The notes under the pieces were generated by a model. The model ran no database searches. It saw only the letters and a list, made by a program, of their open reading frames with translations, and was not told the origin of the DNA. Below, in pieces: positions 1-64,000 of a DNA stretch of 64,000 nt (position 1 is its first letter; every line of letters starts with the position of its first letter). The DNA comes from Streptomyces sp. NBC_00690 (GTDB taxonomy: Bacteria > Actinomycetota > Actinomycetes > Streptomycetales > Streptomycetaceae): contig NZ_CP109009.1 in NCBI RefSeq assembly GCF_036226685.1, forward strand, positions 3,782,001-3,846,000. The letters run 5' to 3'. The position numbers and the translations under genes are program-made.

Positions 1-1
1 T

Positions 2-1663
2 CGACGGCTGGCGGCCCTCAGGCTCGTCGGTTCCGACCGGGCGATGACCCATCGGATCGCTGCCGGCGAGGCACTGTGCGGAGCCCTGTTGGGGCTGGTC
101 GCGGGTGCCGGGCTGTTCTTCCTCGCACGACAGTTCGCCGGTGCGGTGACGCTCTGGGACATCACCGCGTTCCCCGTCGACGTCGTCCCCCATCCGGTCC
201 TCGCGGTGCTGATCCTCGCCGCCGTACCGGTGGCAGCGGTGGCGGTCAGCCTGTTCGCCATGCGCGGGGTCTCCGTCGAGCCTCTCGGCGTGGTGCGGAA
301 CAGCACCCCGCGTCGGCGCAAGGTCTGGTGGCGGGTGCTGCTCCCCGTCCTCGGCATCCTGCTCCTGCTGTCGTCGGCGAGCGCCCTCACCCTGACGGGC
401 GACGATTCCTTCCAGATCGCACTCGGCGCCGCCCTGACCCTGGTCGGCATCACCGCGCTGCTGCCCTGGCTGGTCGAGGCGGTCGTCTCCCGGCTGGACG
501 GCGGCCCGGTCGCCTGGCAGCTTGCGGTACGTCGGCTCCAGCTCAGCAGTGGTACCGCGGCCCGGGCGATCAGCGGGATCGTCGTGGCGGCGGCGGGCGC
601 CATCGCGCTCCAGATGCTGTTCAGTTCCGTACAGGGCGACTTCACCAAGGCCACCGGTGTGGACACCTCCCGCGCCCAACTCCACCTGCAGAACGGCACC
701 AAGGACGGTCGGGAGGCGCGCGAGACCCTCGCGTCCCTGCGGGAGAACACCGGGGTCGCCGAGGTGATCGGGCTGACGGAAGGGCTCATCGAACGCCCTG
801 GCCCGAAGCTCGCCGGTGAGGAGTTCGTGCCCTTCACCCGGGTGGTCGTCGCCGACTGCACCGCGCTGCGCTCCCTGGCCAAGCTGCCTTCCTGCAAGGA
901 CGGCGACGTCTTCACGATCCGCGAGCCCAAGGGCATGGAGACGTACACGTACCAGCCGAAGCCGGGTGCGAAGGTCGAGCTGATCAGGAACGACGACGCG
1001 GAGGTAGCGGGGACCGAGCCGCACGTGTGGCAGCTGCCCGCGACCACCAAGCAGGTGAAGTCCCTCGTCAGCCCGGTGGGCACCCACACGTCCGGGGTGC
1101 TCGCCACGCCGGCAGCGATCAATGTCGACCTCCTGCCCGCGCCCCGGATCAACGCGATGATCAAACTGGCGCCCGATGTGACGGACGCGGCCGAACTGGT
1201 ACGCAACGAGGCGGCGCGACTCGATCCGCTGGCGAGCGTGAGCTCGTTGGAGGGCGTCGAGACCGATCGGCAGTTCGCCAGCGTGCGCACCGGACTCTTC
1301 GTGGGGGCCACCGCGACGATGGTGCTGATCGCGGCTTCGCTGCTGGTCTCCACCTTGGAGCAGTTGCGTGAACGCAGGCGGCTGCTGTCGATCCTGGTCG
1401 CCTTCGGAACCCGGCGCTCCACCCTGAGCTGGTCGGTGCTCTGGCAGACGGCCGTACCCATCGCCCTGGGGTTGGCGCTCGCCGTGGTGGGCGGGTCGGT
1501 ACTCGGACTGACGCTGCTGTTCATGGTAGGCAGCCCGGTCGCCAGCTGGTGGGTGTCCGTGCCGATCGTGGGAGTGGGCGCGGCGCTGATCGCGCTGGTC
1601 ACGCTGTTGAGCATGCCGCCGCTGTGGCGGATGATGCGCCCGGACGGGCTGCGCACCGAGTAG
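2..1663 (+). CDS. ABC transporter permease, FtsX/MacB type (5'-truncated by window edge)
   Basis: Membrane subunit of an FtsX-type ABC exporter. The reading frame is open from base 2, and residues before the first ATG (RRLAALRLVGSDRAM) match the cytoplasmic segment that follows an FtsX helix, so the gene begins upstream of the window. About five hydrophobic segments fall in the first 200 residues. A large extracytoplasmic domain follows (about residues 215-430), then three C-terminal helices, the first followed by a charged LEQLRERRRL stretch and the last ending MPPLWRMMRPDG. This helix-loop-helices plan is typical of FtsX permeases, which act with a cytoplasmic ATPase; that gene would lie upstream and is not visible. 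The substrate cannot be inferred. It ends at a strong hairpin shared with the convergent gene. Confidence 0.85.
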   Translation, partial: RRLAALRLVGSDRAMTHRIAAGEALCGALLGLVAGAGLFFLARQFAGAVTLWDITAFPVDVVPHPVLAVLILAAVPVAAVAVSLFAMRGVSVEPLGVVRNSTPRRRKVWWRVLLPVLGILLLLSSASALTLTGDDSFQIALGAALTLVGITALLPWLVEAVVSRLDGGPVAWQLAVRRLQLSSGTAARAISGIVVAAAGAIALQMLFSSVQGDFTKATGVDTSRAQLHLQNGTKDGREARETLASLRENTGVAEVIGLTEGLIERPGPKLAGEEFVPFTRVVVADCTALRSLAKLPSCKDGDVFTIREPKGMETYTYQPKPGAKVELIRNDDAEVAGTEPHVWQLPATTKQVKSLVSPVGTHTSGVLATPAAINVDLLPAPRINAMIKLAPDVTDAAELVRNEAARLDPLASVSSLEGVETDRQFASVRTGLFVGATATMVLIAASLLVSTLEQLRERRRLLSILVAFGTRRSTLSWSVLWQTAVPIALGLALAVVGGSVLGLTLLFMVGSPVASWWVSVPIVGVGAALIALVTLLSMPPLWRMMRPDGLRTE

Positions 1664-1689
1664 CGGCTCCTCCAAAAAATTCGAGAAGA

Positions 1690-1717
1690 CGCAACGCGAA
1701 GAACGCAACGCGAAGAA
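1690..1717. repeat. 14-bp tandem duplication
   Basis: Two perfect adjacent copies of a 14-bp unit (cgcaacgcgaagaa) at 1690-1703 and 1704-1717, followed by a partial third copy, in the gap between two convergent genes. No coding role is apparent. Confidence 0.7.
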
Positions 1718-1773
1718 CGCGACGTACAAAGCGCTGCGTAAAGAGCCGGCGTAGAGAGCACAGCGTAAAAAGA

Positions 1774-1811
1774 CGAGCGGTCCGCCCTGTAGGCACAGGG
1801 CGGACCGCTCG
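1774..1811. terminator. Bidirectional intrinsic-type terminator
   Basis: Perfect 17-bp inverted repeat (1774-1790 and 1795-1811) with a 4-nt loop, between two convergent genes. An A-run just left of the stem (around 1767-1771) gives a U-run for minus-strand transcripts. The hairpin lies 110 bp past the plus-strand permease and 62 bp past the minus-strand membrane gene. Confidence 0.85.
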
Positions 1812-1872
1812 ATGGGTTCGGCAGGGCGATGCGGTTGGCAGGGCTCGGATCAGGCCCGTCGCCCGAAGGAGG

Positions 1873-3726
1873 TCACTCCTGCATCTCCTTGGGGCAGGGA
1901 GTGCCCCGGGGGAGGTCGTAGGGAGCGGCCAGCCGGTATACCCCGGGCCGGGGCGCCAACAGTTCCGTCCACTCGTCGCCCTCCGCGTCCTCTTCGGCCT
2001 TGATCAGACAGCCGTTCGGATTGGTGAACGACTTGGGCTCGCCCTCGGCGCGCTCCTTGGACTCCTCGGACTCCTGCGGGCCCTCGACCTTCTCCCGCTG
2101 GTCGTCGACGATGCTCAGCCAGGGCGAGTACGGCACCCGGATCAGCACCCGTCCCGCCGTGGTCACCCGGAGCCTTATCTCCTCCTCGCCCGCGTGCTGG
2201 ACGACGGCGGGCGCATCGGCGAGGGGCGTGGGCTCCTTGACGGCGAACAGCTGCCAGTTCGCATCGCTCCAGACCGGCTTCAGATAGGGCTGACCCTCCC
2301 GTACCAACTCGGTCTCCTGCTCGGCCCCGGTGTCGGGCGTGCCGGTGGGCAGGACGACGTAGTGCACCGCCCAGCGGTCCAGCCAGGCGCGGTAGTCGGC
2401 GGAGGTGAGGGTGCGCTCCTTGTCGTAGAAGATCGGGTTGCGCTTCATGTCGGCCTGCCGGTTCCAGCCGCGGGCCAGATTGACATAGGGCGCGAGCGCC
2501 GATGCCTCCCGGTGGCTCTTGGCGGGAACCACCTCGACCCTGCCGCGTTCGGCCTTGACCTCCTGGAGCTTGTTGACGAGCGGTGCCAGCTCTCGCGTCC
2601 AGGCCGCGGTCGGTGCGGTGCGGACCATGTCGTCCACGCCCTTGAAGCCGACCCAGAAGTTCATCCCGACGAAGGCGAGGAGCAGCGCGTACCACTTCCG
2701 GGAACGCGGGAGCGTGTACGGCAGGACCGCCAGCAGTGCCACCCCGGCGAAGAGCATCGGCAGCCGGGAGACGTTCGAACCGATCTGGGAGTCGATCGCC
2801 CAGGTCAGCAGAGTTCCCAGCGCATAGACGGCGGCTGCGGTTCGAACCGTGCGCCACTGCTTCGGGACGAAGAAGAAGACCAGCACGCCATAGAGGAACG
2901 GCAGCGAGGTCGAGGCCAGGGACATCGGCTGGGTGCCGGAGAACGGGAACAGCCACGACGAGAGCGCCACGACCGCCGCGGGCGGCAGGCCGATGGCGTA
3001 GGCGCCCGGCCGCCGTCCGTTGAGGAACAGTGCGGCTGCGATGACGCCGAGGAAGAGACCGGCGACCGGGCTCGCGGTCGTCGCGAGTGCGGCGAGCGGG
3101 GCGGCGACGGCTGCCTTCGCCCAGCGCTTGGTGCGCCAGCGGTGCGGCCAGCAGAACACGGCCGCGACCGAGCCCAGCGCCACCATCATGCCGAGTCCGA
3201 AGGTCACCCGACCGGAGAGCGCGTTGCAGAAGAAGGCGAAGACCCCGGCCAGCGAACAGGCCAGCGGATTGCGCACCGCGGGCACCCGGACCAGGATCAG
3301 CGCGGTCAGCGCCGCCGAGACCGTACCGGCGACCATCATGGTCGACCGCACGCCGATCAACGACATCAGATACGGCGAGACGACGCTGTAGGAGACGGGG
3401 TGCATCCCGCCGTACCAGGCGAGGTTGTACGCGGAGTCCGGGTGTCGACCGACGAACTCGGCCCATGCGTCCTGAGCGGCCAGATCACCGCCGCTGTTGG
3501 CGAAGAGGAAGAACCAGAGCAGGTGCACGACCGCTGCGACGGCCGTGGTCACAAGTACGGGACGGCGAGTCAGCTGATCACGGAGGTCGGCGAGTACGCT
3601 TCGGTCCCCCGGCGCGCCGGGTCCGGTCGTCGGACCGGTGTCGATGGTGGTGGACGAGGGCTGGCGTATTCGCGGCCCCGTACGGATGCTGCGGCCGTCC
3701 GTCTGGACCGGCTCAGCAGTAGTCAC
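1873..3726 (-). CDS. Polytopic membrane protein, GT-C/MFS-like, function unknown
   Basis: A 617-residue integral membrane protein conserved in Streptomyces, where it is usually labelled MFS transporter. Residues 1-50 are polar and disordered. About ten hydrophobic segments follow (roughly residues 60-370), then an extracytoplasmic C-terminal domain of about 240 residues. The long first external loop (GGDLAAQDAWAEF..HPDSAY) and soluble C-terminal domain look more like a GT-C glycosyltransferase or flippase-type wall protein than a true MFS carrier; this is inference from layout. I chose the GTG at 3726 because GGGGAGAG lies just upstream. An in-frame ATG at 3870 would run through the terminator of the preceding gene. 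It lies downstream of, and co-oriented with, a D-Ala-D-Ala carboxypeptidase, hinting at a cell-envelope role. Confidence 0.75.
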   Translation of the reverse strand: MTTAEPVQTDGRSIRTGPRIRQPSSTTIDTGPTTGPGAPGDRSVLADLRDQLTRRPVLVTTAVAAVVHLLWFFLFANSGGDLAAQDAWAEFVGRHPDSAYNLAWYGGMHPVSYSVVSPYLMSLIGVRSTMMVAGTVSAALTALILVRVPAVRNPLACSLAGVFAFFCNALSGRVTFGLGMMVALGSVAAVFCWPHRWRTKRWAKAAVAAPLAALATTASPVAGLFLGVIAAALFLNGRRPGAYAIGLPPAAVVALSSWLFPFSGTQPMSLASTSLPFLYGVLVFFFVPKQWRTVRTAAAVYALGTLLTWAIDSQIGSNVSRLPMLFAGVALLAVLPYTLPRSRKWYALLLAFVGMNFWVGFKGVDDMVRTAPTAAWTRELAPLVNKLQEVKAERGRVEVVPAKSHREASALAPYVNLARGWNRQADMKRNPIFYDKERTLTSADYRAWLDRWAVHYVVLPTGTPDTGAEQETELVREGQPYLKPVWSDANWQLFAVKEPTPLADAPAVVQHAGEEEIRLRVTTAGRVLIRVPYSPWLSIVDDQREKVEGPQESEESKERAEGEPKSFTNPNGCLIKAEEDAEGDEWTELLAPRPGVYRLAAPYDLPRGTPCPKEMQE

Positions 3727-3819
3727 TGCGGCTCTCCCCGTCTCCCCGTCCGTGTGTGGTCGTGGCTCGCCCACGAAGACGCTGTCCCGGCGCCTTTGAG
3801 TTGACCGGACGCTAACACG

Positions 3820-3847
3820 AGGGCGTCCCGGTTTCCCGGGACGCCCT
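3820..3847 (-). terminator. Intrinsic-type terminator of the carboxypeptidase gene
   Basis: Perfect 12-bp stem (3820-3831 and 3836-3847) with a 4-nt loop, 15 bp past the carboxypeptidase stop on the minus strand. It separates that gene from the next membrane gene, implying the latter has its own promoter in 3727-3819. Confidence 0.8.
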
Positions 3848-3862
3848 GCTGGCCCGGAAAGC

Positions 3863-6800
3863 TCAGCCAAGCCTGGTCAGCTTGGCTCCGAAGCCGGGCT
3901 CTGCGAGGTCCTGCTGGAGCTCGATCGGCGCGGTGACCTTCCCCGGCCCTGTGCCAACCGAAATCTGGCCAACGACCTGGCCGGACTTCGCCGTACCAGG
4001 GAGCTTCTTGCCGCCGTCGTTGATCTCGATGGAGACGCGGTGGCCCGCCCAGCCGATCGCCTTCAGGTCCTTGGCTGCGACGACCGCCGTCCGACCGCCG
4101 AGACCGTCGTCGACGTAGCCGACGACCTGTCCCTTCTTCACCGCGACAGCAGAGGTGATGCCCTGCTGGGTGGCGGCGATCACATTGATGCTGTGGTCGA
4201 TCGCGAGGTCGACCTTTTCCCTCAGGAGTTTGGCGTCCTGCACACCGAGTGTGACACCGACGATCTGGTGCAGTTCGCCGTCCACCTCGGCGTTGGCGGC
4301 CCAGAGCAGATTGCCGCCGGCCGGGGTGGACGAGCCGGTCTTGATCCCGCCGACTCCGTCCTTCAGCAGGGCGCGGTCATTGCCGTTCTGCAACTTGATC
4401 CCGAGGCCCGGGATCTCTTTACTCGGGGTGTTGACGATCTCGCGGAAGATGTCGTTCTTCATCACGGCCTGGGCCAGCTTCAACTGGTCCTGGGGCGTGG
4501 AGATGGTGGTCTCCGCCAGACCACTGGGGTCGGTGTAGAGGGTGTCGGCCATGCCGAGTTCCTTGGCCGCGTCGTTCATCTTCTTGACGAACGCCTGCTC
4601 CGTGCCCGCGTCCCAGCGGGCGAGGCGCCGGGCGACGTTGTTCGCGGAGTGGATCATCACCATCTCCAGCATCTCGCGCTGGTTGAACTTCTCGCCCTTG
4701 GACACCGGAACCCGGGACTCGTCCGTGTTCTTGCTCTCGTCCTCGGTCTGCTGGTCCACGGCGATCTCCGGGCCCACCTGGTCGCCGGTGATGGGGTGGT
4801 CCTTGAGGATCACGTACGCGGTCATCGTCTTGGCGACGCTCGCGATCGGCGCCGGCCGCTGTGCTCCGTAGGTGGCGACCATGCCCACGCCGTCGACCGC
4901 CACGGCCCCTTGGCCCTCACCGGGGAACGGCAGGCTCAACGGATTGCCCTGGAAGGTGAAGGTGGGGTCGGTGGAGAGCTTGAGCGACGGCTCGGGAAGC
5001 GGACGCAGAACCTGCACGATTGCAAAGACGATCAAGAGGACCGCCAGCAGCGGCGTCCAGATCTTGACCCTGCGGAACAGTGTGCGCACCGCGGTGTTGG
5101 GCGGTGGCGGGGTGTTCGTCAGCTCGGCGAGCAAATCCAGCGGAGGCAAAGGCGGTACGGGCTGCTGGGTGGTCCGCTCGGGCTCGCTCAACGCGGCGGG
5201 CGCGCCGGCCGAAGGGGCGCCCGGGCTCTGCTTCCCGTCTGCCGGGGCGGCGGTTCCACTCTTGTCTGCTGGAGCGGCGGTTCCACTCTTGTTGGCGACG
5301 GGGGTGCGCGGTCCGTCGTCGCTCCGCAGCGGGACGAACGTACTGGGCCGTGGTGCGGGGGAATCCTTGGTGGCGGGATGGGACTCGGAGCGAGGTGCCG
5401 GCGGGGCCTTGAGTACGGCGGTGTTGTCACCGGACGGGGTGGGCTTGCGCAGTGCCTTGAAGACGGCGGTGGGCTGATCGACGGCAGGACCTGCGCCCGT
5501 GGAGGGGCCGGAGGTCGAGGGCGCGGCCTTAGCCCGGGCTTCGGTGGAGCCCTTCGCCGCTCGCTCTGCCGAACCGCGCGCAGGGCTGTCCGGGGTTTCG
5601 CCGGTGGTTGGGGTTTTGCCCGGCGTCTTGCCCGGTGCCTTCTCCGGTGCCTCCGGCGTCTTCCCGGAGGGCTTCGCCTGCACATCGGGGGCCTTCGCGG
5701 GGGCTTCGCCAGGGGCGGCCTTCGCGGGCTCCGATGCTGCGGGCTTGCCCGGGGAAGGCTCGCCCGCGGCCGTGGAGGACGCCGACGTGGCGCGGGAGGC
5801 CCAGGAGGGGGCGCCAGGGGTTCGACCGGCAGCAGCGGCCGGGCCGGTCTTGGACTCGGTGTCGGTGTCGGACTCCGCCCGGGCATCAGGCTTGGATTCA
5901 GGCCGGGGCCGGGTTCGGGGCTGCGGCTCGGGGCGCGCGGTCCCGGTGGACCGGACCGCATCCGTCGAACTGTCCGTCGTCGAACGGTCCGTCGTCGCGT
6001 CGCGGGACTGCGTGTCGCGAGACTGGGTGCCGCGGGGCTTCGGCGCACCGACGGCCCCAGCGCTCTCGGCAGCCGTCACCCCGCCCTTGGTGCGGTCCGA
6101 GGCAGCGCCGCTGCCCGCCTTTTCGTCGCCGACTGATCCTGCGCCTGCCCGATCGCCCTCGGTGGAACTCCCGGCCGACCTTTCTGCCGGAGTCACGGCC
6201 GAACTCCCGGCCGATTTCCCGGTCGAAGGACGGTCCCGGGGCACGGTGGGGGCGAGCCGGTCGACGGCCTCGCCCTCTGCCGTGTTCGACGAACGGCCCG
6301 TCGAAGCATCCGTCGCCGACGGCGCGGACGGCTTCTCCGTGCTCCCTGAAGCGCCCCGGGGCACTGTCACCGGCCTCTCCGGCCGGGAAGTGCCGTTCGC
6401 GGGCTGCCGGGCGCCAGATGACGCCTCCGCGCGCTCCGCCGGGCCCTCGCCCGCCTCTGCGGACTTCCCGCGCCGTGAGTCTGCGTCGTCCGCGGCACCG
6501 ACTTCGTCCGCGGCACTGCCCACCGTCTTCCCCGCCGTGGTACCTATCTCGGCGCTGTCACGGTTCGCCTCGGGCAGTACGGAGGTCCGCTCGACGGTGG
6601 ACTCCTCGCGCGACTGCGGCAGCATCGCGGTCTTCTCTGCGCCCGCGCCCTTCACGGCGCGGTCGCTACCGCGGTCGCTGTCCACGGTGGTGGAGACGTC
6701 TTCGGATTCGGCGGCCGGCTCCTCGTCCGCCGAAGCCACCCAGGCGGCCACCGCCGACCGCAGTTCGGTGTCGTTCTGCACGGAGCCGGTCTCGGTGCCC

Positions 6801-7009
6801 GGCTGACGCACCCCGGAATCCTTCCGGGGATTCCTCTCGGCGATGCCGGACGGCTTCGGCTCGTCGGGGAGCCTGAAGACCGCGGTCGGTTGATCCACTT
6901 CCGACGTTGAGGCCCGGCCGAGCATGGCGAGACGCGGATCGCGTTCCCCCTCGGTCGTCTCCCCCGACGACTTCCGCTGCTCCGACCTGTCGGGGGACTC
7001 GCCCGCCAC
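3863..7009 (-). CDS. D-alanyl-D-alanine carboxypeptidase (S11) with giant disordered N-terminus
   Basis: A low-molecular-weight penicillin-binding protein that removes the terminal D-Ala of peptidoglycan stem peptides. Residues 1 to about 645 are low complexity (Ser, Ala, Pro, Thr, Glu) and presumably cytoplasmic. A single TM helix lies near 647-667, then an extracellular S11 domain. The catalytic motifs are SVAK (about 721), SAN within HSANN (about 786) and KTG (about 888). A motif DQPTAVF occurs near residues 40 and 545, with NTAVL nearby. The start is the GTG at 7009, which follows GGAGG by 5 nt. At 1048 residues it is more than twice a typical DacA/DacC. It corresponds to the S. coelicolor carboxypeptidase I recall as SCO4439, and the next genes also match that neighbourhood. 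Confidence 0.92.
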   Translation of the reverse strand: MAGESPDRSEQRKSSGETTEGERDPRLAMLGRASTSEVDQPTAVFRLPDEPKPSGIAERNPRKDSGVRQPGTETGSVQNDTELRSAVAAWVASADEEPAAESEDVSTTVDSDRGSDRAVKGAGAEKTAMLPQSREESTVERTSVLPEANRDSAEIGTTAGKTVGSAADEVGAADDADSRRGKSAEAGEGPAERAEASSGARQPANGTSRPERPVTVPRGASGSTEKPSAPSATDASTGRSSNTAEGEAVDRLAPTVPRDRPSTGKSAGSSAVTPAERSAGSSTEGDRAGAGSVGDEKAGSGAASDRTKGGVTAAESAGAVGAPKPRGTQSRDTQSRDATTDRSTTDSSTDAVRSTGTARPEPQPRTRPRPESKPDARAESDTDTESKTGPAAAAGRTPGAPSWASRATSASSTAAGEPSPGKPAASEPAKAAPGEAPAKAPDVQAKPSGKTPEAPEKAPGKTPGKTPTTGETPDSPARGSAERAAKGSTEARAKAAPSTSGPSTGAGPAVDQPTAVFKALRKPTPSGDNTAVLKAPPAPRSESHPATKDSPAPRPSTFVPLRSDDGPRTPVANKSGTAAPADKSGTAAPADGKQSPGAPSAGAPAALSEPERTTQQPVPPLPPLDLLAELTNTPPPPNTAVRTLFRRVKIWTPLLAVLLIVFAIVQVLRPLPEPSLKLSTDPTFTFQGNPLSLPFPGEGQGAVAVDGVGMVATYGAQRPAPIASVAKTMTAYVILKDHPITGDQVGPEIAVDQQTEDESKNTDESRVPVSKGEKFNQREMLEMVMIHSANNVARRLARWDAGTEQAFVKKMNDAAKELGMADTLYTDPSGLAETTISTPQDQLKLAQAVMKNDIFREIVNTPSKEIPGLGIKLQNGNDRALLKDGVGGIKTGSSTPAGGNLLWAANAEVDGELHQIVGVTLGVQDAKLLREKVDLAIDHSINVIAATQQGITSAVAVKKGQVVGYVDDGLGGRTAVVAAKDLKAIGWAGHRVSIEINDGGKKLPGTAKSGQVVGQISVGTGPGKVTAPIELQQDLAEPGFGAKLTRLG

Positions 7010-7241
7010 CGTGCCTCCTCCATGAGTCGTGCGCCGCTGCCATACGTACGCACTACGGGTTGCCGCATCCGGCAAAGCCCGTGTTGTCCGAACCATCTAT
7101 CAGTGTCCTGTGTGAGAGCACGGCCCCTGGGCGTAGACGAGAACGACATACCTAACGGTTCCCATACAAAGCACCCAGGCGCTCTCGACAGACCAATGTG
7201 AGAGGGGTCACCCTGTCATTCATCCACGCGGGGAGGCATGG

Positions 7242-7967
7242 ATGGGCAGGAGCCGCAGAACAATTCCGGAGGAGCTTTTGCTGCTCGCTTTGGACCCGAC
7301 GACGGGAACCACAGCGCAGCCGCAGTCGCTCGACCTTGGTCTGGCCGGAGCACAGCTAGTGGAGCTGGCTCTGGCAGGACGGATAGCCCCAGACGGGGAT
7401 CGTATCGCCGTGGTGATGCCACGGCCGACCGGAGATCCAACACTGGACTCCGCGCTGGAACTGCTGCGCCGACGTGGCAGTCCGGTTCGCGCGGTCCACT
7501 GGATCGGCGGGCCCCGACTGGGGTTGCGCCAGATCTACCTGGCACACCTGGAGCGGTGCGGCATGGTTCATGCCGTCGCGGGCCAGATGTGCGGGGTGCT
7601 GCCGACGACTCGCTACCAAGCGACGGACACGGCGATCAGCAGGGACATCCGAGCCCGGCTGGACAGTGCGATCCGCACCGGTGTTCCACCGGACCCGCGG
7701 ACCGCGGCGCTCGCCGCGCTGGCCCATGCGGTCGGACTCGGCAAGCACCTCTACCCAGGAAATGAGGGGCGTTCCTCGCGATCCCGACTGCGGGATCTCA
7801 TCAGGCATGACCCCATGGGCGGACTCGTGGCGCACGCCGTGATGGACGTCCAGAACGGCGCGGCTGCGCAGCCGCGTCGCAATCCTTCTGCATCGGGCAG
7901 CAGCCGTCAGGCGGCCGTTTCGATGCAGCCGCGCCGCGGGGGCATGGCCCGCGTCGCCGCGCACTGA
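7242..7967 (+). CDS. GPP34 (GOLPH3/Vps74-like) family protein
   Basis: A 241-residue soluble protein of the GPP34 family, whose eukaryotic members bind phosphatidylinositol-4-phosphate on Golgi membranes. The bacterial role is unknown and the family is common in Streptomyces. Matching features are the N-terminal EELLLLALD strand-helix, the helical repeat with ALAGRIAPDGDRIAV and PTGDPTLDSALELL, and the helical core ending near residue 215. A basic, Gln/Ser/Arg-rich tail follows. GGGAGG precedes the ATG at 7242 by 5 nt, favouring it over the out-of-frame ATG at 7238. It is divergent from the carboxypeptidase, sharing the 7010-7241 promoter region. Confidence 0.88.
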   Translation: MGRSRRTIPEELLLLALDPTTGTTAQPQSLDLGLAGAQLVELALAGRIAPDGDRIAVVMPRPTGDPTLDSALELLRRRGSPVRAVHWIGGPRLGLRQIYLAHLERCGMVHAVAGQMCGVLPTTRYQATDTAISRDIRARLDSAIRTGVPPDPRTAALAALAHAVGLGKHLYPGNEGRSSRSRLRDLIRHDPMGGLVAHAVMDVQNGAAAQPRRNPSASGSSRQAAVSMQPRRGGMARVAAH

Positions 7968-8397
7968 GCATCACACGCACCAGGCGCCGCACCGGGCACA
8001 GAGATAGGCACGGAGCGGCGCAGGGCGCACTGAGTCACCGCGATCGACCGAACCACCGCACCAGGCAACGCTGTCACGCTCTGGAGCACCGCACCGCGCG
8101 AACGGAGGCCATCACCGCCGCCGTAGCGATGTGTTCCTGATCCGGTTCGGGGGTCGCACCCCGACGCGCGGGGCAGCCAGCACTGCTCCGCGCGTCCATC
8201 GCGCCGTCAGCCGTACGACCGGGCCCCACTGGCGTCCGGGGTCCGGTGCGACCAAGCCGCGAGCACATCCGGAACACACCACCCCCAGCACCACCCCCAG
8301 GGCGTCTCGTGTGGCAATTCCCCAGCGCGGGCCCTCCTTGTGGTGGCAGTCTGCTGAGCAGTAGATACGCTCAGCTACAGCCGGAGGTGCAGTTTCT
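7968..8397. other. 430-bp intergenic region, no gene recognised
   Basis: Separates the GPP34 gene from the XRE regulator. Open frames here have no family resemblance or convincing ribosome sites. It probably holds the promoter for the XRE-DUF397 pair near 8350-8390, with GGAGG at 8382-8386 serving the XRE gene. Confidence 0.6.
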
Positions 8398-9255
8398 GTG
8401 GCGTCCAGTGTCAATCCCACCGTCAGGCGACGTCGTTTGGGTCTGGAGCTGCGCAGGCTCCGGGAACTGCGCGGCATGACCGCCGAAGAGGTGGCCGAAC
8501 GCCTGTTGGTCTCCCAGTCGAAGATCAGCAGGTTGGAGAACGGCCGCCGTTCCATCAGCCAGCGGGACGTGCGCGACCTGTGCAACGTGTACGAGGTCGA
8601 CGACCACCGCATCGTCGACTCCCTGATGCAGATGGCCAAGGACTCCCGCCAGCAGGGCTGGTGGCACGCCTTCGGTGACATCCCGTACAGCGTCTACATC
8701 GGTCTGGAGACCGACGCCGCGAGCCTCCGCGTGTACGAACCGCAGGTCGTGCCCGGGCTGCTCCAGACCAAGCCGTACGCGGAAGCGCTGATCGCGGGCG
8801 CCCTGCCGGAAAGTGCGGTGTCGGACATCGACAAGCGGGTGAGCGTACGGGTGCGCCGCCAGGAGCGGATCAAGGACTCGGAGTTGCCGCTGCGGATGTG
8901 GGCGGTGATCGACGAAGCGGCGCTGCGCAGGGCCGTGGGCGGCCGGGCCCTGATGCGGGAACAGTTGGAGTACCTCATGGAGATGTCCCAACTGCCGCAC
9001 GTCACCATCCAGGTGCTCCCGTTCGACATGGGCGCGCATCCCGGCATCAACGGCCAGTACGCGATTCTGGAATTCCCCGACGCCACCGATTCAAGCGTCG
9101 TCTATATCGAGGGCGTCACCAGCGATCTCTATCTGGAGAAAGCGAACGACGTGCACAAGTACAGCGTGATGTACGAACACCTGCGGGCCCAGGCGCTGAA
9201 TGTGGAGCAGACGACCGCGTTCATCGAGAGCATCGCCAAGGAGTACGCCCGCTAG
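8398..9255 (+). CDS. scr1: XRE-family regulator with DUF5753 domain (Scr1-like)
   Basis: A 285-residue DNA-binding regulator. An XRE helix-turn-helix spans about residues 12-66 (LRELRGMTAEEVAERL..SQSKISRLENG). The rest is the DUF5753 domain found in the large Streptomyces family paired with DUF397 proteins. The GTG at 8398 follows GGAGG. A DUF397 gene sits 229 bp downstream. The order carboxypeptidase, GPP34, XRE, DUF397 matches what I recall of SCO4439-SCO4442, where SCO4441/SCO4442 are named Scr1/Scp1 and activate antibiotic production. The symbol rests on that context plus family and is not proof of orthology. The pair has been discussed as toxin-antitoxin-like, but no toxic activity can be read from the sequence. 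Confidence 0.88.
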   Translation: MASSVNPTVRRRRLGLELRRLRELRGMTAEEVAERLLVSQSKISRLENGRRSISQRDVRDLCNVYEVDDHRIVDSLMQMAKDSRQQGWWHAFGDIPYSVYIGLETDAASLRVYEPQVVPGLLQTKPYAEALIAGALPESAVSDIDKRVSVRVRRQERIKDSELPLRMWAVIDEAALRRAVGGRALMREQLEYLMEMSQLPHVTIQVLPFDMGAHPGINGQYAILEFPDATDSSVVYIEGVTSDLYLEKANDVHKYSVMYEHLRAQALNVEQTTAFIESIAKEYAR

Positions 9256-9484
9256 GCAGAGGTGTGCGGGAGCGGGGCTCTGGAGCGGTGCGATGAAGAT
9301 CAATTTACCTATGTCACTGAAAAGGGCGGAACGATACACCCCCGGCTGGCAATTGCGTAAGGGGCGAGTAGCACATGCCATCCGACCGAGTGAATGCCTG
9401 CCTCGCAGGTCCGTTGCGACGAGTAGCGTCGATCACACCAGCGCCACGCTGGCACATCGCACCACTTGCCGAAGCGGAGTAAAC

Positions 9485-9694
9485 ATGGCAATCATTCAGG
9501 GAGCCACGGAGTCATGGACGAAGTCCACGTACTCCGGGGGGAACGGGGCTTGCGTGGAGGTCAAGTCCCCGATCATGCAGGCTATTTCCGTACGAGACTC
9601 CAAGGTCCCCGCGGGCCCCACGATCAATTTCGTGCCCGGCTCGTGGAACGCCTTCGTCAGCGAAGTCGGCCAGGGAGCGTTCCATCTCGGCTGA
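9485..9694 (+). CDS. scp1: DUF397 protein (Scp1-like), partner of the XRE regulator
   Basis: A 69-residue DUF397 protein. The hallmark pattern is complete: WTKSTYSGGNGACVEV, then VRDSKVPAGP and a C-terminal WNAFVSEV. Family members are typically 60-90 residues and are encoded beside XRE-DUF5753 regulators, whose protein they bind in the Scr1/Scp1 case. The ATG at 9485 follows GGAG by 7 nt. The reading frame is open upstream but without a usable ribosome site. The 229-bp gap after the XRE gene is long for this pair and could hold its own promoter. Confidence 0.88.
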   Translation: MAIIQGATESWTKSTYSGGNGACVEVKSPIMQAISVRDSKVPAGPTINFVPGSWNAFVSEVGQGAFHLG

Positions 9695-9797
9695 TCTCCT
9701 GCCGAGCAGTGAAGGACGTTCTTCGCACACGCAGCACTCCCCAGGCGCGTGTGTGGATGTACCACCTGACAGAGCCCTCTCGACTGGTCCGCCGTCC

Positions 9798-9817
9798 CGG
9801 CCGAGGGGGCTCGGCCG
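9798..9817. terminator. Hairpin between convergent DUF397 and NACHT genes
   Basis: 8-bp perfect stem (9798-9805 and 9810-9817), loop gggg, followed by tgttct on the plus strand, 100 bp past the DUF397 stop. It could serve as terminator for the plus-strand pair. The short stem makes this moderate. Confidence 0.5.
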
Positions 9818-9858
9818 TGTTCTGAGTCGGCGCCCACCTCATTGAGCACTCGGGCCCC

Positions 9859-12468
9859 TTAGATCGCGCCACCGGATGGGACGTGGACGATGCTGAGGCC
9901 CGAGCCGGTCGCGGGAATGCCACGGGCGTGTTCGGGCACGGTCAGTTGGCGCAGCCGGGGAAACGCCTCCAGCCATCCATCGCCCAGCACCGCCGAGTAG
10001 CCGTCCTTGAGCCAGAGATGGGTGAGGAGGTCCGGGTCCAGATGGGTGAGCAGATCGGTGGAGCGGAAGATTCCCACCAGTTGGACGTGGGAGCGCCCGC
10101 CGAGGTCTTGTAGGGCCCGCAGATGGTCCACGTGGTGAGCGGTGAAGTAGAGGTCCGTCTCATCGAGGTGGGCGATGACCGACTCCGCGTACCGCTGGGT
10201 GTCGAACCGCGACCAGGACCAGGCCAACTGACGTCGTACGGGCAGGGCCGGGTGGCGGCTGAAACGCGCCAGTACGGGCAGGGCCGCGTCGGTGCCGATC
10301 CGGGTCGCCGTGATGATCACGTGCTCGGCCTGTTCGGCCGTCAGCTCCTCGGGCCCGGGGAGCAGTCCCAGCACGATGGGACCGCCGAACTCCCCGAGGT
10401 TGCGCGCCCGTCTGCGACTGCTCGGAGGCACGAACCGGCCGACGAGGTCGACCACGCGTTGCCGGATGTCGGGAGCCACCTCGGTGGCGTGCTCCAGGCA
10501 GGTTGCGGCCAGCAGCACCCGACGCAACTCCTCCCCCGAGAGGCTGCTCGCATGCGGAGTGTCGTAGAGGTCCCTGCCCAGCGAGGTTCCCTTGATGTCG
10601 GCGATGAGGCCGTTGAGAACGCGTTCCCGTTCGGCGGGGCGGCCCAGGGCCACCGACATCCGTACGACGTCCTCCCACTGGTCCTTGTGCGCATTGTCCA
10701 GCAGCAGCGGGAAATCACCCTCCTCGACGACGGCCTTGGCGCCCAGATAGTCCTGGAAGGTGCGGTGGACGAAGTCGATGCGGCCCGCGACCGGCTCCCG
10801 CAGCAGACCGGAGCGCTCCAGCAGATGTCGTAGGACCTGCTCCGGAGGTGCCTGGACATGGGCCATATTCACCAGCGAGCGCTCCACCTGGCGCAGCGCG
10901 TCGTCCTGCGCCATCTCCACCCGGTCATTGCGGATCAGCCAGTGGGCGAGCTTCTGGAGAAGAAGGATCTGGGTCTCGGACGACAGTCGCAGACCACCAT
11001 CCGACCGCACCCCGCGCTCGATGTCGCGCCGCTCCAGCAGCATCCTCAGCGCCGCGTCGTACAGGTCCTTGCGGCCGTGCGGCAGGAAGCCACGGCGTTC
11101 GCGGTGCAGGGCGCAGAGCAGTCCGCACATCAGCGGGTTCACCGACAGTCGCCCAAGGTCCCCACCGGCCCGGACTGCGTCGAGCAGCGCTTCGCCGAGT
11201 TCGGGTTCTGTTCCCGCCGCCGTGTGCCAGCGGCGGATGAAGTGGATGACGTCCGGGCGGGACATCGAGGACAGGGACAGCGGGGTGAAGCCCTCGCGTC
11301 CCAGCCAGTCATCGTCGACTGCGGAGGGACGGGCGGTCACCAGCCAGAGGTTGCCCGGGAAGTCCGCCATCAATTCGCGCAGCCAGCGGCGCGTCTGTTC
11401 GCGCTCTCGGCGGGGGATCTCGTCGATGCCGTCGACAAGGAGGAACGCCCGTCCGGCGCGCAGCACTCGATCCGCCCAACCCGTCGGTTGGGAGCCTGCG
11501 ACGGAGCTGCGCACCGAGGACAGGAACTCATCCGGTGTGGGTGGGCTGCCGTCGCTGATGACCCGGCGCAACGGGAGGACGAAGGGGATGCGGCCGATGA
11601 GTTGGCCGAGGTGCTCGGTGAATTCGGGCCCGTTCGGGCCGTCGGCCCTCCACCGGGCGGTGGTGACGGCCAGCCACTGCACGAGCGTGGTCTTGCCCGA
11701 TCCGGCGCCACCGAGCAGCAGGACCTTGCTCCGGCCGGAGAAGACCTGTTCGGCGGGGATCGGTGCGGCCGAGTCCTGGGCGAGCTCCAGGGAGACGTAG
11801 GAGGCGTCGAGTTGCCATTCGCGCTCGTGGTGGAGGTCGAGTCCATGGATGGTCAGCTCGCCGTGCTTGTGGGCGAGGTGCCGCAGATAGCGCTCTTCGA
11901 AGCGGGCGTCCTCGGCCGATCGACCGGGGAGCCGCTCGATGAGGAGGTCGGTGGCCGCGATCAATGACTCGATGGAACGGGACTGTTCGACGAGGGTGCG
12001 GGCGACGAAGGTGGAGCGCTGGGTGAAAAAGTTCAGGATGTGCAGACAGGCCGTGTGGAGGAGGGCGTCGTAGTAGCCCTCGGCGGCGGTGGAGAGTTGG
12101 GTGGGGCGGGCGAGCCGGGCGGCGAATCCGTCGGCACCCAGACGTACGGCTTGCACGTCGTCCATGTCGAGATCGCCGAGGCTGTGCAGGGCGAGGGTGA
12201 GCGCGTCGGCCAGTTCCCGGCGCACCTCGGATGTCGGGGCCTCGTTCGGACCGAGGGCGCCAGCCGCACGCTTCACCAACTCGGTACAGAGCTTGGCCAA
12301 CTCGGCATCGCCCAGGGTGCGCTTCTCCCCCTTGAACGAGACCAACCCCCCAATCCGTACCGGGCGGTCCACCAGACCGGCACCTGGAGTGCCCTGGACG
12401 AAGAGCTTCGTGACCAGGGGGCCCACTGCGCCGGAGACGAGGCGTGCGGCGATGGGGGAGAAGTCCAT
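9859..12468 (-). CDS. NACHT-domain STAND NTPase
   Basis: An 869-residue NLR-like NTPase. A helical N-terminal domain (about residues 1-120: MDFSPIAARLVSGAVGPLV..) resembles the actinobacterial helical domains found before NACHT modules. The NACHT core carries Walker A GGAGSGKTT (about 250-258), Walker B FLLVDGIDEIP, then the sensor-like LVTARPSA and the winged-helix region DFVHRTFQDYLGAKAV. The C-terminal third is helical, ending in leucine-rich-like FPRLRQLTV. Bacterial NACHT proteins are known antiphage sensors, so immunity is plausible but is inference. I chose the ATG at 12468, where recognisable homology begins; ATG 12552 would add 28 residues of basic, disordered sequence. Neither start has a good ribosome site. 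No obvious effector domain is fused. Confidence 0.85.
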   Translation of the reverse strand: MDFSPIAARLVSGAVGPLVTKLFVQGTPGAGLVDRPVRIGGLVSFKGEKRTLGDAELAKLCTELVKRAAGALGPNEAPTSEVRRELADALTLALHSLGDLDMDDVQAVRLGADGFAARLARPTQLSTAAEGYYDALLHTACLHILNFFTQRSTFVARTLVEQSRSIESLIAATDLLIERLPGRSAEDARFEERYLRHLAHKHGELTIHGLDLHHEREWQLDASYVSLELAQDSAAPIPAEQVFSGRSKVLLLGGAGSGKTTLVQWLAVTTARWRADGPNGPEFTEHLGQLIGRIPFVLPLRRVISDGSPPTPDEFLSSVRSSVAGSQPTGWADRVLRAGRAFLLVDGIDEIPRREREQTRRWLRELMADFPGNLWLVTARPSAVDDDWLGREGFTPLSLSSMSRPDVIHFIRRWHTAAGTEPELGEALLDAVRAGGDLGRLSVNPLMCGLLCALHRERRGFLPHGRKDLYDAALRMLLERRDIERGVRSDGGLRLSSETQILLLQKLAHWLIRNDRVEMAQDDALRQVERSLVNMAHVQAPPEQVLRHLLERSGLLREPVAGRIDFVHRTFQDYLGAKAVVEEGDFPLLLDNAHKDQWEDVVRMSVALGRPAERERVLNGLIADIKGTSLGRDLYDTPHASSLSGEELRRVLLAATCLEHATEVAPDIRQRVVDLVGRFVPPSSRRRARNLGEFGGPIVLGLLPGPEELTAEQAEHVIITATRIGTDAALPVLARFSRHPALPVRRQLAWSWSRFDTQRYAESVIAHLDETDLYFTAHHVDHLRALQDLGGRSHVQLVGIFRSTDLLTHLDPDLLTHLWLKDGYSAVLGDGWLEAFPRLRQLTVPEHARGIPATGSGLSIVHVPSGGAI

Positions 12469-12585
12469 GACCGGGATGCTAAGGCCATTCCGGTGGACGC
12501 TGTCGGGTGGGGCGCGGGCCTTCGATGACTTTCGGGCGGGCGCTTGCTTCATGCTGGCGCAGTGCGCGCGGGGTTCCTTCGGATA

Positions 12586-12651
12586 CCCGGCTTCAGAGAC
12601 CCCGGCTTCAGAGACCTCAGATTCAGATGTGCCGGGTTCAGATGTGCCGGG
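12586..12651. repeat. 15-bp period tandem repeats
   Basis: Two exact copies of one 15-mer (12586-12600, 12601-12615), then two exact copies of another (12622-12636, 12637-12651), with a partial third. Both share cttcag/ttcaga cores. They lie between the stop of the ADP-ribosylglycohydrolase homologue (12667) and the start of the NACHT gene. The period is a multiple of three but no supported gene covers it. Confidence 0.75.
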
Positions 12652-12666
12652 TTCAGAGGGTTCTCT

Positions 12667-13782
12667 TCAGACGCGGGGGTAGCGGGCCAACCACCCGGGG
12701 GCAGCCGCGGCCGGGCCGTGCAGTGCCGGCCCTTGGGTCATCTCCATGGCGAAGTCGTCCGCCAGCTCCAGCACGGTGGGGCGCCCTTCCAACTCCGACA
12801 GCCAAGCGGGGGGAAGCGCGGTCTCGCCGTGCAGAGCGCCGAGCAGTGCGCCGGTCAGACAGCCCGTGATCTCGGAGGGGCCGTCGTGGTTGACCGCGAG
12901 GCGCAGTCCGTGGCGTATGTCCTGGCTCACCAGGGTGCAGTACACGGCGGTCGCGAGTGCCTCTTCGGCGCTGCGCTCTCCACCGAATCCGGCGATGCGC
13001 TCCGGATCGGGCGCGCCCTCCCGTACGGCTGCGACGGCCGTTTCCAGTGCGTCCGTCACCGGCTGGTGGCCCGGACGGGCGCCCACGAGGGTGAGGGCCC
13101 GCCGTATCGAGCCGTCCAGTCCCTCGCCCCGCGCCAGACCGTGGACGATCACGGCGAAGGCGCCGGCTGAGAGATAGGCGCTGGGGTGGCCGTGCGTGTG
13201 CACGGCGCATTCCATGGCCAACTGGCAGACCAACTGGGGTTCCCAGCCGACGAGCAGCCCGAAGGGCGCCGACCGGGCCAGTGCGCCCGCGTCACGGGCG
13301 GTCGGGTTCTTGGGGCTGTCCAGGGTGCCCATGGTGTCGTCGCCCAGGCCCAGAAGGACGGTCTTGGTCGGGGCGCGCCTGGTGTAGAGCCACTCCTCGC
13401 AGGCCAGCCAGCCGTTGTCCTTGCGGCGTTCGTCCGGGCCCCAGTCGGACTGGGTCGCGGCCCAGCGCCGATGGGCCCGGTGCACATCGGTGGGCGGGTG
13501 CCAGGCGCCGGCGTCGCGGCGGACCTGGGCGCGGATCAGCCCGTCAACGGTGAACAGGCTCAGTTGGGTGGCCGCGGTGATGGCGCCGCGCCTGCCGTAC
13601 GCGGGGACGAAGTCATTGACGCCTTGGGGACCGTAGGCGTCGACCATCTCCTTCCAGGTGAGCGCGGTCACACCCGCGCCCAGCGCATCGCCGATGGCCG
13701 CGCCGAGCAGGGAGCCGCGCACCCGGGCCCGGAAGTCCTGCTGTTCGGCACGCCCCCAGACGGCTGTGGCTGCTGGGGTCAC
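12667..13782 (-). CDS. ADP-ribosylglycohydrolase homologue with degenerate metal site (probable pseudoenzyme)
   Basis: A 371-residue member of the DraG/ARH family, which removes ADP-ribose from proteins using two Mg ions. The N-terminal signature GSLLGAAIGDALG and overall length fit. The first metal motif, normally TDDTQ, reads TAATQ (about residues 69-73), losing both Asp. The second, normally HDGDSDSTG, reads NHDGPSEITG, losing one Asp and changing another to Glu. Catalysis is therefore doubtful, and ADP-ribose or protein binding without hydrolysis is an alternative. The gene lies between a NACHT NTPase and a TPR ATPase on the same strand. The ATG at 13782 is used; the ribosome site is weak (GAGGGCGCG region). 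Family assignment is firm and loss of activity is inferred. Confidence 0.85.
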   Translation of the reverse strand: MTPAATAVWGRAEQQDFRARVRGSLLGAAIGDALGAGVTALTWKEMVDAYGPQGVNDFVPAYGRRGAITAATQLSLFTVDGLIRAQVRRDAGAWHPPTDVHRAHRRWAATQSDWGPDERRKDNGWLACEEWLYTRRAPTKTVLLGLGDDTMGTLDSPKNPTARDAGALARSAPFGLLVGWEPQLVCQLAMECAVHTHGHPSAYLSAGAFAVIVHGLARGEGLDGSIRRALTLVGARPGHQPVTDALETAVAAVREGAPDPERIAGFGGERSAEEALATAVYCTLVSQDIRHGLRLAVNHDGPSEITGCLTGALLGALHGETALPPAWLSELEGRPTVLELADDFAMEMTQGPALHGPAAAAPGWLARYPRV

Positions 13783-14012
13783 CGCGCGCCCTCCCTGGAC
13801 GTGGAACGTAGTGCGAACTACAGCGAACGTAGTGGGAACGTAAGCCGGGGCAGCACTGTAATCGCTACGGCGCTGACGGGGCGGCTTGTGGGGTGAAGGC
13901 TCCCTTCATATCTCGGGCTTCGGCCGGTTCGACTGGGGGAGGGCGCAGCTGCTGGGGCGGCTGCGGCTTGGAGTGGTGGGCTCCGCTCCCCCACCCCGGC
14001 GAGGGCCTGTCC

Positions 14013-14126
14013 GCTGGCCCGGAGCGGCTCGGCCCCTCGGCCCGTCCGGGGGTTGGCCCCCTGGCCGAGGCCATACGCCGACCGGGCTTCGGCCGGGTTC
14101 GGCGGGCTGGCCCGGAGCGGCTCGGC
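14013..14126. repeat. 21-bp exact direct repeat
   Basis: Identical 21-mers at 14013-14033 and 14106-14126, 93 bp apart, each followed by similar ggcccgtcc/ggtccgtcc sequence. This suggests a local duplication inside the non-coding gap. Confidence 0.65.
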
Positions 14127-14215
14127 ACCCCGGTCCGTCCCTGGCCCGCCCTTGACGGAGGCCCGCGGCGCACGGAGGACTGCCTTGCCCAAGCGGGGCG
14201 CCCGCCCTCGCCCTG

Positions 14216-14243
14216 CTCCGAACTCCGAACTCCGAACTCCGAA
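14216..14243. repeat. Four tandem copies of a 7-bp unit
   Basis: Four perfect copies of ctccgaa in non-coding DNA downstream of the TPR ATPase gene. A simple-sequence tract of this kind could vary in copy number between strains. Confidence 0.75.
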
Positions 14244-14363
14244 CGAGGGGCCGGCCAGTTCTCCCCCCGTACGGCGTCGGTCCGCTGCACCGGCTCGCGG
14301 CCCAGCGGCGGCGCCCAGCCCCACCGAGCCCCAGCTGAGGCGTCGGCCCGCTCTCGACGAGGG

Positions 14364-17300
14364 TCACCCGGCGCATTGGCGGCGAAGCTCGTCGGCTTCT
14401 TGTTCGTCGCTGAGCGCAGGATCCTCCAGCAACTCCCGGGCGCTCGCCCCCTCTCCCAGCGACAGCAGCACTCTGACGTCCAGCAGAGCGAGCGCGGGGC
14501 TGCCCTGTGCCAGGTGCACACGGGCGCGGACCCGATAGGGGCGGGCATCGTCCGGTGCGAGGGCTATCGCGCGGCCCAACTCCTCCCGGGCCTGCGTCAG
14601 CCGGCCCAGAGCGAAGAGGGTCCTCCCGCGCCCTGCCGCGATCCATGGTTCGTCCGGGTGGAGTTCCGCCGCTCGCGTCAGGTCCCCGAGGGCTTCCTCC
14701 CAGCGACCTAGCGCATGCAGCGACTGCCCTCGGCGCCCTCTCGACCATCCGTCGTCCGGGGCGAGGGCTATCGCCCGGTCGTAGTCGTCGATCGCCCGGT
14801 CGTGCCGGCCCTCTCGTCGATGCGCGTCTCCGCGCAGCACGCGGTACGCGGGGTTCTGCGGCGCCGCGGCCACCGCTGCTTCGAGATCGGTGAGTTCGCT
14901 TGCGTGGTCACCGAGTGCGCGGTGCACCGCGGCACGCGCCTCCAGCGCCGCCGTGGAGCCCGGCGCGGACTCCAACACCCGGTCGAGGTCGGACAGCGCT
15001 TCTGGATACCGCTGGAGGCCCGCTCGGGCACGGCCTCTGGCCACTCGCGCATATGCGTAGGACGGGTCGTGGGCCAGCGAGGCATCGAAGTCCGCGATCG
15101 CCTGCTCATGGCGTCCGGCGCGCAGGTGCGCATGGCCGCGCTGGGCGTGGGCCCACTCCTTGGCCCTGGAGGTCTCCACCACCCGATCGAGGTCGGCGAA
15201 CTCCGCCGTGGTGTCGCCCTGCTCCCGATGGATCTCCGCCCGGCGCAACACCGCCCATAGATAGCCCGGCTCGATCTCCAGCGATGCCGTCAGATCCGCC
15301 AGGGCGTCGTCGATGCGGGCCAGCGCCTTCTTCGCCATGGCCCTGCTGCCCAGCGCCCAGGCGTAGGAGGGGTCGAGGACGAGCGCCCGGTCATAGAGGG
15401 CGATCGCCTCCTCATTGCGCCCGAGGTGGCGCAGGATCTCGCCGTACTCGCCGACGATCCAGGGGTTGTCCGCGTCGAGCTCGCGGGCGCGCCGGATGTC
15501 ACGGAGGGACCCTTCGCCATCTCCCAGCCCACGTCTGACCTGGGCGCGACGCACCCGTGCCCACACATGACCGGGGTTGGACTCCAGGGCGTCATCGAGA
15601 TCAAGGAGGGCTTCCGCGCTGCGCCCGAGCGCGTGTTTGCTCTGGGCCCGGCTGGAGAGCGCCCAACTGTCCGCCGCATCGAGCTCCAGGGCCCGGTCGA
15701 AGTGTTCGAGCGAGGCGCTGTGCTCATGCAGCAGCCGATGGGTCTCACCGAGGCCGAAGTGCGCCCGCTGGCACGCGTCGTCCAGGGCGATGGCCCGCTG
15801 GTAGTCCCGCATCGCCTCGGCGTGATCACCGAGATTGCGTCGGTCGCGCCCCCGGACGACCAGGGCGGTCACCTTGGCCGCAGGTTCCAGTTCGGCCCGG
15901 CTGAGGATCAGACCGAGCAGCTCGATGCATCTGCGTCCGTCGTCCCCCAGGGCGCCCAGCGATTCCCGCCCCAGCGAGCCGAGGACGTCGCTGTTGGCGT
16001 CGATGCCGGCGTCGATGAGGATCTGCGCCCATTGCCGGGCTCGTGGCATCCCTGCGTCGCAGGCGTCGATGCCGTCCCGAAGGGCGGCGGGCAGCGCTGC
16101 GCGCGGCTGTGCGCAGAGCCGGTGGTACAGCTCCTCCAGACGCAGTTCGCGCCAGCTGTCCTGCGCCCAGCGCTCAGCGGGCCGGAGCCCTTCTCCGGCC
16201 TTCGCGCACCAGCCCGCGAACGCGGCGGCCAAGCGATCGTGACCTGCGCTCCAGCGCTCGGGGGAGCTGTTGCGGCGCAGCCGCAGCATCGGTTCCCGGA
16301 CGACGTCGTGATACTGCGCGCGGCCTCCTCGGTCGATGACGAAGGGCATCGACCGGAGCCAGGCGAAGAGGTCCGGGGCCTGGTCGGTGCCGACGGCCGC
16401 CCGGAACACGTCCTCGTTGAGCCGTCGGGGCAGTGCTCCGTCCTGTGCGGCGGCACGCCGCACAGGATCGACCTCCCATTTGAGGAACCGCTCCACAGCG
16501 GTGGCGCTGGGGTCGTCGACGGCGCCTGTGCTGCCCGCGTTCTCCGCGAGGGTGGAGACCAGGACCGGGAGGCAGCCGGAGAGCCTCAGGACGTCCCTGA
16601 CGACCCGTTCGTCATGGACCTTCTTGTCCGCGAGGAGTTGGCGTGCCTCCGACTCGGTGAAGGGCGACAGCGGGATCTCGGTGATCAGTCCGGCGTGGTC
16701 CGACCAGACATGAGGGTTGAGCGGGCGTTGTCCGGAGGTGGTGATGAGGCAGTTCCCCGGCAGCGGGCCGTGCCGGCTCGCCAGGAGGTCGCACAGCCAT
16801 GGATCGAGGAAGGCGCTGGTGCGCTCGTACGTGTCGAAGAAGAACGCGATCCAGGGAATCCGGTCGGCGATGCGCTCCAACTCGGCCAGGAAGACCGGTG
16901 TGAGGGCCTTCACCGGGTCGAGGACGAGCGCCACGTCCTCCTGTTTGCCGAAGTGACGGCTGAGGGCCGCCCGTGCGTTGTCGGTGGCGTGGGCGATGCG
17001 GTTGGGGTCGATGGCCCCGGTGAGGGCTCCGGCGCCGGGGACAAGACCCATCGCGATCAGCCCGGCCTGGGCGACCACGAGGGAGCCCGTGGTGGGCGCC
17101 GGGGCACCGGTCGTCGGGTCCGCATCGGGTGCAGCGGCGGGAGCGCTGACGGCGGCTTCCACCTCGTGTCGGCGCTGGCGGTAGGTGGCCAGCAGCTTCT
17201 CCAGCGGTTTCAGCGGGAACCCCTGGGCGGCGAACTGTGCGCAGACCGCTTCCAGGACCTCGGGCACGCTCGCCGCCGATTCGTCGACGGCGGCCGTCAG

Positions 17301-17510
17301 CGCTCCCGCCTCCTTGGCGGTGTGGACGAGCCGGCGCACCAGGAAGGACTTGCCCACCCCTGCATTGCCGTGGACATGGAAGGCGAAGTGGTGCTCCGGG
17401 TCCTCCAGCGATGTCGACAGATTGCCCTCGAACAGCGCCAACTCGGCCCGCCTGCCCACAAAACCGGCGAGCCTGCGCTGCTTCAACAAGTCCTGCATCG
17501 ACCGAACCAT
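14364..17510 (-). CDS. P-loop ATPase with 14 tandem TPRs
   Basis: A 1048-residue STAND-like protein. The N-terminal AAA/NTPase module starts FVGRRAELALFEGNL and has Walker A HGNAGVGKS (about residues 46-54). The acidic stretch IPWIAFFFDTYERT is the likely Walker B. A hydrophobic glycine/alanine-rich patch near residue 160 may touch membrane. From about residue 550 to 1025 run fourteen consecutive 34-residue TPRs with no insertions, each ending in an ALELDP-like turn. Such proteins are signalling or scaffold ATPases; the partner is unknown. It is co-oriented with the glycohydrolase homologue and NACHT gene, the next two genes on this strand. No clear ribosome site precedes the ATG at 17510, and ATG 17498 is an alternative. 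Confidence 0.82.
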   Translation of the reverse strand: MVRSMQDLLKQRRLAGFVGRRAELALFEGNLSTSLEDPEHHFAFHVHGNAGVGKSFLVRRLVHTAKEAGALTAAVDESAASVPEVLEAVCAQFAAQGFPLKPLEKLLATYRQRRHEVEAAVSAPAAAPDADPTTGAPAPTTGSLVVAQAGLIAMGLVPGAGALTGAIDPNRIAHATDNARAALSRHFGKQEDVALVLDPVKALTPVFLAELERIADRIPWIAFFFDTYERTSAFLDPWLCDLLASRHGPLPGNCLITTSGQRPLNPHVWSDHAGLITEIPLSPFTESEARQLLADKKVHDERVVRDVLRLSGCLPVLVSTLAENAGSTGAVDDPSATAVERFLKWEVDPVRRAAAQDGALPRRLNEDVFRAAVGTDQAPDLFAWLRSMPFVIDRGGRAQYHDVVREPMLRLRRNSSPERWSAGHDRLAAAFAGWCAKAGEGLRPAERWAQDSWRELRLEELYHRLCAQPRAALPAALRDGIDACDAGMPRARQWAQILIDAGIDANSDVLGSLGRESLGALGDDGRRCIELLGLILSRAELEPAAKVTALVVRGRDRRNLGDHAEAMRDYQRAIALDDACQRAHFGLGETHRLLHEHSASLEHFDRALELDAADSWALSSRAQSKHALGRSAEALLDLDDALESNPGHVWARVRRAQVRRGLGDGEGSLRDIRRARELDADNPWIVGEYGEILRHLGRNEEAIALYDRALVLDPSYAWALGSRAMAKKALARIDDALADLTASLEIEPGYLWAVLRRAEIHREQGDTTAEFADLDRVVETSRAKEWAHAQRGHAHLRAGRHEQAIADFDASLAHDPSYAYARVARGRARAGLQRYPEALSDLDRVLESAPGSTAALEARAAVHRALGDHASELTDLEAAVAAAPQNPAYRVLRGDAHRREGRHDRAIDDYDRAIALAPDDGWSRGRRGQSLHALGRWEEALGDLTRAAELHPDEPWIAAGRGRTLFALGRLTQAREELGRAIALAPDDARPYRVRARVHLAQGSPALALLDVRVLLSLGEGASARELLEDPALSDEQEADELRRQCAG

Positions 17511-17661
17511 GTGATCAGTCTGACCGCTGCGCCCACCGGCCGTCAGCCCCTGTGGATAACCTCCGGGACCAGGCCCGCGCAGGGGTGGAACGCAGCGGAC
17601 CTACCCCGCTTCGGAGCGCGCAACTCCGCTACGAAGCGCGGTAGGTACAGCGTTGGGCGGG

Positions 17662-20244
17662 TTACTCCGACACCAACGGCAGCAGGGCCGGCAGTTGCCC
17701 GTCCGCCTCGGTCGCCGTGCGCTGCCGCTCCTCGGGCACCTCCCCGTACAGCGTGGTCCGTGCCCGCGCCGGGCGCCCCGCCAGATCGGCGATCTCCACC
17801 AGCCCCTTGATGGAGCGGTACGAGCCGTACCGGGACCCGGCCATGCGGGAGATGGTCTCCTCCATCAGGGTGCCGCCCAGGTCGTTGGCGCCCGAGCGCA
17901 GCATCTCCGCCGCTCCTTCGGCGCCCAACTTCACCCAACTGGTCTGGATGTTGGTGATATGCGGGTGGAGCAGCAGCCGCGCCATCGCGGTCACCGCCCG
18001 GTTGTCACGGTCCGTGGGCCCCGGCCTGGCGATCCCGGCGAGGTAGACCGGCGCGTTCGTATGGATGAACGGCAGGGTCACGAACTCCGTGAAGCCTCCC
18101 GTCTCCTGCTGGATGCGGGCGAGCGTACGGAAGTGGCCGAGCCAGTGCCTGGGCTGGTCGACGTGCCCGTACATCATGGTCGACGAGGAGCGGATGCCGA
18201 GTTCGTGCGCGGTGCTGACGACCTCGATCCAGGTCGCCGCGGGCAGCTTGCCCTTGGTGAGGACCCAGCGGACCTCGTCGTCCAGGATCTCGGCCGCGGT
18301 ACCGGGGATGGAGTCGAGTCCCGCTTCCTTCGCCGCGGTCAGCCACTCCCGTACGGACAGTCCGGTGCGTGAGGCACCGTTGACGATCTCCATCGGGGAG
18401 AAGGCGTGCACGTGCATGCCGGGCACGCGTTCCTTGACGGCCCGGGCGATGTCGAAGTACGCGGTGCCCGGGAGGTCGGGATGGATGCCGCCCTGCATAC
18501 AGACCTCGATGGCCCCCACGTCCCATGCCTGTTCGGCGCGGTCGGCCACCTGGGACAGCGAGAGGGTGTAGGCGTCGGCGTCGGTGCGGCGCTGGGCGAA
18601 GGCGCAGAACCGGCAGCCGGTGTAGCAGACGTTCGTGAAGTTGATGTTGCGCGTGACGACGTACGTCACCTCGTCACCCACCACGGAGCGGCGCAGTTCG
18701 TCCGCGATGGCGGTCAGGGCGTCCAGGGCCGGTCCGTCGGCGTGGAGAAGGGCCAGTGCCTCGTCGTCGGTGAGCCGGGTCGGGTCGTCGGCCGCGGTGC
18801 GCAGCGCCTGGCGCACGTCGGCGTCGATCCGTGAGGGGACCATGCCGGGGGCGGCAGCCTCCCGGAGCGCGCCCCAATCGCCGTAGACGGCGTCGAAGTC
18901 GGCCCTGCGGTCGTGGGTGCGTCCCTCGGTGTCGATCGTGTGGTGGAGGTCGGTGCGCCCGGTGGCGGTGAAGCCCTCGTCGGGTTCCTGCCAGGGCAGT
19001 CCGACGGGGATGGCGTCCGGGCGGGCCAGTCCGGTCTGCGGATCGGACAGCGCGCGTACGTGGGGAAGCACCCGCGGGTCCAGCCACGGTTCTCCGCGCT
19101 GCACGAACTCGGGGTACACGCACAGCCGCTCGGCGAGGGTGAAGCCGACGGCGGCCGACTGTCGGGCGAGCTCGTCGATCTGGGGCCAGGGGCGCTCGGG
19201 GTTCACATGGTCGGGGGTCAGCGGGGACACCCCGCCCCAGTCGTCGATGCCGGCGCCGATCAATCGGGCGTACTCGGCGTCGACCAGGTTCGGCGGGGCC
19301 TGGAGGCAGGCGGACGGCCCGAGGAGCAGCCGGGCGACGGCCACGGTGGCGACCAGTTCGTCCAGTTCGGCATCGGGCATGCCGCGCATGGCCGTGTCGG
19401 GCTTGGCACGGAAGTTCTGGAGGATGAGTTCCTGGATGCCGTGGTACGAGCGGGAGACGCGGCGCAGCGCGAAGAGGGACTCCGCTCGCTCCTCGTAAGT
19501 CTCCCCGATGCCGATGAGGAGGCCGCTGGTGAAGGGCACCGAGCTACGGCCGGCGTCTTCGAGGACCCGCAGCCGTACGGCCGGTTCCTTGTCGGGCGAG
19601 CCGTAGTGCGGGCCGCCCGGCTCGCTCCACAGACGGGTGGCGGTGGTCTCCAACATCATGCCCATGGAGGGTGCGACGGGCTTGAGCCGCTGGAAGTCGG
19701 TCCACGTCATCACGCCCGGATTGAGGTGGGGCAGCAGCCCGGTCTCCTCCAGGATGCGGATGGAGATGGCCCGGACGTAGGCGATGGTGTCGTCGTACCC
19801 CTCGGCCTCCAGCCAGGCGCGGGCCTCGGGCCAGCGGTCCTCGGGTTTGTCGCCAAGGGTGATCAGGGCTTCCTTGCAGCCCAGTTCGGCGCCACGGCGG
19901 GCGATGGCGAGCACCTCGTCGGGGGACATGAACATGCCGTGGCCGGCGCGCCTCAGCTTGCCCGGCACGGTGACGAAGGTGCAGTAGTGGCACTTGTCGC
20001 GGCAGAGGCGGGTGAGGGGAATGAAGACGCTCTTGGAGTAGGTGATGATTCCCGGCCGTCCGGCGGCTTCGAGCCCGGCGTCCCGTACACGCGCCGCGGA
20101 GGCGCAGAGGTCGTCCAGATCACGGCCGCGGGCCTGGAGGAGGACGGTGGTCTCGGCAACGTCGAGGGCGACCCCGTCCCTGGCTCGCTTGAGGGCGCGG
20201 CGCATGGAGTTCTCGGTGGGGCGTGCGGGCTCGTGATCCGTCAT
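17662..20244 (-). CDS. fbiC: Bifunctional FO synthase (CofG + CofH), F420 biosynthesis
   Basis: An 860-residue fused radical SAM enzyme that makes 7,8-didemethyl-8-hydroxy-5-deazariboflavin (FO), the chromophore of coenzyme F420, from tyrosine and 5-amino-6-ribitylaminouracil. The N-terminal CofG half has the cluster motif CRDKCHYC (about residue 79). The C-terminal CofH half has CYTGCRFC (about residue 538). Length matches actinobacterial FbiC (about 856) rather than split archaeal CofG and CofH. I used the ATG at 20244 because homology starts there. The 47 residues upstream in frame are low complexity. No good ribosome site is seen, and TATGCT 7 nt before the ATG leaves open a leaderless or very short leader transcript. 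Confidence 0.97.
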
Positions 20245-20501
20245 GAATCGAGCATACGAGCTGATCGGGGGCGGTAAAGGGGCCGGTGGGCGCACTGACC
20301 GAGTCAGGGTGTGCCGGGGGCGTGCGCGTGGGCGAGCACCACGGGGTGAGGTGCCGGTGGGCGGGTGTGCCGCCGTCTGCGGCACCGGCTGTGGCGACCG
20401 TTCCCGTTCATCAGACCGTCATGTACGGCAGCGGAACGGGGGTACGGACCTGAGTAGCGGGGCGGATTCCATCGGGCTGCCGGGCGTGGCGCAATGGCCC
20501 C

Positions 20502-20858
20502 ATGGCTGACTCGTTCCCGTCTCGTCCGGAGTCCCGTACGACCGCCCGCACCGCCGGTCGTACGGCCGATCAACAGTGGCGGCTGGCCGCCCGGATCGGG
20601 CTGGCGACGCTCGCGCCCGCCTTCGCCGCGGCGGTGATCGTGATGCTGAACCACTGCATCCCGAACGACTGTGCCGCCCAATCTGAGCTGTCGTACATCG
20701 CCTGGTGGGCCTTCGGAATCAGCGCGTCAGCAGGGCTGTTCGCCTCGTTCGCACCCCAGCGCTTCTACCGGAGCCAGCGGGCCAGGCCGTCGGTGACGTT
20801 GCTGCACTGGGCGGCGCAACTCGTCTCGGTGGGTGCGGTGCTGGCCTATATGAGATGA
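20502..20858 (+). CDS. Small membrane protein, unknown function
   Basis: A 118-residue protein with a polar, Arg/Thr-rich N-terminus and three hydrophobic segments (about 30-50, 63-83, 97-115). Between the first two lies a short external loop with two cysteines (CIPNDC). I recognise no family. It is divergent from fbiC and its stop lies 16 bp before the 3' end of the convergent APC permease gene. Codon use is typical of the window. Confidence 0.6.
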   Translation: MADSFPSRPESRTTARTAGRTADQQWRLAARIGLATLAPAFAAAVIVMLNHCIPNDCAAQSELSYIAWWAFGISASAGLFASFAPQRFYRSQRARPSVTLLHWAAQLVSVGAVLAYMR

Positions 20859-20874
20859 GCGCGCTCGGACGGGG

Positions 20875-22443
20875 TCAGTCCGGAACGACCAGGGACGGTG
20901 TCTCACGGGTGAGCACCTCGCCGCGGAAGAACGCCGGGCTCTTGCGCTGCATCACCAGCATGATGACCACGCCGACGAGCAGCAGCCCGACGCCGATGAC
21001 GAAGACCGAGCCGACACCGAAGACCGCGGAGCCGCTTCCGTACGCCGGGTCCCACATGTCGTACAGGGTCTTGCCGAAGACCGCCGCCAGCAGTGCACCG
21101 CCGAGGAGGGGGAAGATGCCCTTGAAGACCAGGTCCCGGCCGGAGCGCAGGAGTTCCTTGCGGAAGTACCAGGCGCAGGCGAACGCCGTCAGCGAGTAGT
21201 AGAAGCAGATCATCAGGCCGAGGGCGTAGATCGTGTCGATCAGTACGTTCTCGCTGACGAGGGTCATCACGGCATAGAAGGCACCGGTGGCGATACCGGC
21301 GACGACCGTGGCGCGGCCCGGGGTCTTGAAGCGGGGGTTGACCCGCGAGTACGAGGCGGGCAGGGCCTCGTACGTCGACATGGCAAGGACGGTTCGGGCG
21401 ACCGGGATGAAGGTCGTCTGGAGGCTGGCCGCGGCCGAGGCGAGCACGGCCACGAAGAGCAGAACACCGAGGCCGGGGCCCATGATCGGGCCGGCGAGGG
21501 CGGCGAAGACATTGTCGGAGGTCTCGGCGTTGGCGAGCCCAAGGCCCTTGTCACCGGACCCGACGGCCATCTGCGCCGCCACCGCGGTGGCGAGGTAGGA
21601 GGCGACGAGGATGACCATGGCGATCAGTGCGGCCCGCCCCGGGGTCCTGTCGCTGCCCGTGGTCTCTTCGTTGGCGGTGAGGCAGGCGTCCCAGCCCCAG
21701 TACATGAAGATCGACAGCGAGAGTCCGGCGGTGAAGGCGGCGAAGGACTGGACGGCGAAGGGGTTCAGCCACTCCATCGAGAAGGACAGCGAGGTGTCGA
21801 AGGAGCCGGCCTTGCTCAGCGCCATCGCCACGAACAGGCCGAGCACCAGCAGTTGCAGTCCGACCAGGGCGTACTGGACGCCCTTGGTGGCCGTCATGCC
21901 CCGGTAGCTGATCGCGGTGGCGACGGCGATCAGGATCAGGACGGTGGTGATGTGGACGGCCTTGTTGTCGTCGAGTGCGGCGATGGACTCACTACCGGTG
22001 ATCTCGCCGGCGAGGAGCCAGAAGAAGGACGTGGCGACGCCTGCCAGATTGGAGAGCACGATGATCGTGGCGATCACCAGGCCCCAGCCGCACATCCAGC
22101 CGAGGCGGGGGCCGAACGCCTTCACGGTCCAGGTGAAGGAGGTGCCGCAGTCCGGCATCACACGGTTCAGCTCTCGGTAGGCGAAGGCCACCAGCAGCAT
22201 GGGCAGGAAGCCCGCGAGGAAGACGGCGGGCATCTGGAGCCCCACCTCACCGGTGGTGGAGCCAAGCGTCGAGGTGAGGCAGTAGACGGGGGCGACGGTG
22301 GAGATGCCGATGACGGCACTGCCGGTGAGGCCGACGGAATTGCCACCGAGCCCCTTGGTGCGTACGCCGCTTCGGGACGCGCCGCCGTCCGGGGCACCCC
22401 CTACCGTGTCTCCGGCCAGGGGCCGCGCGTCCAACTGACTCAT
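20875..22443 (-). CDS. APC-superfamily amino acid/polyamine permease
   Basis: A 522-residue secondary transporter with about 12 TM helices and the APC N-terminal signature GNSVGLTGSAVIGIST, followed by ELNRVMPDCGTSFTWTVKAFGPRLGW. The family exchanges or imports amino acids and related amines with protons or other solutes; the substrate is not readable. The start is the ATG at 22443 (MSQLDARPL). In-frame ATGs upstream lie inside a structured leader. No partner enzyme is adjacent, since the next gene upstream on this strand encodes a pentapeptide-repeat protein. The C-terminus is short and basic. Confidence 0.88.
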   Translation of the reverse strand: MSQLDARPLAGDTVGGAPDGGASRSGVRTKGLGGNSVGLTGSAVIGISTVAPVYCLTSTLGSTTGEVGLQMPAVFLAGFLPMLLVAFAYRELNRVMPDCGTSFTWTVKAFGPRLGWMCGWGLVIATIIVLSNLAGVATSFFWLLAGEITGSESIAALDDNKAVHITTVLILIAVATAISYRGMTATKGVQYALVGLQLLVLGLFVAMALSKAGSFDTSLSFSMEWLNPFAVQSFAAFTAGLSLSIFMYWGWDACLTANEETTGSDRTPGRAALIAMVILVASYLATAVAAQMAVGSGDKGLGLANAETSDNVFAALAGPIMGPGLGVLLFVAVLASAAASLQTTFIPVARTVLAMSTYEALPASYSRVNPRFKTPGRATVVAGIATGAFYAVMTLVSENVLIDTIYALGLMICFYYSLTAFACAWYFRKELLRSGRDLVFKGIFPLLGGALLAAVFGKTLYDMWDPAYGSGSAVFGVGSVFVIGVGLLLVGVVIMLVMQRKSPAFFRGEVLTRETPSLVVPD

Positions 22444-22907
22444 GAACAGGACGTTAACGGGTGCGGTTTCCACATGCGGAGGCATACCGTCTGGATATCG
22501 AACCTTGGTTTTCGCGGGTGATTTCGACAGATCACCTAAAGATGGAAGATCGACCAAGGACGCAGGGCACGGGTTGCAAGGAATTCGGACCCTACTCGCA
22601 AGTACGAGAACCGCAGCACCGCCCGTTTTGCACCTTTTGAAATTTTCCCGCGCTCGCCCGTCGCCCATGATCGCCCTGCGGAATCGCCTCGCGGAGTGCG
22701 CCCCTCGAGATGATCTTTGCCCTGAGGCACGAGCCCCCGAAGGCCACCGAGAACCCCGAAGATCAGTCACCACCGCCGACGGCTCCGCGCCGCCGCCCGC
22801 AGCAGCGCCAAGGGCGCCCGCCGCCCGTCGCCCCTAGACGCAGTCCCCCGAGGCGGGAAAGCCCCTGGAAGACCCCCGCCCACGGCCCGGATACCGGCCA
22901 GGTGACC
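22444..22907 (-). other. 464-bp intergenic leader/promoter region of the APC permease
   Basis: Partly AT-richer than its surroundings (22480-22650). It holds the nested inverted repeats described separately and, further upstream, another short dyad around 22594-22610. No gene is supported. The left end carries the direct repeat aggtgacctc twice at the stop of the pentapeptide gene. Confidence 0.55.
22503..22559 (-). promoter_or_regulatory. Nested inverted repeats in the APC permease leader
   Basis: An outer dyad (CCTTGGT 22503-22509 with ACCAAGG 22553-22559) encloses an inner dyad (GGTGAT 22517-22522 with ATCACC 22531-22536, 8-nt loop). It ends about 60 nt upstream of the permease ATG. It could be an RNA leader structure or a repressor operator; I match it to no known riboswitch. 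Confidence 0.5.
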
Positions 22908-23549
22908 TCAGGTGACCTCCAGCCCCAGCGCGCCGGCGATGACGGCCGCCTGCTCCAGATCGATCTTCGCTCCGGACACTTGGACAGCCAGCGGGTTCAG
23001 CGAGGACAGATCACTCCCCCGTAGATCAGCGCCGGAGAGGTTGGCGCCGAGAAAGGTGGTGCCGGAGAGGTCCGTCACCACCAGCGATGCCCCCTCCAGC
23101 CGCGCGCCTGTGAGGTCGGACTCCCGCATCCGCACCCCGTCGAAGGCGGCGCCCCGCAGATCCGCCTTCGGCAGGGCGACGAAGGACCAGTCCCCTCCGG
23201 TCACCCGGAGGATGTTGAAGGTGCAGTTATGGAACTGGCTACCGACGAATTTGCACTGTTCGAAAACGGTGTCGAAAAAGGTGCACCGTCTGAAGGTGCA
23301 GTTGGTGAAGGCGGCGCTGCTGTGCCGCGAGGCGTTGAACCGCACCCCGGAGAAGGTGCACTCGTCGAAGATGCCGCCCTCGTTCACCACCTCCGTCCAG
23401 TCGGTGTCGTAGAAGGTGTGCCGGGTGTACCGCTGGTCCGACAGATCCCTTCCGTACCAGTCCTCATCCCCGACGACCACGCTCTCGGCGGGGGCGGAAG
23501 CCTCGGGAGAGGCGGGGTCGGGATGCGCACGCTCACGTCGGATGGCCAT
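22908..23549 (-). CDS. Pentapeptide-repeat protein
   Basis: A 213-residue protein with two kinds of beta-helix repeat. From about residue 50 to 115 are irregular Cys/Phe-rich units (FDECTFSGVRF, FTNCTFRRCTFFDTVFEQCKF). From about 125 to 190 are canonical A(D/N)LXX units (KADLRGAAFDGVRMRESDLTGARLEGASL.., GANLSGADLRGSDL). Such proteins form right-handed quadrilateral beta-helices; some mimic DNA and protect gyrase, and most have unknown roles. I picked the ATG at 23549 (MAIRRERAH), because upstream sequence overlaps the SUKH-like gene frame and lacks homology. The helix ends in an ordinary IDLEQAAVIAGALGLEV cap, common in Streptomyces members. Confidence 0.88.
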   Translation of the reverse strand: MAIRRERAHPDPASPEASAPAESVVVGDEDWYGRDLSDQRYTRHTFYDTDWTEVVNEGGIFDECTFSGVRFNASRHSSAAFTNCTFRRCTFFDTVFEQCKFVGSQFHNCTFNILRVTGGDWSFVALPKADLRGAAFDGVRMRESDLTGARLEGASLVVTDLSGTTFLGANLSGADLRGSDLSSLNPLAVQVSGAKIDLEQAAVIAGALGLEVT

Positions 23550-23616
23550 GCATCCGATTGAACACGCCCCCACTGACAGTGCCGCCGCGCCCATCGCACC
23601 GGCGCCGATCGAGCGG

Positions 23617-24468
23617 TCAGCGCCAGGCCGGCTCTCCCAGCCGGGTGGTGACCCGCTCCACCGTGCACCCCATCGCCCGGACGGCGGCGAGCAGTGCGGT
23701 CCGGGCGTGCTCCTCGTCGGCCGGTGGATGGCCAAGCCGGATCTGATGCCCGTACGCCGTCTCGTAGGTGAGTTTCCACCTTCGTTCGGGCACGTCGAAG
23801 TGGTCCTGTCGGATGCCGTCGCCGTCATCGACGCCGCCCCGATCGACGGTCGGCGCCAGCGCCGCACGCAGGATCCGCAACCGCTCGGGATAGTCAGGGT
23901 CGTCCCGTGGCGGACCGACGAGCCTGATGTTCACGTGGACCCGCTCGACGAAGGGGTCGAACCACGGCTGTGCGGTCTCCGGCGCGGGCAGCAGCCCCTG
24001 CACCGCCGTCTCTCCGCTCAGCCAGTGATGCAGGAACGCGACCGCCCCGAACGGATGGACGGACCAGCCGTGGCCCCGCGGATTCCACGCCACCGTCCGC
24101 CAGGTGTGCGGTGCGCCCTGGGTGAGCCAGCAGAGCCGATCCCCGTTGTCGGTGCCCGCCCACATCAGCAGCCCACCGGGCTCGGGGTAGTAGGGGTGGG
24201 GGTGCTCCTCCGGGTACTCCTCCCGGGACTCCGACTCCTCCGCCAGGATGCGCCGGGACCACTGGAGCAGCGGGCTGCCGTCTCCGAAGGGGTTGAGCGG
24301 GGTGACGAAGTCGACGAACTGGCCCGTTCCATAGCGCTCGACGAGCGCCATGAAATCGGCGGGCAGCGCTAGGCCCAACGCGCTCTCCACCTGCGCCCAG
24401 TCGCCTCGTGCGGCGACGGGTGAGCGCGGCGGCGGCACCAGACGGGTCAGATCGTCGATGGTCGTCAT
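23617..24468 (-). CDS. SMI1/KNR4 (SUKH)-like protein
   Basis: A 283-residue protein with a SUKH-like N-terminal fold. It begins with a helix containing DWAQVESALGLALPADFMALVERYGTG, then FVDFVTPLNPF and GLLMWAGTDNGDRLCWLT, the usual order for the superfamily. SUKH proteins are common immunity or regulatory partners of contact-dependent toxins, but standalone members abound in Streptomyces and no toxin gene is adjacent. The C-terminal third (after about 190) is a separate acidic alpha/beta region ending VERVTTRLGEPAWR. The start is the ATG at 24468; no clear ribosome site is visible. The pentapeptide gene begins 68 bp downstream on the same strand, so the two may form an operon. Confidence 0.72.
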   Translation of the reverse strand: MTTIDDLTRLVPPPRSPVAARGDWAQVESALGLALPADFMALVERYGTGQFVDFVTPLNPFGDGSPLLQWSRRILAEESESREEYPEEHPHPYYPEPGGLLMWAGTDNGDRLCWLTQGAPHTWRTVAWNPRGHGWSVHPFGAVAFLHHWLSGETAVQGLLPAPETAQPWFDPFVERVHVNIRLVGPPRDDPDYPERLRILRAALAPTVDRGGVDDGDGIRQDHFDVPERRWKLTYETAYGHQIRLGHPPADEEHARTALLAAVRAMGCTVERVTTRLGEPAWR

Positions 24469-24627
24469 GAGCGGGAGTGTACGAACGAGGTCCGCACCGG
24501 GTGCGGGGGAACCCGTGGGCCAGGACTCCATCGCCGACACCCTCACCCCGGTCCACCTGCAAAGACTTCATCTCCCGAGGCAACCCATACGACCGGATCT
24601 CCGTCTCCATGGGGGACTATGCATTGC

Positions 24628-24649
24628 GCGTATACGCCGTGTGTATAGT
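24628..24649 (+). promoter_or_regulatory. Promoter/operator candidate of the deacetylase gene
   Basis: A perfect 10-bp palindrome (gcgtatacgc, 24628-24637) is followed by a -10-like TATAGT at 24644-24649. This is about 80 bp before the deacetylase ATG. No well-spaced -35 is evident, so the palindrome may be an activator or repressor site. Confidence 0.4.
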
Positions 24650-24729
24650 TCCGGAGGCACTGCGCCCCCGACCAGGTGCGCGGCCCTCTGCGCACCCGTA
24701 CCCATCGACCTCTCGGGGGAAGTTCCGCC

Positions 24730-25527
24730 ATGCCCATCTCCAGGACGAGGACCGTCACTGCGGCGGCTGTCGCCGCGCTGACACTGACGCTCGCCGGCTG
24801 CTCCATGGACACCACCGCTCCTGCGGACGCCCGGTCCGACGCCCGGTCCGACGGCAAGTCCCTCAAGGGCGCCACGAAGACGGTCCGGGCGACCACGGTC
24901 ACGCCCGAAGCGCCGGTGGACTGCGAGAAGGCCAAGTGCATCGCGCTCACCTTCGACGCCGGCCCGGGTAAGGACACCCCTCAACTGCTCGACACGCTGA
25001 TGAAGGAGCGGGTCCCGGCGACCTTTTTCCTGCTGGGCAAGCACCACGTGGTGAAGTACCCGAAGGTGGTGAAACGTATCTCCGATGAGGGGCACGAGGT
25101 CGCCAACCACACCTGGACCCACCGCAGGCTCGACCAGCTCAACCGCAACGAGATACGCGAGGAGTTGGAGCTCACCCAGCAGGCGATATCGAAGATCACC
25201 GGCACCGAGCCGACCTTGATGCGCCCGCCGCAGGGACGGATCGATGACGAGGTCACCGCGGTCAGCAAGGAACTCGGGCTCGCCCAGATCCTGTGGAGCG
25301 CCACCGCCAAGGACTACTCCACCAATGACTCCGCCCTCATCGAGAAGCGCATCCTGAAGCAGGCCGGGCGGGACGGCATCATCCTGCTGCACGACATCTA
25401 CGACGGGACGGTCCCCGCTGTCCCGGGCATCATCGCGAAGCTGAAGGACCGCGGTTATACGTTCGTCACCGTGTCCCAACTGTTGGCGCCCGCCAAGGCC
25501 AACCCCGGTGAGGTTTACCGCCCGTAA
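24730..25527 (+). CDS. Polysaccharide deacetylase (CE4/NodB) lipoprotein
   Basis: A 265-residue exported CE4 esterase-family protein. The signal peptide ends in lipobox LAGC (Cys24). The NodB domain starts near residue 65 with CIALTFDAGPG, has the zinc-histidine motif NHTWTH (about 124-129), then RPPQGR and a late LLHDI motif. Such enzymes deacetylate peptidoglycan or chitin-type sugars at the cell surface. In the usual TFDDGP motif the second Asp is a metal ligand; here it is Ala, a variant I recall from other actinobacterial members, so activity may be altered. The ATG at 24730 follows GGGGGAAG. Confidence 0.9.
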   Translation: MPISRTRTVTAAAVAALTLTLAGCSMDTTAPADARSDARSDGKSLKGATKTVRATTVTPEAPVDCEKAKCIALTFDAGPGKDTPQLLDTLMKERVPATFFLLGKHHVVKYPKVVKRISDEGHEVANHTWTHRRLDQLNRNEIREELELTQQAISKITGTEPTLMRPPQGRIDDEVTAVSKELGLAQILWSATAKDYSTNDSALIEKRILKQAGRDGIILLHDIYDGTVPAVPGIIAKLKDRGYTFVTVSQLLAPAKANPGEVYRP

Positions 25528-25694
25528 TGCCTGCCCCGGGACCCGCCCGGCCCCCCTCAAACGGTCCGACCACACCCGTGCACCCGCACCCGCACGTGCA
25601 AAAGCACGATGAGGAAGCGCTTCGTTGCTGACGGGGCCGCCCGGTTCAGGGCAGACTGTCGGGTGCGAATCGGCAGTTCGGGCAGGGGGCAGCT

Positions 25695-28637
25695 ATGGAC
25701 CGTGACCGCGGGCCACGCGTACCGGAGCAGCGCATTCCAGCGCCCAGTGACGTCATTGACCTGCGTTTCAGCGTGTTGGGGCCGGTACGGGCCTGGCGCG
25801 GTGGGGATCCCCTGCCCTCAGGATCACCCCAACAGCGGGCGCTGCTGGCCGCGCTGCTACTGCGGGACGGGCGCACGGCGACCGCAGCCGAGTTGATCGA
25901 CGCCATCTGGGGCGACGACCCGCCTTCGCAAGCGCTTGCAGCCGTCCGGACGTACGCGTCCCGGCTGCGCAAGGTCCTCTCGGTCAACGCTCTGGTCAGC
26001 GAATCAGGCGGCTACGCCATCCGGATACGGCGTGACTGCCTCGACCTCTCCACCGCCCAGGAACTGGCCGTCGAGGCGGAGAAGGCGCGTGCGACGGGTG
26101 ACCGCAACCATGCCAGGGCCCTGCTGAACAAGTCCCTCGGCCTCTGGGACGGCGAGGCGCTGGCCAATGTTCCGGGCCCGTACGCCGAGAGCCAGCGGGT
26201 ACGACTGGACGAATGGCGTCTGCAACTCCTGGAAACCCGACTGGAGCTCGATCTGGAATCGGGCTGCCACGCGGAGGCCGTATCGGAGTTGACCGCGCTC
26301 ACCGCGACACACCCACTGCGGGAGCGGCTGCGGGAACTGCTGATGCTGGCGCTCTACCGCAGCGGACGGCAGGCGGAGGCACTCGCCGTGTACGCGGACA
26401 CCCGACGGCTGCTCGCCGAGGAGTTGGGCGTCGACCCCCGTGCCGAACTCTCCCGGCTCCAGCAGCGCATCCTCCAGGCGGACGCCGAACTGGCCCGACC
26501 GAACGATGAGCAGGCGCCCGCGCCCCAGATCGCCCAGCCCGCCCAGCTGCCGGCCACGGTCCCCGACTTCACCGGGCGGGCCTCCTTCGTGCGCGAGTTG
26601 GGCGGCAAGCTCGCCACCGCCGAGGGTTCCGTCATGGCGGTCTCGGCACTCGCCGGCATCGGTGGCGTCGGCAAGACCACGCTGGCGGTCCACGTCGCCC
26701 ACGAGGCCAGGCCGCACTTCCCGGACGGGCAGCTCTACATCGACCTCCAGGGCGCGGGCAGCCGTGCCGCCGAACCGGTCGCGGTGCTGGGGGCGTTCCT
26801 GCGGGCGCTGGGCGTGCCCGACACCTCGATCCCCGACTCGCTGGCGGAACGCGCCGGGCTCTACCGCTCGACGCTCGCCGGCCGTCGGGTCCTGGTGCTC
26901 CTCGACAACGCTCGGGACGCCGCCCAGATCCGGCCCCTGCTGCCCGGTACGGCCGGATGTGCGGCCCTGGTCACCAGCCGGGTCAGGATGGTCGATCTGG
27001 CCGGGGCACATCTGGTGGACCTGGATGTGATGTCGCCGGACGAGGCCCTCCAGCTGTTCATGCGGATAGTGGGTGAGGAGCGGGTGGGCGCGGAACGTGA
27101 GTCCGCCCTCGACGTGGTCGCTGCCTGCGGCTTCCTTCCCCTGGCGATCCGCATCGCGGCCTCGCGGCTGGCGGCCCGGCGCACGTGGACGGTCTCCGTG
27201 CTCGCGGCCAAGCTCGCCGACGGGCGCCGCCGGCTCGATGAACTCCAGGCCGGCGACCTGGCGGTGAAGGCCACCTTCGAGTTGGGGTACGGCCAGTTGG
27301 AGCCCACCCAGGCCCGCGCCTTTCGGCTGCTGGGCCTCGCCGACGGCCCGGACATCTCGTTGACGGCCGCAGCCGCCGTCCTGGGGCTGCCCCTGCACGA
27401 GTCCGAGGACCTGTTGGAAGCCCTCGTCGACACCTCCCTGTTGGAGTCGGCGGCGCCAGGCCGCTACCGATACCACGATCTGGTACGCCTCTACGCCCGC
27501 TCCTGCTCCGAGCGCGACGAGACACCGCAGGAGGCCGAGGCGGCACTGTCGCGGCTGCTGGACTTCTATCTGGCGACGGCGGCACGGGTGTATGGGATGG
27601 AGCGCCCCGGCGACCGGCTCGTCGACCACGTCGGGCCGACCGTGCACGACGGGCTGGCCTTCGACGATCAGCGCGAGGCCCAGGACTGGCTGTACTCGGA
27701 GGCCAACTGCCTGCTGGCCGCGGCCCGACAGGCGACGGACGGGCACCGGCTCAGGCTGGCCGTCGACCTGCTGTGGGCCGCCCAGGACCTCGCCGAATCC
27801 GGCGCCAACTCCAAGTTGTACGAGATCGCTGCGACTGCCGTCGGCGATGCCGCCCGCACCTCGGGCGACCCGCGCACCGAGGCACGGGCCCGTACGTCGA
27901 TGACCAATGTCCACCTCGTGGCGGGCCGCTACGAGCACGCGGACGAGGAAGCCAAGGAGGCCGCGGCGCTCGCGGAAGCGGTTGCCGATCCGGCGCCCGT
28001 CTACTGGTCCGACAACGACCGCGGCATCATCGCCTTCAACCAGGGCCGCTTCAAGGAGGCCGAGGAGCATCTGCGCCGCGCCACGGAGGGCTCACGCGCC
28101 GACGGCAATCTGCCCGGAGAGGCGAGCGCCCTGTGCAACCTCTCCCGCATCCACCTGTCCACGGGACGGGTGGCCCAGGCGATCGCGCTGGCCGAGCAGG
28201 GGGTGGAGATCTACGACCGCATCGGGCACACCCTGCGGCTGGCGAACGCCCGCTATGCACTGGGGGTGGCACTGACCCAGGCGGGGCGGCCGACCGAAGC
28301 GCTGGAGCAGCTCTCGGAGGCGTTGGACCGCTTTGAGACAAGTCGACAGCGGCTGTGGGAGGGGACGACCCACTTCCGTATCGCCCAGGCCCACTACTCG
28401 GCACGACGTACGGCACGGGCCGCCCAACATGCCGAACAGGCCCTGGCGATCGGTTGCATCGGCGGGGACCGCACCCGGGCGAATGTGCTGATCACGCTCG
28501 GGAGGGCGCTGGCGGCGCTCGGCCAGGCGGACCGGGCGCGGGCCTGCTGGCTGGAGGCGTTGGCGCTGCACGAGGCATCGGGCGCGGTGGAGGCCGATGA
28601 GGTACGGGAGTTGCTGGCTCCGCTCAGCGCGGCCTGA
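25695..28637 (+). CDS. afsR: AfsR, SARP-family global regulator with NB-ARC and TPR domains
   Basis: A 980-residue pleiotropic activator of secondary metabolism. Domains in order: OmpR-like winged-helix DNA-binding (about 20-110, LRFSVLGPVRAWRGGDPLPSGSPQQRALLAALLLRDGRTA within it), BTAD (about 110-270), NB-ARC ATPase with Walker A GIGGVGKTT (about 321-329) and VLVLLDNARDA, and C-terminal TPRs (about 700-980). Length and N-terminus match S. coelicolor AfsR (about 993) rather than a cluster-specific SARP. AfsR is phosphorylated by AfsK, hydrolyses ATP and activates afsS. An afsS gene lies 572 bp downstream and an afsK gene about 27 kb away. The ATG at 25695 follows a G-rich site (gggggcag). Confidence 0.93.
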   Translation: MDRDRGPRVPEQRIPAPSDVIDLRFSVLGPVRAWRGGDPLPSGSPQQRALLAALLLRDGRTATAAELIDAIWGDDPPSQALAAVRTYASRLRKVLSVNALVSESGGYAIRIRRDCLDLSTAQELAVEAEKARATGDRNHARALLNKSLGLWDGEALANVPGPYAESQRVRLDEWRLQLLETRLELDLESGCHAEAVSELTALTATHPLRERLRELLMLALYRSGRQAEALAVYADTRRLLAEELGVDPRAELSRLQQRILQADAELARPNDEQAPAPQIAQPAQLPATVPDFTGRASFVRELGGKLATAEGSVMAVSALAGIGGVGKTTLAVHVAHEARPHFPDGQLYIDLQGAGSRAAEPVAVLGAFLRALGVPDTSIPDSLAERAGLYRSTLAGRRVLVLLDNARDAAQIRPLLPGTAGCAALVTSRVRMVDLAGAHLVDLDVMSPDEALQLFMRIVGEERVGAERESALDVVAACGFLPLAIRIAASRLAARRTWTVSVLAAKLADGRRRLDELQAGDLAVKATFELGYGQLEPTQARAFRLLGLADGPDISLTAAAAVLGLPLHESEDLLEALVDTSLLESAAPGRYRYHDLVRLYARSCSERDETPQEAEAALSRLLDFYLATAARVYGMERPGDRLVDHVGPTVHDGLAFDDQREAQDWLYSEANCLLAAARQATDGHRLRLAVDLLWAAQDLAESGANSKLYEIAATAVGDAARTSGDPRTEARARTSMTNVHLVAGRYEHADEEAKEAAALAEAVADPAPVYWSDNDRGIIAFNQGRFKEAEEHLRRATEGSRADGNLPGEASALCNLSRIHLSTGRVAQAIALAEQGVEIYDRIGHTLRLANARYALGVALTQAGRPTEALEQLSEALDRFETSRQRLWEGTTHFRIAQAHYSARRTARAAQHAEQALAIGCIGGDRTRANVLITLGRALAALGQADRARACWLEALALHEASGAVEADEVRELLAPLSAA

Positions 28638-29020
28638 CGACCGGGTCAGTAACCGGACGCCCCATTCCCGATGATGGTTGCCGGTCCGGCCCCTCTCTCG
28701 GAATGATGACCTCTCGGCCATCTGATCGAATGCCCGCTCGGGGTGTGGTGGTGCCCCGCCAAAGGAAAGCGGCGTGCGGGGCCGTCGTGCGAGCAGCGCA
28801 CCGGTGGCTGCTGAACGGCTTCCGGTGAGTGCCGGGCGGTGCGAGGGGCGCCGGATATGCGCCCGTGGTGCGTCACCGGTCCACCGGTCGAGTGATTTCC
28901 CGGCGCCGCGCCGCTCCCGGTTCGTCCGGGCCCGCTACCCGGAGCGTGTGCGTTCGCCCATGTCCGCTCCTGTGGACAAATCCGGCCGTCCGCCCCTCTG
29001 TGACAGCTTTCTGCCAGGAC
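28638..29020 (+). other. Intergenic region between afsR and the afsS promoter
   Basis: No gene or obvious terminator. Open frames present are unconvincing arginine/proline-rich shadows. The region leads into the afsS promoter described next. Confidence 0.5.
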
Positions 29021-29061
29021 GTTCATCGAATGTTTATGCCCGTCCGACATGCTCCTATCCA
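29021..29061 (+). promoter_or_regulatory. Probable AfsR/PhoP box and afsS promoter
   Basis: Two 11-bp direct repeats, GTTCATCGAAT (29021-29031) and GTTTATGCCCG (29032-29042), resemble the PHO-box units bound by PhoP and the overlapping AfsR site known at the afsS promoter -35 region. -10-like CATGCT (29048) and TATCCA (29056) follow. The context upstream of afsS supports the assignment; the transcription start is inferred. Confidence 0.6.
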
Positions 29062-29138
29062 GTCGATCCGTCGCGTCGGGGGGCAGACGGATCGCACAGG
29101 GCCCTCACCTCTCCGGGGGGAGAGTGAGTGTCCTATGG

Positions 29139-29180
29139 CCTTCCGTCCGGCGACCCTCGGGGGAGTCTCCGGGCGGAAGG
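29139..29180 (+). promoter_or_regulatory. Hairpin in the afsS leader (possible attenuator)
   Basis: A 12-bp near-perfect stem (29139-29150 with 29169-29180, one G-T type mismatch) and an 18-nt loop, followed by ctctttctggtt, lie between the promoter and the afsS start. The form resembles an intrinsic terminator. A smaller ctctcc/ggagag stem sits just before it (29109-29124). Confidence 0.5.
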
Positions 29181-29209
29181 CTCTTTCTGGTTCATCGAAA
29201 GGCAAACTC

Positions 29210-29647
29210 ATGGGGGACAAGATGAGCGACATGAACGACAAGGCCCCAGACGACATCACCACCTTGGGCGACCACCACACGCCCAACCCGCCGCGGGACG
29301 GGATCACCACCATGGGGGACCACCACACCCCCACCCCGCCCAAGGCCGGCGCCCTCACGCCGCAGGAAGACCGTCATACGCCCGTACCGCCCATCGACGC
29401 AGTCGTCACCACACTGGGCGACCACCACACCCCGACCCCGCCGCGGGACGCGGTGGCGCGGGACCACCACACGCCGGCGCCTCCTCGGGACGGGGTCGCC
29501 AGCACTCCGCTGGACCACCACACGCCCACACCTCCGCGGGACGGGATCATCACCACTCCGCTGGATCACCACACCCCCAACCCGCCCAAGGACGGCGGGC
29601 CGACGACGCAGGGCGACCACCACACGCCCGCAGCGCCGAGGTTCTGA
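29210..29647 (+). CDS. afsS: AfsS, expanded to eight DHHTP repeats
   Basis: A 145-residue repetitive protein directly downstream of afsR. After a short Met/Asp-rich start come eight units of 14-17 residues built on TT(L/M)GDHHTPxPP(R/K)D; unit 3 is degenerate (EDRHTP) and unit 5 shortened. S. coelicolor AfsS is 63 residues with far fewer units of the same type, and is an AfsR target that stimulates antibiotic production. The name 'sigma-like' used for it is historical; there is no sigma-factor domain here. The mechanism is unknown, and His-His/Pro-rich units could bind metal or a protein partner (inference). The ATG at 29210 follows AAAGG; ATG 29222, after GGGGGA, is equally possible, giving 141 residues. 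ATG 29135 lies inside the leader hairpin region. Confidence 0.85.
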   Translation: MGDKMSDMNDKAPDDITTLGDHHTPNPPRDGITTMGDHHTPTPPKAGALTPQEDRHTPVPPIDAVVTTLGDHHTPTPPRDAVARDHHTPAPPRDGVASTPLDHHTPTPPRDGIITTPLDHHTPNPPKDGGPTTQGDHHTPAAPRF

Positions 29648-30131
29648 TCCACACGGATCCACACACGGATCCAGGGACGAACACGGGGATGGGCGTGCGA
29701 GCCCATGACTGCATGAACTGACCGCACGACTGCATGACCCATGCACGACTCATTCATGGCTCATGCAGGACTGCTCACGATGTCGGCCGCGGCGGCGCGG
29801 GGGAAAAGCCGTCGCGGCCGAGCCATGCGCGCACCCGGCACCCGGCAACGAGACCGAGGCCGAGACATAGACCGGGACGTAGTCCGAAACCAGGCCGGGT
29901 ACCGAGAACTCCGTGATCCGCTACACCCAGGACTAGCTGGCCGAAAATGTGCGCTCACCATGCGCCTTCCCTGACAGGTGATCAGCCCGGCCCGATCACA
30001 AGTTCCCTTTCTGCAACACAACTTCACAATTTCTTGCGGCAAGATCTACCGAGATCGCTCGGGAACAGTGTCTACTGGGCCAGGTCAATCCCCAGGCGGC
30101 CCTGACCAGCACCCTTCCCGAGGTCTATTCG
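29648..30131 (+). other. 484-bp intergenic region before the conservon
   Basis: The first 120 bp contain a strong hairpin and repeated gactgcatga/catgca motifs. The last 150 bp are AT-richer and should carry the conservon promoter; ttgcggcaa near 30034 is a small palindrome. No gene is supported. Confidence 0.6.
29730..29768 (+). terminator. Hairpin downstream of afsS
   Basis: A 14-bp stem with one mismatch (29730-29743 and 29755-29768) and an 11-nt loop, 83 bp past the afsS stop. It is most simply a terminator. No U-run follows, which is usual in Streptomyces, and an operator role cannot be excluded. Confidence 0.6.
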
Positions 30132-31682
30132 ATGATCGAGATACCGGACCTGGCCGCCATCGGCCTGGCCGTAGGGACCCTGTCAGCGTTCGTCATGGGC
30201 GGCGGACTGCTGCGGTCACGTCGTCAACACGCGCGTCAGCATGACGAGATCGCGTCCCTCCGCGCGGATCTGGAATCGGCCCGCGAAGAAGTCGGCCGCA
30301 CCTCAAGGGCGATCACTGCCGAAGTGGTGCACCTCGCCCAACGCCGGCTCCCGGCCGCTGCGACCCAATCCGTGCATTCCCATATCAAGGTTCCCGGACC
30401 GCTCCGCCCCGACCTCCTGACCGGCAGCGCCTTGGGCGCCGGCCTCAACCAGGTGCTCGAAGGGCTGCTGTCCGCGGTGACGCAGGAGCGCAAGCGCGTC
30501 GACGCAGCCGCCCGCGCGGGCATGCGCGGCACCACCCGGGAGATCCAAGCCGGGCTGTACCGGCTCCAGGACGTCCTGCGCGGACTCCAACAGCGCTACG
30601 ACGAACCCGAACTGGCCGAGACCCTCTTCGCGCTCGACCACGAGAACGAACAGTCACTGCGCCGTGCCCAGGTCGCCGCCGTGGTCTGTGGTGCCTGGGT
30701 GGGACTCGCCCGCGAGGAATCCCATCTCGTGGACGCGGTGACCGGTGGCCAGTCACGGCTCGCCGGCTATCAGCGCATTCGGATCAGCAACCATCTTGAG
30801 GACGGCACGGCACTGGTCTCCCATGCCGTCGAGCCCGTCGCCATCATCGTCGCCGAACTGCTCGACAACGCGCTGCGCCACTCGTCCCCGGACACGGTGG
30901 TCACCGTGAATCTGGAGCGCGCCCACCACGGTGTCACCATCACCATGGATGACGCGGGCGTGGGCATGGCGCCTGACGAACGCACCTACGCACAGCGCAT
31001 GGTCGCGGGCAACGACCCCATCCTGCTGTCGGAGTTGGGCGATCCGCCGCGGATGGGACTGGCCGCGATCGGCCAACTGACCAGGCAGTTCGATCTTTCC
31101 GTCGATCTCTCGTCTCCCTCCCCCTACGGCGGGGTACGGGCGGTGCTGCTGGTCAAGAACCATCTGCTGAGCCACCTCGATCCCACGGTGCATCCGCCGT
31201 CCGCCGCCGCGCCGCACTCCACCAGGAACTCCCCCGGACCCCAGGGGCAGCCGACCGACGAGAGTCCCGCAGCGTCATCGACACCGGCCGCCGTGCCCGC
31301 AGAGCGCGGTGCGACCGCTCCGGAGCCTGCGGTGGTCCAGCCGTCACCGGCCCCGCCGGGCGGCGGCGGTGCCAGGTCGCCGCTGGAGGAGCCGATCACC
31401 CATGAAGCGGCGCCTTCCATGCCGCAGGGGGCCGAGAGCGATGCGCTGCCCCGCCGTCGTCGTCGGACCCGGCCCGACTCCGCCACCGGGGCATCCGTCA
31501 GGGCCCGCCCCTACGCCCCCGTACGCACCCCCGAACAGGCAGCGGCGGCCCTCGGGGCGCTGCAAGCGGGCACCCTGGCCGCCCGCAACGCCGAGCCCGT
31601 ACGAACCGAAGCCGAAACTCCGCGCGCAGCGGCCGAACCCCTGCGCAGCGCAGCCGAATGGGAAGGGAACGACCCCCGATGA
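30132..31682 (+). CDS. cvnA: Conservon sensor kinase-like protein CvnA
   Basis: The 516-residue membrane-anchored component of a conservon, the Streptomyces G-protein-like module. An N-terminal TM segment lies at about residues 8-27, then a coiled-coil-like stretch (HDEIASLRADLESAREEVG). A HATPase_c domain has N-box ELLDNALRHS (about 241) and G1 box DDAGVGM. There is no conserved phospho-acceptor H-box, as expected for CvnA. The C-terminal 150 residues are Pro/Ala/Arg-rich and disordered. CvnA binds the following small proteins at the membrane. Its stop codon overlaps the start of cvnB (ATGA), so expression is coupled. Which numbered conservon this equals cannot be decided here. Confidence 0.9.
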   Translation: MIEIPDLAAIGLAVGTLSAFVMGGGLLRSRRQHARQHDEIASLRADLESAREEVGRTSRAITAEVVHLAQRRLPAAATQSVHSHIKVPGPLRPDLLTGSALGAGLNQVLEGLLSAVTQERKRVDAAARAGMRGTTREIQAGLYRLQDVLRGLQQRYDEPELAETLFALDHENEQSLRRAQVAAVVCGAWVGLAREESHLVDAVTGGQSRLAGYQRIRISNHLEDGTALVSHAVEPVAIIVAELLDNALRHSSPDTVVTVNLERAHHGVTITMDDAGVGMAPDERTYAQRMVAGNDPILLSELGDPPRMGLAAIGQLTRQFDLSVDLSSPSPYGGVRAVLLVKNHLLSHLDPTVHPPSAAAPHSTRNSPGPQGQPTDESPAASSTPAAVPAERGATAPEPAVVQPSPAPPGGGGARSPLEEPITHEAAPSMPQGAESDALPRRRRRTRPDSATGASVRARPYAPVRTPEQAAAALGALQAGTLAARNAEPVRTEAETPRAAAEPLRSAAEWEGNDPR

Positions 31683-32110
31683 CCAGCCGCACCTCCCGCG
31701 AAACAGGCGACACGGCATGGGTACTCGATCCGATCCTGGAGATTCCCCATGTGCGTGCCGCCGTTCTGCTGACGCGGGACGGTCTGGTCTCCGGCTATTC
31801 CGATCGGCTGTCCAGGCCGTCCGCCGAGCGGGTCGCCGCGATCACCAGCACCGTGCAGGGCGCGTGCCGTACGGCGGCTGCGGCCTTCGCGGACGAGGAC
31901 AGTGCGGAGGTGCGGCAGGTCGTGGTCGAGTCGGACCACGGGTACATCCTGGTCGCGCCCACCCGTCACGGGACCTGTGTCGCGGCTTTCGGCGACCCGG
32001 AAGTCCGGTTGGACCTGTTGGCCCACCGGGTGCACTCGCAGGTGGCCCGGCTCGGCGAGAAGGCGATGAGTGCGGCACCCCGCGGAGTCGACGGCCCCGG
32101 TACCGCATGA
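31679..32110 (+). CDS. cvnB: Conservon roadblock/LC7 protein CvnB
   Basis: A 143-residue roadblock/LC7-fold protein (WVLDPILEIPHVRAAVLLTRDGLVSGYS.., GYILVAPTRHGTCVAAFG). The family regulates small GTPases as GAP-like or scaffold proteins; in conservons CvnB associates with CvnD and the kinase-like CvnA. It starts at the ATG overlapping the cvnA stop and ends at a TGA overlapping the cvnC start, both by 4 bp, giving a tightly coupled operon. Confidence 0.92.
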   Translation: MTSRTSRETGDTAWVLDPILEIPHVRAAVLLTRDGLVSGYSDRLSRPSAERVAAITSTVQGACRTAAAAFADEDSAEVRQVVVESDHGYILVAPTRHGTCVAAFGDPEVRLDLLAHRVHSQVARLGEKAMSAAPRGVDGPGTA

Positions 32111-32703
32111 CCGGACGCCGGGGCGGTCGGCCGCTGGTCCCCGCTTACCTGTCCACGGCAGGACGGGCCCGGCCGAGTCGCAACAGCCTGGAGCGTCTCT
32201 CGGTACTGACCGGGCTGGTCGGCGGTACGGACCCGGCCTCGCCGCAGGGCGGTCCCAGCGGGGACGGTCACGAGGGGTACGGGCCCCCAGCGAGCGGCGC
32301 CCGTACCCGGGCGACCGAGGCACCGGCCCTGGGCACACCGCCCGACGCCGATGACGCCGTGCCGCTCCCACCGGGATTCGCGACGGCGCACGACACCGCT
32401 CGTCCCATACCGCCCCCCGCGGCCGTCGTCAGCCCGCCGTGTCCACATCCGCCGAATCCGCCGCTGCCCGCCGATCTCACCGCCGCCCAGCGCAGCCTGC
32501 TGGAGGTCCTGGACGGCGGATCGCTGACCGTGGTCGAGACGGCTGCCCTGCTGGAACTGCCCGTGTCCGCCGTGCGTGTACTGGCGGCCCAGCTCATCGA
32601 CCGGGGGCTGGTCGCCTCCCGCCCACCGATCCCCCATGCCGCCCAGGCCCGCCCTGATCTGTTGGAGAGAGTCGCCGATGGTCTCCGCGCCCTCAAGCTC
32701 TAG
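32107..32703 (+). CDS. cvnC: Conservon DUF742 protein CvnC
   Basis: A 198-residue DUF742 protein. The conserved N-terminal block RPLVPAYLSTAGRARPSRNSLERLSVLT is followed by an unusually long Pro/Ala-rich insert (about residues 45-110). A C-terminal winged-helix-like part follows (LTAAQRSLLEVLDGG..VVETAALLELPVSAVRVLAAQLIDRGLV). Typical CvnC proteins are about 110-140 residues, so the insert accounts for the extra length. The exact role is unknown. It overlaps cvnD by 26 bp. Confidence 0.9.
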   Translation: MTGRRGGRPLVPAYLSTAGRARPSRNSLERLSVLTGLVGGTDPASPQGGPSGDGHEGYGPPASGARTRATEAPALGTPPDADDAVPLPPGFATAHDTARPIPPPAAVVSPPCPHPPNPPLPADLTAAQRSLLEVLDGGSLTVVETAALLELPVSAVRVLAAQLIDRGLVASRPPIPHAAQARPDLLERVADGLRALKL

Positions 32704-33322
32704 CGCCGCGCCGAGCGCCAGCGGCCCGTACGGCTCTAGCGGCCTGCACTTGCCGGACAGCGCCCGTGAACTGGTGAAGATCGTGGTTGCCGGCCCCTTC
32801 GGGGTCGGCAAGACGACGCTGATCGACTCGGTGTCCGAGATCCGACCGCTGCACACGGAGGAGCAGTTGACGGAGGCTTCCGTGTCGGTCGACGACCTCG
32901 CCGGGGTGCGGGACAAGACCACCACCACGGTCGCGATCGACTTCGGCCGGATCTCCCTGGACGGGGGAATCGTGCTGTACCTCTTCGGCACCCCTGGGCA
33001 GGAACGTTTCCGTGCACTGTGGAGCGACATCGCGTACGGGGCACTCGGCGCCCTGGTGCTCGTGGACACCCGGCGCATCGACGACTCCTTCGAGGTGTTG
33101 GGGCTGGTGGAGGAGTCGGGCCTGCCGTACGCGGTGGCGCTCAACACCTTCCCCGACTCCCGGCAGTACACGGTCGAGCAACTGCGCACCTCCCTCGATC
33201 TGGAGCCGAACACCCCGATGGTGGCCTGCGACGCCCGGGACCGGAACGCCTCCATCGATGCCCTCCTCGCCCTGGTCCAGCACCTGATATCCCGCGATGT
33301 CCCGAGTCCGGAGCCCAGCTGA
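32678..33322 (+). CDS. cvnD: Conservon small GTPase CvnD
   Basis: A 214-residue Ras-like GTPase. G1/P-loop GPFGVGKTT (about residues 38-46), switch-region Thr in KTTTTVAIDFG, and G3 GTPGQERF are visible. The G4 region reads ALNTFPD in place of the usual NKxD, common for the conservon GTPase group. The enzyme switches between GTP and GDP forms under CvnB control. The ATG at 32678 follows GGAGAGAG within the end of cvnC. Only 2 bp separate its stop from the P450 start. Confidence 0.92.
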   Translation: MVSAPSSSSAAPSASGPYGSSGLHLPDSARELVKIVVAGPFGVGKTTLIDSVSEIRPLHTEEQLTEASVSVDDLAGVRDKTTTTVAIDFGRISLDGGIVLYLFGTPGQERFRALWSDIAYGALGALVLVDTRRIDDSFEVLGLVEESGLPYAVALNTFPDSRQYTVEQLRTSLDLEPNTPMVACDARDRNASIDALLALVQHLISRDVPSPEPS

Positions 33323-33324
33323 CG

Positions 33325-34572
33325 ATGCATCCCGCCCATCTCGCCCCCTCCGCCGAAGCGTTCTCCCTCGCCACCCCGGTGCGCCTGTGGGAGGACGGTT
33401 TCGCCGCCGATCCCCACGGCCACTACGAGCGACTGAGGGCCCAGGGCCCGATCGGCTGGGCGGAACTCGCGCCCGGGGTGCCTGCGTACGTCGTCGTCGA
33501 CCGTCGGGCGGCTCTCGACCTGCTCCAGGACTCCGAGACCTGGTCCCGCGATCCGCGCCCGTGGGAAGTGACCGTCGCCGAGGACTCGCCGGTGCTGGGC
33601 ATGATGCGCTGGCGGCCCAACACCCTGTTCGCCGACGGCCAGGACCACCTTCGCTACCGACGCACCCTCGTCGACGCGTTCGCCCTGATCGAACCCCATG
33701 ACCTGCGTGAACTCGTCCACCGGGCGGTGGACGTCCTCGTCTCGGGGTTCGGCCCGGACGGCGGCGCGGATCTGGTGCGGGACTTCACCAGGCCACTGAT
33801 GGCCCTGGTCTTCAACAGTCTCTTCGGGCTGCCGGACCGCGAGGGCGACCGCCTCCGCGATTCCATCGGGGCGATGATGGAGGGCGGCGAGAAGGCGGCG
33901 CTGGGCGAGCAGGAGTACGGGCGCTACGTACTGGAGCTGATCGCTGCCAAGACCACCAAACGCGGCAACGACCTCACCAGTTGGCTGCTCGATCACCCAC
34001 TGGAGCTCACCCCCGAGGAGGTGACCTGGCAGGTCTTCCTCACCCTGGCGGCGGGCCTTGAACCGACCGCCAACCTGGTGTCGAACGCCCTCTCACGCAT
34101 CCTCGGCAATGCGGCGTACTACACCACCCTCACCAGCGGATCGCGTCCCATCATGGATGCCGTGATGGAGGTGCTGCGCTATGAGACCCCGATGTCCAAC
34201 TACGGCATCCACTACGCGCGTCAGCCCGTGAGCTTCCACGGCGTGTGGGTGCGCGAGGCGGTGCCGGTGGTGATCTCGTACGGCGCTCTCGCCCACTTCG
34301 CGGAGGTGGAGCAGCGGCCGGCCGGTGGGCACCATCCGCATGACGCCTCGCACCTGTCCTTCTCGGCGGGCCCGCACGCCTGCCCGGTCAAGCACCACAC
34401 GCTGCTCATCGCCACCGAGGCCATCGAGCGGCTGACCCAATGGCTACCGGACCTCGACCTCACCACCGCACGGCCCGACCTGACTTGGCGGCCCGGCCCG
34501 TTCCACCGCTGCCTCACCGCACTTCCCGTCCGCTTCACACCCCGTGCGCTCGATGTACCGGGAGCCCGCTGA
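33325..34572 (+). CDS. cvnE: Conservon-associated cytochrome P450 (CvnE)
   Basis: A 415-residue class I bacterial P450, last gene of the conservon operon. The I-helix AGLEPT, the K-helix ExxR as EVLR (about 281-284) and the heme Cys in FSAGPHACPVKH (about 350) are visible. The residue two after the Cys is Val rather than the usual Gly of FGxGxHxCxG, a notable departure. Substrates of conservon P450s are unknown and some may act as redox or ligand sensors. It starts 2 bp after cvnD, so it is surely co-transcribed. It ends 32 bp from the convergent gene. Confidence 0.9.
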   Translation: MHPAHLAPSAEAFSLATPVRLWEDGFAADPHGHYERLRAQGPIGWAELAPGVPAYVVVDRRAALDLLQDSETWSRDPRPWEVTVAEDSPVLGMMRWRPNTLFADGQDHLRYRRTLVDAFALIEPHDLRELVHRAVDVLVSGFGPDGGADLVRDFTRPLMALVFNSLFGLPDREGDRLRDSIGAMMEGGEKAALGEQEYGRYVLELIAAKTTKRGNDLTSWLLDHPLELTPEEVTWQVFLTLAAGLEPTANLVSNALSRILGNAAYYTTLTSGSRPIMDAVMEVLRYETPMSNYGIHYARQPVSFHGVWVREAVPVVISYGALAHFAEVEQRPAGGHHPHDASHLSFSAGPHACPVKHHTLLIATEAIERLTQWLPDLDLTTARPDLTWRPGPFHRCLTALPVRFTPRALDVPGAR

Positions 34573-34604
34573 GCGACGGGAGCCGGAACGGGTGCGGCGA
34601 CGGC

Positions 34605-35219
34605 TCAACGGGGCACGGTGAACGGGGTGGAAGTCGTCCACTCGAATGAACCGCCGGCTGACTTCGCATGGTCGCCGGGAATGCGCGCGCAGGGCGACTC
34701 CACGTTCACCACGAGCATCAGACGAGAGCTGCCCCACTGTACGGAGACGATGTCACCGGTGGTGGGGTCCTCGAAGCGGGAGCCGACCTCCAACCAGTCG
34801 GGGCCCTCGTTGTCATAGGCGTACCCCGCCTTCCAGCCGGCGCCGAAGAGCCGATCGGCGACCTTCTCCATGGCGGCGCGTGCGGTGCGCTCGTCGATCT
34901 GCCGCACGGCCCAGTTGTGCCGCACGCCGATCGCCTTGCGGTCGACGCGCCCCGAGTTGATCAACGAAGTCTGCTTGCAGCGTGACGAACGCAGGGTGTT
35001 GTACCCGGGCACGACCGGGTCGGGCAGCCCGAGTTCCAGGAAGACGTCCCGGGAGCGTTCCTGGACCCGCACGGCGACCGTGTCGGGGTCGGCGACCGGA
35101 TGGGGTTCGCCGTTCCACAGGTCAGCCGCACGCGGCACGATGACCGTGACGGCCGCGATTATGCCGATGACGAGCAATCCCGCCAGGACGTACCAGTGCT
35201 TCTGCCCGCTGCTGCGCAT
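34605..35219 (-). CDS. Membrane-anchored exported protein, unknown function
   Basis: A 204-residue protein with one N-terminal TM helix (about residues 9-30, WYVLAGLLVIGIIAAVTVIV) and an extracytoplasmic domain of about 170 residues. There are two cysteines (SSRCKQT and SPCARI) that could pair. No family is recognised. The start at 35219 has no strong ribosome site. It stands alone, convergent with the conservon and divergent from the lipoprotein gene. Confidence 0.7.
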   Translation of the reverse strand: MRSSGQKHWYVLAGLLVIGIIAAVTVIVPRAADLWNGEPHPVADPDTVAVRVQERSRDVFLELGLPDPVVPGYNTLRSSRCKQTSLINSGRVDRKAIGVRHNWAVRQIDERTARAAMEKVADRLFGAGWKAGYAYDNEGPDWLEVGSRFEDPTTGDIVSVQWGSSRLMLVVNVESPCARIPGDHAKSAGGSFEWTTSTPFTVPR

Positions 35220-35445
35220 GGCGAGAACGGTACGGCGGGGCCGCTGGCGACGCTTGAGTAGTCGTACTCATGAGCGGGCGCGATAGGCGGACGCCATGAC
35301 CGCAGACACCAGGGCCGCGGACCCGACTGGGGCCGGAAGAGTTCTTGATGGCTTCTTCATCGGTTCTTCAACATGCCGGTCCTAGATTCGGGCCGTCCGA
35401 ACACCTCCGTGGTCGGACGGCGACGAATGACGAGGGAGTTCCGGG

Positions 35446-36030
35446 ATGGGTGCGCGTCGAGGGTTCGGTGGCCGGCTGATGCTGGTGGGAATGGCGTCGG
35501 CAGTGGCATTGACGCTCACCGGTTGCGGTGGAGACAGCAAGGACGGCAAGGACGAGGTCGCCTCGGTCAAGGAGAAGTCCGACGCCAAGAAGGACAAGGC
35601 GGCGACGGGTGAACTGGCCACCTACATCGAAGCGAAGCGCAAGTGGGTCCAATGCCTGCGGGACAAGGGCCTCGACGCTCCCGACCCGGATGCCAAGGGT
35701 GAGGTGAATCTCGGGGACGCCGGCAAGATGAAGCAGGATCCGAAGGCGAGCAAGGCCGTGGAGGGGTGCAGTGATCTGAACCCTGTGATTCCGACGAGCG
35801 TGGAGAGGGTCCAGCAGGGCAAGTTGAGCAAGAAGGAGATCGAGACCAAGAAGAAGTACGCGAAGTGCATGCAGGAGAAGGGCGCTCCCGACTTCCCCGA
35901 CCCCGACTCCGACGGGTTCTGGCAGGAAGTCACCTGGGACTCGGCTTCCGCGGGTGCCAAGCGCGCCGCGCGGGCGTGCGGCTCGATCATCGGTGTCCCG
36001 CCGGAGGGCACCGTCACGCCGCAGGGCTGA
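35446..36030 (+). CDS. Lipoprotein with paired CxxxxG..PDPD motifs
   Basis: A 194-residue lipoprotein: signal peptide with lipobox LTGC (about residue 27), then a Lys/Asp-rich linker. Two similar motifs follow, WVQCLRDKGLDAPDPD and YAKCMQEKGAPDFPDPDSDG, each partnered by a later Cys (EGCSDL, RACGSI). I recall related actinobacterial lipoproteins with this Cys/PDP pattern beside ABC exporters. It is the first gene of a locus running lipoprotein, adaptor, ATPase, permease, 4 bp before the adaptor gene. GGGAG precedes the ATG at 35446. The role is unknown; it may be a surface ligand binder or sensor for the exporter (inference). Confidence 0.85.
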   Translation: MGARRGFGGRLMLVGMASAVALTLTGCGGDSKDGKDEVASVKEKSDAKKDKAATGELATYIEAKRKWVQCLRDKGLDAPDPDAKGEVNLGDAGKMKQDPKASKAVEGCSDLNPVIPTSVERVQQGKLSKKEIETKKKYAKCMQEKGAPDFPDPDSDGFWQEVTWDSASAGAKRAARACGSIIGVPPEGTVTPQG

Positions 36031-36034
36031 CGGG

Positions 36035-37438
36035 ATGAGGGCCGTGACAGCCGTGACGAACGAGGACGAGCCCGGGACGGGCGAGACCGTGGTGGAGCAA
36101 CAGCACACGGGAGGCCGTAGGGGCGCCGCCAGACGAGGCCGTGGCCCGCTACTGGTGGGGGTGGCGATCGTGCTGGTCGCCGCGGTGAGCGCGGTCGGCG
36201 CCCTGGGACTGGGCGGTGATGGTGAGGACTCCGACGGAGCTCCGGGCCGCAGCAGCAAGACCGTGCAGGTCACCCGTGCCACGCTGGTCGACCAGACTGA
36301 GATCGACGGACAGTTGGGCCATGGACCCGAGGTGCCCTTCCCCATCAAGGCGCAGGGCACGGTGACCTGGCTGCCGGAGCGGGGCACGGTGGTGCGCCGG
36401 GGAAAGCCTGTGCTCAGGGTCGACGATCGCCCGGTGACGCTGCTGTACGGCAGTCTGCCCATGTACCGCGAGTTGGCGGTGGCCTCTGCCGCGAACCCTG
36501 CGACGGAAGGTGCGGACACCAACGGGCAGGGCGCTCCGGCAGCCGGTACCGGGGGGACGACGGCCACCCCGGGTCAGGGCGGTACGGGGCAGGGCGGTAC
36601 GGGCGGTACGGGAAGCAGCACCTCGACCGGCGGTGGCGGACAAGCAGGCGGCGCCGAGGGCCTGCCCGCCGGCGCTCCGCAAACACGGACGACCGCCCTG
36701 CGCGGCATGGACGTCAAACAGTTCGAGACGAATCTGAGCGCCCTCGGATACACGGGCTTCACCGTGGACGAGTCGTACTCCGAGCTGACCGCTCAGGCCG
36801 TCAAGAAGTGGCAGAGGGACCTGGGCGTCCCGCAGACCGGGCGGGTCGGCACCGGAGACATCGTCTACGGACCGGGCCCGATCCGCATCGCGGCCACCAA
36901 CACGCGCATCGGCGCCTCATCGGCGGGCGACCCCGTCAGCTACACCAGCACCTCCCGCATGGTGACCGTGAGCGCATTGGCCTCCGAGACCGCTTGGGCC
37001 CAGCGCGGCACCGAGGTCTCGGTCGAGCTGCCGGACGGGCGATCGGTCAAGGGGAAGGTGAGCAGTGTCGGAACGGACGCGTCCGCACCGGCTGCCGGAG
37101 CCGGAAGCGGCCAGGGGAGCGACGGAGGCACCGGAGCACCGGAAGGACGGGCGACCGTATCGGTGGTGATCACCTTCACCGACCAGAAGTCGCTGGGCCG
37201 ACTGGAGAGCGGCCCTGCCACCGTCCGGTACCTCGTGAAGGAGCGCAAGGGGGTGCTCACGGTTCCGGTGGCCGCACTCGTCGCCCTCGCTGAGGGCGGT
37301 CACGGCCTGGAACTGGCCTCCGATGGCTCCACAGCAGACCGCTTCATCCCCGTCACGACCGGTCTGTTCGCCGGTGGCAAGGTCGAGGTGACGAGCCCGG
37401 ATCTCACCGAGGGCGCGAAGGTGAGGATTCCCCAGTGA
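36035..37438 (+). CDS. Exporter adaptor with peptidoglycan-binding domain (MacA-like)
   Basis: A 467-residue membrane-fusion-type subunit. A TM helix lies near residues 40-60. Then come lipoyl/beta-barrel-like segments ([28 protein letters not shown]) and a Gly/Thr-rich linker (about 160-215). A PG_binding_1 domain follows at about 228-275 ([29 protein letters not shown]), then a C-terminal barrel ending GAKVRIPQ. Gram-positive MacA-like adaptors lack an outer-membrane partner, and the wall-binding domain probably holds the complex against peptidoglycan. Its stop overlaps the ATPase start by 4 bp. The ATG at 36035 lacks a clear ribosome site; GTG starts a few codons on are possible. Confidence 0.87.
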
Positions 37439-38187
37439 CGACAGCGAACCCCGCCTCAGTCCCGGAGACCCGGGCGGCAACGCCCGGCGCAAAGGTCATC
37501 GAGTTCGCCCGGGTGTCCAAGACGTACGCCGGTCAGGTCACCGCCGTCAGCGAAGTCGACCTGGCCATCGGATACGGGGAACTCGTCGCCGTCGTCGGTC
37601 ACTCGGGGTCGGGCAAGTCGACGATGCTCCATCTGATGGGCACGCTCGACAGACCGTCCTCGGGTCAGGTCACCGTCGACGGCCACCGGATCGACCGACT
37701 CACCGATCGCGAGGTCTCGGCGCTCCGGGCACAACGCATCGGCTTTGTGTTCCAACAGTTTCATCTCGCCGTGGGAGTGCCGGTGCTCGACACCGTCGCC
37801 GACGGGCTGCTGTACGCGGGCGTCCCCCTGCGGGAGCGGCGGCGCAGGGCGGCCAAAGCACTCGCGCGGGTCGGTCTGAGCCATCGCATCGACCATCTGC
37901 CCCATCAACTGTCGGGCGGCGAGCGGCAACGCGCCGCGGTGGCGCGGGCGGTCATCGGCGAACCGGCCGTCCTGCTCGCCGATGAGCCCACCGGCAATCT
38001 GGACTCGGCGTCCGGAGCCGCCGTGCTCGTTCTGCTGAGGGAGTTGCACACCGCGGGGACCACGGTGGTGGTCATCACGCACGACCGGGAAATGGCGGCT
38101 CAGTTGGACCGGAGGGTGGAGATGCGGGACGGGCGGATCGTCGCGGACAGCGGTCCCGTTGCGACCCGCTCGGAGGCGCTGCGATGA
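37435..38187 (+). CDS. ABC exporter ATPase, MacB/LolD type
   Basis: A 250-residue ATPase with Walker [10 protein letters not shown] (about 53-61), Q-loop FVFQQFHL, signature LSGGERQR (about 158), Walker B VLLADEP (about 178) and the MacB/LolD-type TGNLDS after it. It powers the downstream FtsX-like permease together with the adaptor. The GTG start overlaps the adaptor stop, and its own stop overlaps the permease ATG, so the three are one translational unit. Confidence 0.95.
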
Positions 38188-39395
38188 GCCGACGCCGTCG
38201 GGCGCCCGTGCTGCGCCCCGCACGGTTGGGGCCCGCCGACCTCGTCCGGCTGGGTGGTACTGGACTGCGCACCCGCCCTCTGAGGGTCTTCCTGTCAGCT
38301 CTGGGCATCGGCATCGGAGTGGCGGCGATGGTCGCCGTGGTGGGCATCTCCAGCTCCAGCAGGGCGGAGGTCGATCGCAGACTCGACAGCCTGGGCACCA
38401 ATATGCTGCGCATCGCTCCCGGTCAGGGGATGGACGGCCAGAAGAAGCCGCTGCCGCGGGACACGGTCCCCATGGTCCAGCGCATCGGCCCCGTACAGCA
38501 GGTGGCGGCGACCGGTACGGTCAAGAAGGCTGCCGTCTACCGCAATGAGCACGTCCCCTCGGGTCGCACGAGCAGTGTGGAGGTGGCGGCGGCGGGGCCG
38601 GACCTGCTGAAGACGATCGGTGGCAAGATCCACAGCGGCCGTTGGCTTCAGAACGCGACCGAGCAGTACCCGGCGGTCGTCCTGGGCGCGCAAGCCGCAC
38701 GCAGACTGGACGTCCACACTCCCGGGTCCCGGCTCTGGCTGGGCGGTAAGTGGTTCTCCCTGGTCGGGGTGTTGAAACCGGTGCCGCTCGCACCGGAGAT
38801 CGACCAGTCGGCCCTGGTCGGCTGGCAGGCAGCCGAGACGTATCTGCCCTTCGACGGCCATCCGTCCACGGTGTACGTCCGGGCCCGTGACGACAGTGTG
38901 ACGACGGTACGAGATGTGCTGGCGGCCACGGCTAACCCGGAACGCCCGAGTGAGGTGTCCGTGTCCCGGCCGTCGGACGCGCTGGCCGCCCGGGAGGCGA
39001 CGGAGTCCGCGCTGACAGGGCTGCTCCTCGGGCTCGGTGGGGTCGCACTGCTGGTGGGCGGGGTGGGTGTGGGTAACACCATGGTCATCTCGGTGCTGGA
39101 GCGCCGCCCGGAGATCGGGCTGCGCAGATCCCTCGGCGCCACGAGCGGCCAGATCCGCGGGCAGTTCGTGGCGGAGGCACTGCTGTTGTCGGCGCTCGGC
39201 GGGCTCGGTGGAACGGCATTAGGAACGGTCATCACCGCGGGATACGCGTACGCACGGGACTGGCCCACCGAGGTCCCGATGTGGGCCGCGGGCGCCGGTA
39301 TGGGCGTCACCCTGCTGATCGGCGCGCTCGCCGGTCTCTATCCCGCGGTACGAGCAGGACGGCTGGCACCGACCGAGGCGCTGGCCGGAACCTGA
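38184..39395 (+). CDS. ABC exporter permease, MacB type
   Basis: A 403-residue MacB-like permease: one N-terminal TM helix (about 40-60), an extracytoplasmic MacB_PCD domain (about 60-265) and three C-terminal helices with the FtsX core ([25 protein letters not shown]). MacB-type pumps move peptides, antibiotics or lipoproteins by mechanotransmission rather than through a channel. A TTA leucine codon at 39219-39221 makes translation dependent on the bldA tRNA. The gene ends 16 bp from the convergent histidine kinase gene. Confidence 0.93.
39219..39221 (+). other. TTA codon (bldA-dependent) in the exporter permease
   Basis: In-frame Leu codon 346 of the permease. TTA is the rarest codon in Streptomyces and is read only by the developmentally regulated bldA tRNA. 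Confidence 0.9.
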
Positions 39396-39411
39396 CCGCG
39401 CAACAACGTTG

Positions 39412-41037
39412 CTATGCGGGAGCCCCCGTTGTGGCCAGGACGATGGTGAAGGTGGTTCCCACCCCCACCGTGCTGCGCACCTCGATGGACCCGCGGTGGT
39501 CGGCGACGATCTGACGGGCGATCGAGAGCCCGAGGCCACTGCCTCCGGTGGCCCGCCCACGGGCGGCATCCGCCCGCCAGAAGCGGTCGAAGAGATGGGG
39601 TAGGTCGTCAGCGGGGATGCCCTTGCCCGTGTCCCTCACCTCGACGACCACCAACTCCCCCTGAGGAACCAGAGCCAGGGTCACGGTCCCGCCAGGTGCC
39701 GTGGCCCTGACCGCATTGCCCACCAGATTGCCCACGACCTGACGCAGCCGGTCCGAGTCTGCGTGAACGTGTACGGAGTACGGCGCCTCCACGACCAGGA
39801 GGACCCCCGCGGTCTCGGCCTGCGCCCGAAGAGCCGTACGGCAGGTCTCCAGGAGGTCCCTCAGGTCAAGGTCGGCACGGTGATAGGTGAGTGCCCCGGC
39901 TTCCGCGAGTGCCAAGTCCTGGAGGTCGTCCACGATCCGCTGTTGCAACATCACTTCTTCGTGCAGCGAGTCGAGAAGATCAGGGGTCGGCTCGACGAAC
40001 CCGTCCTGCAACGCCTCCAGATAGCCGCGGAGATTGGCCAGCGGGGTGCGCAGTTCATGGGCGATGTCTCCGGTGAGCCGGCGCTGACGCTGCTCCCCGT
40101 CCTGGATGGAACCGGCCATGCGGTTGAACGCCCGCCCGAGCTCGGCGATCTCGTCCTTCCCGGCGGCGGGCACCCGTCGGCTCAGATCGCCTTCCCCAAG
40201 GCCGCGGGCGGCGATGGTCAGAGCCTGGACGGGACGGAGAACAGCCCGGCTCAGCAGCAGGGCACCCAGGATGACCGCGAGCGCCACTCCCGCCGCCACT
40301 CCGAAGGCCGGGGCTGCGGCGAGAGTCGGCGGGGACTCGTCCTGATGGCCGAGTTGGACTTCGAGTCGCGGCGGGGCGACGTCGGCGGTGTGGTTGTTGA
40401 AGGCCAGTTGAAGACAGGCGGGCACATCCGGCTTGGCCTCGCACGCCGAGACCTCTTCATAGGCCCCTCCGGACTCCTTGTCGGTCGTCTCCTGCGACTT
40501 CACACACGGAGTGGAGGTGTGTGCGGAGCTGATCTGCGGAAGCCCGGAATCGTCGCGGCGGACGCTCACCTCGGCGCCCGAGCCGGTCAGGCACGCCGCA
40601 TAGCGCACGGTGGACCGGTACTGGCCGATCAGACCGAGGGTGTGCTTCCACGCGGCCCGCGGCATGAGCCCTTGAGGAATACGGATCTCCGGGCGGGGGT
40701 CGACGAGGACGGGCGGCTGTCGACTCTCGCTCCGCGGTTCACGACCGGCGAGTACGTCAGAGTCGGCAAGGAGCACATCGGACTCCGTCGCGACCCGAAT
40801 GCGCTGGTCGGTGTCCTTCGCAAGCTTGCTCACCGTGGGAGAAACGCCGTCCCAGGTGCCGTGGGCATAGCCGTACTCCCGCAATGCAGTGGTGATGCGT
40901 GCGACCTCTTGCTGCCCGGCGGTGACGGAGTCCTTCACCTGTCCGGTGGCCTGCCGCCAGGTCAGCCACGCGGTCGCAGCGGTGGCGACCAGGGCGACGA
41001 GCATCAACAGGCCGATCGCCCGCAGTCGAAAGCTCAT
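39412..41037 (-). CDS. Two-component sensor histidine kinase
   Basis: A 541-residue membrane kinase: TM1 at about 7-24, a large extracytoplasmic sensor (about 28-245) with five cysteines, TM2 (about 245-265), HAMP, H-box DIAHELRTPLAN (about 324), N-box NLVGNAVRA, G1 DTGKGIP and G2 GGSGLGL. The Cys-containing external domain could sense a cell-envelope compound (inference). It is coupled to the response regulator by a 4-bp overlap and is convergent with the MacAB-like exporter it probably controls. Confidence 0.94.
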   Translation of the reverse strand: MSFRLRAIGLLMLVALVATAATAWLTWRQATGQVKDSVTAGQQEVARITTALREYGYAHGTWDGVSPTVSKLAKDTDQRIRVATESDVLLADSDVLAGREPRSESRQPPVLVDPRPEIRIPQGLMPRAAWKHTLGLIGQYRSTVRYAACLTGSGAEVSVRRDDSGLPQISSAHTSTPCVKSQETTDKESGGAYEEVSACEAKPDVPACLQLAFNNHTADVAPPRLEVQLGHQDESPPTLAAAPAFGVAAGVALAVILGALLLSRAVLRPVQALTIAARGLGEGDLSRRVPAAGKDEIAELGRAFNRMAGSIQDGEQRQRRLTGDIAHELRTPLANLRGYLEALQDGFVEPTPDLLDSLHEEVMLQQRIVDDLQDLALAEAGALTYHRADLDLRDLLETCRTALRAQAETAGVLLVVEAPYSVHVHADSDRLRQVVGNLVGNAVRATAPGGTVTLALVPQGELVVVEVRDTGKGIPADDLPHLFDRFWRADAARGRATGGSGLGLSIARQIVADHRGSIEVRSTVGVGTTFTIVLATTGAPA

Positions 41038-41732
41038 CGGGCCGCACCGGATGGCGCGGTCAGCCGGTAGCCACGTCCGTACACGGTCTCCACGTACTGG
41101 TGACCCCGGCCCTTCTCCAGCTTCCGCCGCAGGTTCATCACATGCGCATCGACGGTGCGTTCCATCACGTTCTGATCGAAACCGAAGACGCGGTCGATGA
41201 TCTGAGCCCGAGTGAAGACTCGGCCGGGCTCTTCTGCCAGAACGCCCAGGATGGCGAACTCCTTGCCGGTGAGCACCACGGGCTCTCCCGCAATACGTAC
41301 TTCGAAGCGTGCGGGGTCCACCTCCAGTTCGCCGACCCTGAACACGGTGGGTCCGGCACGCCCTGCCGCTTTGGCCCGCCGTAACAGGGCCCGCACCCGA
41401 GCGGTCAACTCCCGAGGGCTGTAGGGCTTGGTCATGTAGTCGTCGGCCCCCAGATCCAGGCCGAGCAACATGTCTTCCTCAGTGGTGCGCGCGGTGAGCA
41501 ACAGAATCGGTACCTGGGATTCGGCGCGCAGAATGCGGCACACGTCCAGGCCGTCCACGTGCGGCATCATCACGTCGAGCACGATGAGATCGGGTCGGGT
41601 GGACCGTGCGCGGTCGATCGCCGAACGACCGTCGGCGACGATCTGCACCTCATTGCCCTCGCGCTCAAGATAGATGCGAATCAACCGCGCCTGTTTGACG
41701 TCGTCCTCGGCTACGAGGATGCGAGGGCTCAC
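41034..41732 (-). CDS. OmpR-family response regulator
   Basis: A 232-residue regulator. The receiver has acidic pair ED at residues 9-10, phospho-acceptor Asp53 (LIVLDVMMP) and the Lys in TKPYSPREL. The C-terminal winged helix has QNVMERTVDAHVMNLRRKLEKG and VYGRGYRL. The start is GTG 41732, with AAAGGAG 8 nt upstream; longer in-frame starts have no ribosome site. A TTA codon (41382-41384) makes it bldA-dependent. The gene order is regulator then kinase. Confidence 0.94.
   Translation of the reverse strand: MSPRILVAEDDVKQARLIRIYLEREGNEVQIVADGRSAIDRARSTRPDLIVLDVMMPHVDGLDVCRILRAESQVPILLLTARTTEEDMLLGLDLGADDYMTKPYSPRELTARVRALLRRAKAAGRAGPTVFRVGELEVDPARFEVRIAGEPVVLTGKEFAILGVLAEEPGRVFTRAQIIDRVFGFDQNVMERTVDAHVMNLRRKLEKGRGHQYVETVYGRGYRLTAPSGAAR
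41382..41384 (-). other. TTA codon (bldA-dependent) in the response regulator
   Basis: In-frame Leu codon 117, in the linker-side helix RALLRRAK. It is the second TTA codon in the exporter/two-component locus. Confidence 0.9.
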
Positions 41733-41939
41733 AACGTGGCTCCTTTGGGGTGAGAACCCGAGGTACCCAGAGAGCCTATGCGCCGGTGCGCAATGTTCCA
41801 TCGAAATGGCAGCCGTTGAGCCAAAGCCGCTGGTGAGTACGGCTGGAAGCACCGCGGTGCGCACCGGAATCACCGGCACGCACCGAGGTCAGACCAGTCA
41901 TCGTTGAGAACGGGGACGACCCGCCTCGTTCAGGCGTTG

Positions 41940-42299
41940 TCAGCAGGGGTCGAGGCTGCCGCCGTCGCTCAGCAGGTCATCGCGAACCCACCCGTAGGTG
42001 TCGGGGCTGGCGCTGTCATTCCTCAGGTAGGTCCAGGTCTCGGTGGAGGAACCGATCCGGGTGTAGCAGTGGTAGTCCAGGTTGTGGCTTGAGTAAGCGA
42101 TTCCGAGGATCGCACAACTGGTGTACGAACCACTTCTCTGGTTGGCCCCGTTGGCGGTGTTGTTCCAGGCACTGTTGTCCTTGTCAGTGGCCGTGGTCCC
42201 GCACGGCGCAGCCGCCACCGCTGAGGTGGAGAGGGTGAGCGGGAGCGCAAAGGCTACCGCGGCGACTGCCGGAACGATTGCTGCAAATCGACGCTTCAC
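41940..42299 (-). CDS. Small secreted SH3-like protein
   Basis: A 119-residue exported protein. It has a typical Sec signal peptide (VKRRFAAIVPAVAAVAFALPL) with cleavage after AVAA. A mature domain of about 85 residues has four cysteines likely forming two disulfides (PCGTT, SCAIL, HCYTR, DPC). The pattern CYTR..GSSTETWTYLRND..YGWVRDDLL resembles secreted bacterial SH3-type domains common in Streptomyces; the ligand is unknown. The start is GTG 42299, with AGGGGA 5 nt upstream. It is downstream of, but 62 residues away from, nothing obviously co-transcribed. Confidence 0.78.
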   Translation of the reverse strand: MKRRFAAIVPAVAAVAFALPLTLSTSAVAAAPCGTTATDKDNSAWNNTANGANQRSGSYTSCAILGIAYSSHNLDYHCYTRIGSSTETWTYLRNDSASPDTYGWVRDDLLSDGGSLDPC

Positions 42300-42985
42300 G
42301 AATTCCCCTACTGTGAGACTCACTGGCATTGATCACGCACCCCAATCGATGCAGGGGCGGGAAAAATGATCACCACATCGAATGCGATGCGGCGACATAA
42401 GGAACCATGCCGCCGAGGACTTATTGAGGAAAGGACTCCGGTTTTGGATGACTTGATAAAGATGCTCAAGCGGCCGGATAGCCACCCGTCGGATGGATCT
42501 GCGCTCACGGCCCGAAGCTCCCCAGCGGGCCTCTGGCCTGGAACAACAGCCCACCGAAGGCTCGCCTTGACTTCAGCACGTGATACCCAATCGCCCAATA
42601 GCACGCCGGGATAGTGGAATCACGCACCCTTCCCCAGGGGACGCCTTAAACGTCGAATCCCATCGAACTCAAATCGATCTCAGTCGCGAGAAGAAAAGCC
42701 CAGCAAGAGCGCGCCCTAGCTTCGAGCTATCACGTCGAGATCTCCTGAAGGCCCAAAAATGAGGCGGCTACGATACCGGCGTCGATGACGGCCGTCGAGT
42801 GGTTATCGCAGTCGGGGGCAACATCACGCGATAGGAATGGACGTTCCACTGGCGCTCGGCATGCGAAGTGCTGAGGCCAACACGAGCAGCGCCACGAGCC
42901 GATGCCAACCCACCACAACGAAGCCCCACCGCCTCCGCCGGGATCGGGGACGCGATGGGGCCGCTTGGTGATGGAACTGGATGGA
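42300..42985. other. 686-bp lower-GC gap, no gene recognised
   Basis: Markedly less GC-rich than the window average, with many short A/T runs (for example 42360-42480 and 42580-42790). Only short open frames without family resemblance are present. It may be the remnant of an inserted element, or simply the 5' flank of the secreted protein and 3' flank of the DUF397 genes. No terminal repeats or integrase fragments were seen. Confidence 0.5.
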
Positions 42986-43204
42986 TCAGTGGGTTGCGGT
43001 ACGCGCCAAGGCCACGAGGGAGGCCCAACTCTGCGGGGAAACCATCAGGACAGGACCAGCAGGGACCTTGCTGTCACGGACGGGCACGACGCCATGGGCC
43101 ACAGCGAAGGAGGGCGACCACTCGATGCAGTTGCCCCCTTCGCCACCGCTGTAGGTGGACTTGGCCCACAACGCACTCATGCTCGGACGCTCGACACCGG
43201 CCAC
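42986..43204 (-). CDS. DUF397 protein, second copy of a tandem pair
   Basis: A 72-residue DUF397 protein (WAKSTYSGGEGGNCIEW, VRDSKVPAGPVLMVSPQSWASLVALA). It is nearly identical over its C-terminal two thirds to the DUF397 gene just upstream, at both protein and DNA level, so the pair arose by recent tandem duplication. The GTG at 43204 follows GGGGGAG. It is probably an alternative partner for the adjacent XRE regulator. Confidence 0.85.
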   Translation of the reverse strand: MAGVERPSMSALWAKSTYSGGEGGNCIEWSPSFAVAHGVVPVRDSKVPAGPVLMVSPQSWASLVALARTATH

Positions 43205-43208
43205 TTGG

Positions 43209-43424
43209 CTACTCCCCCGATGAGCGGGCTATGGCAACCAGCCCAGCCCAACTCTGCGGGGAGAGCATCAGGACGGGACCGGCAGGCGCCTTGCTGTCAC
43301 GGACGGGGACGACGCCATGGGCCACAGCGAAGGAGGGCGACCACTCGATGCACTGCCCTTCACCACCGCTATAGCTGGACTTATCCCAACTGATGAGCGC
43401 ACTCCGGTCAAAGGTGATCTTCAT
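43209..43424 (-). CDS. DUF397 protein, first copy of a tandem pair
   Basis: A 71-residue DUF397 protein (WDKSSYSGGEGQCIEW, VRDSKAPAGPVLMLSPQSWAGLVAIA). Its ATG overlaps the stop of the XRE regulator by 4 bp, so the two are translationally coupled. The second copy starts 4 bp after its stop. The role follows from the Scr1/Scp1 type: a small partner that binds the XRE protein. Confidence 0.88.
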   Translation of the reverse strand: MKITFDRSALISWDKSSYSGGEGQCIEWSPSFAVAHGVVPVRDSKAPAGPVLMLSPQSWAGLVAIARSSGE

Positions 43425-44251
43425 TTGAGGTGCTCCTCCATGATTTTGTGAATCAAGGCCATTGACCGCTCGGACGACAGGGCATCCGCACGAAGACGGT
43501 CGTAGGTTGCCTGAGCCCTGGTGACAACGTCGGTTGAATCGTTCACCTGGCCTCGCCCGAACGTCTCCGAGTAGACGACAGTTGCCCCGTCCACCTGCAT
43601 GAGCAGGTTAAACGGAAGGTTGGACGCAGGGGCACCCGCGTCGTAGGGCAGGACCTGAATGGTGATGTGCGGTGACTCGACCTCGGCCATCAGATGCCTC
43701 AACTGATGTGCCATGACACGCCGGTCGCCAACCACTGTGTGGAGTACCGACTCATGGAGGATCACCCAGAGCAATGGCGGGTCTTCGCGATCCAACACTT
43801 CGCGTCGGCACAGTCGTGCCATGACCCGGCCATTGATCTGTTCGTCGGTCTCGCGCGGGAAGGCCGAGCGGAAGACAGCCTCCGCGTACTCCCGCGTCTG
43901 CAACATCCCCATGATGAAGGCGTTGCTGTAGTCCGTGACCGCTAACGCCTCCTGCTCCAGCTTCACGTACGGGATGAACCAGCCCGCGTGACCGCGCTCG
44001 CTCACCCGTCTCCGTAGCCGGGCGAACGACCCCGGGCGTTCGAAGATGCGGTCGCACGCCTCCGCGAAGTTCTCCGAGGCGAGCAGTGTGCCGCCCTCGA
44101 CCTTGGTGACGTACGGGCGCTTGTAATGCGTCGCGTCCGCCAATTGCTGCTGTGTCATGCCCACGAACTCACGCGCCGACTTGACCTCCATACCGAGAAA
44201 GGCGGCGCCGTCCTGTGGTTCGTTCAACTCGTTGGAGGTGTATTCGCTCAT
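43421..44251 (-). CDS. XRE-family regulator with DUF5753 domain
   Basis: A 276-residue regulator. The XRE helix-turn-helix lies at about residues 20-75 (REFVGMTQQQLADATHYKRPYVTKVEGG), then DUF5753 (FIPYVKLEQEALAVTDYSNAFIMGMLQTREYAEAVF..). Compared with the 8.4-kb homologue the HTH is offset by a longer N-terminus. The start is ATG 44251, with GGAG about 8 nt upstream. Codon 103 is TTA (43943-43945), so this copy is bldA-dependent, unlike the first. It heads an operon with two DUF397 genes and is divergent from two small hypothetical genes. Confidence 0.9.
   Translation of the reverse strand: MSEYTSNELNEPQDGAAFLGMEVKSAREFVGMTQQQLADATHYKRPYVTKVEGGTLLASENFAEACDRIFERPGSFARLRRRVSERGHAGWFIPYVKLEQEALAVTDYSNAFIMGMLQTREYAEAVFRSAFPRETDEQINGRVMARLCRREVLDREDPPLLWVILHESVLHTVVGDRRVMAHQLRHLMAEVESPHITIQVLPYDAGAPASNLPFNLLMQVDGATVVYSETFGRGQVNDSTDVVTRAQATYDRLRADALSSERSMALIHKIMEEHLK
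43943..43945 (-). other. TTA codon (bldA-dependent) in the XRE regulator
   Basis: In-frame Leu in EALAVTD of the DUF5753 domain. The first XRE regulator of the window (8398-9255) has none that I found. Confidence 0.88.
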
Positions 44252-44377
44252 ACGCCCAACTCCGCAATGTTCCTGATGCGTTGGAACCCTGTTTCCTCTA
44301 GCGAGCGTACGCCCGGCGGGACACAGTGGGAGTGCAGTTTCGGCGAGAAGCACGCGACCGGGTGAGGTGCACAGCGG

Positions 44378-44623
44378 ATGGACGTAGAAGCAGGTGGGGG
44401 CAAGTATGACCCGCCCGCCGTGGGTGAGTTGATGTACGACGGTTCCACGGACAAGGTGGGTGAGTTCCGGGGGCTTTCCGGTTCTTCGTGGGCACTGCGG
44501 CCCATCCGTGGTGGGGCCGAATGGGAAGTGGAACCAGAATGCGTCCGACCGCTCAGTTCGGATGAGCGGTTGCGGGCCTTGAATTCCCAGGCGAATACCC
44601 GTAGCCGGAACCCACTTCGGTGA
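44378..44623 (+). CDS. Small hypothetical protein of XRE-DUF397 neighbourhoods
   Basis: An 81-residue protein with the pattern GELMYDGSTDKVGEFRGLSGSSWALRPIRGGAEWEVEPECVRPLSSDERL. I recall similar short proteins (YD..KVGEF.G..G....LRPV.GG.EWE) beside XRE-DUF397 regulators in many Streptomyces. The function is unknown. It is divergent from the XRE gene with about 125 bp between starts, and its stop overlaps the next GTG by 4 bp. Confidence 0.75.
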   Translation: MDVEAGGGKYDPPAVGELMYDGSTDKVGEFRGLSGSSWALRPIRGGAEWEVEPECVRPLSSDERLRALNSQANTRSRNPLR

Positions 44624-44856
44624 ATCCCGGACCAGCCGAGCGAAGCCCCTGGCTCCCGGTGGGAAGCGGGGAAGGTCTCCTACGGCAGACCGAGGGCGTC
44701 GAATACTGCGTCCTGTGCGATCGGCCGATCGCGGGCTTCGCCATCAGGGTCGGCGAGGGCTTCTCGGCGAGTGGCGCGCGGCCCGATCCGTATGCGCATG
44801 CGGAATGTGCGGCAGGGCCCGCCCCGGGAGGCGGACGACCCCCGCGGCACGGCTGA
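44620..44856 (+). CDS. Small protein with CxxC...HxxC motif
   Basis: A 78-residue protein whose centre reads CVLCDRPI..SASGARPDPYAHAEC: two Cys, then His and Cys, a plausible small zinc-binding site. The GTG start overlaps the previous stop, suggesting coupling. Similar short proteins occur near XRE-DUF397 genes from memory. The function is unknown. Confidence 0.62.
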   Translation: MNPGPAERSPWLPVGSGEGLLRQTEGVEYCVLCDRPIAGFAIRVGEGFSASGARPDPYAHAECAAGPAPGGGRPPRHG

Positions 44857-45017
44857 GATCTCCCGCTCGCGGTGCCCGCACCCCGCGGGGGGGTTCACGG
44901 CTCCGGTCCGCCCGTGCCCCAACACGCGAGGGCCGGGGCCACCCATCCCCCCTACGACTACGACAAGGCCAGCCCCGGCTTGGCCGAAAGCTGTCTCCAA
45001 GGAGCTGATCCCGACCC

Positions 45018-45344
45018 ATGTGCATGGTCCAACGGGCTCTGACGCGAGTGCTGCAACGGTTCTTCCCATCGCACGGACGACACAGCCATTCCCCGCCCTC
45101 GGGTCCCACCCGTCATGGGCGGATGTCGTTCCGGCCGTGGTGGTCCGCATGGGCCACCCCCACTCCCCCGCATGTGGTGGCGCGACTCGCACCGCTCCGG
45201 GGTGAGGACTGTGCGCTGGTACGGCCCTATGCGCTGGTGGAGACCACGTTGCAGCTCAGAACCCTGCGCTGCAATGTCGCCGAGCGGCCCCGTGCCGGTG
45301 CGCTCGATCAACCCAGTACGGAGAAGTCCGTACGCCCGGTGTAG
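45018..45344 (+). CDS. Possible small hypothetical protein
   Basis: A 108-residue frame starting at ATG 45018, with AAGGAG about 13 nt upstream. The segment LRGEDCALVRPYALVETTLQLRTLRCNV resembles the 'GED..LVRPY' pattern of small Streptomyces proteins near XRE-DUF397 genes. The first 50 residues look non-coding, so the true start may be internal. Its end overlaps the convergent oxidoreductase gene by 37 bp. This is a weak call. Confidence 0.35.
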   Translation: MCMVQRALTRVLQRFFPSHGRHSHSPPSGPTRHGRMSFRPWWSAWATPTPPHVVARLAPLRGEDCALVRPYALVETTLQLRTLRCNVAERPRAGALDQPSTEKSVRPV

Positions 45345-46186
45345 GCGCTGAAGTCGGCCGGGTCGCGGTCCAGTGCCTCCCGTACCCCGTTCGAGAGCGC
45401 TTCCGACCTGCCCTCGCGGATGTGCCGGAACAGTTCGACGAAGATCTCGGCGACCTCTTCCGGCTCTCCGGCCGCGATGGCCTCGGCACGGTATTCCTCC
45501 TCGGTGACCGGGACATAGCGCAGGTCGAGGCCCGAGGCGCGGGCGATCTCGGCAACGGCCTCGCCGAAGGTCATTGCCCGCGGGCCGGACAGGGCGTACG
45601 TACGACCGTTGTGTCCCTCCTCGGTGAGGGCGGCGACCGCCACCTCCGCCAGGTCGTCGAGGTCGACGAAGGGTTCGCGTCCCTCTCCGGCCGGGATGCG
45701 GAGCTCTCCCTTGCTGAGCGGCCCCACGAGGTAGGGGAACTCGGTGAAGTTCTGGGCGAACCAGGTCGGGCGCAGGATCGTCCACTCCAGGCCCGAATCG
45801 CGCACGAGCTGCTCGGTCGCAAGGACGCTGCCACTGCCGTCGTCCAGTTCTTCCCACACCCGGGCGGAGAGCAGCACCAGTCGGCGCACACCGCCTTCGG
45901 TCGCCGCTGCCACGAAGTCCCTGAAGTCGTCGATCGCGCCCGGGTCCTCGGAGGTGACGGCATAGACCGCGTCTACGCCGCTCAGGGCGGGAGCCCAGGT
46001 GGTGCGGTCCGTCCAGTCGAAGCGCACCGCACCCGACCGGGAGGCCACTTTGGGGGAGAAGCCGCGGCGTTGGAGCACATCGGCGACCCTGCGGCCCGTC
46101 TTGCCCGTACCGCCGGTCACCAGAACCGAAGAAGGGGACGAAGAAGCAGAAGGAACAGAGGGAGCGGAAGCAGAAGAGTTCGTCAT
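45308..46186 (-). CDS. NmrA-like NAD(P)-binding oxidoreductase
   Basis: A 292-residue atypical SDR. The Rossmann start VLVTGGTGKTGRRVADVL lies at residues 21-38. Then come DRTTWAPALSGVDAVYAVT, LVLLSARV, WTILRPTWFAQNFTEFP and FVDLDDLAEVAVAAL, the usual NmrA/ergot-alkaloid-type order. Members reduce quinone-like compounds or only sense NADP. An Ala/Ser-rich leader of about 20 residues precedes the fold. The start is ATG 46186. It is divergent from an AraC-type gene across about 150 bp, a classic regulator/target pair. Confidence 0.88.
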   Translation of the reverse strand: MTNSSASAPSVPSASSSPSSVLVTGGTGKTGRRVADVLQRRGFSPKVASRSGAVRFDWTDRTTWAPALSGVDAVYAVTSEDPGAIDDFRDFVAAATEGGVRRLVLLSARVWEELDDGSGSVLATEQLVRDSGLEWTILRPTWFAQNFTEFPYLVGPLSKGELRIPAGEGREPFVDLDDLAEVAVAALTEEGHNGRTYALSGPRAMTFGEAVAEIARASGLDLRYVPVTEEEYRAEAIAAGEPEEVAEIFVELFRHIREGRSEALSNGVREALDRDPADFSAYTGRTDFSVLG

Positions 46187-46331
46187 GTGGACCAGTGAAG
46201 CGGGTTGCGGCTGTACGGAGGATGGCTGTCGCTCTCGTTGTGATGTCTGATCGTCTCGCGCCGCGGTCGTACGCGGTCCGGGCTGCCCGCACCGGTCGAA
46301 CCGATCGGCCCACCGCTGCCCTCCTACACTG

Positions 46332-47297
46332 GTGCACATGGATGACGCACTGTCCGGCCTGCTGCACGAGGTACGGCCCCAGGGCGCCCTCTTCGACCGG
46401 TCGGCCCTCAATCCGCCCTGGTCGATGCGGTTCCTCGAACGCACCCCGCTCGCCCTGCTCACCATGCTCGGCGGTTCGGCGTGGGTGAGCGTGGACGGCG
46501 ATGCGCCCGTCCCGTTGCGCCCCGGTGACCTGGTGCTGGTGCGCGGCCCCGAGCCGTACACCGTCTCCGACGAGCCGGGTACGGCGCCGCTCGCCTTCGT
46601 CCACGAGGACGACCGCTGCACGACGCCGGACGGCCGACTGATCATCGGCACGATGCCGATGTGTGCACCGGAACACCGGGACACCGTGCTGTTGAAGGGC
46701 ACCTACCAGGTCGAGGGAAGCGTCTCGCAACGTGTGCTGGACGCACTGCCGCCCATCGCCCGGGTGCCGGCCGCGCCGGAGGGCTGCCCGGCGCTGGGCA
46801 TGATCTCGCAGGAGATAGACCGGGACGTGCCGGGGCGGCAGGTGGTTCTCGACCGGCTGCTCGATCTCCTGCTGGTGACCACCCTGCGGGACTGGTTCGA
46901 CCGCCCCGAGGCGAAGGCGCCCGCCTGGTACCGGGCATACGGCGACCCCACCGTGGGGCGCGCGCTCCGGCTGATCCACAGCGATCCGGCCCGGCCGTGG
47001 ACGGTCGCCTCGCTGGCGTCGGAGGCGGGCGTGTCCCGGGCGCGGTTCGCACAGCGGTTCAATGAGTTGGTGGGGCAGCCGCCGATGACGTACCTGACCG
47101 AGTGGCGCATCTGTCAGGCGGCCGATCTGCTGGCCCGTACCGATGACACCGTGGAGGCCGTCTCCCGTCGGGTCGGCTACTCGAATGCGTACGCGTTGAG
47201 CGTGGCCTTCAAGCGGACCCTGGGCGTACGGCCGTCGGAGCACCGTGCCACCGCTCGGGCCGGCCATCTGCCCGCCCTCGCTCGCCAAGCCGGATAG
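46332..47297 (+). CDS. AraC-family regulator with cupin domain
   Basis: A 321-residue regulator: N-terminal cupin_6 ligand domain (about 15-190) and C-terminal AraC HTH (about 215-310, WTVASLASEAGVSRARFAQRFNELVGQPPMTYLTEWR and RRVGYSNAYALSVAFKRTLG). Such proteins commonly control a divergent oxidoreductase gene, here the NmrA-like one. GTG 46332 and ATG 46338 are both possible. A TACACT box 7 nt before the ATG suggests a leaderless transcript beginning at or near the start codon. Confidence 0.9.
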   Translation: MHMDDALSGLLHEVRPQGALFDRSALNPPWSMRFLERTPLALLTMLGGSAWVSVDGDAPVPLRPGDLVLVRGPEPYTVSDEPGTAPLAFVHEDDRCTTPDGRLIIGTMPMCAPEHRDTVLLKGTYQVEGSVSQRVLDALPPIARVPAAPEGCPALGMISQEIDRDVPGRQVVLDRLLDLLLVTTLRDWFDRPEAKAPAWYRAYGDPTVGRALRLIHSDPARPWTVASLASEAGVSRARFAQRFNELVGQPPMTYLTEWRICQAADLLARTDDTVEAVSRRVGYSNAYALSVAFKRTLGVRPSEHRATARAGHLPALARQAG

Positions 47298-47425
47298 CGC
47301 CCACAACGCCCCAGGTGCCGCGTACAACCATTCTCTTGTCGGGCGGGTCTCCCAAGGGACTCCTGTTGATCACCACAGCTGAAGCGGCAGGGGGACCAGC
47401 AGTCTCGACCTGTGGGGAACACACC

Positions 47426-48961
47426 TTGCGCACACGGACCCTCGCCGCCGCGATCGCCGTCACCTCCGCCTGCCTGGCTGCGGGCGCTCTCGCTCCCGTG
47501 GCCGTTGCCGCGCCCGTCGACGGCAAGAGCGCTCGGGCCGCGAAGGCACCGGCCGCGAAACCGATGGACTACAACGGGGACGGCTACCGGGACCTGGTGG
47601 TCAATCTCTCGGGCAACACCGACTCAGCGGCGGGGAGCGCCTACGCGAGCGGCTCCGTGATGGTGCTGTACGGCTCGCGCCAAGGGGTCGACACCACCAA
47701 GCGGAAGCTCATCCGTACGAGCACCGAGGGCATACCCGGAACCCCCGAGGGTCATGACCGCTTCGGCCACCGGACCGCTTCCGGCGACTTCGACAAGGAC
47801 GGCTTCACCGACCTCGCCGTCTCCACCGTCGGCGAGGACCTGACCGTCAACGGCACCTACCGCCGTAACGCCGGTCAGAACACGATCATCTGGGGCGGCA
47901 AGAACGGACTGGCCAAGCACGGGGCGAGCACCGTGCAGCAGTCCGCCCCCACCTCGATCGACGTGCGCCGCGGCATGGCCCTGGCCGCCGGGGACTTCAA
48001 CGGGGACGGTGCGGCCGACCTGGCGGCCGGTGACTACAGCAACGGCCGCGGCGGCGATGTGCTGTACGGCCCCTTCACCCGCAAGGGCAAGCCCAAGAGC
48101 ATCGCGTCCCTCGGGATGAAGGACGGTCAGACCTATGTCCACCCGGGGCTCACCACCGGCGATGTGACCGGGGACGGCATCAGCGACCTCGTGCTCCAGG
48201 TCTATCCGGGGCGCGCCGGGGTCCATCAGCGCATCGAGCTCCTGCGCGGCACGAGCAAGGGCCTGGTCAAGGCGGGAACGCTCAAGGACGCCGCCGGCAA
48301 GGACCTCGTCAGCCTCGGCGCGGACGACCGGCAGTTGGGCATCGGGGACATCGACAAGGACGGGTACGGGGACATCGTGCTCGGCGACTGGAGGGCGGAT
48401 CACGGCGACATCCCGTTCGCCGGCAGGTTCACCGTGGTCTACGGGGGCAAGAACGGTCAGGCGACCGACCGGAAACCGCAGGTGTTCACGCAGGACACCG
48501 AAGGCGTGCCGGGCACGGTCGAACGCGACGACTACTTCGGCTCCTCCATCTCGGTCGGTGACATCAACGGCGACGGGTACGCGGACGTCGCCGCCGGCTC
48601 CCCCGTCGAAACCGTCGGCGACAAGTCCCTCGCAGGTCGGGTGACCACCCTCTTCGGTGGGCCCGCGGGTCTCACCGGTCAGGGCGCCCAGGTGCACGAC
48701 CTGGACACGGCGGGCGTGCCCGGGGACATGGCGGCGAACGACCTCTTCGGACGGGTCGTCAAGCTGATCGACATGAACCGCGACGGTCGTGCGGAACTGG
48801 TGGCTGGGGCTCCCGGTGAGTACCCGGCGGTGGGAAGGTACTCGGTCCTGCCCGGCACCACCCAGGGCCTGACCGGTCAGGGCTCGAAGACGTTCGGCCC
48901 TGCCGATCTCGGACTGCGGGCCGTGCCGGAGACCGGTTTCGGGGAGACCCTCGGCAACTGA
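47426..48961 (+). CDS. Secreted FG-GAP (integrin-type) beta-propeller protein
   Basis: A 511-residue exported protein. The signal peptide (RTRTLAAAIAVTSACLAAGALAP..AVA) is followed by seven FG-GAP/calcium-loop repeats: DYNGDGYRDL, DFDKDGFTDL, DFNGDGAADL, DVTGDGISDL, DIDKDGYGDI, DINGDGYADV, DMNRDGRAEL. Together they make a Ca-binding seven-bladed propeller. Streptomyces have many such secreted proteins of unknown ligand; some are fused to enzymes, but this one has no extra domain. I chose TTG 47426, which follows GGGGA and begins directly at the signal peptide; ATG 47315 would add 37 non-signal residues. A strong hairpin terminates it. Confidence 0.87.
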   Translation: MRTRTLAAAIAVTSACLAAGALAPVAVAAPVDGKSARAAKAPAAKPMDYNGDGYRDLVVNLSGNTDSAAGSAYASGSVMVLYGSRQGVDTTKRKLIRTSTEGIPGTPEGHDRFGHRTASGDFDKDGFTDLAVSTVGEDLTVNGTYRRNAGQNTIIWGGKNGLAKHGASTVQQSAPTSIDVRRGMALAAGDFNGDGAADLAAGDYSNGRGGDVLYGPFTRKGKPKSIASLGMKDGQTYVHPGLTTGDVTGDGISDLVLQVYPGRAGVHQRIELLRGTSKGLVKAGTLKDAAGKDLVSLGADDRQLGIGDIDKDGYGDIVLGDWRADHGDIPFAGRFTVVYGGKNGQATDRKPQVFTQDTEGVPGTVERDDYFGSSISVGDINGDGYADVAAGSPVETVGDKSLAGRVTTLFGGPAGLTGQGAQVHDLDTAGVPGDMAANDLFGRVVKLIDMNRDGRAELVAGAPGEYPAVGRYSVLPGTTQGLTGQGSKTFGPADLGLRAVPETGFGETLGN

Positions 48962-49275
48962 CGTCCCGTCTGCGTCCCGCCCGTTGTGTCCGGGCGGGAC
49001 GCACCACGGTTCTGATCGATCGGTCGGGCAGTCGAGCGATCGAGCCGGGGCCGTGCCCGAATGGACCGCGGCGGTGTGTCCGATGAACGCTGTGACCTCG
49101 GCTGTTGGGCCGTTAGGGAGGGTCGCAGCGGCAGAAGAGTGCACAGATCGTGCGCGCGAGTGATTATCGGATCCGTATTGCCCGCTCACGGGAGTGTCGA
49201 CTGTGTCCCATTGGGTCAGCTGTTCAGCCTGTCAGGGAATTGCCGGACAAGGCGACCCACAGGAGAAGTCGACGT
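48962..49275 (+). other. 314-bp intergenic region with terminator and promoter zone
   Basis: Begins with the terminator of the FG-GAP gene. The rest holds no gene and should contain the promoter of the large repeat protein, whose ribosome site AGGAGAAG lies at 49261-49268. Confidence 0.6.
48971..49003 (+). terminator. Terminator of the FG-GAP gene
   Basis: Perfect 13-bp stem (48971-48983 and 48991-49003), 7-nt loop, starting 10 bp after the stop codon. Confidence 0.85.
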
Positions 49276-52200
49276 ATGAGAGCAACCCTCGCGCGACTGC
49301 GACAACGGTCGTGGACCTCAGGCCTGGCCTGTGTGGTCCTCGCCGTCACCGCGCCCGCGCTGGCTCTGGGGCCAACCATGCTGGCCGGTGCCGTACCGGT
49401 CAGCAAAGAACGAGCCACAACCGTCCAGGCCAAGGCCGCCGCACCCCTGCCGGGTGGGCTCGGTCCCTGTATCCCGGGCGACTGCCCCGATCCGTTCCCC
49501 CCGATCAGCAACGGGCCCATCATGGGCCGCGATGCCAACATCAACATCTTCGCCGGCGGTAACTTCCTGGTCCGCGAACGCGCGGCCGAAGCCGAGGGCA
49601 AGGTCGTCGTCCTCGGGAACTTCGACCAGGACAAGGTGGCCGGAGCCAGCTCCATCTACAACATCGGCATCGTCGGGGTGGGCTCACGCGTGCCGCCTCC
49701 TGCCGGTTCGGACTTCCTCACCACCGGTGGCAATGTCACCGTCGCGCCCGGGGAATCGCTGCTCGCCGACGGTGGAGTCGTACGCCACGCGGGTACGGCC
49801 ACCGGCACCATCACGGGCACCGTCATCCAGGACCCGAACGCGGCAGCTCCGTACACCGCGCTGCGCGATGAGCTGACGACATCGAGCCAGTGCTACGCCC
49901 GCAATGAGACCGGGCCCCGCCCGGCCACCGGAACCGCCGTCAACAACGGCGGCGAGACCTTGTTCACGGGCGACGGGACCTCAGCCCTCCAGGTCTTCAA
50001 CGTCGACTTCAACCTGACCACCGCTGGCGGCGGCCAGCAGGGCATCGTGTTCGCCAATATCCCGGCGAACGCCACCGTCCTGGTCAACCTCACGGGCGCC
50101 AACCGGATCATCAACACCTACAGCGGCAGCCCCTTCGACACCGACCCGCTGAACCAGCTGCGGGACCGGCTGTTGTGGAACTTCCCCGACGCGACCACCG
50201 TGGGCCTGCGCGGCACCGGACAGTTCCAGGGCAGTGTGCTCATCGGCAACCAGGCGTCGACGGCCACCGTCACGCTCCCCGGAGTGAACGGCCGCTTCTT
50301 CACCACCGGCAATGTCACCCACACCAGTGTGGTGGGCGCCGGCGGCGGCCAGGAGTTCCACGCGTACCCCTTCAACGGTGACCTGCCGGACTGCTCCGTG
50401 ATCCCGATGGCCCCCGTACAGGTCGTCAAGAGGGACTCCGAGACCCAGGCACCGCTCGCCGGAGCGACCTTCCAACTGTGGGAGGAGACCAACGGCACCG
50501 CCGGGCTCCAGACCACCGGGCCCAACCCGGACAGCACTGTCGGCACCCCCTGCGTCACCGGCGCTGACGGCACCTGCTCCCGCACGGTCAACCTGGGCCT
50601 CTACTACTGGCAGGAGACGGCACCACCGCCTGGGTACGACCTCCCGGCCAACCCGGTCTTCCCCGTGCTGCTGGAGGCCGACGACCTGCCGGCCGGTGTG
50701 AGTGTCAACGCCGACAACACGACGACCCCGGTGACGGGTGAGGTGTCGGTCGAGAAGACGGACTCGGCGAACGGAGAACCGCTCTCGGGTGCCGTCTTCC
50801 AGCTGTGGCAGGAGACCAACGGGATCCCCGGCCTCCAGACCACCGGAGCCGACCCCGACACCACGATCGGTGACCCGTGCACCACGGGCCTGATCGGTGA
50901 GTGCGCCGATACGGTCGGGCTCGGTACGTACTACTGGCAGGAGACCGCGGCACCGCCCGGCTACGACCTCCCCGCCAACCCCGTCTTCGGACCGCTGGAA
51001 CTGACCGCGGAGAACGCGGCGACCGGCGTGAGCGTGGCCGCCGAGAACACCGCGACCGTCCCGGTCACGGGTGATGTGACGGTCATCAAGTCGGATTCGG
51101 GCACGGGCGACCCGCTCGCTGGGGCGACCTTCCAGCTCTGGGAAGAGACCAACGGCATTCCCGGCCTCCAGACCACCGGAGCCGACCCCGACACCACCGT
51201 CGGCACTCCCTGTGTCACCGGCGCCGACGGCGACTGCACCCGGACCGTGGAAACCGGTACGTACTACTGGCAGGAGACCGCGGCACCGCCCGGCTACGAC
51301 CTGCCGGCCAACCCCGTCTTCGGACCGCTCGTCCTCACGGCCGCGAATGCCGCGGACGGTGTCACGGTGTTCGCGGAGAACACGGCGACGGCCCCGGTCA
51401 CGGGCGATGTGACGGTCATCAAGGAAGACGCCCAGACGGGCGACCCACTCGCCGGAGCGACCTTCCAGCTCTGGGAAGAGACCAACGGCGTACCCGGTCT
51501 CCAGACCACGGGCCCCAACCCGGACACGACGGTGGGCACCCCCTGCACCACCGGTGCTGATGGCGAATGCAGCCAGACCGTGGAAACCGGTACGTACTAC
51601 TGGCAGGAGACCGCAGCCCCCGACGGCTACGACCTCCCCGCCAACCCCGTCTTCGGACCGCTCGTCCTCACCAATGAGAACGCAGCCGACGGAGTCACCG
51701 TCACCGCCGAGAACACCGCAACCGTCGTGGTCACCGGCGATGTGACCGTCATCAAGGAAGACTCGGGCACGGGCGACCCCCTGGCCGGAGCGACCTTCCA
51801 GCTCTGGGAAGAGACCAACGGCGTACCCGGACTCCAGACCACCGGAGCCGACCCCGACACGACGGTGGGCACCCCCTGTGTCACCGGCGCCGACGGCGAG
51901 TGCACCCGCACGGTCGAGATCGGCACCTACTACTGGCAGGAAACGGCGGCACCGCCCGGCTATGACCTGCCGGCCAGCCCCGTCTTCGGACCGCTCGTCC
52001 TCACTGCGGAGAACGCCGCAGACGGAGTCACCGTCACCGCGGAGAACACGGCGACGGCCCCGGTCACGGGCGATGTGACGGTCGTCAAGGAAGACGCTGA
52101 AACCGGTGACCCGCTCGCCGGAGCCGTCTTCCAGCTCTGGGAGGAGACCAACGGTGTAGCTGGTCTCCAGACCACCGGGCCCAACCCGGACACCACCATT

Positions 52201-53115
52201 GGCTCCCCCTGCACCACGGGCGCCAACGGTGAATGCAGCCAGACCGTGGAAACCGGTACGTACTACTGGCAGGAGACGGCGGCACCGCCCGGCTACGACC
52301 TGCCGGCCAACCCCGTCTTCGGACCGCTGGTCCTCACCAATGAGAACGCCGCAGACGGAGTCACCGTCACCGCCGAGAACACCGCAACTGCGGCCGTCAC
52401 CGGCGATGTGACCGTCATCAAGGAAGACGCCGAAACCGGTGACCCGCTCGCCGGAGCCGTCTTCCAACTGTGGGAGGAGACCAACGGCATTCCCGGTCTC
52501 CAGACCATCGGCATCAACCCGGACACGACGGTGGGCACCCCCTGCACCACCGGCGCCGACGGCGACTGCACCCGCACGGTCGAGATCGGTACGTACTACT
52601 GGCAGGAGACCGCAGCCCCCGACGGCTACGACCTCCCCGCCAACCCCGTCTTCGGACCCCTCGTCCTCACCAATGAGAACGCCGCAGACGGAGTCACCGT
52701 CACCGCGCAGAACACCGCGAGCCCGACGGACACCGGCACGATCACGCTCCACAAGATCGACCACAAGACCGGCCGTGACCTGGCCGGGGCGGTCTTCCAG
52801 CTGTGGCGCGAGAGCAACGGCGTGCCCGGTCTCCAGATCAGAGGGTCCCTCGGCATTCCGGCCGACACCCTGACCGGTGCCGCCTGCTCCACCGACGACA
52901 CCGGCACCTGTGTCTTCGACGATCTGCCGACGGGGACGTACTACCTGCTGGAGACGGACGTGCCCGAGGGCTATGAGCTCCCGCGCAACCCGGTCTTCGG
53001 CCCGTACATCCTCACCGCGGAGAACGTCGATGAGGGAGTGGACGTGACCATCACCAACAAGCGTGGTGAGCACGGCAAGGGCAAGGGAGACGAGGACAAG
53101 CCCCACCAGGGCTGA
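49276..53115 (+). CDS. Secreted surface protein: choice-of-anchor A domain plus eight Cna-B/SpaA-like domains
   Basis: A 1279-residue exported protein. The signal peptide is residues 1-38 or so. A choice-of-anchor-A domain spans about 75-365 ([14 protein letters not shown].. to [30 protein letters not shown]). Eight domains of about 110 residues follow from about 378 to 1265. Each begins (D)[17 protein letters not shown](T/V)FQLW and contains [22 protein letters not shown] and a last strand with AENTA. The Lys, Glu and Asn at these places fit the isopeptide triad of Cna-B folds. Each domain also has a Cys pair (TPC..TGADGxC), a probable disulfide. There is no LPxTG, TM helix or GW anchor; the protein ends in a charged [16 protein letters not shown] tail. 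ATG 49276 follows AGGAGAAG. It is likely a fibrous wall or adhesion protein. Confidence 0.88.
50407..53055 (+). repeat. Eight direct repeats of about 330 bp encoding Cna-B-like domains
   Basis: Domains 3-7 are near-identical in protein and keep long identical DNA stretches, while 1, 2 and 8 are more divergent. This suggests that the middle units expanded recently by unequal recombination. Confidence 0.85.
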
Positions 53116-53137
53116 TCTGACCCCCTGCGACTCCTGA

Positions 53138-53177
53138 GAGGGCGCGTACCGGACCTGATGGTCCGGTACGCGCCCTC
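53138..53177 (+). terminator. Terminator of the repeat-protein gene
   Basis: Perfect 18-bp stem (53138-53155 and 53160-53177), 4-nt loop, 22 bp past the stop codon. One of the strongest hairpins in the window. Confidence 0.9.
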
Positions 53178-53339
53178 ACCGGTTTGGCCCGCGGCCTGCG
53201 GCGCCCGGCGCCATCCGCTGATAACTGTGGGCTTGGGGACCCTGTCACCGTCGAATCCGACCGGCCGGGTGGCACCAGGGGGTTCAAGCACCGGGGGCGA
53301 CAACGTCGTACGCGTCTGCGTACGAGGACGGAGCACGGC

Positions 53340-54077
53340 ATGCACCACACTGATCGACACCGTCCACGGCGGATACCCGGCGGCCGGTCCACAACCGCCG
53401 CACCCTTGACCGCGATGGCGGCGCTCGCCATCGCCCTGGCCGTGCCGCAATCCGCCGCGCTGGCGAACAGCCGGGACGGTACGCCCTGCACCAGCGGCAC
53501 CGGGCCCTACCAGCGGCCCCTGGAAGAGCATCTGCAACGGCCCGTGGACGGGGTGCAGTCGGTGGCCGACTGCGAAGCGGTCCGCACCTTCCAGATCACG
53601 CACGCCGTCGAACCGGCCGACGGCTACGCCGGACTGGCGACCTACCGCATGACGGTCGTCGTCGAAGCCCGGGAGTTCCCCAACGCCAAGGGGGACTGTC
53701 CCGTCCGCGACCACCGGGTGACCTGTGTCGACCTCGATCGGCAACTGTTGTGGGTCCAGCGCAACGCCGATGTGGTCTTCCCGCCCGTCCCCATCCGTAC
53801 CGGACGCGACGACGAGGAGACCCGTCCCGGCTGGCACACCATCTACTGGCGCAGCAAGGACCATGTGTCGACGATCTATGACAACGCCCCCATGCCCTAC
53901 GCCCAGTTCTTCGACGAGGGCCAGGCCCTGCACGGCCGTCCGGGCGATCTGTACGACGGCGGGGGCTCTGCGGGATGCGTGAATCTGCGCCTGTCGGACG
54001 CGGAGAAGCTGTGGGACCTGCTGGACGTCGACGACCAGCTCTATGTCTGGGGGACCAAGCCGGGTACGGACGGCTGA
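53340..54077 (+). CDS. Secreted L,D-transpeptidase (YkuD) family protein
   Basis: A 245-residue exported protein. The signal peptide has a basic start (HRPRRIPGG) and hydrophobic core, with cleavage near ALANS. The YkuD catalytic signature is complete: His in ALHGRPGDLYD (about 198), then SAGCVNL with catalytic Cys (about 213). Members form 3-3 peptidoglycan cross-links or attach proteins to the wall. An N-terminal domain (about 45-120) with two cysteines precedes it. ATG 53340 follows GGACGGAG. Its position after the anchorless Cna-B-like protein makes wall attachment of that protein an idea worth testing. Confidence 0.86.
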   Translation: MHHTDRHRPRRIPGGRSTTAAPLTAMAALAIALAVPQSAALANSRDGTPCTSGTGPYQRPLEEHLQRPVDGVQSVADCEAVRTFQITHAVEPADGYAGLATYRMTVVVEAREFPNAKGDCPVRDHRVTCVDLDRQLLWVQRNADVVFPPVPIRTGRDDEETRPGWHTIYWRSKDHVSTIYDNAPMPYAQFFDEGQALHGRPGDLYDGGGSAGCVNLRLSDAEKLWDLLDVDDQLYVWGTKPGTDG

Positions 54078-54163
54078 ACGGTCACTTCGCGCTCAGGAGG
54101 AGAAGGGTCTGAGCGGCGGGTCAGAGCGACCCGGGGAGACGTGCGGTGGAACTGTTGTTGGGT

Positions 54164-54185
54164 GGGGCCCGCGGGGGCGGGCCCC
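54164..54185. terminator. Hairpin between convergent YkuD and TetR genes
   Basis: Perfect 9-bp stem (54164-54172 and 54177-54185) with a gggg loop, its last base touching the TetR stop codon. It likely terminates the plus-strand transcript. Confidence 0.6.
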
Positions 54186-54832
54186 TACCTGGTCGGCTTG
54201 CGACCCGTGATGCCGAGGTGCACCAGCAGTGCGAGGTTGGGCTTGAGCTCGGCCTGCTTGACGCCCCAGGTGCTGAAGCCCTTCTGGTGCGAGGCCACCG
54301 CAGACAGCATCGCGACGAGCGAACCCGCCACCGCCGCCGGGCTGACGTCCTTGTCCACCCGGCCCTTGGCCTGGAGCTCCTTCACCGCTTCCGTGAGGGA
54401 GCCGGTGACGGAGTTCAGGACCTTCAACCGGAGTTTGTTGAACCGCTTGTCGCCCTCGGCTGCACCCAGATCGACGACCCGCAGGATCGCGTCATTGCGG
54501 CGCCAGAAGTCGAGGAAGCCCTCGACGAGATCCTCGGACGTCTGCCAGGCAGCCTTACCGGCCCAGGAGCGTCCGGCGACCAGTTCGGTGAGCCCGGTGC
54601 CCTCCTTCGCCGTCTCTTCCGCGATCTCCAGGACGGCGCCCTCGACATCGGGGAAATACTGGTAGAAGGTCGCGGGGGAAGTGCCCGCTTTCCGGGCCAC
54701 GTCGATGACTTTGACGTCCCGGTACGGCGAGGAGCTGAGCATCTCGCTGAGGCAGTCGAGCAGCTTCTGCCGCGTCGCCTGGCCGCGTCGTCCGGCCACA
54801 CGGCCGTCGACTGTGCGTACTTGTCCTGTCAT
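54185..54832 (-). CDS. TetR-family regulator
   Basis: A 215-residue regulator. The TetR N-terminal HTH spans about residues 17-63 (TRQKLLDCLSEMLSSSPYRDVKVIDVARKAGTSPATFYQYFPDVEGAV split over helices 1-4). The helical ligand domain ends GVKQAELKPNLALLVHLGITGRKPTR. The start is ATG 54832. In S. coelicolor a gene of this region (between afsS and afsK, by memory SCO4424/4421 area) is also a regulator, but equivalence is not established. It is divergent from afsK across 535 bp. Confidence 0.88.
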   Translation of the reverse strand: MTGQVRTVDGRVAGRRGQATRQKLLDCLSEMLSSSPYRDVKVIDVARKAGTSPATFYQYFPDVEGAVLEIAEETAKEGTGLTELVAGRSWAGKAAWQTSEDLVEGFLDFWRRNDAILRVVDLGAAEGDKRFNKLRLKVLNSVTGSLTEAVKELQAKGRVDKDVSPAAVAGSLVAMLSAVASHQKGFSTWGVKQAELKPNLALLVHLGITGRKPTR

Positions 54833-55367
54833 GCCGTCAGCTTACCGAGGGGTGATCGGGGCGCGATTCGGCCGACTGCAAATGGGGTGGTGCCCCTGTG
54901 AACACCGGACGGCGGACTAGTGAGCACATGTTCGATTTATCCGACGGCGGGTGCCCGGGATTGCCCCAGAACGTTGAGTGTGACGAGTGCCACGCGCCTT
55001 CCGCACGGAAGGGCGAGACCCACCGGGCGCCCGGTCCCGACAGCCGATCGAGCGTGCGGCCGGGTCGTCCCCGGTTCGCTCCCCCGACGTCGCCCAAGTC
55101 GGTGTGGTGCGTGCCGTTTCGCGGCCCGCCGAAAGGCCGTGGGAGCGGACCGTACCGGGCCGGAGCGGGCCTCCGTGCCCGAATCCGGATGAGACACCCC
55201 GATCCGCCCCCGGGTTCGCAACCAACGCTTTCGGCAGGAAGAATCAGGCTGGGCACCGCCGCTGAGCGTCTCAGTGGTGAGAGTCTCAGTAGCGGAGACG
55301 CGGGACGGCGCTGTAATGGACGGGCCCGGCTCGATCTGGGGCCGTACGGGGAGGTGGCAGGCAGGTA
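54833..55367. other. 535-bp intergenic region between TetR and afsK
   Basis: No supported gene. It holds the divergent promoters. A 7-bp stem (55266-55272 with 55295-55301) enclosing two copies of GTCTCAGT 15 bp apart lies 67 bp before afsK and could be a regulatory site. Confidence 0.5.
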
Positions 55368-57731
55368 ATGGAGCAGCTGACGCAGCACGATCCGAGACGG
55401 ATCGGTCCGTTCGAGGTACTGGGCCGGCTCGGTGCCGGCGGCATGGGCCTGGTGTACCTGGCCCGCTCGGCATCAGGTCGTCGAGTGGCGATCAAGACCG
55501 TGCGTACCGAGCTCGCAGAGGACCAGCTGTTCCGAATCCGCTTCACCCGCGAGGTCGAGGCGGCCAGGGCCGTCAGCGGCTTCTACACCGCGGCCGTGGT
55601 GGACGCCGACCCCCGGGCCGCGGTTCCCTGGCTGGCCACCGCATACGTACCCGCGCCCTCCCTTGAGGAGATAGTGAACGAGTGCGGCCCCCTGCCCGCG
55701 CAGGCCGTGCGCTGGCTCGCCGCAGGCATCGCGGAGGCCCTCCAGTCCATCCACGGCGCGGGCCTGGTGCACCGCGACCTCAAGCCGTCGAACGTGCTCG
55801 TGGTCGAGGACGGGCCGCGGGTCATCGACTTCGGCATCGCTTCCGGCGTCTCCAACACCCGGTTGACGATGACCAATGTGGCGGTCGGCACGCCCGCGTA
55901 CATGTCCCCCGAGCAGGCCCGGGACTCACGCAGCGTGACGGGTGCGAGCGATGTGTTCTCGCTGGGCTCGACCCTGGTCTTCGCGGCCACGGGCCATGCC
56001 CCCTTCCACGGTGCGAACCCGGTCGAGACCGTCTTCATGCTGCTGCGCGAAGGCCCCGACCTGGCCGGTCTCCCCGATGAACTTCGACCGCTCATCGAAT
56101 CCTGCATGCAGCGCGAGGCAACGCGGCGGCCGTCGCCCGAAGACCTCCAGGCCCAGTTGGCGCCGCACCTCTTCTCCGGCAGCGACGACAGCGGTACTGC
56201 CTCCGCCTGGCTGCCAGACCTCGCAACGGCGATGATCGAGCGCCGCCGGGGAGGCGGGCGCATTCCACCCGCGCCCCGCCCGCCGCAGCCGCCCCCGATG
56301 CCTCCCGGTCCACCGCCGCGGCAGCCCGCCCACAACGACTGGGCCGCCCCGCGCTCCCGGGTCGACGACCCTCGGACCGGGGCCGCAGGACCGGTGCGGT
56401 TGCCCGGGGCCAAGGCGCCCATCGGCCCGGGGCTGCGCGTCGCGGACACCAGCCGCGGCCCGGCACCCGATCTGCTGGCGGCGACCGGTTGGATCCGACC
56501 CCCGGCAGGTGTCAACGGCTCGGCTGTCGTGCCGATGCCCGGCACCGGCCCGGTGCCCTCGCAATCGGCCCCGCCCGTACCACCGCCCGACGGCCCTTCG
56601 GCCTGGCGCCCCTGGCGGTTCCGGATGTCCAACGACGTCTGGGGCACACCGGTGGTGGACGGCAATCTGCTGTACGTCACCTCGTTCGAGGTGCACGCGC
56701 TCGATGTGGGCACGGGACGCCGACAGTTCAAGACCCGTGACGTGGCCTGGTCGATGACAGTCGACGGCGGCAGGATCCATGCGTCCGACGGACCGACCCT
56801 CTACGCCCTCGACGCGGCGAACGGCCAGGAGCGCTGGCGCCACCAGACCGAAGCCTGGGTGTACTCGATCAAGGCGGACCGGGGCACGGTGCTTACCGGC
56901 ACCCGGGGTGGCGGCGTACAGGCGTGGGAGGCGTCCAACGGCGAGAAGCTGTGGGAGCTGACAGGAGCCCAGACGGAGTTCGAGACCGTTGAAGCCGGGC
57001 CGGCCATATTCGATGACACCGTCTATGTGTGGCAGGACGCCCGGCTGCGCGCCCTGGAGGCTCGTACGGGGATCGAGCGCTGGTCGTACCCCATCGGGGA
57101 CTCGGCGTCCTGCGGGAACGTACCCGTGCGGATCCAGCCGGCTCCCGACGGGCAGGTGTACGTCTCGGCCGGCACCAGGGCGCTGGCGATCGGCATCGCG
57201 GACGGTCGGGTGCGTTGGCACTTCGAGGCACCCGCGGTCTTCCTCTGTCCGCCCGCCTTCGCACCGGGCGCCGCGGTCACGGGCGGCGGGGTGTACCTCG
57301 CCGACTACCTCGGCACGGTCTACGCACTGGACTCGGCGACGGGCAAGGACCGTTGGCGCATCGCCACCGAACCGCGCCAGTCGATCGAACCCGTGCTGGT
57401 CACCGGTGGGAACGTCCATGTCGGCAGCGGGAGCGCGCTCTACACGCTGGACGCGGTGACCGGCACCCCGATGTGGCGCTTCGCCGCGGGCGGGGAGGTC
57501 ATCGGCTCTCCCGTGGTCGCGGACGGGCGGGTCCACTTCGGCTCGGCGGACCATGTGCTGTACACCCTGGACGCGAGCGGTGGGCAGTTGCGCTGGAAGT
57601 TGGCGACGGGCGGCGAGATCACCGGCTCACCGGTCGCCCGCGGCGGTGTGGTGTACGCGTGCAGCAAGGACCGCTGTGTGTACGCACTGGACGCGGTGAA
57701 GGGCACGGCGACCGGGCGGGGTGGACGCTAA
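55368..57731 (+). CDS. afsK: AfsK, Ser/Thr kinase with PQQ-type propeller
   Basis: A 787-residue kinase that autophosphorylates and phosphorylates AfsR. The kinase domain (about 12-270) has Gly loop GRLGAGGMG, VAIK, HRDLKPSN (about 135-142), DFG (about 154) and SPEQ. A Pro-rich linker (about 295-420) follows. About nine PQQ-like blades (about 425-785) carry the (L/V)YALD..TG...W motif, for example VYALDSATGKDRW and LYTLDAVTGTPMW. No TM helix is present, as for S. coelicolor AfsK (799 residues), whose N-terminus I recall as nearly identical (QLTQHDPRRIGPFEVLGRLG). AfsK is a loosely membrane-bound cytoplasmic protein. The start is ATG 55368. AfsR and afsS lie 25-30 kb upstream. Confidence 0.92.
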   Translation: MEQLTQHDPRRIGPFEVLGRLGAGGMGLVYLARSASGRRVAIKTVRTELAEDQLFRIRFTREVEAARAVSGFYTAAVVDADPRAAVPWLATAYVPAPSLEEIVNECGPLPAQAVRWLAAGIAEALQSIHGAGLVHRDLKPSNVLVVEDGPRVIDFGIASGVSNTRLTMTNVAVGTPAYMSPEQARDSRSVTGASDVFSLGSTLVFAATGHAPFHGANPVETVFMLLREGPDLAGLPDELRPLIESCMQREATRRPSPEDLQAQLAPHLFSGSDDSGTASAWLPDLATAMIERRRGGGRIPPAPRPPQPPPMPPGPPPRQPAHNDWAAPRSRVDDPRTGAAGPVRLPGAKAPIGPGLRVADTSRGPAPDLLAATGWIRPPAGVNGSAVVPMPGTGPVPSQSAPPVPPPDGPSAWRPWRFRMSNDVWGTPVVDGNLLYVTSFEVHALDVGTGRRQFKTRDVAWSMTVDGGRIHASDGPTLYALDAANGQERWRHQTEAWVYSIKADRGTVLTGTRGGGVQAWEASNGEKLWELTGAQTEFETVEAGPAIFDDTVYVWQDARLRALEARTGIERWSYPIGDSASCGNVPVRIQPAPDGQVYVSAGTRALAIGIADGRVRWHFEAPAVFLCPPAFAPGAAVTGGGVYLADYLGTVYALDSATGKDRWRIATEPRQSIEPVLVTGGNVHVGSGSALYTLDAVTGTPMWRFAAGGEVIGSPVVADGRVHFGSADHVLYTLDASGGQLRWKLATGGEITGSPVARGGVVYACSKDRCVYALDAVKGTATGRGGR

Positions 57732-58026
57732 GCCCTCCGACCCGGTTGAGCAGAGCACGAGGGTGCCCCGGGACTGGCCGCTGGTGATGGGGTGGTGCCG
57801 GCCGGCCGGTGGTTCCCGTGGCGATCCGCAAAGCGCGGGCGTAGCGTCGAAAGCGGCGGTCGCCGTACGGAAGCCCCTTCCGCTACCGGTACGACGGCCG
57901 TCCAAGCCCGCCCGCATTCCGGCAGGTCACATCGGTCATGCCGGGCACGTCCGCGAACTCGATCCGCGGCGGGGCACCTCGACCGGCATGCGGTCAGCCG
58001 TAGATCGCCAGGGGATCGCCAGCAGC

Positions 58027-58521
58027 TCAGCAGCGGGTCAGCCGAAAGACGCGGATCGTACGGGAGACCCGCGCCTGGTAGGTGGCGTACGGCGGCCAGA
58101 AGGCCAGCACCCGCGCCCAGACGTCCTCGCGCTCCTCCCCTTCGAGCAGCCGGGCTCGCACGGCAATGTCCTCGCCACACCAGTTCACCACCGCCTGCGG
58201 GTGGTGGAGGAGGTTCACGGTCCAGGCGGGATGGTCCGTACGACCGAAGTTGGAGCCGATGAGAATCCAGGAACCCGATTCCTCCGGCATACAGGCCAGC
58301 GGGACGCTCCTGGGCGATCCCGTACGCGCCCCGGGCACGGTGAGGACGACTCCCGGCAGCAGCCAGGCGCTCGGCAGCACCCGGCCGCGGGTCAGCCGGT
58401 GGATCGCGCGGTCCACCGCAGGCAGGGCCTTGGGAGCGATCTTGGCGAAGAGCGGGGTGGACGACACCCTCTGCACCCAGCGCACACCGGCACCCCTGCG
58501 TACACCGTCGGCCGCGGTCAT
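58027..58521 (-). CDS. Ddn-like F420-dependent nitroreductase-family protein
   Basis: A 164-residue split-beta-barrel protein of the deazaflavin-dependent nitroreductase family (Ddn). The core LTVPGARTGSPRSVPLAC..SGSWILIGSNFGRTDHPAWTVNLLHHPQAVV is diagnostic. Members use F420H2 to reduce quinones or unsaturated substrates. fbiC in the same window shows the organism makes the F420 precursor. The start is ATG 58521. It stands between convergent afsK and a co-oriented TetR gene 84 bp upstream. Confidence 0.9.
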   Translation of the reverse strand: MTAADGVRRGAGVRWVQRVSSTPLFAKIAPKALPAVDRAIHRLTRGRVLPSAWLLPGVVLTVPGARTGSPRSVPLACMPEESGSWILIGSNFGRTDHPAWTVNLLHHPQAVVNWCGEDIAVRARLLEGEEREDVWARVLAFWPPYATYQARVSRTIRVFRLTRC

Positions 58522-58605
58522 CGTGCCTCCGTCATCGCGCCTCCGCCGTCCGGCCCGACCGTCCGCGGTGCTGTCGCTGCGGCGAGGGGCATCGCCCCGT
58601 GGTGA

Positions 58606-59190
58606 TCACCCCTCGGCATCCGGTGGGATCAACCGCTCCACCAGCGAGGTGATCAGATCGGCGGCCTGCTCCGGTGGGAAGACGTCGGGCAGGGTGAGCC
58701 GTTCCACCACCAGCCAGTTGGCTGCCAGATAGATCATCCGGACGGCGTCGGCATCGCCGGGCAGCCCCGATGACAGATGTCCATCGACGTTCGCCCGCAC
58801 ATCGGCACTCACCCGTTCCGTCAGCACGGCCCGCAAATGCGGTCGCCGGGTGGCCTCCAGCCGGAGTTCCAACAGGGCGAGGTAGCCGGTGCGGAACGAT
58901 GTGACCCGCTCCACCACCTCCCGCACCAGCTCGGCGGTGCGCTCACGGGTGGCGGGCCCGTCCGTCATCCGCGCGAGGGCCTCGTCGTCGGGCCGCATCC
59001 GCTCGTAGATCCGGTCGCCGACCTGGTTGAGGAGGTCATCGCGGTTGGCGAAGTAGTTGGACGCGGTGCCCTTGGGCACGTCGGCCTCGATGTCGACCGC
59101 CCGGAAGGTGAGCCCTCGGGCGCCGTCACGGGCGAGGACCTCGATGGCCCCGTCGACCAGAGCGGCGCGCCGGGCCAGGTTCTGCCGCAT
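58606..59190 (-). CDS. TetR-family regulator
   Basis: A 194-residue regulator with TetR HTH (residues 5-51: LARRAALVDGAIEVLARDGARGLTFRAVDIEADVPKGTASNYFANRDDLL across helices) and a C-terminal ligand domain. The start is ATG 59190, with AAAGGG about 9 nt upstream. It is divergent from a PNPOx-type gene, with a dyad between them that is a likely operator, so it probably represses itself and that gene. The Ddn-like gene downstream may be in the same operon. Confidence 0.88.
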   Translation of the reverse strand: MRQNLARRAALVDGAIEVLARDGARGLTFRAVDIEADVPKGTASNYFANRDDLLNQVGDRIYERMRPDDEALARMTDGPATRERTAELVREVVERVTSFRTGYLALLELRLEATRRPHLRAVLTERVSADVRANVDGHLSSGLPGDADAVRMIYLAANWLVVERLTLPDVFPPEQAADLITSLVERLIPPDAEG

Positions 59191-59235
59191 GCATCGATCC
59201 CTTTCGCCGCCGTGCCGGGGCTCCGGCACGACCGG

Positions 59236-59262
59236 TTAACCACTATAGGCACAGTGGTGTTC
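59236..59262. promoter_or_regulatory. Dyad operator between TetR and PNPOx genes
   Basis: CCACT (59240-59244) and AGTGG (59253-59257) form an inverted repeat with partial extension (gttaa/gttca flanks). It overlaps a -10-like TATAGG (59244-59249) that would serve the PNPOx gene. Size and place fit a TetR-type operator. Confidence 0.5.
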
Positions 59263-59271
59263 ACTGATCCC

Positions 59272-59958
59272 ATGGACATGGACAAGGACCTCCAGGACCC
59301 GGGCGCCGGCTTCCACGACCTCCTCCGCTCCCAGTTGATCTGGGACACCACACTGCCGGCCTTCGATCCCGCCGATGCGCCCGACGCCCCCCTGCCCCTG
59401 TTCCAGCGTTGGTTCGCCGAGGCGTGCGCGGCCCGACAGCCGGAACCGCACACCATGAGCCTCGCCACGGTCGACGGAGAGGGGCGACCGGACGTCCGCA
59501 TCGTGGTGATGCACGACGCGGACGCGGCCGGGTGGCACTTCGCCACGCACTCCACCAGCGCGAAGGGGCGTCAGTTGGCCGCCGTGCCCGAGGCCGCGCT
59601 CGGGTTCTACTGGGCCGTACAGGGGCGCCAGGTCCGGGTGCGCGGCACGGTCGCAGCGAGCGACGCGCAGCAGAGCCTGGCGGATCTCCACGCCCGCTCC
59701 ACCGGAGCCCTGGCCGCCGCCCTCACCGGCCGACAGAGCAAGGTCCTCGATTCGCTCGCGGAGTTGAACCGGGCCTCACGGGCCGCATGGGACCGGGCAC
59801 GTACCGAACCGGACGCACCAGTATCCAGTTGGACGCGCTATGTACTGGAGCCGCACGAGGTGGAGTTCTTCCAAGGCGACGCGGAGCGGCGCCATGTCCG
59901 GCTGCGCTACCGGGGCGGACCCGAGAGGGGCTGGCGGCGGGAACTGCTCTGGCCCTGA
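59272..59958 (+). CDS. Pyridoxamine 5'-phosphate oxidase family protein
   Basis: A 228-residue FMN flavoprotein of the PNPOx family. FMN-site blocks are visible: DVRIVVMHDADAAGWHFATH, STSAKGRQLAAVPEAALGFYW, GRQVRVRGTV. The C-terminal dimerisation block is VEFFQGDAERRHVRLRY with terminal GWRRELLWP. Canonical PdxH makes pyridoxal phosphate; the end motif RLxP of true PdxH is varied here (ELLWP), so a related substrate is possible. ATG 59272 begins MDMDKD; ATG 59278 is an alternative. It is controlled by the divergent TetR gene, most likely. Confidence 0.85.
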   Translation: MDMDKDLQDPGAGFHDLLRSQLIWDTTLPAFDPADAPDAPLPLFQRWFAEACAARQPEPHTMSLATVDGEGRPDVRIVVMHDADAAGWHFATHSTSAKGRQLAAVPEAALGFYWAVQGRQVRVRGTVAASDAQQSLADLHARSTGALAAALTGRQSKVLDSLAELNRASRAAWDRARTEPDAPVSSWTRYVLEPHEVEFFQGDAERRHVRLRYRGGPERGWRRELLWP

Positions 59959-60210
59959 CGGCGGCCCGTACCCGATCCCGACCGCCCTCGCCCTGTCCTG
60001 TCGGGTGGGGGCGGTTCCGCATCCCCTGTGCACCGGGGCAGGATCTCCCGAGGATGTACCGAACCGCACAACAGACATGCACAGGTGAACAGGAAACGTA
60101 GGAAAGTCGGGTGCAGAACGCACAGAAGACTTACCGGCGTGATCAATTCGCAACCGATTTCCATCTTGACTGAGACCCAGCACGTGAGGTGGCGATTACG
60201 CTCACGACTC

Positions 60211-61368
60211 ATGGCCGATGAAAAGGGCAAGCGCAAGGTCATCGACCTCACGGACGAACGCCCCGTCTACATCGTCGGCGGTGGCCCGGGTGGGCTCGCC
60301 GTCGCAGCTTCTCTGAGGGAACGCGGTGTGCGGGCCGTGGTGTTGGAGAAGTCCGACGCCGTCGGCGCGTCCTGGCGCCGCCACTACGACCGGCTGCATC
60401 TGCACACCACCCGAAGGCTCTCCGGCCTGCCCGGACTCGCCATGCCCCGGTCGTTCGGACGGTGGGTGTCCCGCGACGACATGGTGCGCTATCTGGAGAA
60501 GTACGCCGAGTTCCACGAACTGGAGATCGTGACGGGCGTCGAGGTCTCCCACATCGAGCCCGCCGGCTCTGACTGGCTGTTGCACGCCACGGGCGGTCGG
60601 CGGCTGACCGGGCGGGCCGTGGTCATAGCCACCGGCTACAACCACACCCAGGCGCTGCCCGAGTGGGAGGGCCAGGAGACGTACACCGGTGAACTGCTAC
60701 ACGCCGGCGACTACCGTGCACCCGGACCCTTCGAGGGCAAGGACGTGCTGGTCGTCGGGGTCGGCAACACGGGTGCGGAGATAGCGGTGGACCTCGTCGC
60801 CGGGGGTGCGACCCGAGTGCGGCTCGCGGTCCGCACTCCCCCGCACATCGTCCGCCGCTCCACCCTGGGTTGGCCGACCCAGCGCACCGGAGTACTGGTA
60901 CGCAGACTGCCGGCCTTCCTCGTGGACCCGGCAGCACGCGTCCTGTCCCGGCTTTCCGTCCCTGATCTGAGCGCACACGGGCTGCCCCGGCCCGGCAAGG
61001 GTCTGCTCAAACGCGCACGTGAAGGCGCCATTCCGGTTCAGGACATGGGTCTCATCCAGGCGGTGCGCAAGGGGTCCATAGAGCCGGTCGCCGCAGTCGA
61101 CTCCTTCGAGGGCGACAAGGTGCTGCTGGCGGACGGCAGCACCATTTCGCCGGACGCGGTGATCGCGGCGACGGGGTACCGCCGCTCCTTGGAGGGGCTG
61201 GTCGGCCACCTCAAGGTGTTGGACTCCCGCGGCAGACCCCTCACCCGCGGCGGACGCACCCCCAAGCACGCTCCGGGGTTGTACTTCACCGGCTTCACCA
61301 ACCCGATCAGCGGGATGCTCCGGGAGATGGCCATCGACGCACGCAAGATAGCGAAGTCGCTCTCCTAA
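60211..61368 (+). CDS. FAD/NADPH-dependent monooxygenase (class B FMO-like)
   Basis: A 385-residue flavoprotein: FAD-binding YIVGGGPGGLAVA (about 19-31), the FMO-like fingerprint YTGELLHAGDYR, a second Rossmann VLVVGVGNTGAEIA (about 178-191) and the ATG motif VIAATGYRRSL. This order is that of YUCCA/CzcO-type oxidases. The substrate is not known. ATG 60211 is chosen because homology starts just after it. The frame is open upstream without homology. P450 genes follow on the same strand but 540 bp away. Confidence 0.88.
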   Translation: MADEKGKRKVIDLTDERPVYIVGGGPGGLAVAASLRERGVRAVVLEKSDAVGASWRRHYDRLHLHTTRRLSGLPGLAMPRSFGRWVSRDDMVRYLEKYAEFHELEIVTGVEVSHIEPAGSDWLLHATGGRRLTGRAVVIATGYNHTQALPEWEGQETYTGELLHAGDYRAPGPFEGKDVLVVGVGNTGAEIAVDLVAGGATRVRLAVRTPPHIVRRSTLGWPTQRTGVLVRRLPAFLVDPAARVLSRLSVPDLSAHGLPRPGKGLLKRAREGAIPVQDMGLIQAVRKGSIEPVAAVDSFEGDKVLLADGSTISPDAVIAATGYRRSLEGLVGHLKVLDSRGRPLTRGGRTPKHAPGLYFTGFTNPISGMLREMAIDARKIAKSLS

Positions 61369-61907
61369 CCGCACACATCGGTACGAAGGGCCGGGCCGCT
61401 CGGAAGACCGTCAGAACCCGGGCCGCCCATCGGTGCCCGGGCGCTCTGGCTCCCCATCGGACTTGCCGTCCCGGCACTCAGCAAGGCGCGATTTCGCGAG
61501 TGTGCTCCCCCGTCGGCCTACGGCTGCACCGTCCCGTCGCACTTCAGCCCCGGTGCAGGCACTCGGACGACGACGTCCGCGAGCCCCCGGAGACCACACC
61601 TTGGATCTCGTGCGCCGGCACCCGATGGCCTCCCCTGGCGCCGTCCAACTCCAACTGACCCGTATCATCCGGGGCTTGTGTGGTGAAAACAGTCAAGGGA
61701 TGCCTGTTCCCGAGATTTCATACGCAGCTATGCTGCCGTCGCGATGTCGGACCTCGTCCGAGCGCCATCGACTCGCCCCTCTTTGAGCCGCCCACGACGG
61801 GCAGGCGGTACGGGCAGTTGGTGACAGCGCTGTCGTAGCCCCTCGTCCCGTCCCACCTCGCATCTTCGCTCCACCACTTCCGTATCCACCCTCGTTCCGG
61901 AGGCCCC
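61369..61907 (+). other. 539-bp intergenic region before the CYP157-type gene
   Basis: No gene is supported; the open frames are Arg/Pro/Ser-rich shadows. It should contain the promoter of the P450 gene, whose transcript start may lie in the AT-richer part around 61660-61740. Confidence 0.55.
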
Positions 61908-63338
61908 GTGACCACCATCCACCACCTCAGCGACGGTTCGGACCCCGCGCCTCCGCCGGGCTGCCCGGCCCACGGCATGGGCTCCGGTCTGGCCCCCGCC
62001 GGGCTGCGGCGGCTCTACGGGCCCGAGGCGGAAACCGACCCCGCGCAGATGTACGAGGCGTTGCGCCGCGAACACGGCCCGGTCGCCCCCGTCCTGCTGC
62101 ACGGCGACATCCCGGCGTGGGTGGTGCTCGGTCACCGCGAGAACCTCGAAGTGATGCGCACGCCGTCGCTGTTCTCCCGGGACTCCCGCCGCTGGACGGC
62201 GTTCCAGGAGGGGAAGATCGCCGCCGACTCGCCACTGATGCCGATGGTGGGCTGGCAGCCGCTCTGTGTCTTCGCCGACGGCGCCGAGCACACCCGCTTG
62301 CGACAGGCGGTCATCGACGGGCTCGACCAGTTCGACCGTCACGGAGTACGGCGCTATGTGGTGCGCCATACAGACCAGTTGGTGGAGGCGTTCGCCGCGA
62401 CGGGCCGGATGGACCTCGTCCATGACTACGCCGAACGTCTGCCGATGCTGGTGATGACCCAACTGCTGGGCATGCAGGCGACCGAGGACGGCCCCGACCT
62501 GGTGGAGCCGACCCTCGATCTGATGCGGGGCACCGAAACGGCCCTGGCCAGCAATGAGGTGGTCACCAAGACCCTGCGCGAACTGGTGCAGAACAAGAAG
62601 CGGAAGCCCGGCCGAGACCTCGCGTCACGGCTCATCGCCCATGAGTCGAAGCTGACCGACGAAGAGATCGTGGAGCATCTGCGGTTGGTGCTGGTCGCCG
62701 CCCACGAGGGCACCGTGAACCTCATCGCCAACGCCCTGCGCCTGATTCTCACCGACCCACGGTTCCGCGCCAGCCTCTCCGGTGGCCAGATGACCCTGCC
62801 GGATGCCCTTGAGCAAGTGATGTGGGACACCCCGCCCATAGCCATGGTGCCCGGCCGCTGGGCCACCGGTGACACCGTGATCGGAGGCCAGCAGATCAAG
62901 GAGGGCGACCTCCTGGTACTGGGCCTGGCACCGGGCAATACGGATCCGGCCATCCGTCCCGACCTGTCGGCACCGGTCCACGGCAACCGCTCCCACCTCG
63001 CCTTCAGCAGCGGACCCCATGAGTGCCCGGGGCGCGACATCGGCCGCGCCATCGCGGACACCGGCATCGACCGGTTGCTGACCCTGCTCAAGGGAGTGCA
63101 ACTGGCCGTGCCGGAAGGTGAACTCACCACGGATGGAGCCTGGTTGACCCGTCGAGTGGCAGCCCTTCCGGTTCAGTTCACCCCCTGGCGCACGGGCGAT
63201 GAAGGCACGATCAGCACGGCCGTTCCGGTGTCACAACCGCTGCCCGCGACCGCTCCCCACACCGCGAGCACGCCCGTCCCCGCTCCCGCCGCAACGACCG
63301 ACGGACCCTGGTGGAAGTCGCTGCTCTTCTGGCGGTAG
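61908..63338 (+). CDS. CYP157-type cytochrome P450 lacking ExxR
   Basis: A 476-residue P450 with heme-Cys motif FSSGPHECPGRD (Cys about 373) and I-helix AAHEGT. The otherwise near-invariant K-helix ExxR is replaced by EQVMW (about 302-306). CYP157 proteins of Streptomyces are known to lack ExxR in this way (EQSLW), so this is a member of, or close to, that family. It has an unusual C-terminal tail of about 45 residues, Pro/Ala/Thr-rich and ending WWKSLLFWR, which might contact membrane or a partner. Many CYP157 genes sit in conservon operons; none is visible here, but another P450 gene follows. Confidence 0.9.
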   Translation: MTTIHHLSDGSDPAPPPGCPAHGMGSGLAPAGLRRLYGPEAETDPAQMYEALRREHGPVAPVLLHGDIPAWVVLGHRENLEVMRTPSLFSRDSRRWTAFQEGKIAADSPLMPMVGWQPLCVFADGAEHTRLRQAVIDGLDQFDRHGVRRYVVRHTDQLVEAFAATGRMDLVHDYAERLPMLVMTQLLGMQATEDGPDLVEPTLDLMRGTETALASNEVVTKTLRELVQNKKRKPGRDLASRLIAHESKLTDEEIVEHLRLVLVAAHEGTVNLIANALRLILTDPRFRASLSGGQMTLPDALEQVMWDTPPIAMVPGRWATGDTVIGGQQIKEGDLLVLGLAPGNTDPAIRPDLSAPVHGNRSHLAFSSGPHECPGRDIGRAIADTGIDRLLTLLKGVQLAVPEGELTTDGAWLTRRVAALPVQFTPWRTGDEGTISTAVPVSQPLPATAPHTASTPVPAPAATTDGPWWKSLLFWR

Positions 63339-63373
63339 ACCGAACGCCCCTCCGCCGCACCGGAGGGACACCG

Positions 63374-63439
63374 CGAAGCCCCCGTCTCCCCTCGATGCCG
63401 CCGATGCCCTCCATCGGCAGCGGGGAAGCGGGGGCTTCG
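63374..63439 (+). terminator. Large terminator hairpin after the CYP157-type gene
   Basis: Outer perfect 11-bp stem (63374-63384 and 63429-63439) enclosing an inner gccgatg/catcggc stem with ccctc loop, 35 bp after the stop codon. It separates the two P450 genes into different transcripts. Confidence 0.85.
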
Positions 63440-63502
63440 TGCTGTGCGGCACATCGGCCGGGTGGAGTTGAGGCCCCATTGGAATGGCCGAGAACCATCG
63501 AT

Positions 63503-63517
63503 ACTATGCGCGATAGT
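63503..63517. promoter_or_regulatory. Palindrome in the promoter region of the last P450 gene
   Basis: ACTAT and ATAGT arms around a 5-bp GCGCG centre, in an AT-rich patch about 95 bp before the ATG. The arms contain TATA-like elements, so it may be an operator overlapping a -10 box. Confidence 0.4.
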
Positions 63518-63609
63518 TGATCACCGCCGCCGTCGTTCCCCCACACCGTCCCCGTACCGGACTGCACTCACCCCGCGGTCCGGAGTCGCGCATGCCCCGC
63601 TGAAAGGAC

Positions 63610-64000
63610 ATGTCGGTGTCGCTTGAGTTGTCGGCCATTCCCCGTGCACCCGGCGCGATCCCCCTCCTCGGTCACACCATCAAACTGATGCGCGGACCGC
63701 TCGCCTTCGTGAGGTCCCTGCGGGAGAGCGGCGAATTCGTCCGAGTGGACATCGGCACCCTCCCGGTCTGCTTCGCCACCAGCCCTTCCCTCGTCCACGA
63801 AGTCACGGTCAGCAAGGCGCGCAGCTTCGAGAAGGGCCGGTTGTTCCAGCGCGTGCGGCCCCTGGTGGGCAATGGCCTGGCGACCGCGGACGGGGACACC
63901 CACCGCCGGCGCCGCCGGCTGATGCAGCCGATGTTCCACCGGCAGCAGATAGCCGGCTATGTGGAGGTGATGGAAAGCCACGCCGATGCGGTGGCCGAGT
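63610..64000 (+). CDS. Cytochrome P450, terpene-oxidase type (3'-truncated by window edge)
   Basis: The first 130 codons of a P450. The start ATG 63610 follows AAAGGA. The N-terminus has the proline-rich hinge IPRAPGAIPLLGHTIKLMRGPLAFVRSLRESG. It then shows LVGNGLATADGDTHRRRRRLMQPMFHRQQIAGY, the C-helix region with the WxxxR-like His-Arg cluster. This layout resembles the sesquiterpene P450s of Streptomyces (CYP170, CYP183/PtlI) more than typical soluble CYP105/154 types. If so, a terpene synthase gene may lie beyond the window. Heme-binding and I-helix parts are not visible. Confidence 0.82.
   Translation, partial: MSVSLELSAIPRAPGAIPLLGHTIKLMRGPLAFVRSLRESGEFVRVDIGTLPVCFATSPSLVHEVTVSKARSFEKGRLFQRVRPLVGNGLATADGDTHRRRRRLMQPMFHRQQIAGYVEVMESHADAVAE

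Follow-up and report, generated by a model that had tools for sequence, protein, structure and literature searches.

The locus analysed here raises the question of what the repeat units of AfsS recognise, and why one Streptomyces carries eight of them. In S. coelicolor, AfsS has 63 residues with three 12-residue repeats, the length that had been taken as the reference in the preliminary description of this DNA, and actinorhodin production goes up with its overexpression and down with its disruption (PMC2267785). Its mode of action is called 'as yet unknown' in PMC10972967, and a review states that it acts by binding upstream of the act and red regulatory genes (PMC6988585). The S. coelicolor afsS gene is activated from an afs box by AfsR, whose SARP domain is kept in check by the NOD and TPR parts and released by ATP; according to the same study, no inducer is known for the AfsR sensor (PMC10936776).

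The window (the whole stretch analysed, 64,000 nucleotides long and part of a 9.17-Mb Streptomyces genome) contains afsR at 25695..28637 and, directly 3' of it on the same forward strand, afsS at 29222..29647. AfsR scores 1753 bits against NF053617 (cut-off 1430) with Pfam matches to BTAD, NB-ARC and TPR, and its domain borders, placed after those of S. coelicolor in PMC10936776, are SARP 1-265, NOD/NB-ARC 266-612, ARM 613-770 and TPR 771-980. The window AfsS resembles AfsS/AfsR2 of S. coelicolor and S. lividans (NF053616) as a small tandem-repeat protein behind afsR and an afs-box-like operator, and differs from them in having eight short tandem units instead of three, a DHHTP core and a score of 57.4 bits (in three stretches) which does not reach the cut-off of 60 of the NCBIfam equivalog model NF053616. 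The repeat reading frame is the sole match in the window's genome at E 0.001. The model is narrow, since its cut-off is passed in just 61 of 392 Streptomyces genomes (128 of 392 are matched at E 0.01); the window protein is therefore an AfsS orthologue by locus and build and no certified NF053616 member. A protein homologue search with AfsS as query gave no match at E 0.001 among 2009 candidates, Pfam none at E 0.1 and the PDB none at E 1. The start is uncertain and is either the ATG at 29210 (145 residues) or the ATG at 29222 (141 residues); an MS/MSD start, as from the second ATG, is common in the AfsS family, and the sister species S. albipurpureus has GTG where the window gene has its first ATG. 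Third codon positions of the frame are 89% G+C, as expected of a Streptomyces gene. A translated product is likely in the window strain because of this composition, because the cores are kept despite synonymous change and because high signals of both RNA and ribosome footprints are recorded for the homologue of S. griseus (PMC8914203).

Upstream of the gene, the forward strand carries at 29020..29041 an afs-box-like operator of two 11-bp direct repeats (CGTTCATCGAA / TGTTTATGCCC), assigned from its sequence only; repeat one fits the published consensus CGTT(T/C)ATCGNN (PMC10972967) and repeat two departs from it at three of the nine defined bases. Of 159 loci, four of them from outside Streptomyces, 150 have a pair of the GTTCA..GTTTA type behind afsR, and in these 150 a conserved leader follows the pair. 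In the window, the structured afsS mRNA leader spans 29054..29193 on the forward strand, with hairpins P1 (about 29065-29093) and P3 (about 29137-29182) and a fold z of -3.5. Among 66 chosen sequences the hairpins covary (167 double-changed cells against 50.4 after shuffling), and pairing is kept in 93.6% of cells against 34-49% when the partners are slid by 1-3 columns. The leader model R1 matched all of 25 Streptomyces genomes, 24 with an E value no higher than 4.3e-10 and one with 0.0024, and gave weak matches in three of 16 other genomes (0.0345, 4.9e-4 and 0.0054); in the window's genome it matched at afsS alone. Covarying two-hairpin leaders with G-rich loops, like that at 29054-29193, are also seen at L073-L222. 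Rfam gave one sub-threshold match between 28500 and 30200 (P35, 25.7 bits against 70) and no family at threshold.

The units begin at residues 21, 37, 54, 71, 85, 102, 119 and 136 of the 145-residue reading (29270-29644), with a spacing of 14-17 residues. All are on the forward strand: unit 1 (DHHTPNPPRDGITTMG, 29270..29317), unit 2 (DHHTPTPPKAGALTPQE, 29318..29368), unit 3 (DRHTPVPPIDAVVTTLG, 29369..29419), unit 4 (DHHTPTPPRDAVAR, 29420..29461, 14 residues), unit 5 (DHHTPAPPRDGVASTPL, 29462..29512), unit 6 (DHHTPTPPRDGIITTPL, 29513..29563), unit 7 (DHHTPNPPKDGGPTTQG, 29564..29614) and unit 8 (DHHTPAAPRF, 29615..29644). The core is DHHTP without deviation in seven units and DRHTP in unit 3; none of 20,000 residue shufflings gave more than one DHHTP (mean 0.005). 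The first 27 bases of the units are 56-93% identical among themselves. The preliminary description of an AfsS with eight units is thus borne out, as eight DxHTP units in 141 or 145 residues. Its DHHTPxPP consensus with strict DHHTP cores agrees with the seven identical cores and fails in unit 8 (DHHTPAAP) and unit 3, and of the two deviant units that it named, DRHTP is indeed the third, whereas the short one is number 4 and not 5. The array was also said to be ageing rather than new, and this is upheld by the DRHTP third unit of S. albipurpureus. The first and the last two units of the two species align and the interior differs by one unit; the expansion is probably older than their split, because the DRHTP unit is common to both and the end units align.

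Unit number was compared in a survey anchored on AfsR, since NF053616 alone misses most orthologues; an AfsR match was found in 388 of the 392 sampled genomes. The survey covered 314 loci, namely 309 sampled genomes (the window among them) and five named records, some of which may repeat a sampled species; L034 and L333 share an identical AfsS, and L267 was excluded as the same species as L031 by protein. A repeat array lies behind afsR in 309 of the 314 loci, the loci without a detected array being L129, L140, L216, L304 and L387 (the last cut by a contig end). Nine arrays were set aside, three in which a secreted neighbour had been picked instead (L146, L400 and L412) and six by hand for a wrong register or odd reading (L157, L158, L371, L380, L384 and L394), although at least L146, L157, L158, L371, L380 and L384 do have an AfsS-like array. 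The 300 clean arrays have a median of three units: two in 24 proteins, three in 155, four in 87, five in 17, six in seven, seven in seven, eight in two and nine in one. The window array is hence expanded, as the preliminary description had proposed. At least eight units were counted in three of the 300, from the window, S. albipurpureus and the unrelated L396; S. albipurpureus was counted as eight, but inspection by eye gives nine, its unit 7 (DHQAP) falling outside the counting rule. The AfsS of L396 (genome G072) is an independent expansion of nine DSNRP units, mostly DSNRPIQPM, with no core His. Long arrays evidently arose more than once. Eight units had seemed unique to the window in an initial survey, whose 150 loci mostly scored high for AfsR; this view was dropped when the wider survey gave other long arrays (EGHTP with seven units, DSNRP with nine, DEHAG with seven and DHHMP with six). 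Eight is not the rule of the whole clade, since on the first AfsR tree a group of nine DHH species (support 0.995) has from two to nine units. The DHH core as the mark of one clade was likewise given up, as a larger tree groups ten of 14 species with His at position 2 at support 0.72 and four lie apart. Between the close relatives L191 and L177, both with DHHAP cores, the number is two and four, pointing to quick loss or gain.

The sequence of the core behaves differently within and between proteins. Position 2, the first His in the window, is the most variable core position, with 14 different residues among the 300 proteins, and proteins agree at it in 14% of comparisons. Among units matched on the other four positions, it is uniform within 297 of 300 proteins; pairwise, units of the same protein share it in 1486 of 1503 cases, and it differs between species. 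Something holds every unit of a protein to one specificity while that specificity drifts.

A candidate for this influence was found in AfsR. Co-change was measured on a tree of 245 full-length AfsR proteins, the other 55 of the 300 having no complete AfsR sequence. This tree has 39 changes at core position 2, on branches enriched for changes in the ARM (+6.4 sd) and TPR (+3.0 sd) domains and depleted for changes in SARP (-5.1 sd) and NOD (-5.3 sd). The other core positions gave +4.7 sd for TPR (positions 3 and 4), +3.5 sd for TPR (position 5) and +3.4 sd for ARM (position 1), while unit number (two to nine) showed no co-change with AfsR on the tree. The ARM-TPR part is encoded at 27531..28634 on the forward strand and, by its AlphaFold2 model and its co-changing residues, is proposed as the receptor groove for the AfsS units; the residues are 694, 697, 738, 741, 742, 768, 775, 781, 789, 808, 814, 822, 840, 848, 891 and 917. 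The earlier suggestion that the units dock on a partner such as RNA polymerase is thereby supported in a form which it did not name, as coevolution of the units with the AfsR ARM-TPR domain.

Because afsR and afsS are adjacent, joint recombination can mimic part of this co-change: if the 3' end of afsR and afsS were replaced together, the two would share branches without any binding. The fixed place of the array behind afsR (309 of 314 loci) and the C-terminal position of the AfsR columns that carry the signal are in line with such hitch-hiking. The ten controls were traits of equal linkage: unit number, two N-terminal residues (4 and 6), the last residue, the fifth-last one, and residues -1, -2, 6, 7 and 8 around the core. 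On the full tree none of them gave more than one column over the null 95% maximum, whereas the core positions gave 2-9. Some controls nevertheless lean in the same way on that tree, namely N-terminal residue 4 (SARP -2.7, TPR +2.7 sd), N-terminal residue 6 (ARM +2.4 sd) and residue -1 (SARP -3.1 sd). On a tree built from SARP and NOD only, the core positions had 4-20 columns over threshold and seven of the ten controls one or two, and the domain pattern of N-terminal residue 4 resembled that of the core. The signal does not grow toward the 3' end; for position 2 it peaks at residues 694-778 of 980. Moreover, when the tree was split into 147 and 98 species, the position-2 columns of each half recurred in the other, with scores of 3.17 and 2.43 where random C-terminal columns gave 0.51 (p 0.0002 in each direction). 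Cross-validation was modest for position 4 (p 0.028 and 0.023), mixed for position 5 (0.10 and 0.002) and weak for position 1 (0.74 and 0.07); position 3 changes in one half alone and stands outside it. Taking both sides together, we regard hitch-hiking as an unlikely source of the whole signal.

AfsS could also dock on RNA polymerase or a sigma factor, with AfsR merely following. The 'sigma-like' label of AfsS and its stationary-phase phenotype (PMC2267785) speak for such docking, but in our judgement a slow-evolving polymerase surface is a poor source of 39 changes at position 2, and we consider this explanation improbable. Direct action at the act and red promoters, as stated in the review PMC6988585, may also take place.

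The arrangement of the co-changing residues was compared with the predicted structure of AfsR itself, the partner that we favour. The AlphaFold2 model of residues 600-980 consists of helical repeats (mean pLDDT 93.3), in which inner and outer helices were assigned from the model and the Pfam TPR register. Columns with z of at least 4.5 were found at 21 of 81 inner-helix against 7 of 110 outer-helix positions (p 0.0003), a preference which fades at z 3.0 (30 of 81 against 28 of 110, p 0.11) and z 2.5 (p 0.77). The scores peak in the N-terminal repeats for core positions 2 and 4 and in the C-terminal repeats for positions 3 and 5; those for position 1 are mixed, their top residue, 848, belonging to the C-terminal half. 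A period-40 spacing of the co-changing residues was rejected as support, its significance being limited to high thresholds (p 0.0018 at z 4.5, 0.043 at z 3.5 and 0.24 at z 3.0).

The residue pairs between core and AfsR, tabulated as raw counts not corrected for descent, make chemical sense. All 216 proteins with His at core position 3 have Tyr or Phe at AfsR residue 840; where the core has Ala, Ser, Pro or Asn instead, this residue is His (23 of 24), where it has Gly the residue is Tyr (four of four), and in the one protein with Gln it is Leu. At residue 808, core His is paired with Gly in 208 of 216 proteins, Ala (9/11) and Pro (4/4) with Phe, Gly (4/4) with Leu and Asn (4/4) with Cys, while the residue is mixed with Ser; these swaps look as if they were filling a cavity. 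Residue 848 is Arg in all 169 proteins with Asp or Glu at core position 1 and Lys in 58 of 76 with Asn, and residue 891 is Met in all 150 with Thr at position 5 and another residue in 70 of 77 with Pro. At position 2, Asn goes with Lys at residue 697 in 73 of 75 proteins, His with Gln in 13 of 14 and Met with Leu in all 19. Asn changed to His there on four branches, which hinge on tree resolution (L165 shifts between trees). AfsR697 changed from Lys to Gln on each of them, so that the window's His pair seems to have arisen repeatedly in response to the same change of the receptor. Permutation gave p of at most 0.0042 for 16 of 18 pairs, all picked after seeing the scores, and the pairs at 832 and 780 failed (p 0.20 and 0.41). 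In an alignment to PDB 8k60, Q697, G808, Y840, R848 and T891 of the window correspond to K710, G821, Y853, R861 and A904 of S. coelicolor, and by the pair tables these pocket residues would be predicted to match a core D-N-H-x-P.

These pairs also bear on homotypic contact, in which the units bind one another and must match, the AfsR link being indirect. Such contact would account for the identity of units within a protein, but it predicts no matching AfsR residues such as Tyr-His at 840 and Arg-Lys at 848, and arrays of two widely spaced units exist; it is judged very unlikely.

The same low standing falls to pure concerted evolution, in which unequal crossing-over or gene conversion would keep the units alike with no partner involved. 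Unit number does change often (68 changes), and in L199 (10 of 10) and L165 (16 of 20) the identical four-fold codons resemble recent copying. In general, however, a residue that recurs among the units of a protein keeps its four-fold codon in 1632 of 2970 comparisons (0.549 against 0.480 expected), so the units are mostly not fresh copies. Cores that agree while synonymous codons and linkers mostly differ are a pattern which DNA copying cannot cause, and copying would give no AfsR link. In 57 pairs, the two proteins have the same number of units (at least three) and linkers that are 62% or more alike, while each has its own uniform core; these pairs cover 25 kinds of core change, and in several of them the bases reveal mutations that were independent. 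Unit by unit, L277 has the Ala codons GCC, GCC and GCG where L197 has the Val codons GTC, GTC and GTG; L402 and L328 both keep the proline codons CCC, CCG and CCG and differ in all three cores, Ser against His. Seven of 39 proteins with Ser at position 2, all from one group of relatives, mix AGC and TCN codons. Related species change all units in parallel through point mutation, and this parallel evolution is linked to AfsR residues.

Metal binding by the His-His units, proposed in the preliminary description and suggested by the 15 His among 145 residues (all but one of them paired), is the least probable reading of all and is not supported as a general function, because the second core His is missing in 35 of 300 orthologues, HH being found in 15 of 300 and the first His standing at the most variable position.

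The shift of the units in step with the AfsR groove suggests that they are the molecule bound by the AfsR sensor part. We consider it likely that AfsS serves the AfsR sensor domain as a multivalent peptide ligand and that the pocket of this domain keeps the units changing together. In this mechanism AfsR would bind the operator at 29020-29041, as the operator itself suggests for the window, and transcribe afsS. The AfsS chain, probably disordered and multivalent, would then place the five-residue core of each unit, usually [D/E/N]-x-H-x-[T/P/S/G], in the groove of the ARM-TPR superhelix; in the window, D-H-H-T-P would face Q697, R848, Y840 and T891 of AfsR among others. The units would have to change together with the pocket because all of them are proposed to meet the same one, and linkers and unit number would stay free. 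Repeat number may tune the potency or valency of AfsS, as the preliminary description proposed, and eight units would raise the local ligand concentration or gather several AfsR molecules; the building of oligomers is only a guess, because AfsR runs mainly as a monomer (PMC10936776). Positive feedback would fit the effects of AfsS overexpression and disruption, and either activation or restraint of AfsR is allowed. We infer the binding, its orientation and its valency from the pattern of sequence change. High-copy afsS is active in afsR mutants, which would imply a target other than AfsR and weighs against this reading.

Such a pair would have partial parallels in known systems. The RRNPP pairs (Rap-Phr, ComR-ComS, NprR) also have adjacent genes, a TPR receptor and a short peptide (PMC10075063), and their receptor and peptide coevolve (PMC8605241). 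AfsR differs in that it is a SARP-NOD-TPR protein and not one of HTH and TPR, and AfsS in that it starts MSDMNDKAPDD, with no hydrophobic stretch by eye and without the look of a signal peptide. AfsS is not known to be processed or imported. The solved folds nearest to the ARM-TPR model are LGN/Pins with Inscuteable or NuMA (E 1e-8), for which structure titles name tetramers and hetero-hexamers with ligand; these are eukaryotic polarity proteins with a TPR part that binds peptides, and identity is 16-20% among the LGN/Pins matches listed. At rank 47 of the fold search stands the phage phi3T Rap with the pheromone RGHTS, a receptor that binds RGHTS-type peptides and whose propeptide holds two pheromone copies (PMC11343458); its resemblance to AfsR-AfsS is read as likeness and not kinship. 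MalT and other bacterial STAND activators share with AfsR a NOD and a sensor domain and are inducer-gated (PMC10936776); MalT senses maltotriose, whereas for AfsR a protein ligand is proposed.

Further observations concern the neighbouring genes. Right behind afsS, in some species, lies a small secreted-looking protein with DxH repeats (for example ALADTHISVTPQDTHISVTPQDTHIS), whose signal-peptide-like start is assigned by pattern alone. It was seen by eye in 15 of 155 loci and in more in the wider survey (L111, L131, L141, L146, L156, L196, L400 and others), about 490-670 bases past the afsR stop, and its cores vary more than the AfsS cores do. No such protein was seen beside afsS in the window, and a single distant query found none in the window's genome. 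Behind afsS, the window at 30132-34572 encodes HATPase (histidine-kinase-like), roadblock and small GTPase-like proteins and has a weak cytochrome P450 match, a gene set which we take to be conservon-like. At 49150-53115 lies a reading frame of 1321 residues with eight stretches matching SpaA prealbumin-like domains, an ice-binding-like adhesive domain and 333-base tandem repeats at 50452-52720; it is probably a surface adhesin.

A bolder and speculative extension, to which we give a small chance, is that AfsR and AfsS form a peptide-receptor signalling pair of Streptomyces' own with a lineage-specific five-letter code, which the secreted-looking neighbours would carry outside the cell for cell-to-cell recognition in antibiotic control. 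If the units are the ligand of AfsR, one interaction would answer both how AfsS acts and what the AfsR sensor binds, and afsS would become a feedback gene. Antibiotic output might then perhaps be tuned by short peptides or by unit number.
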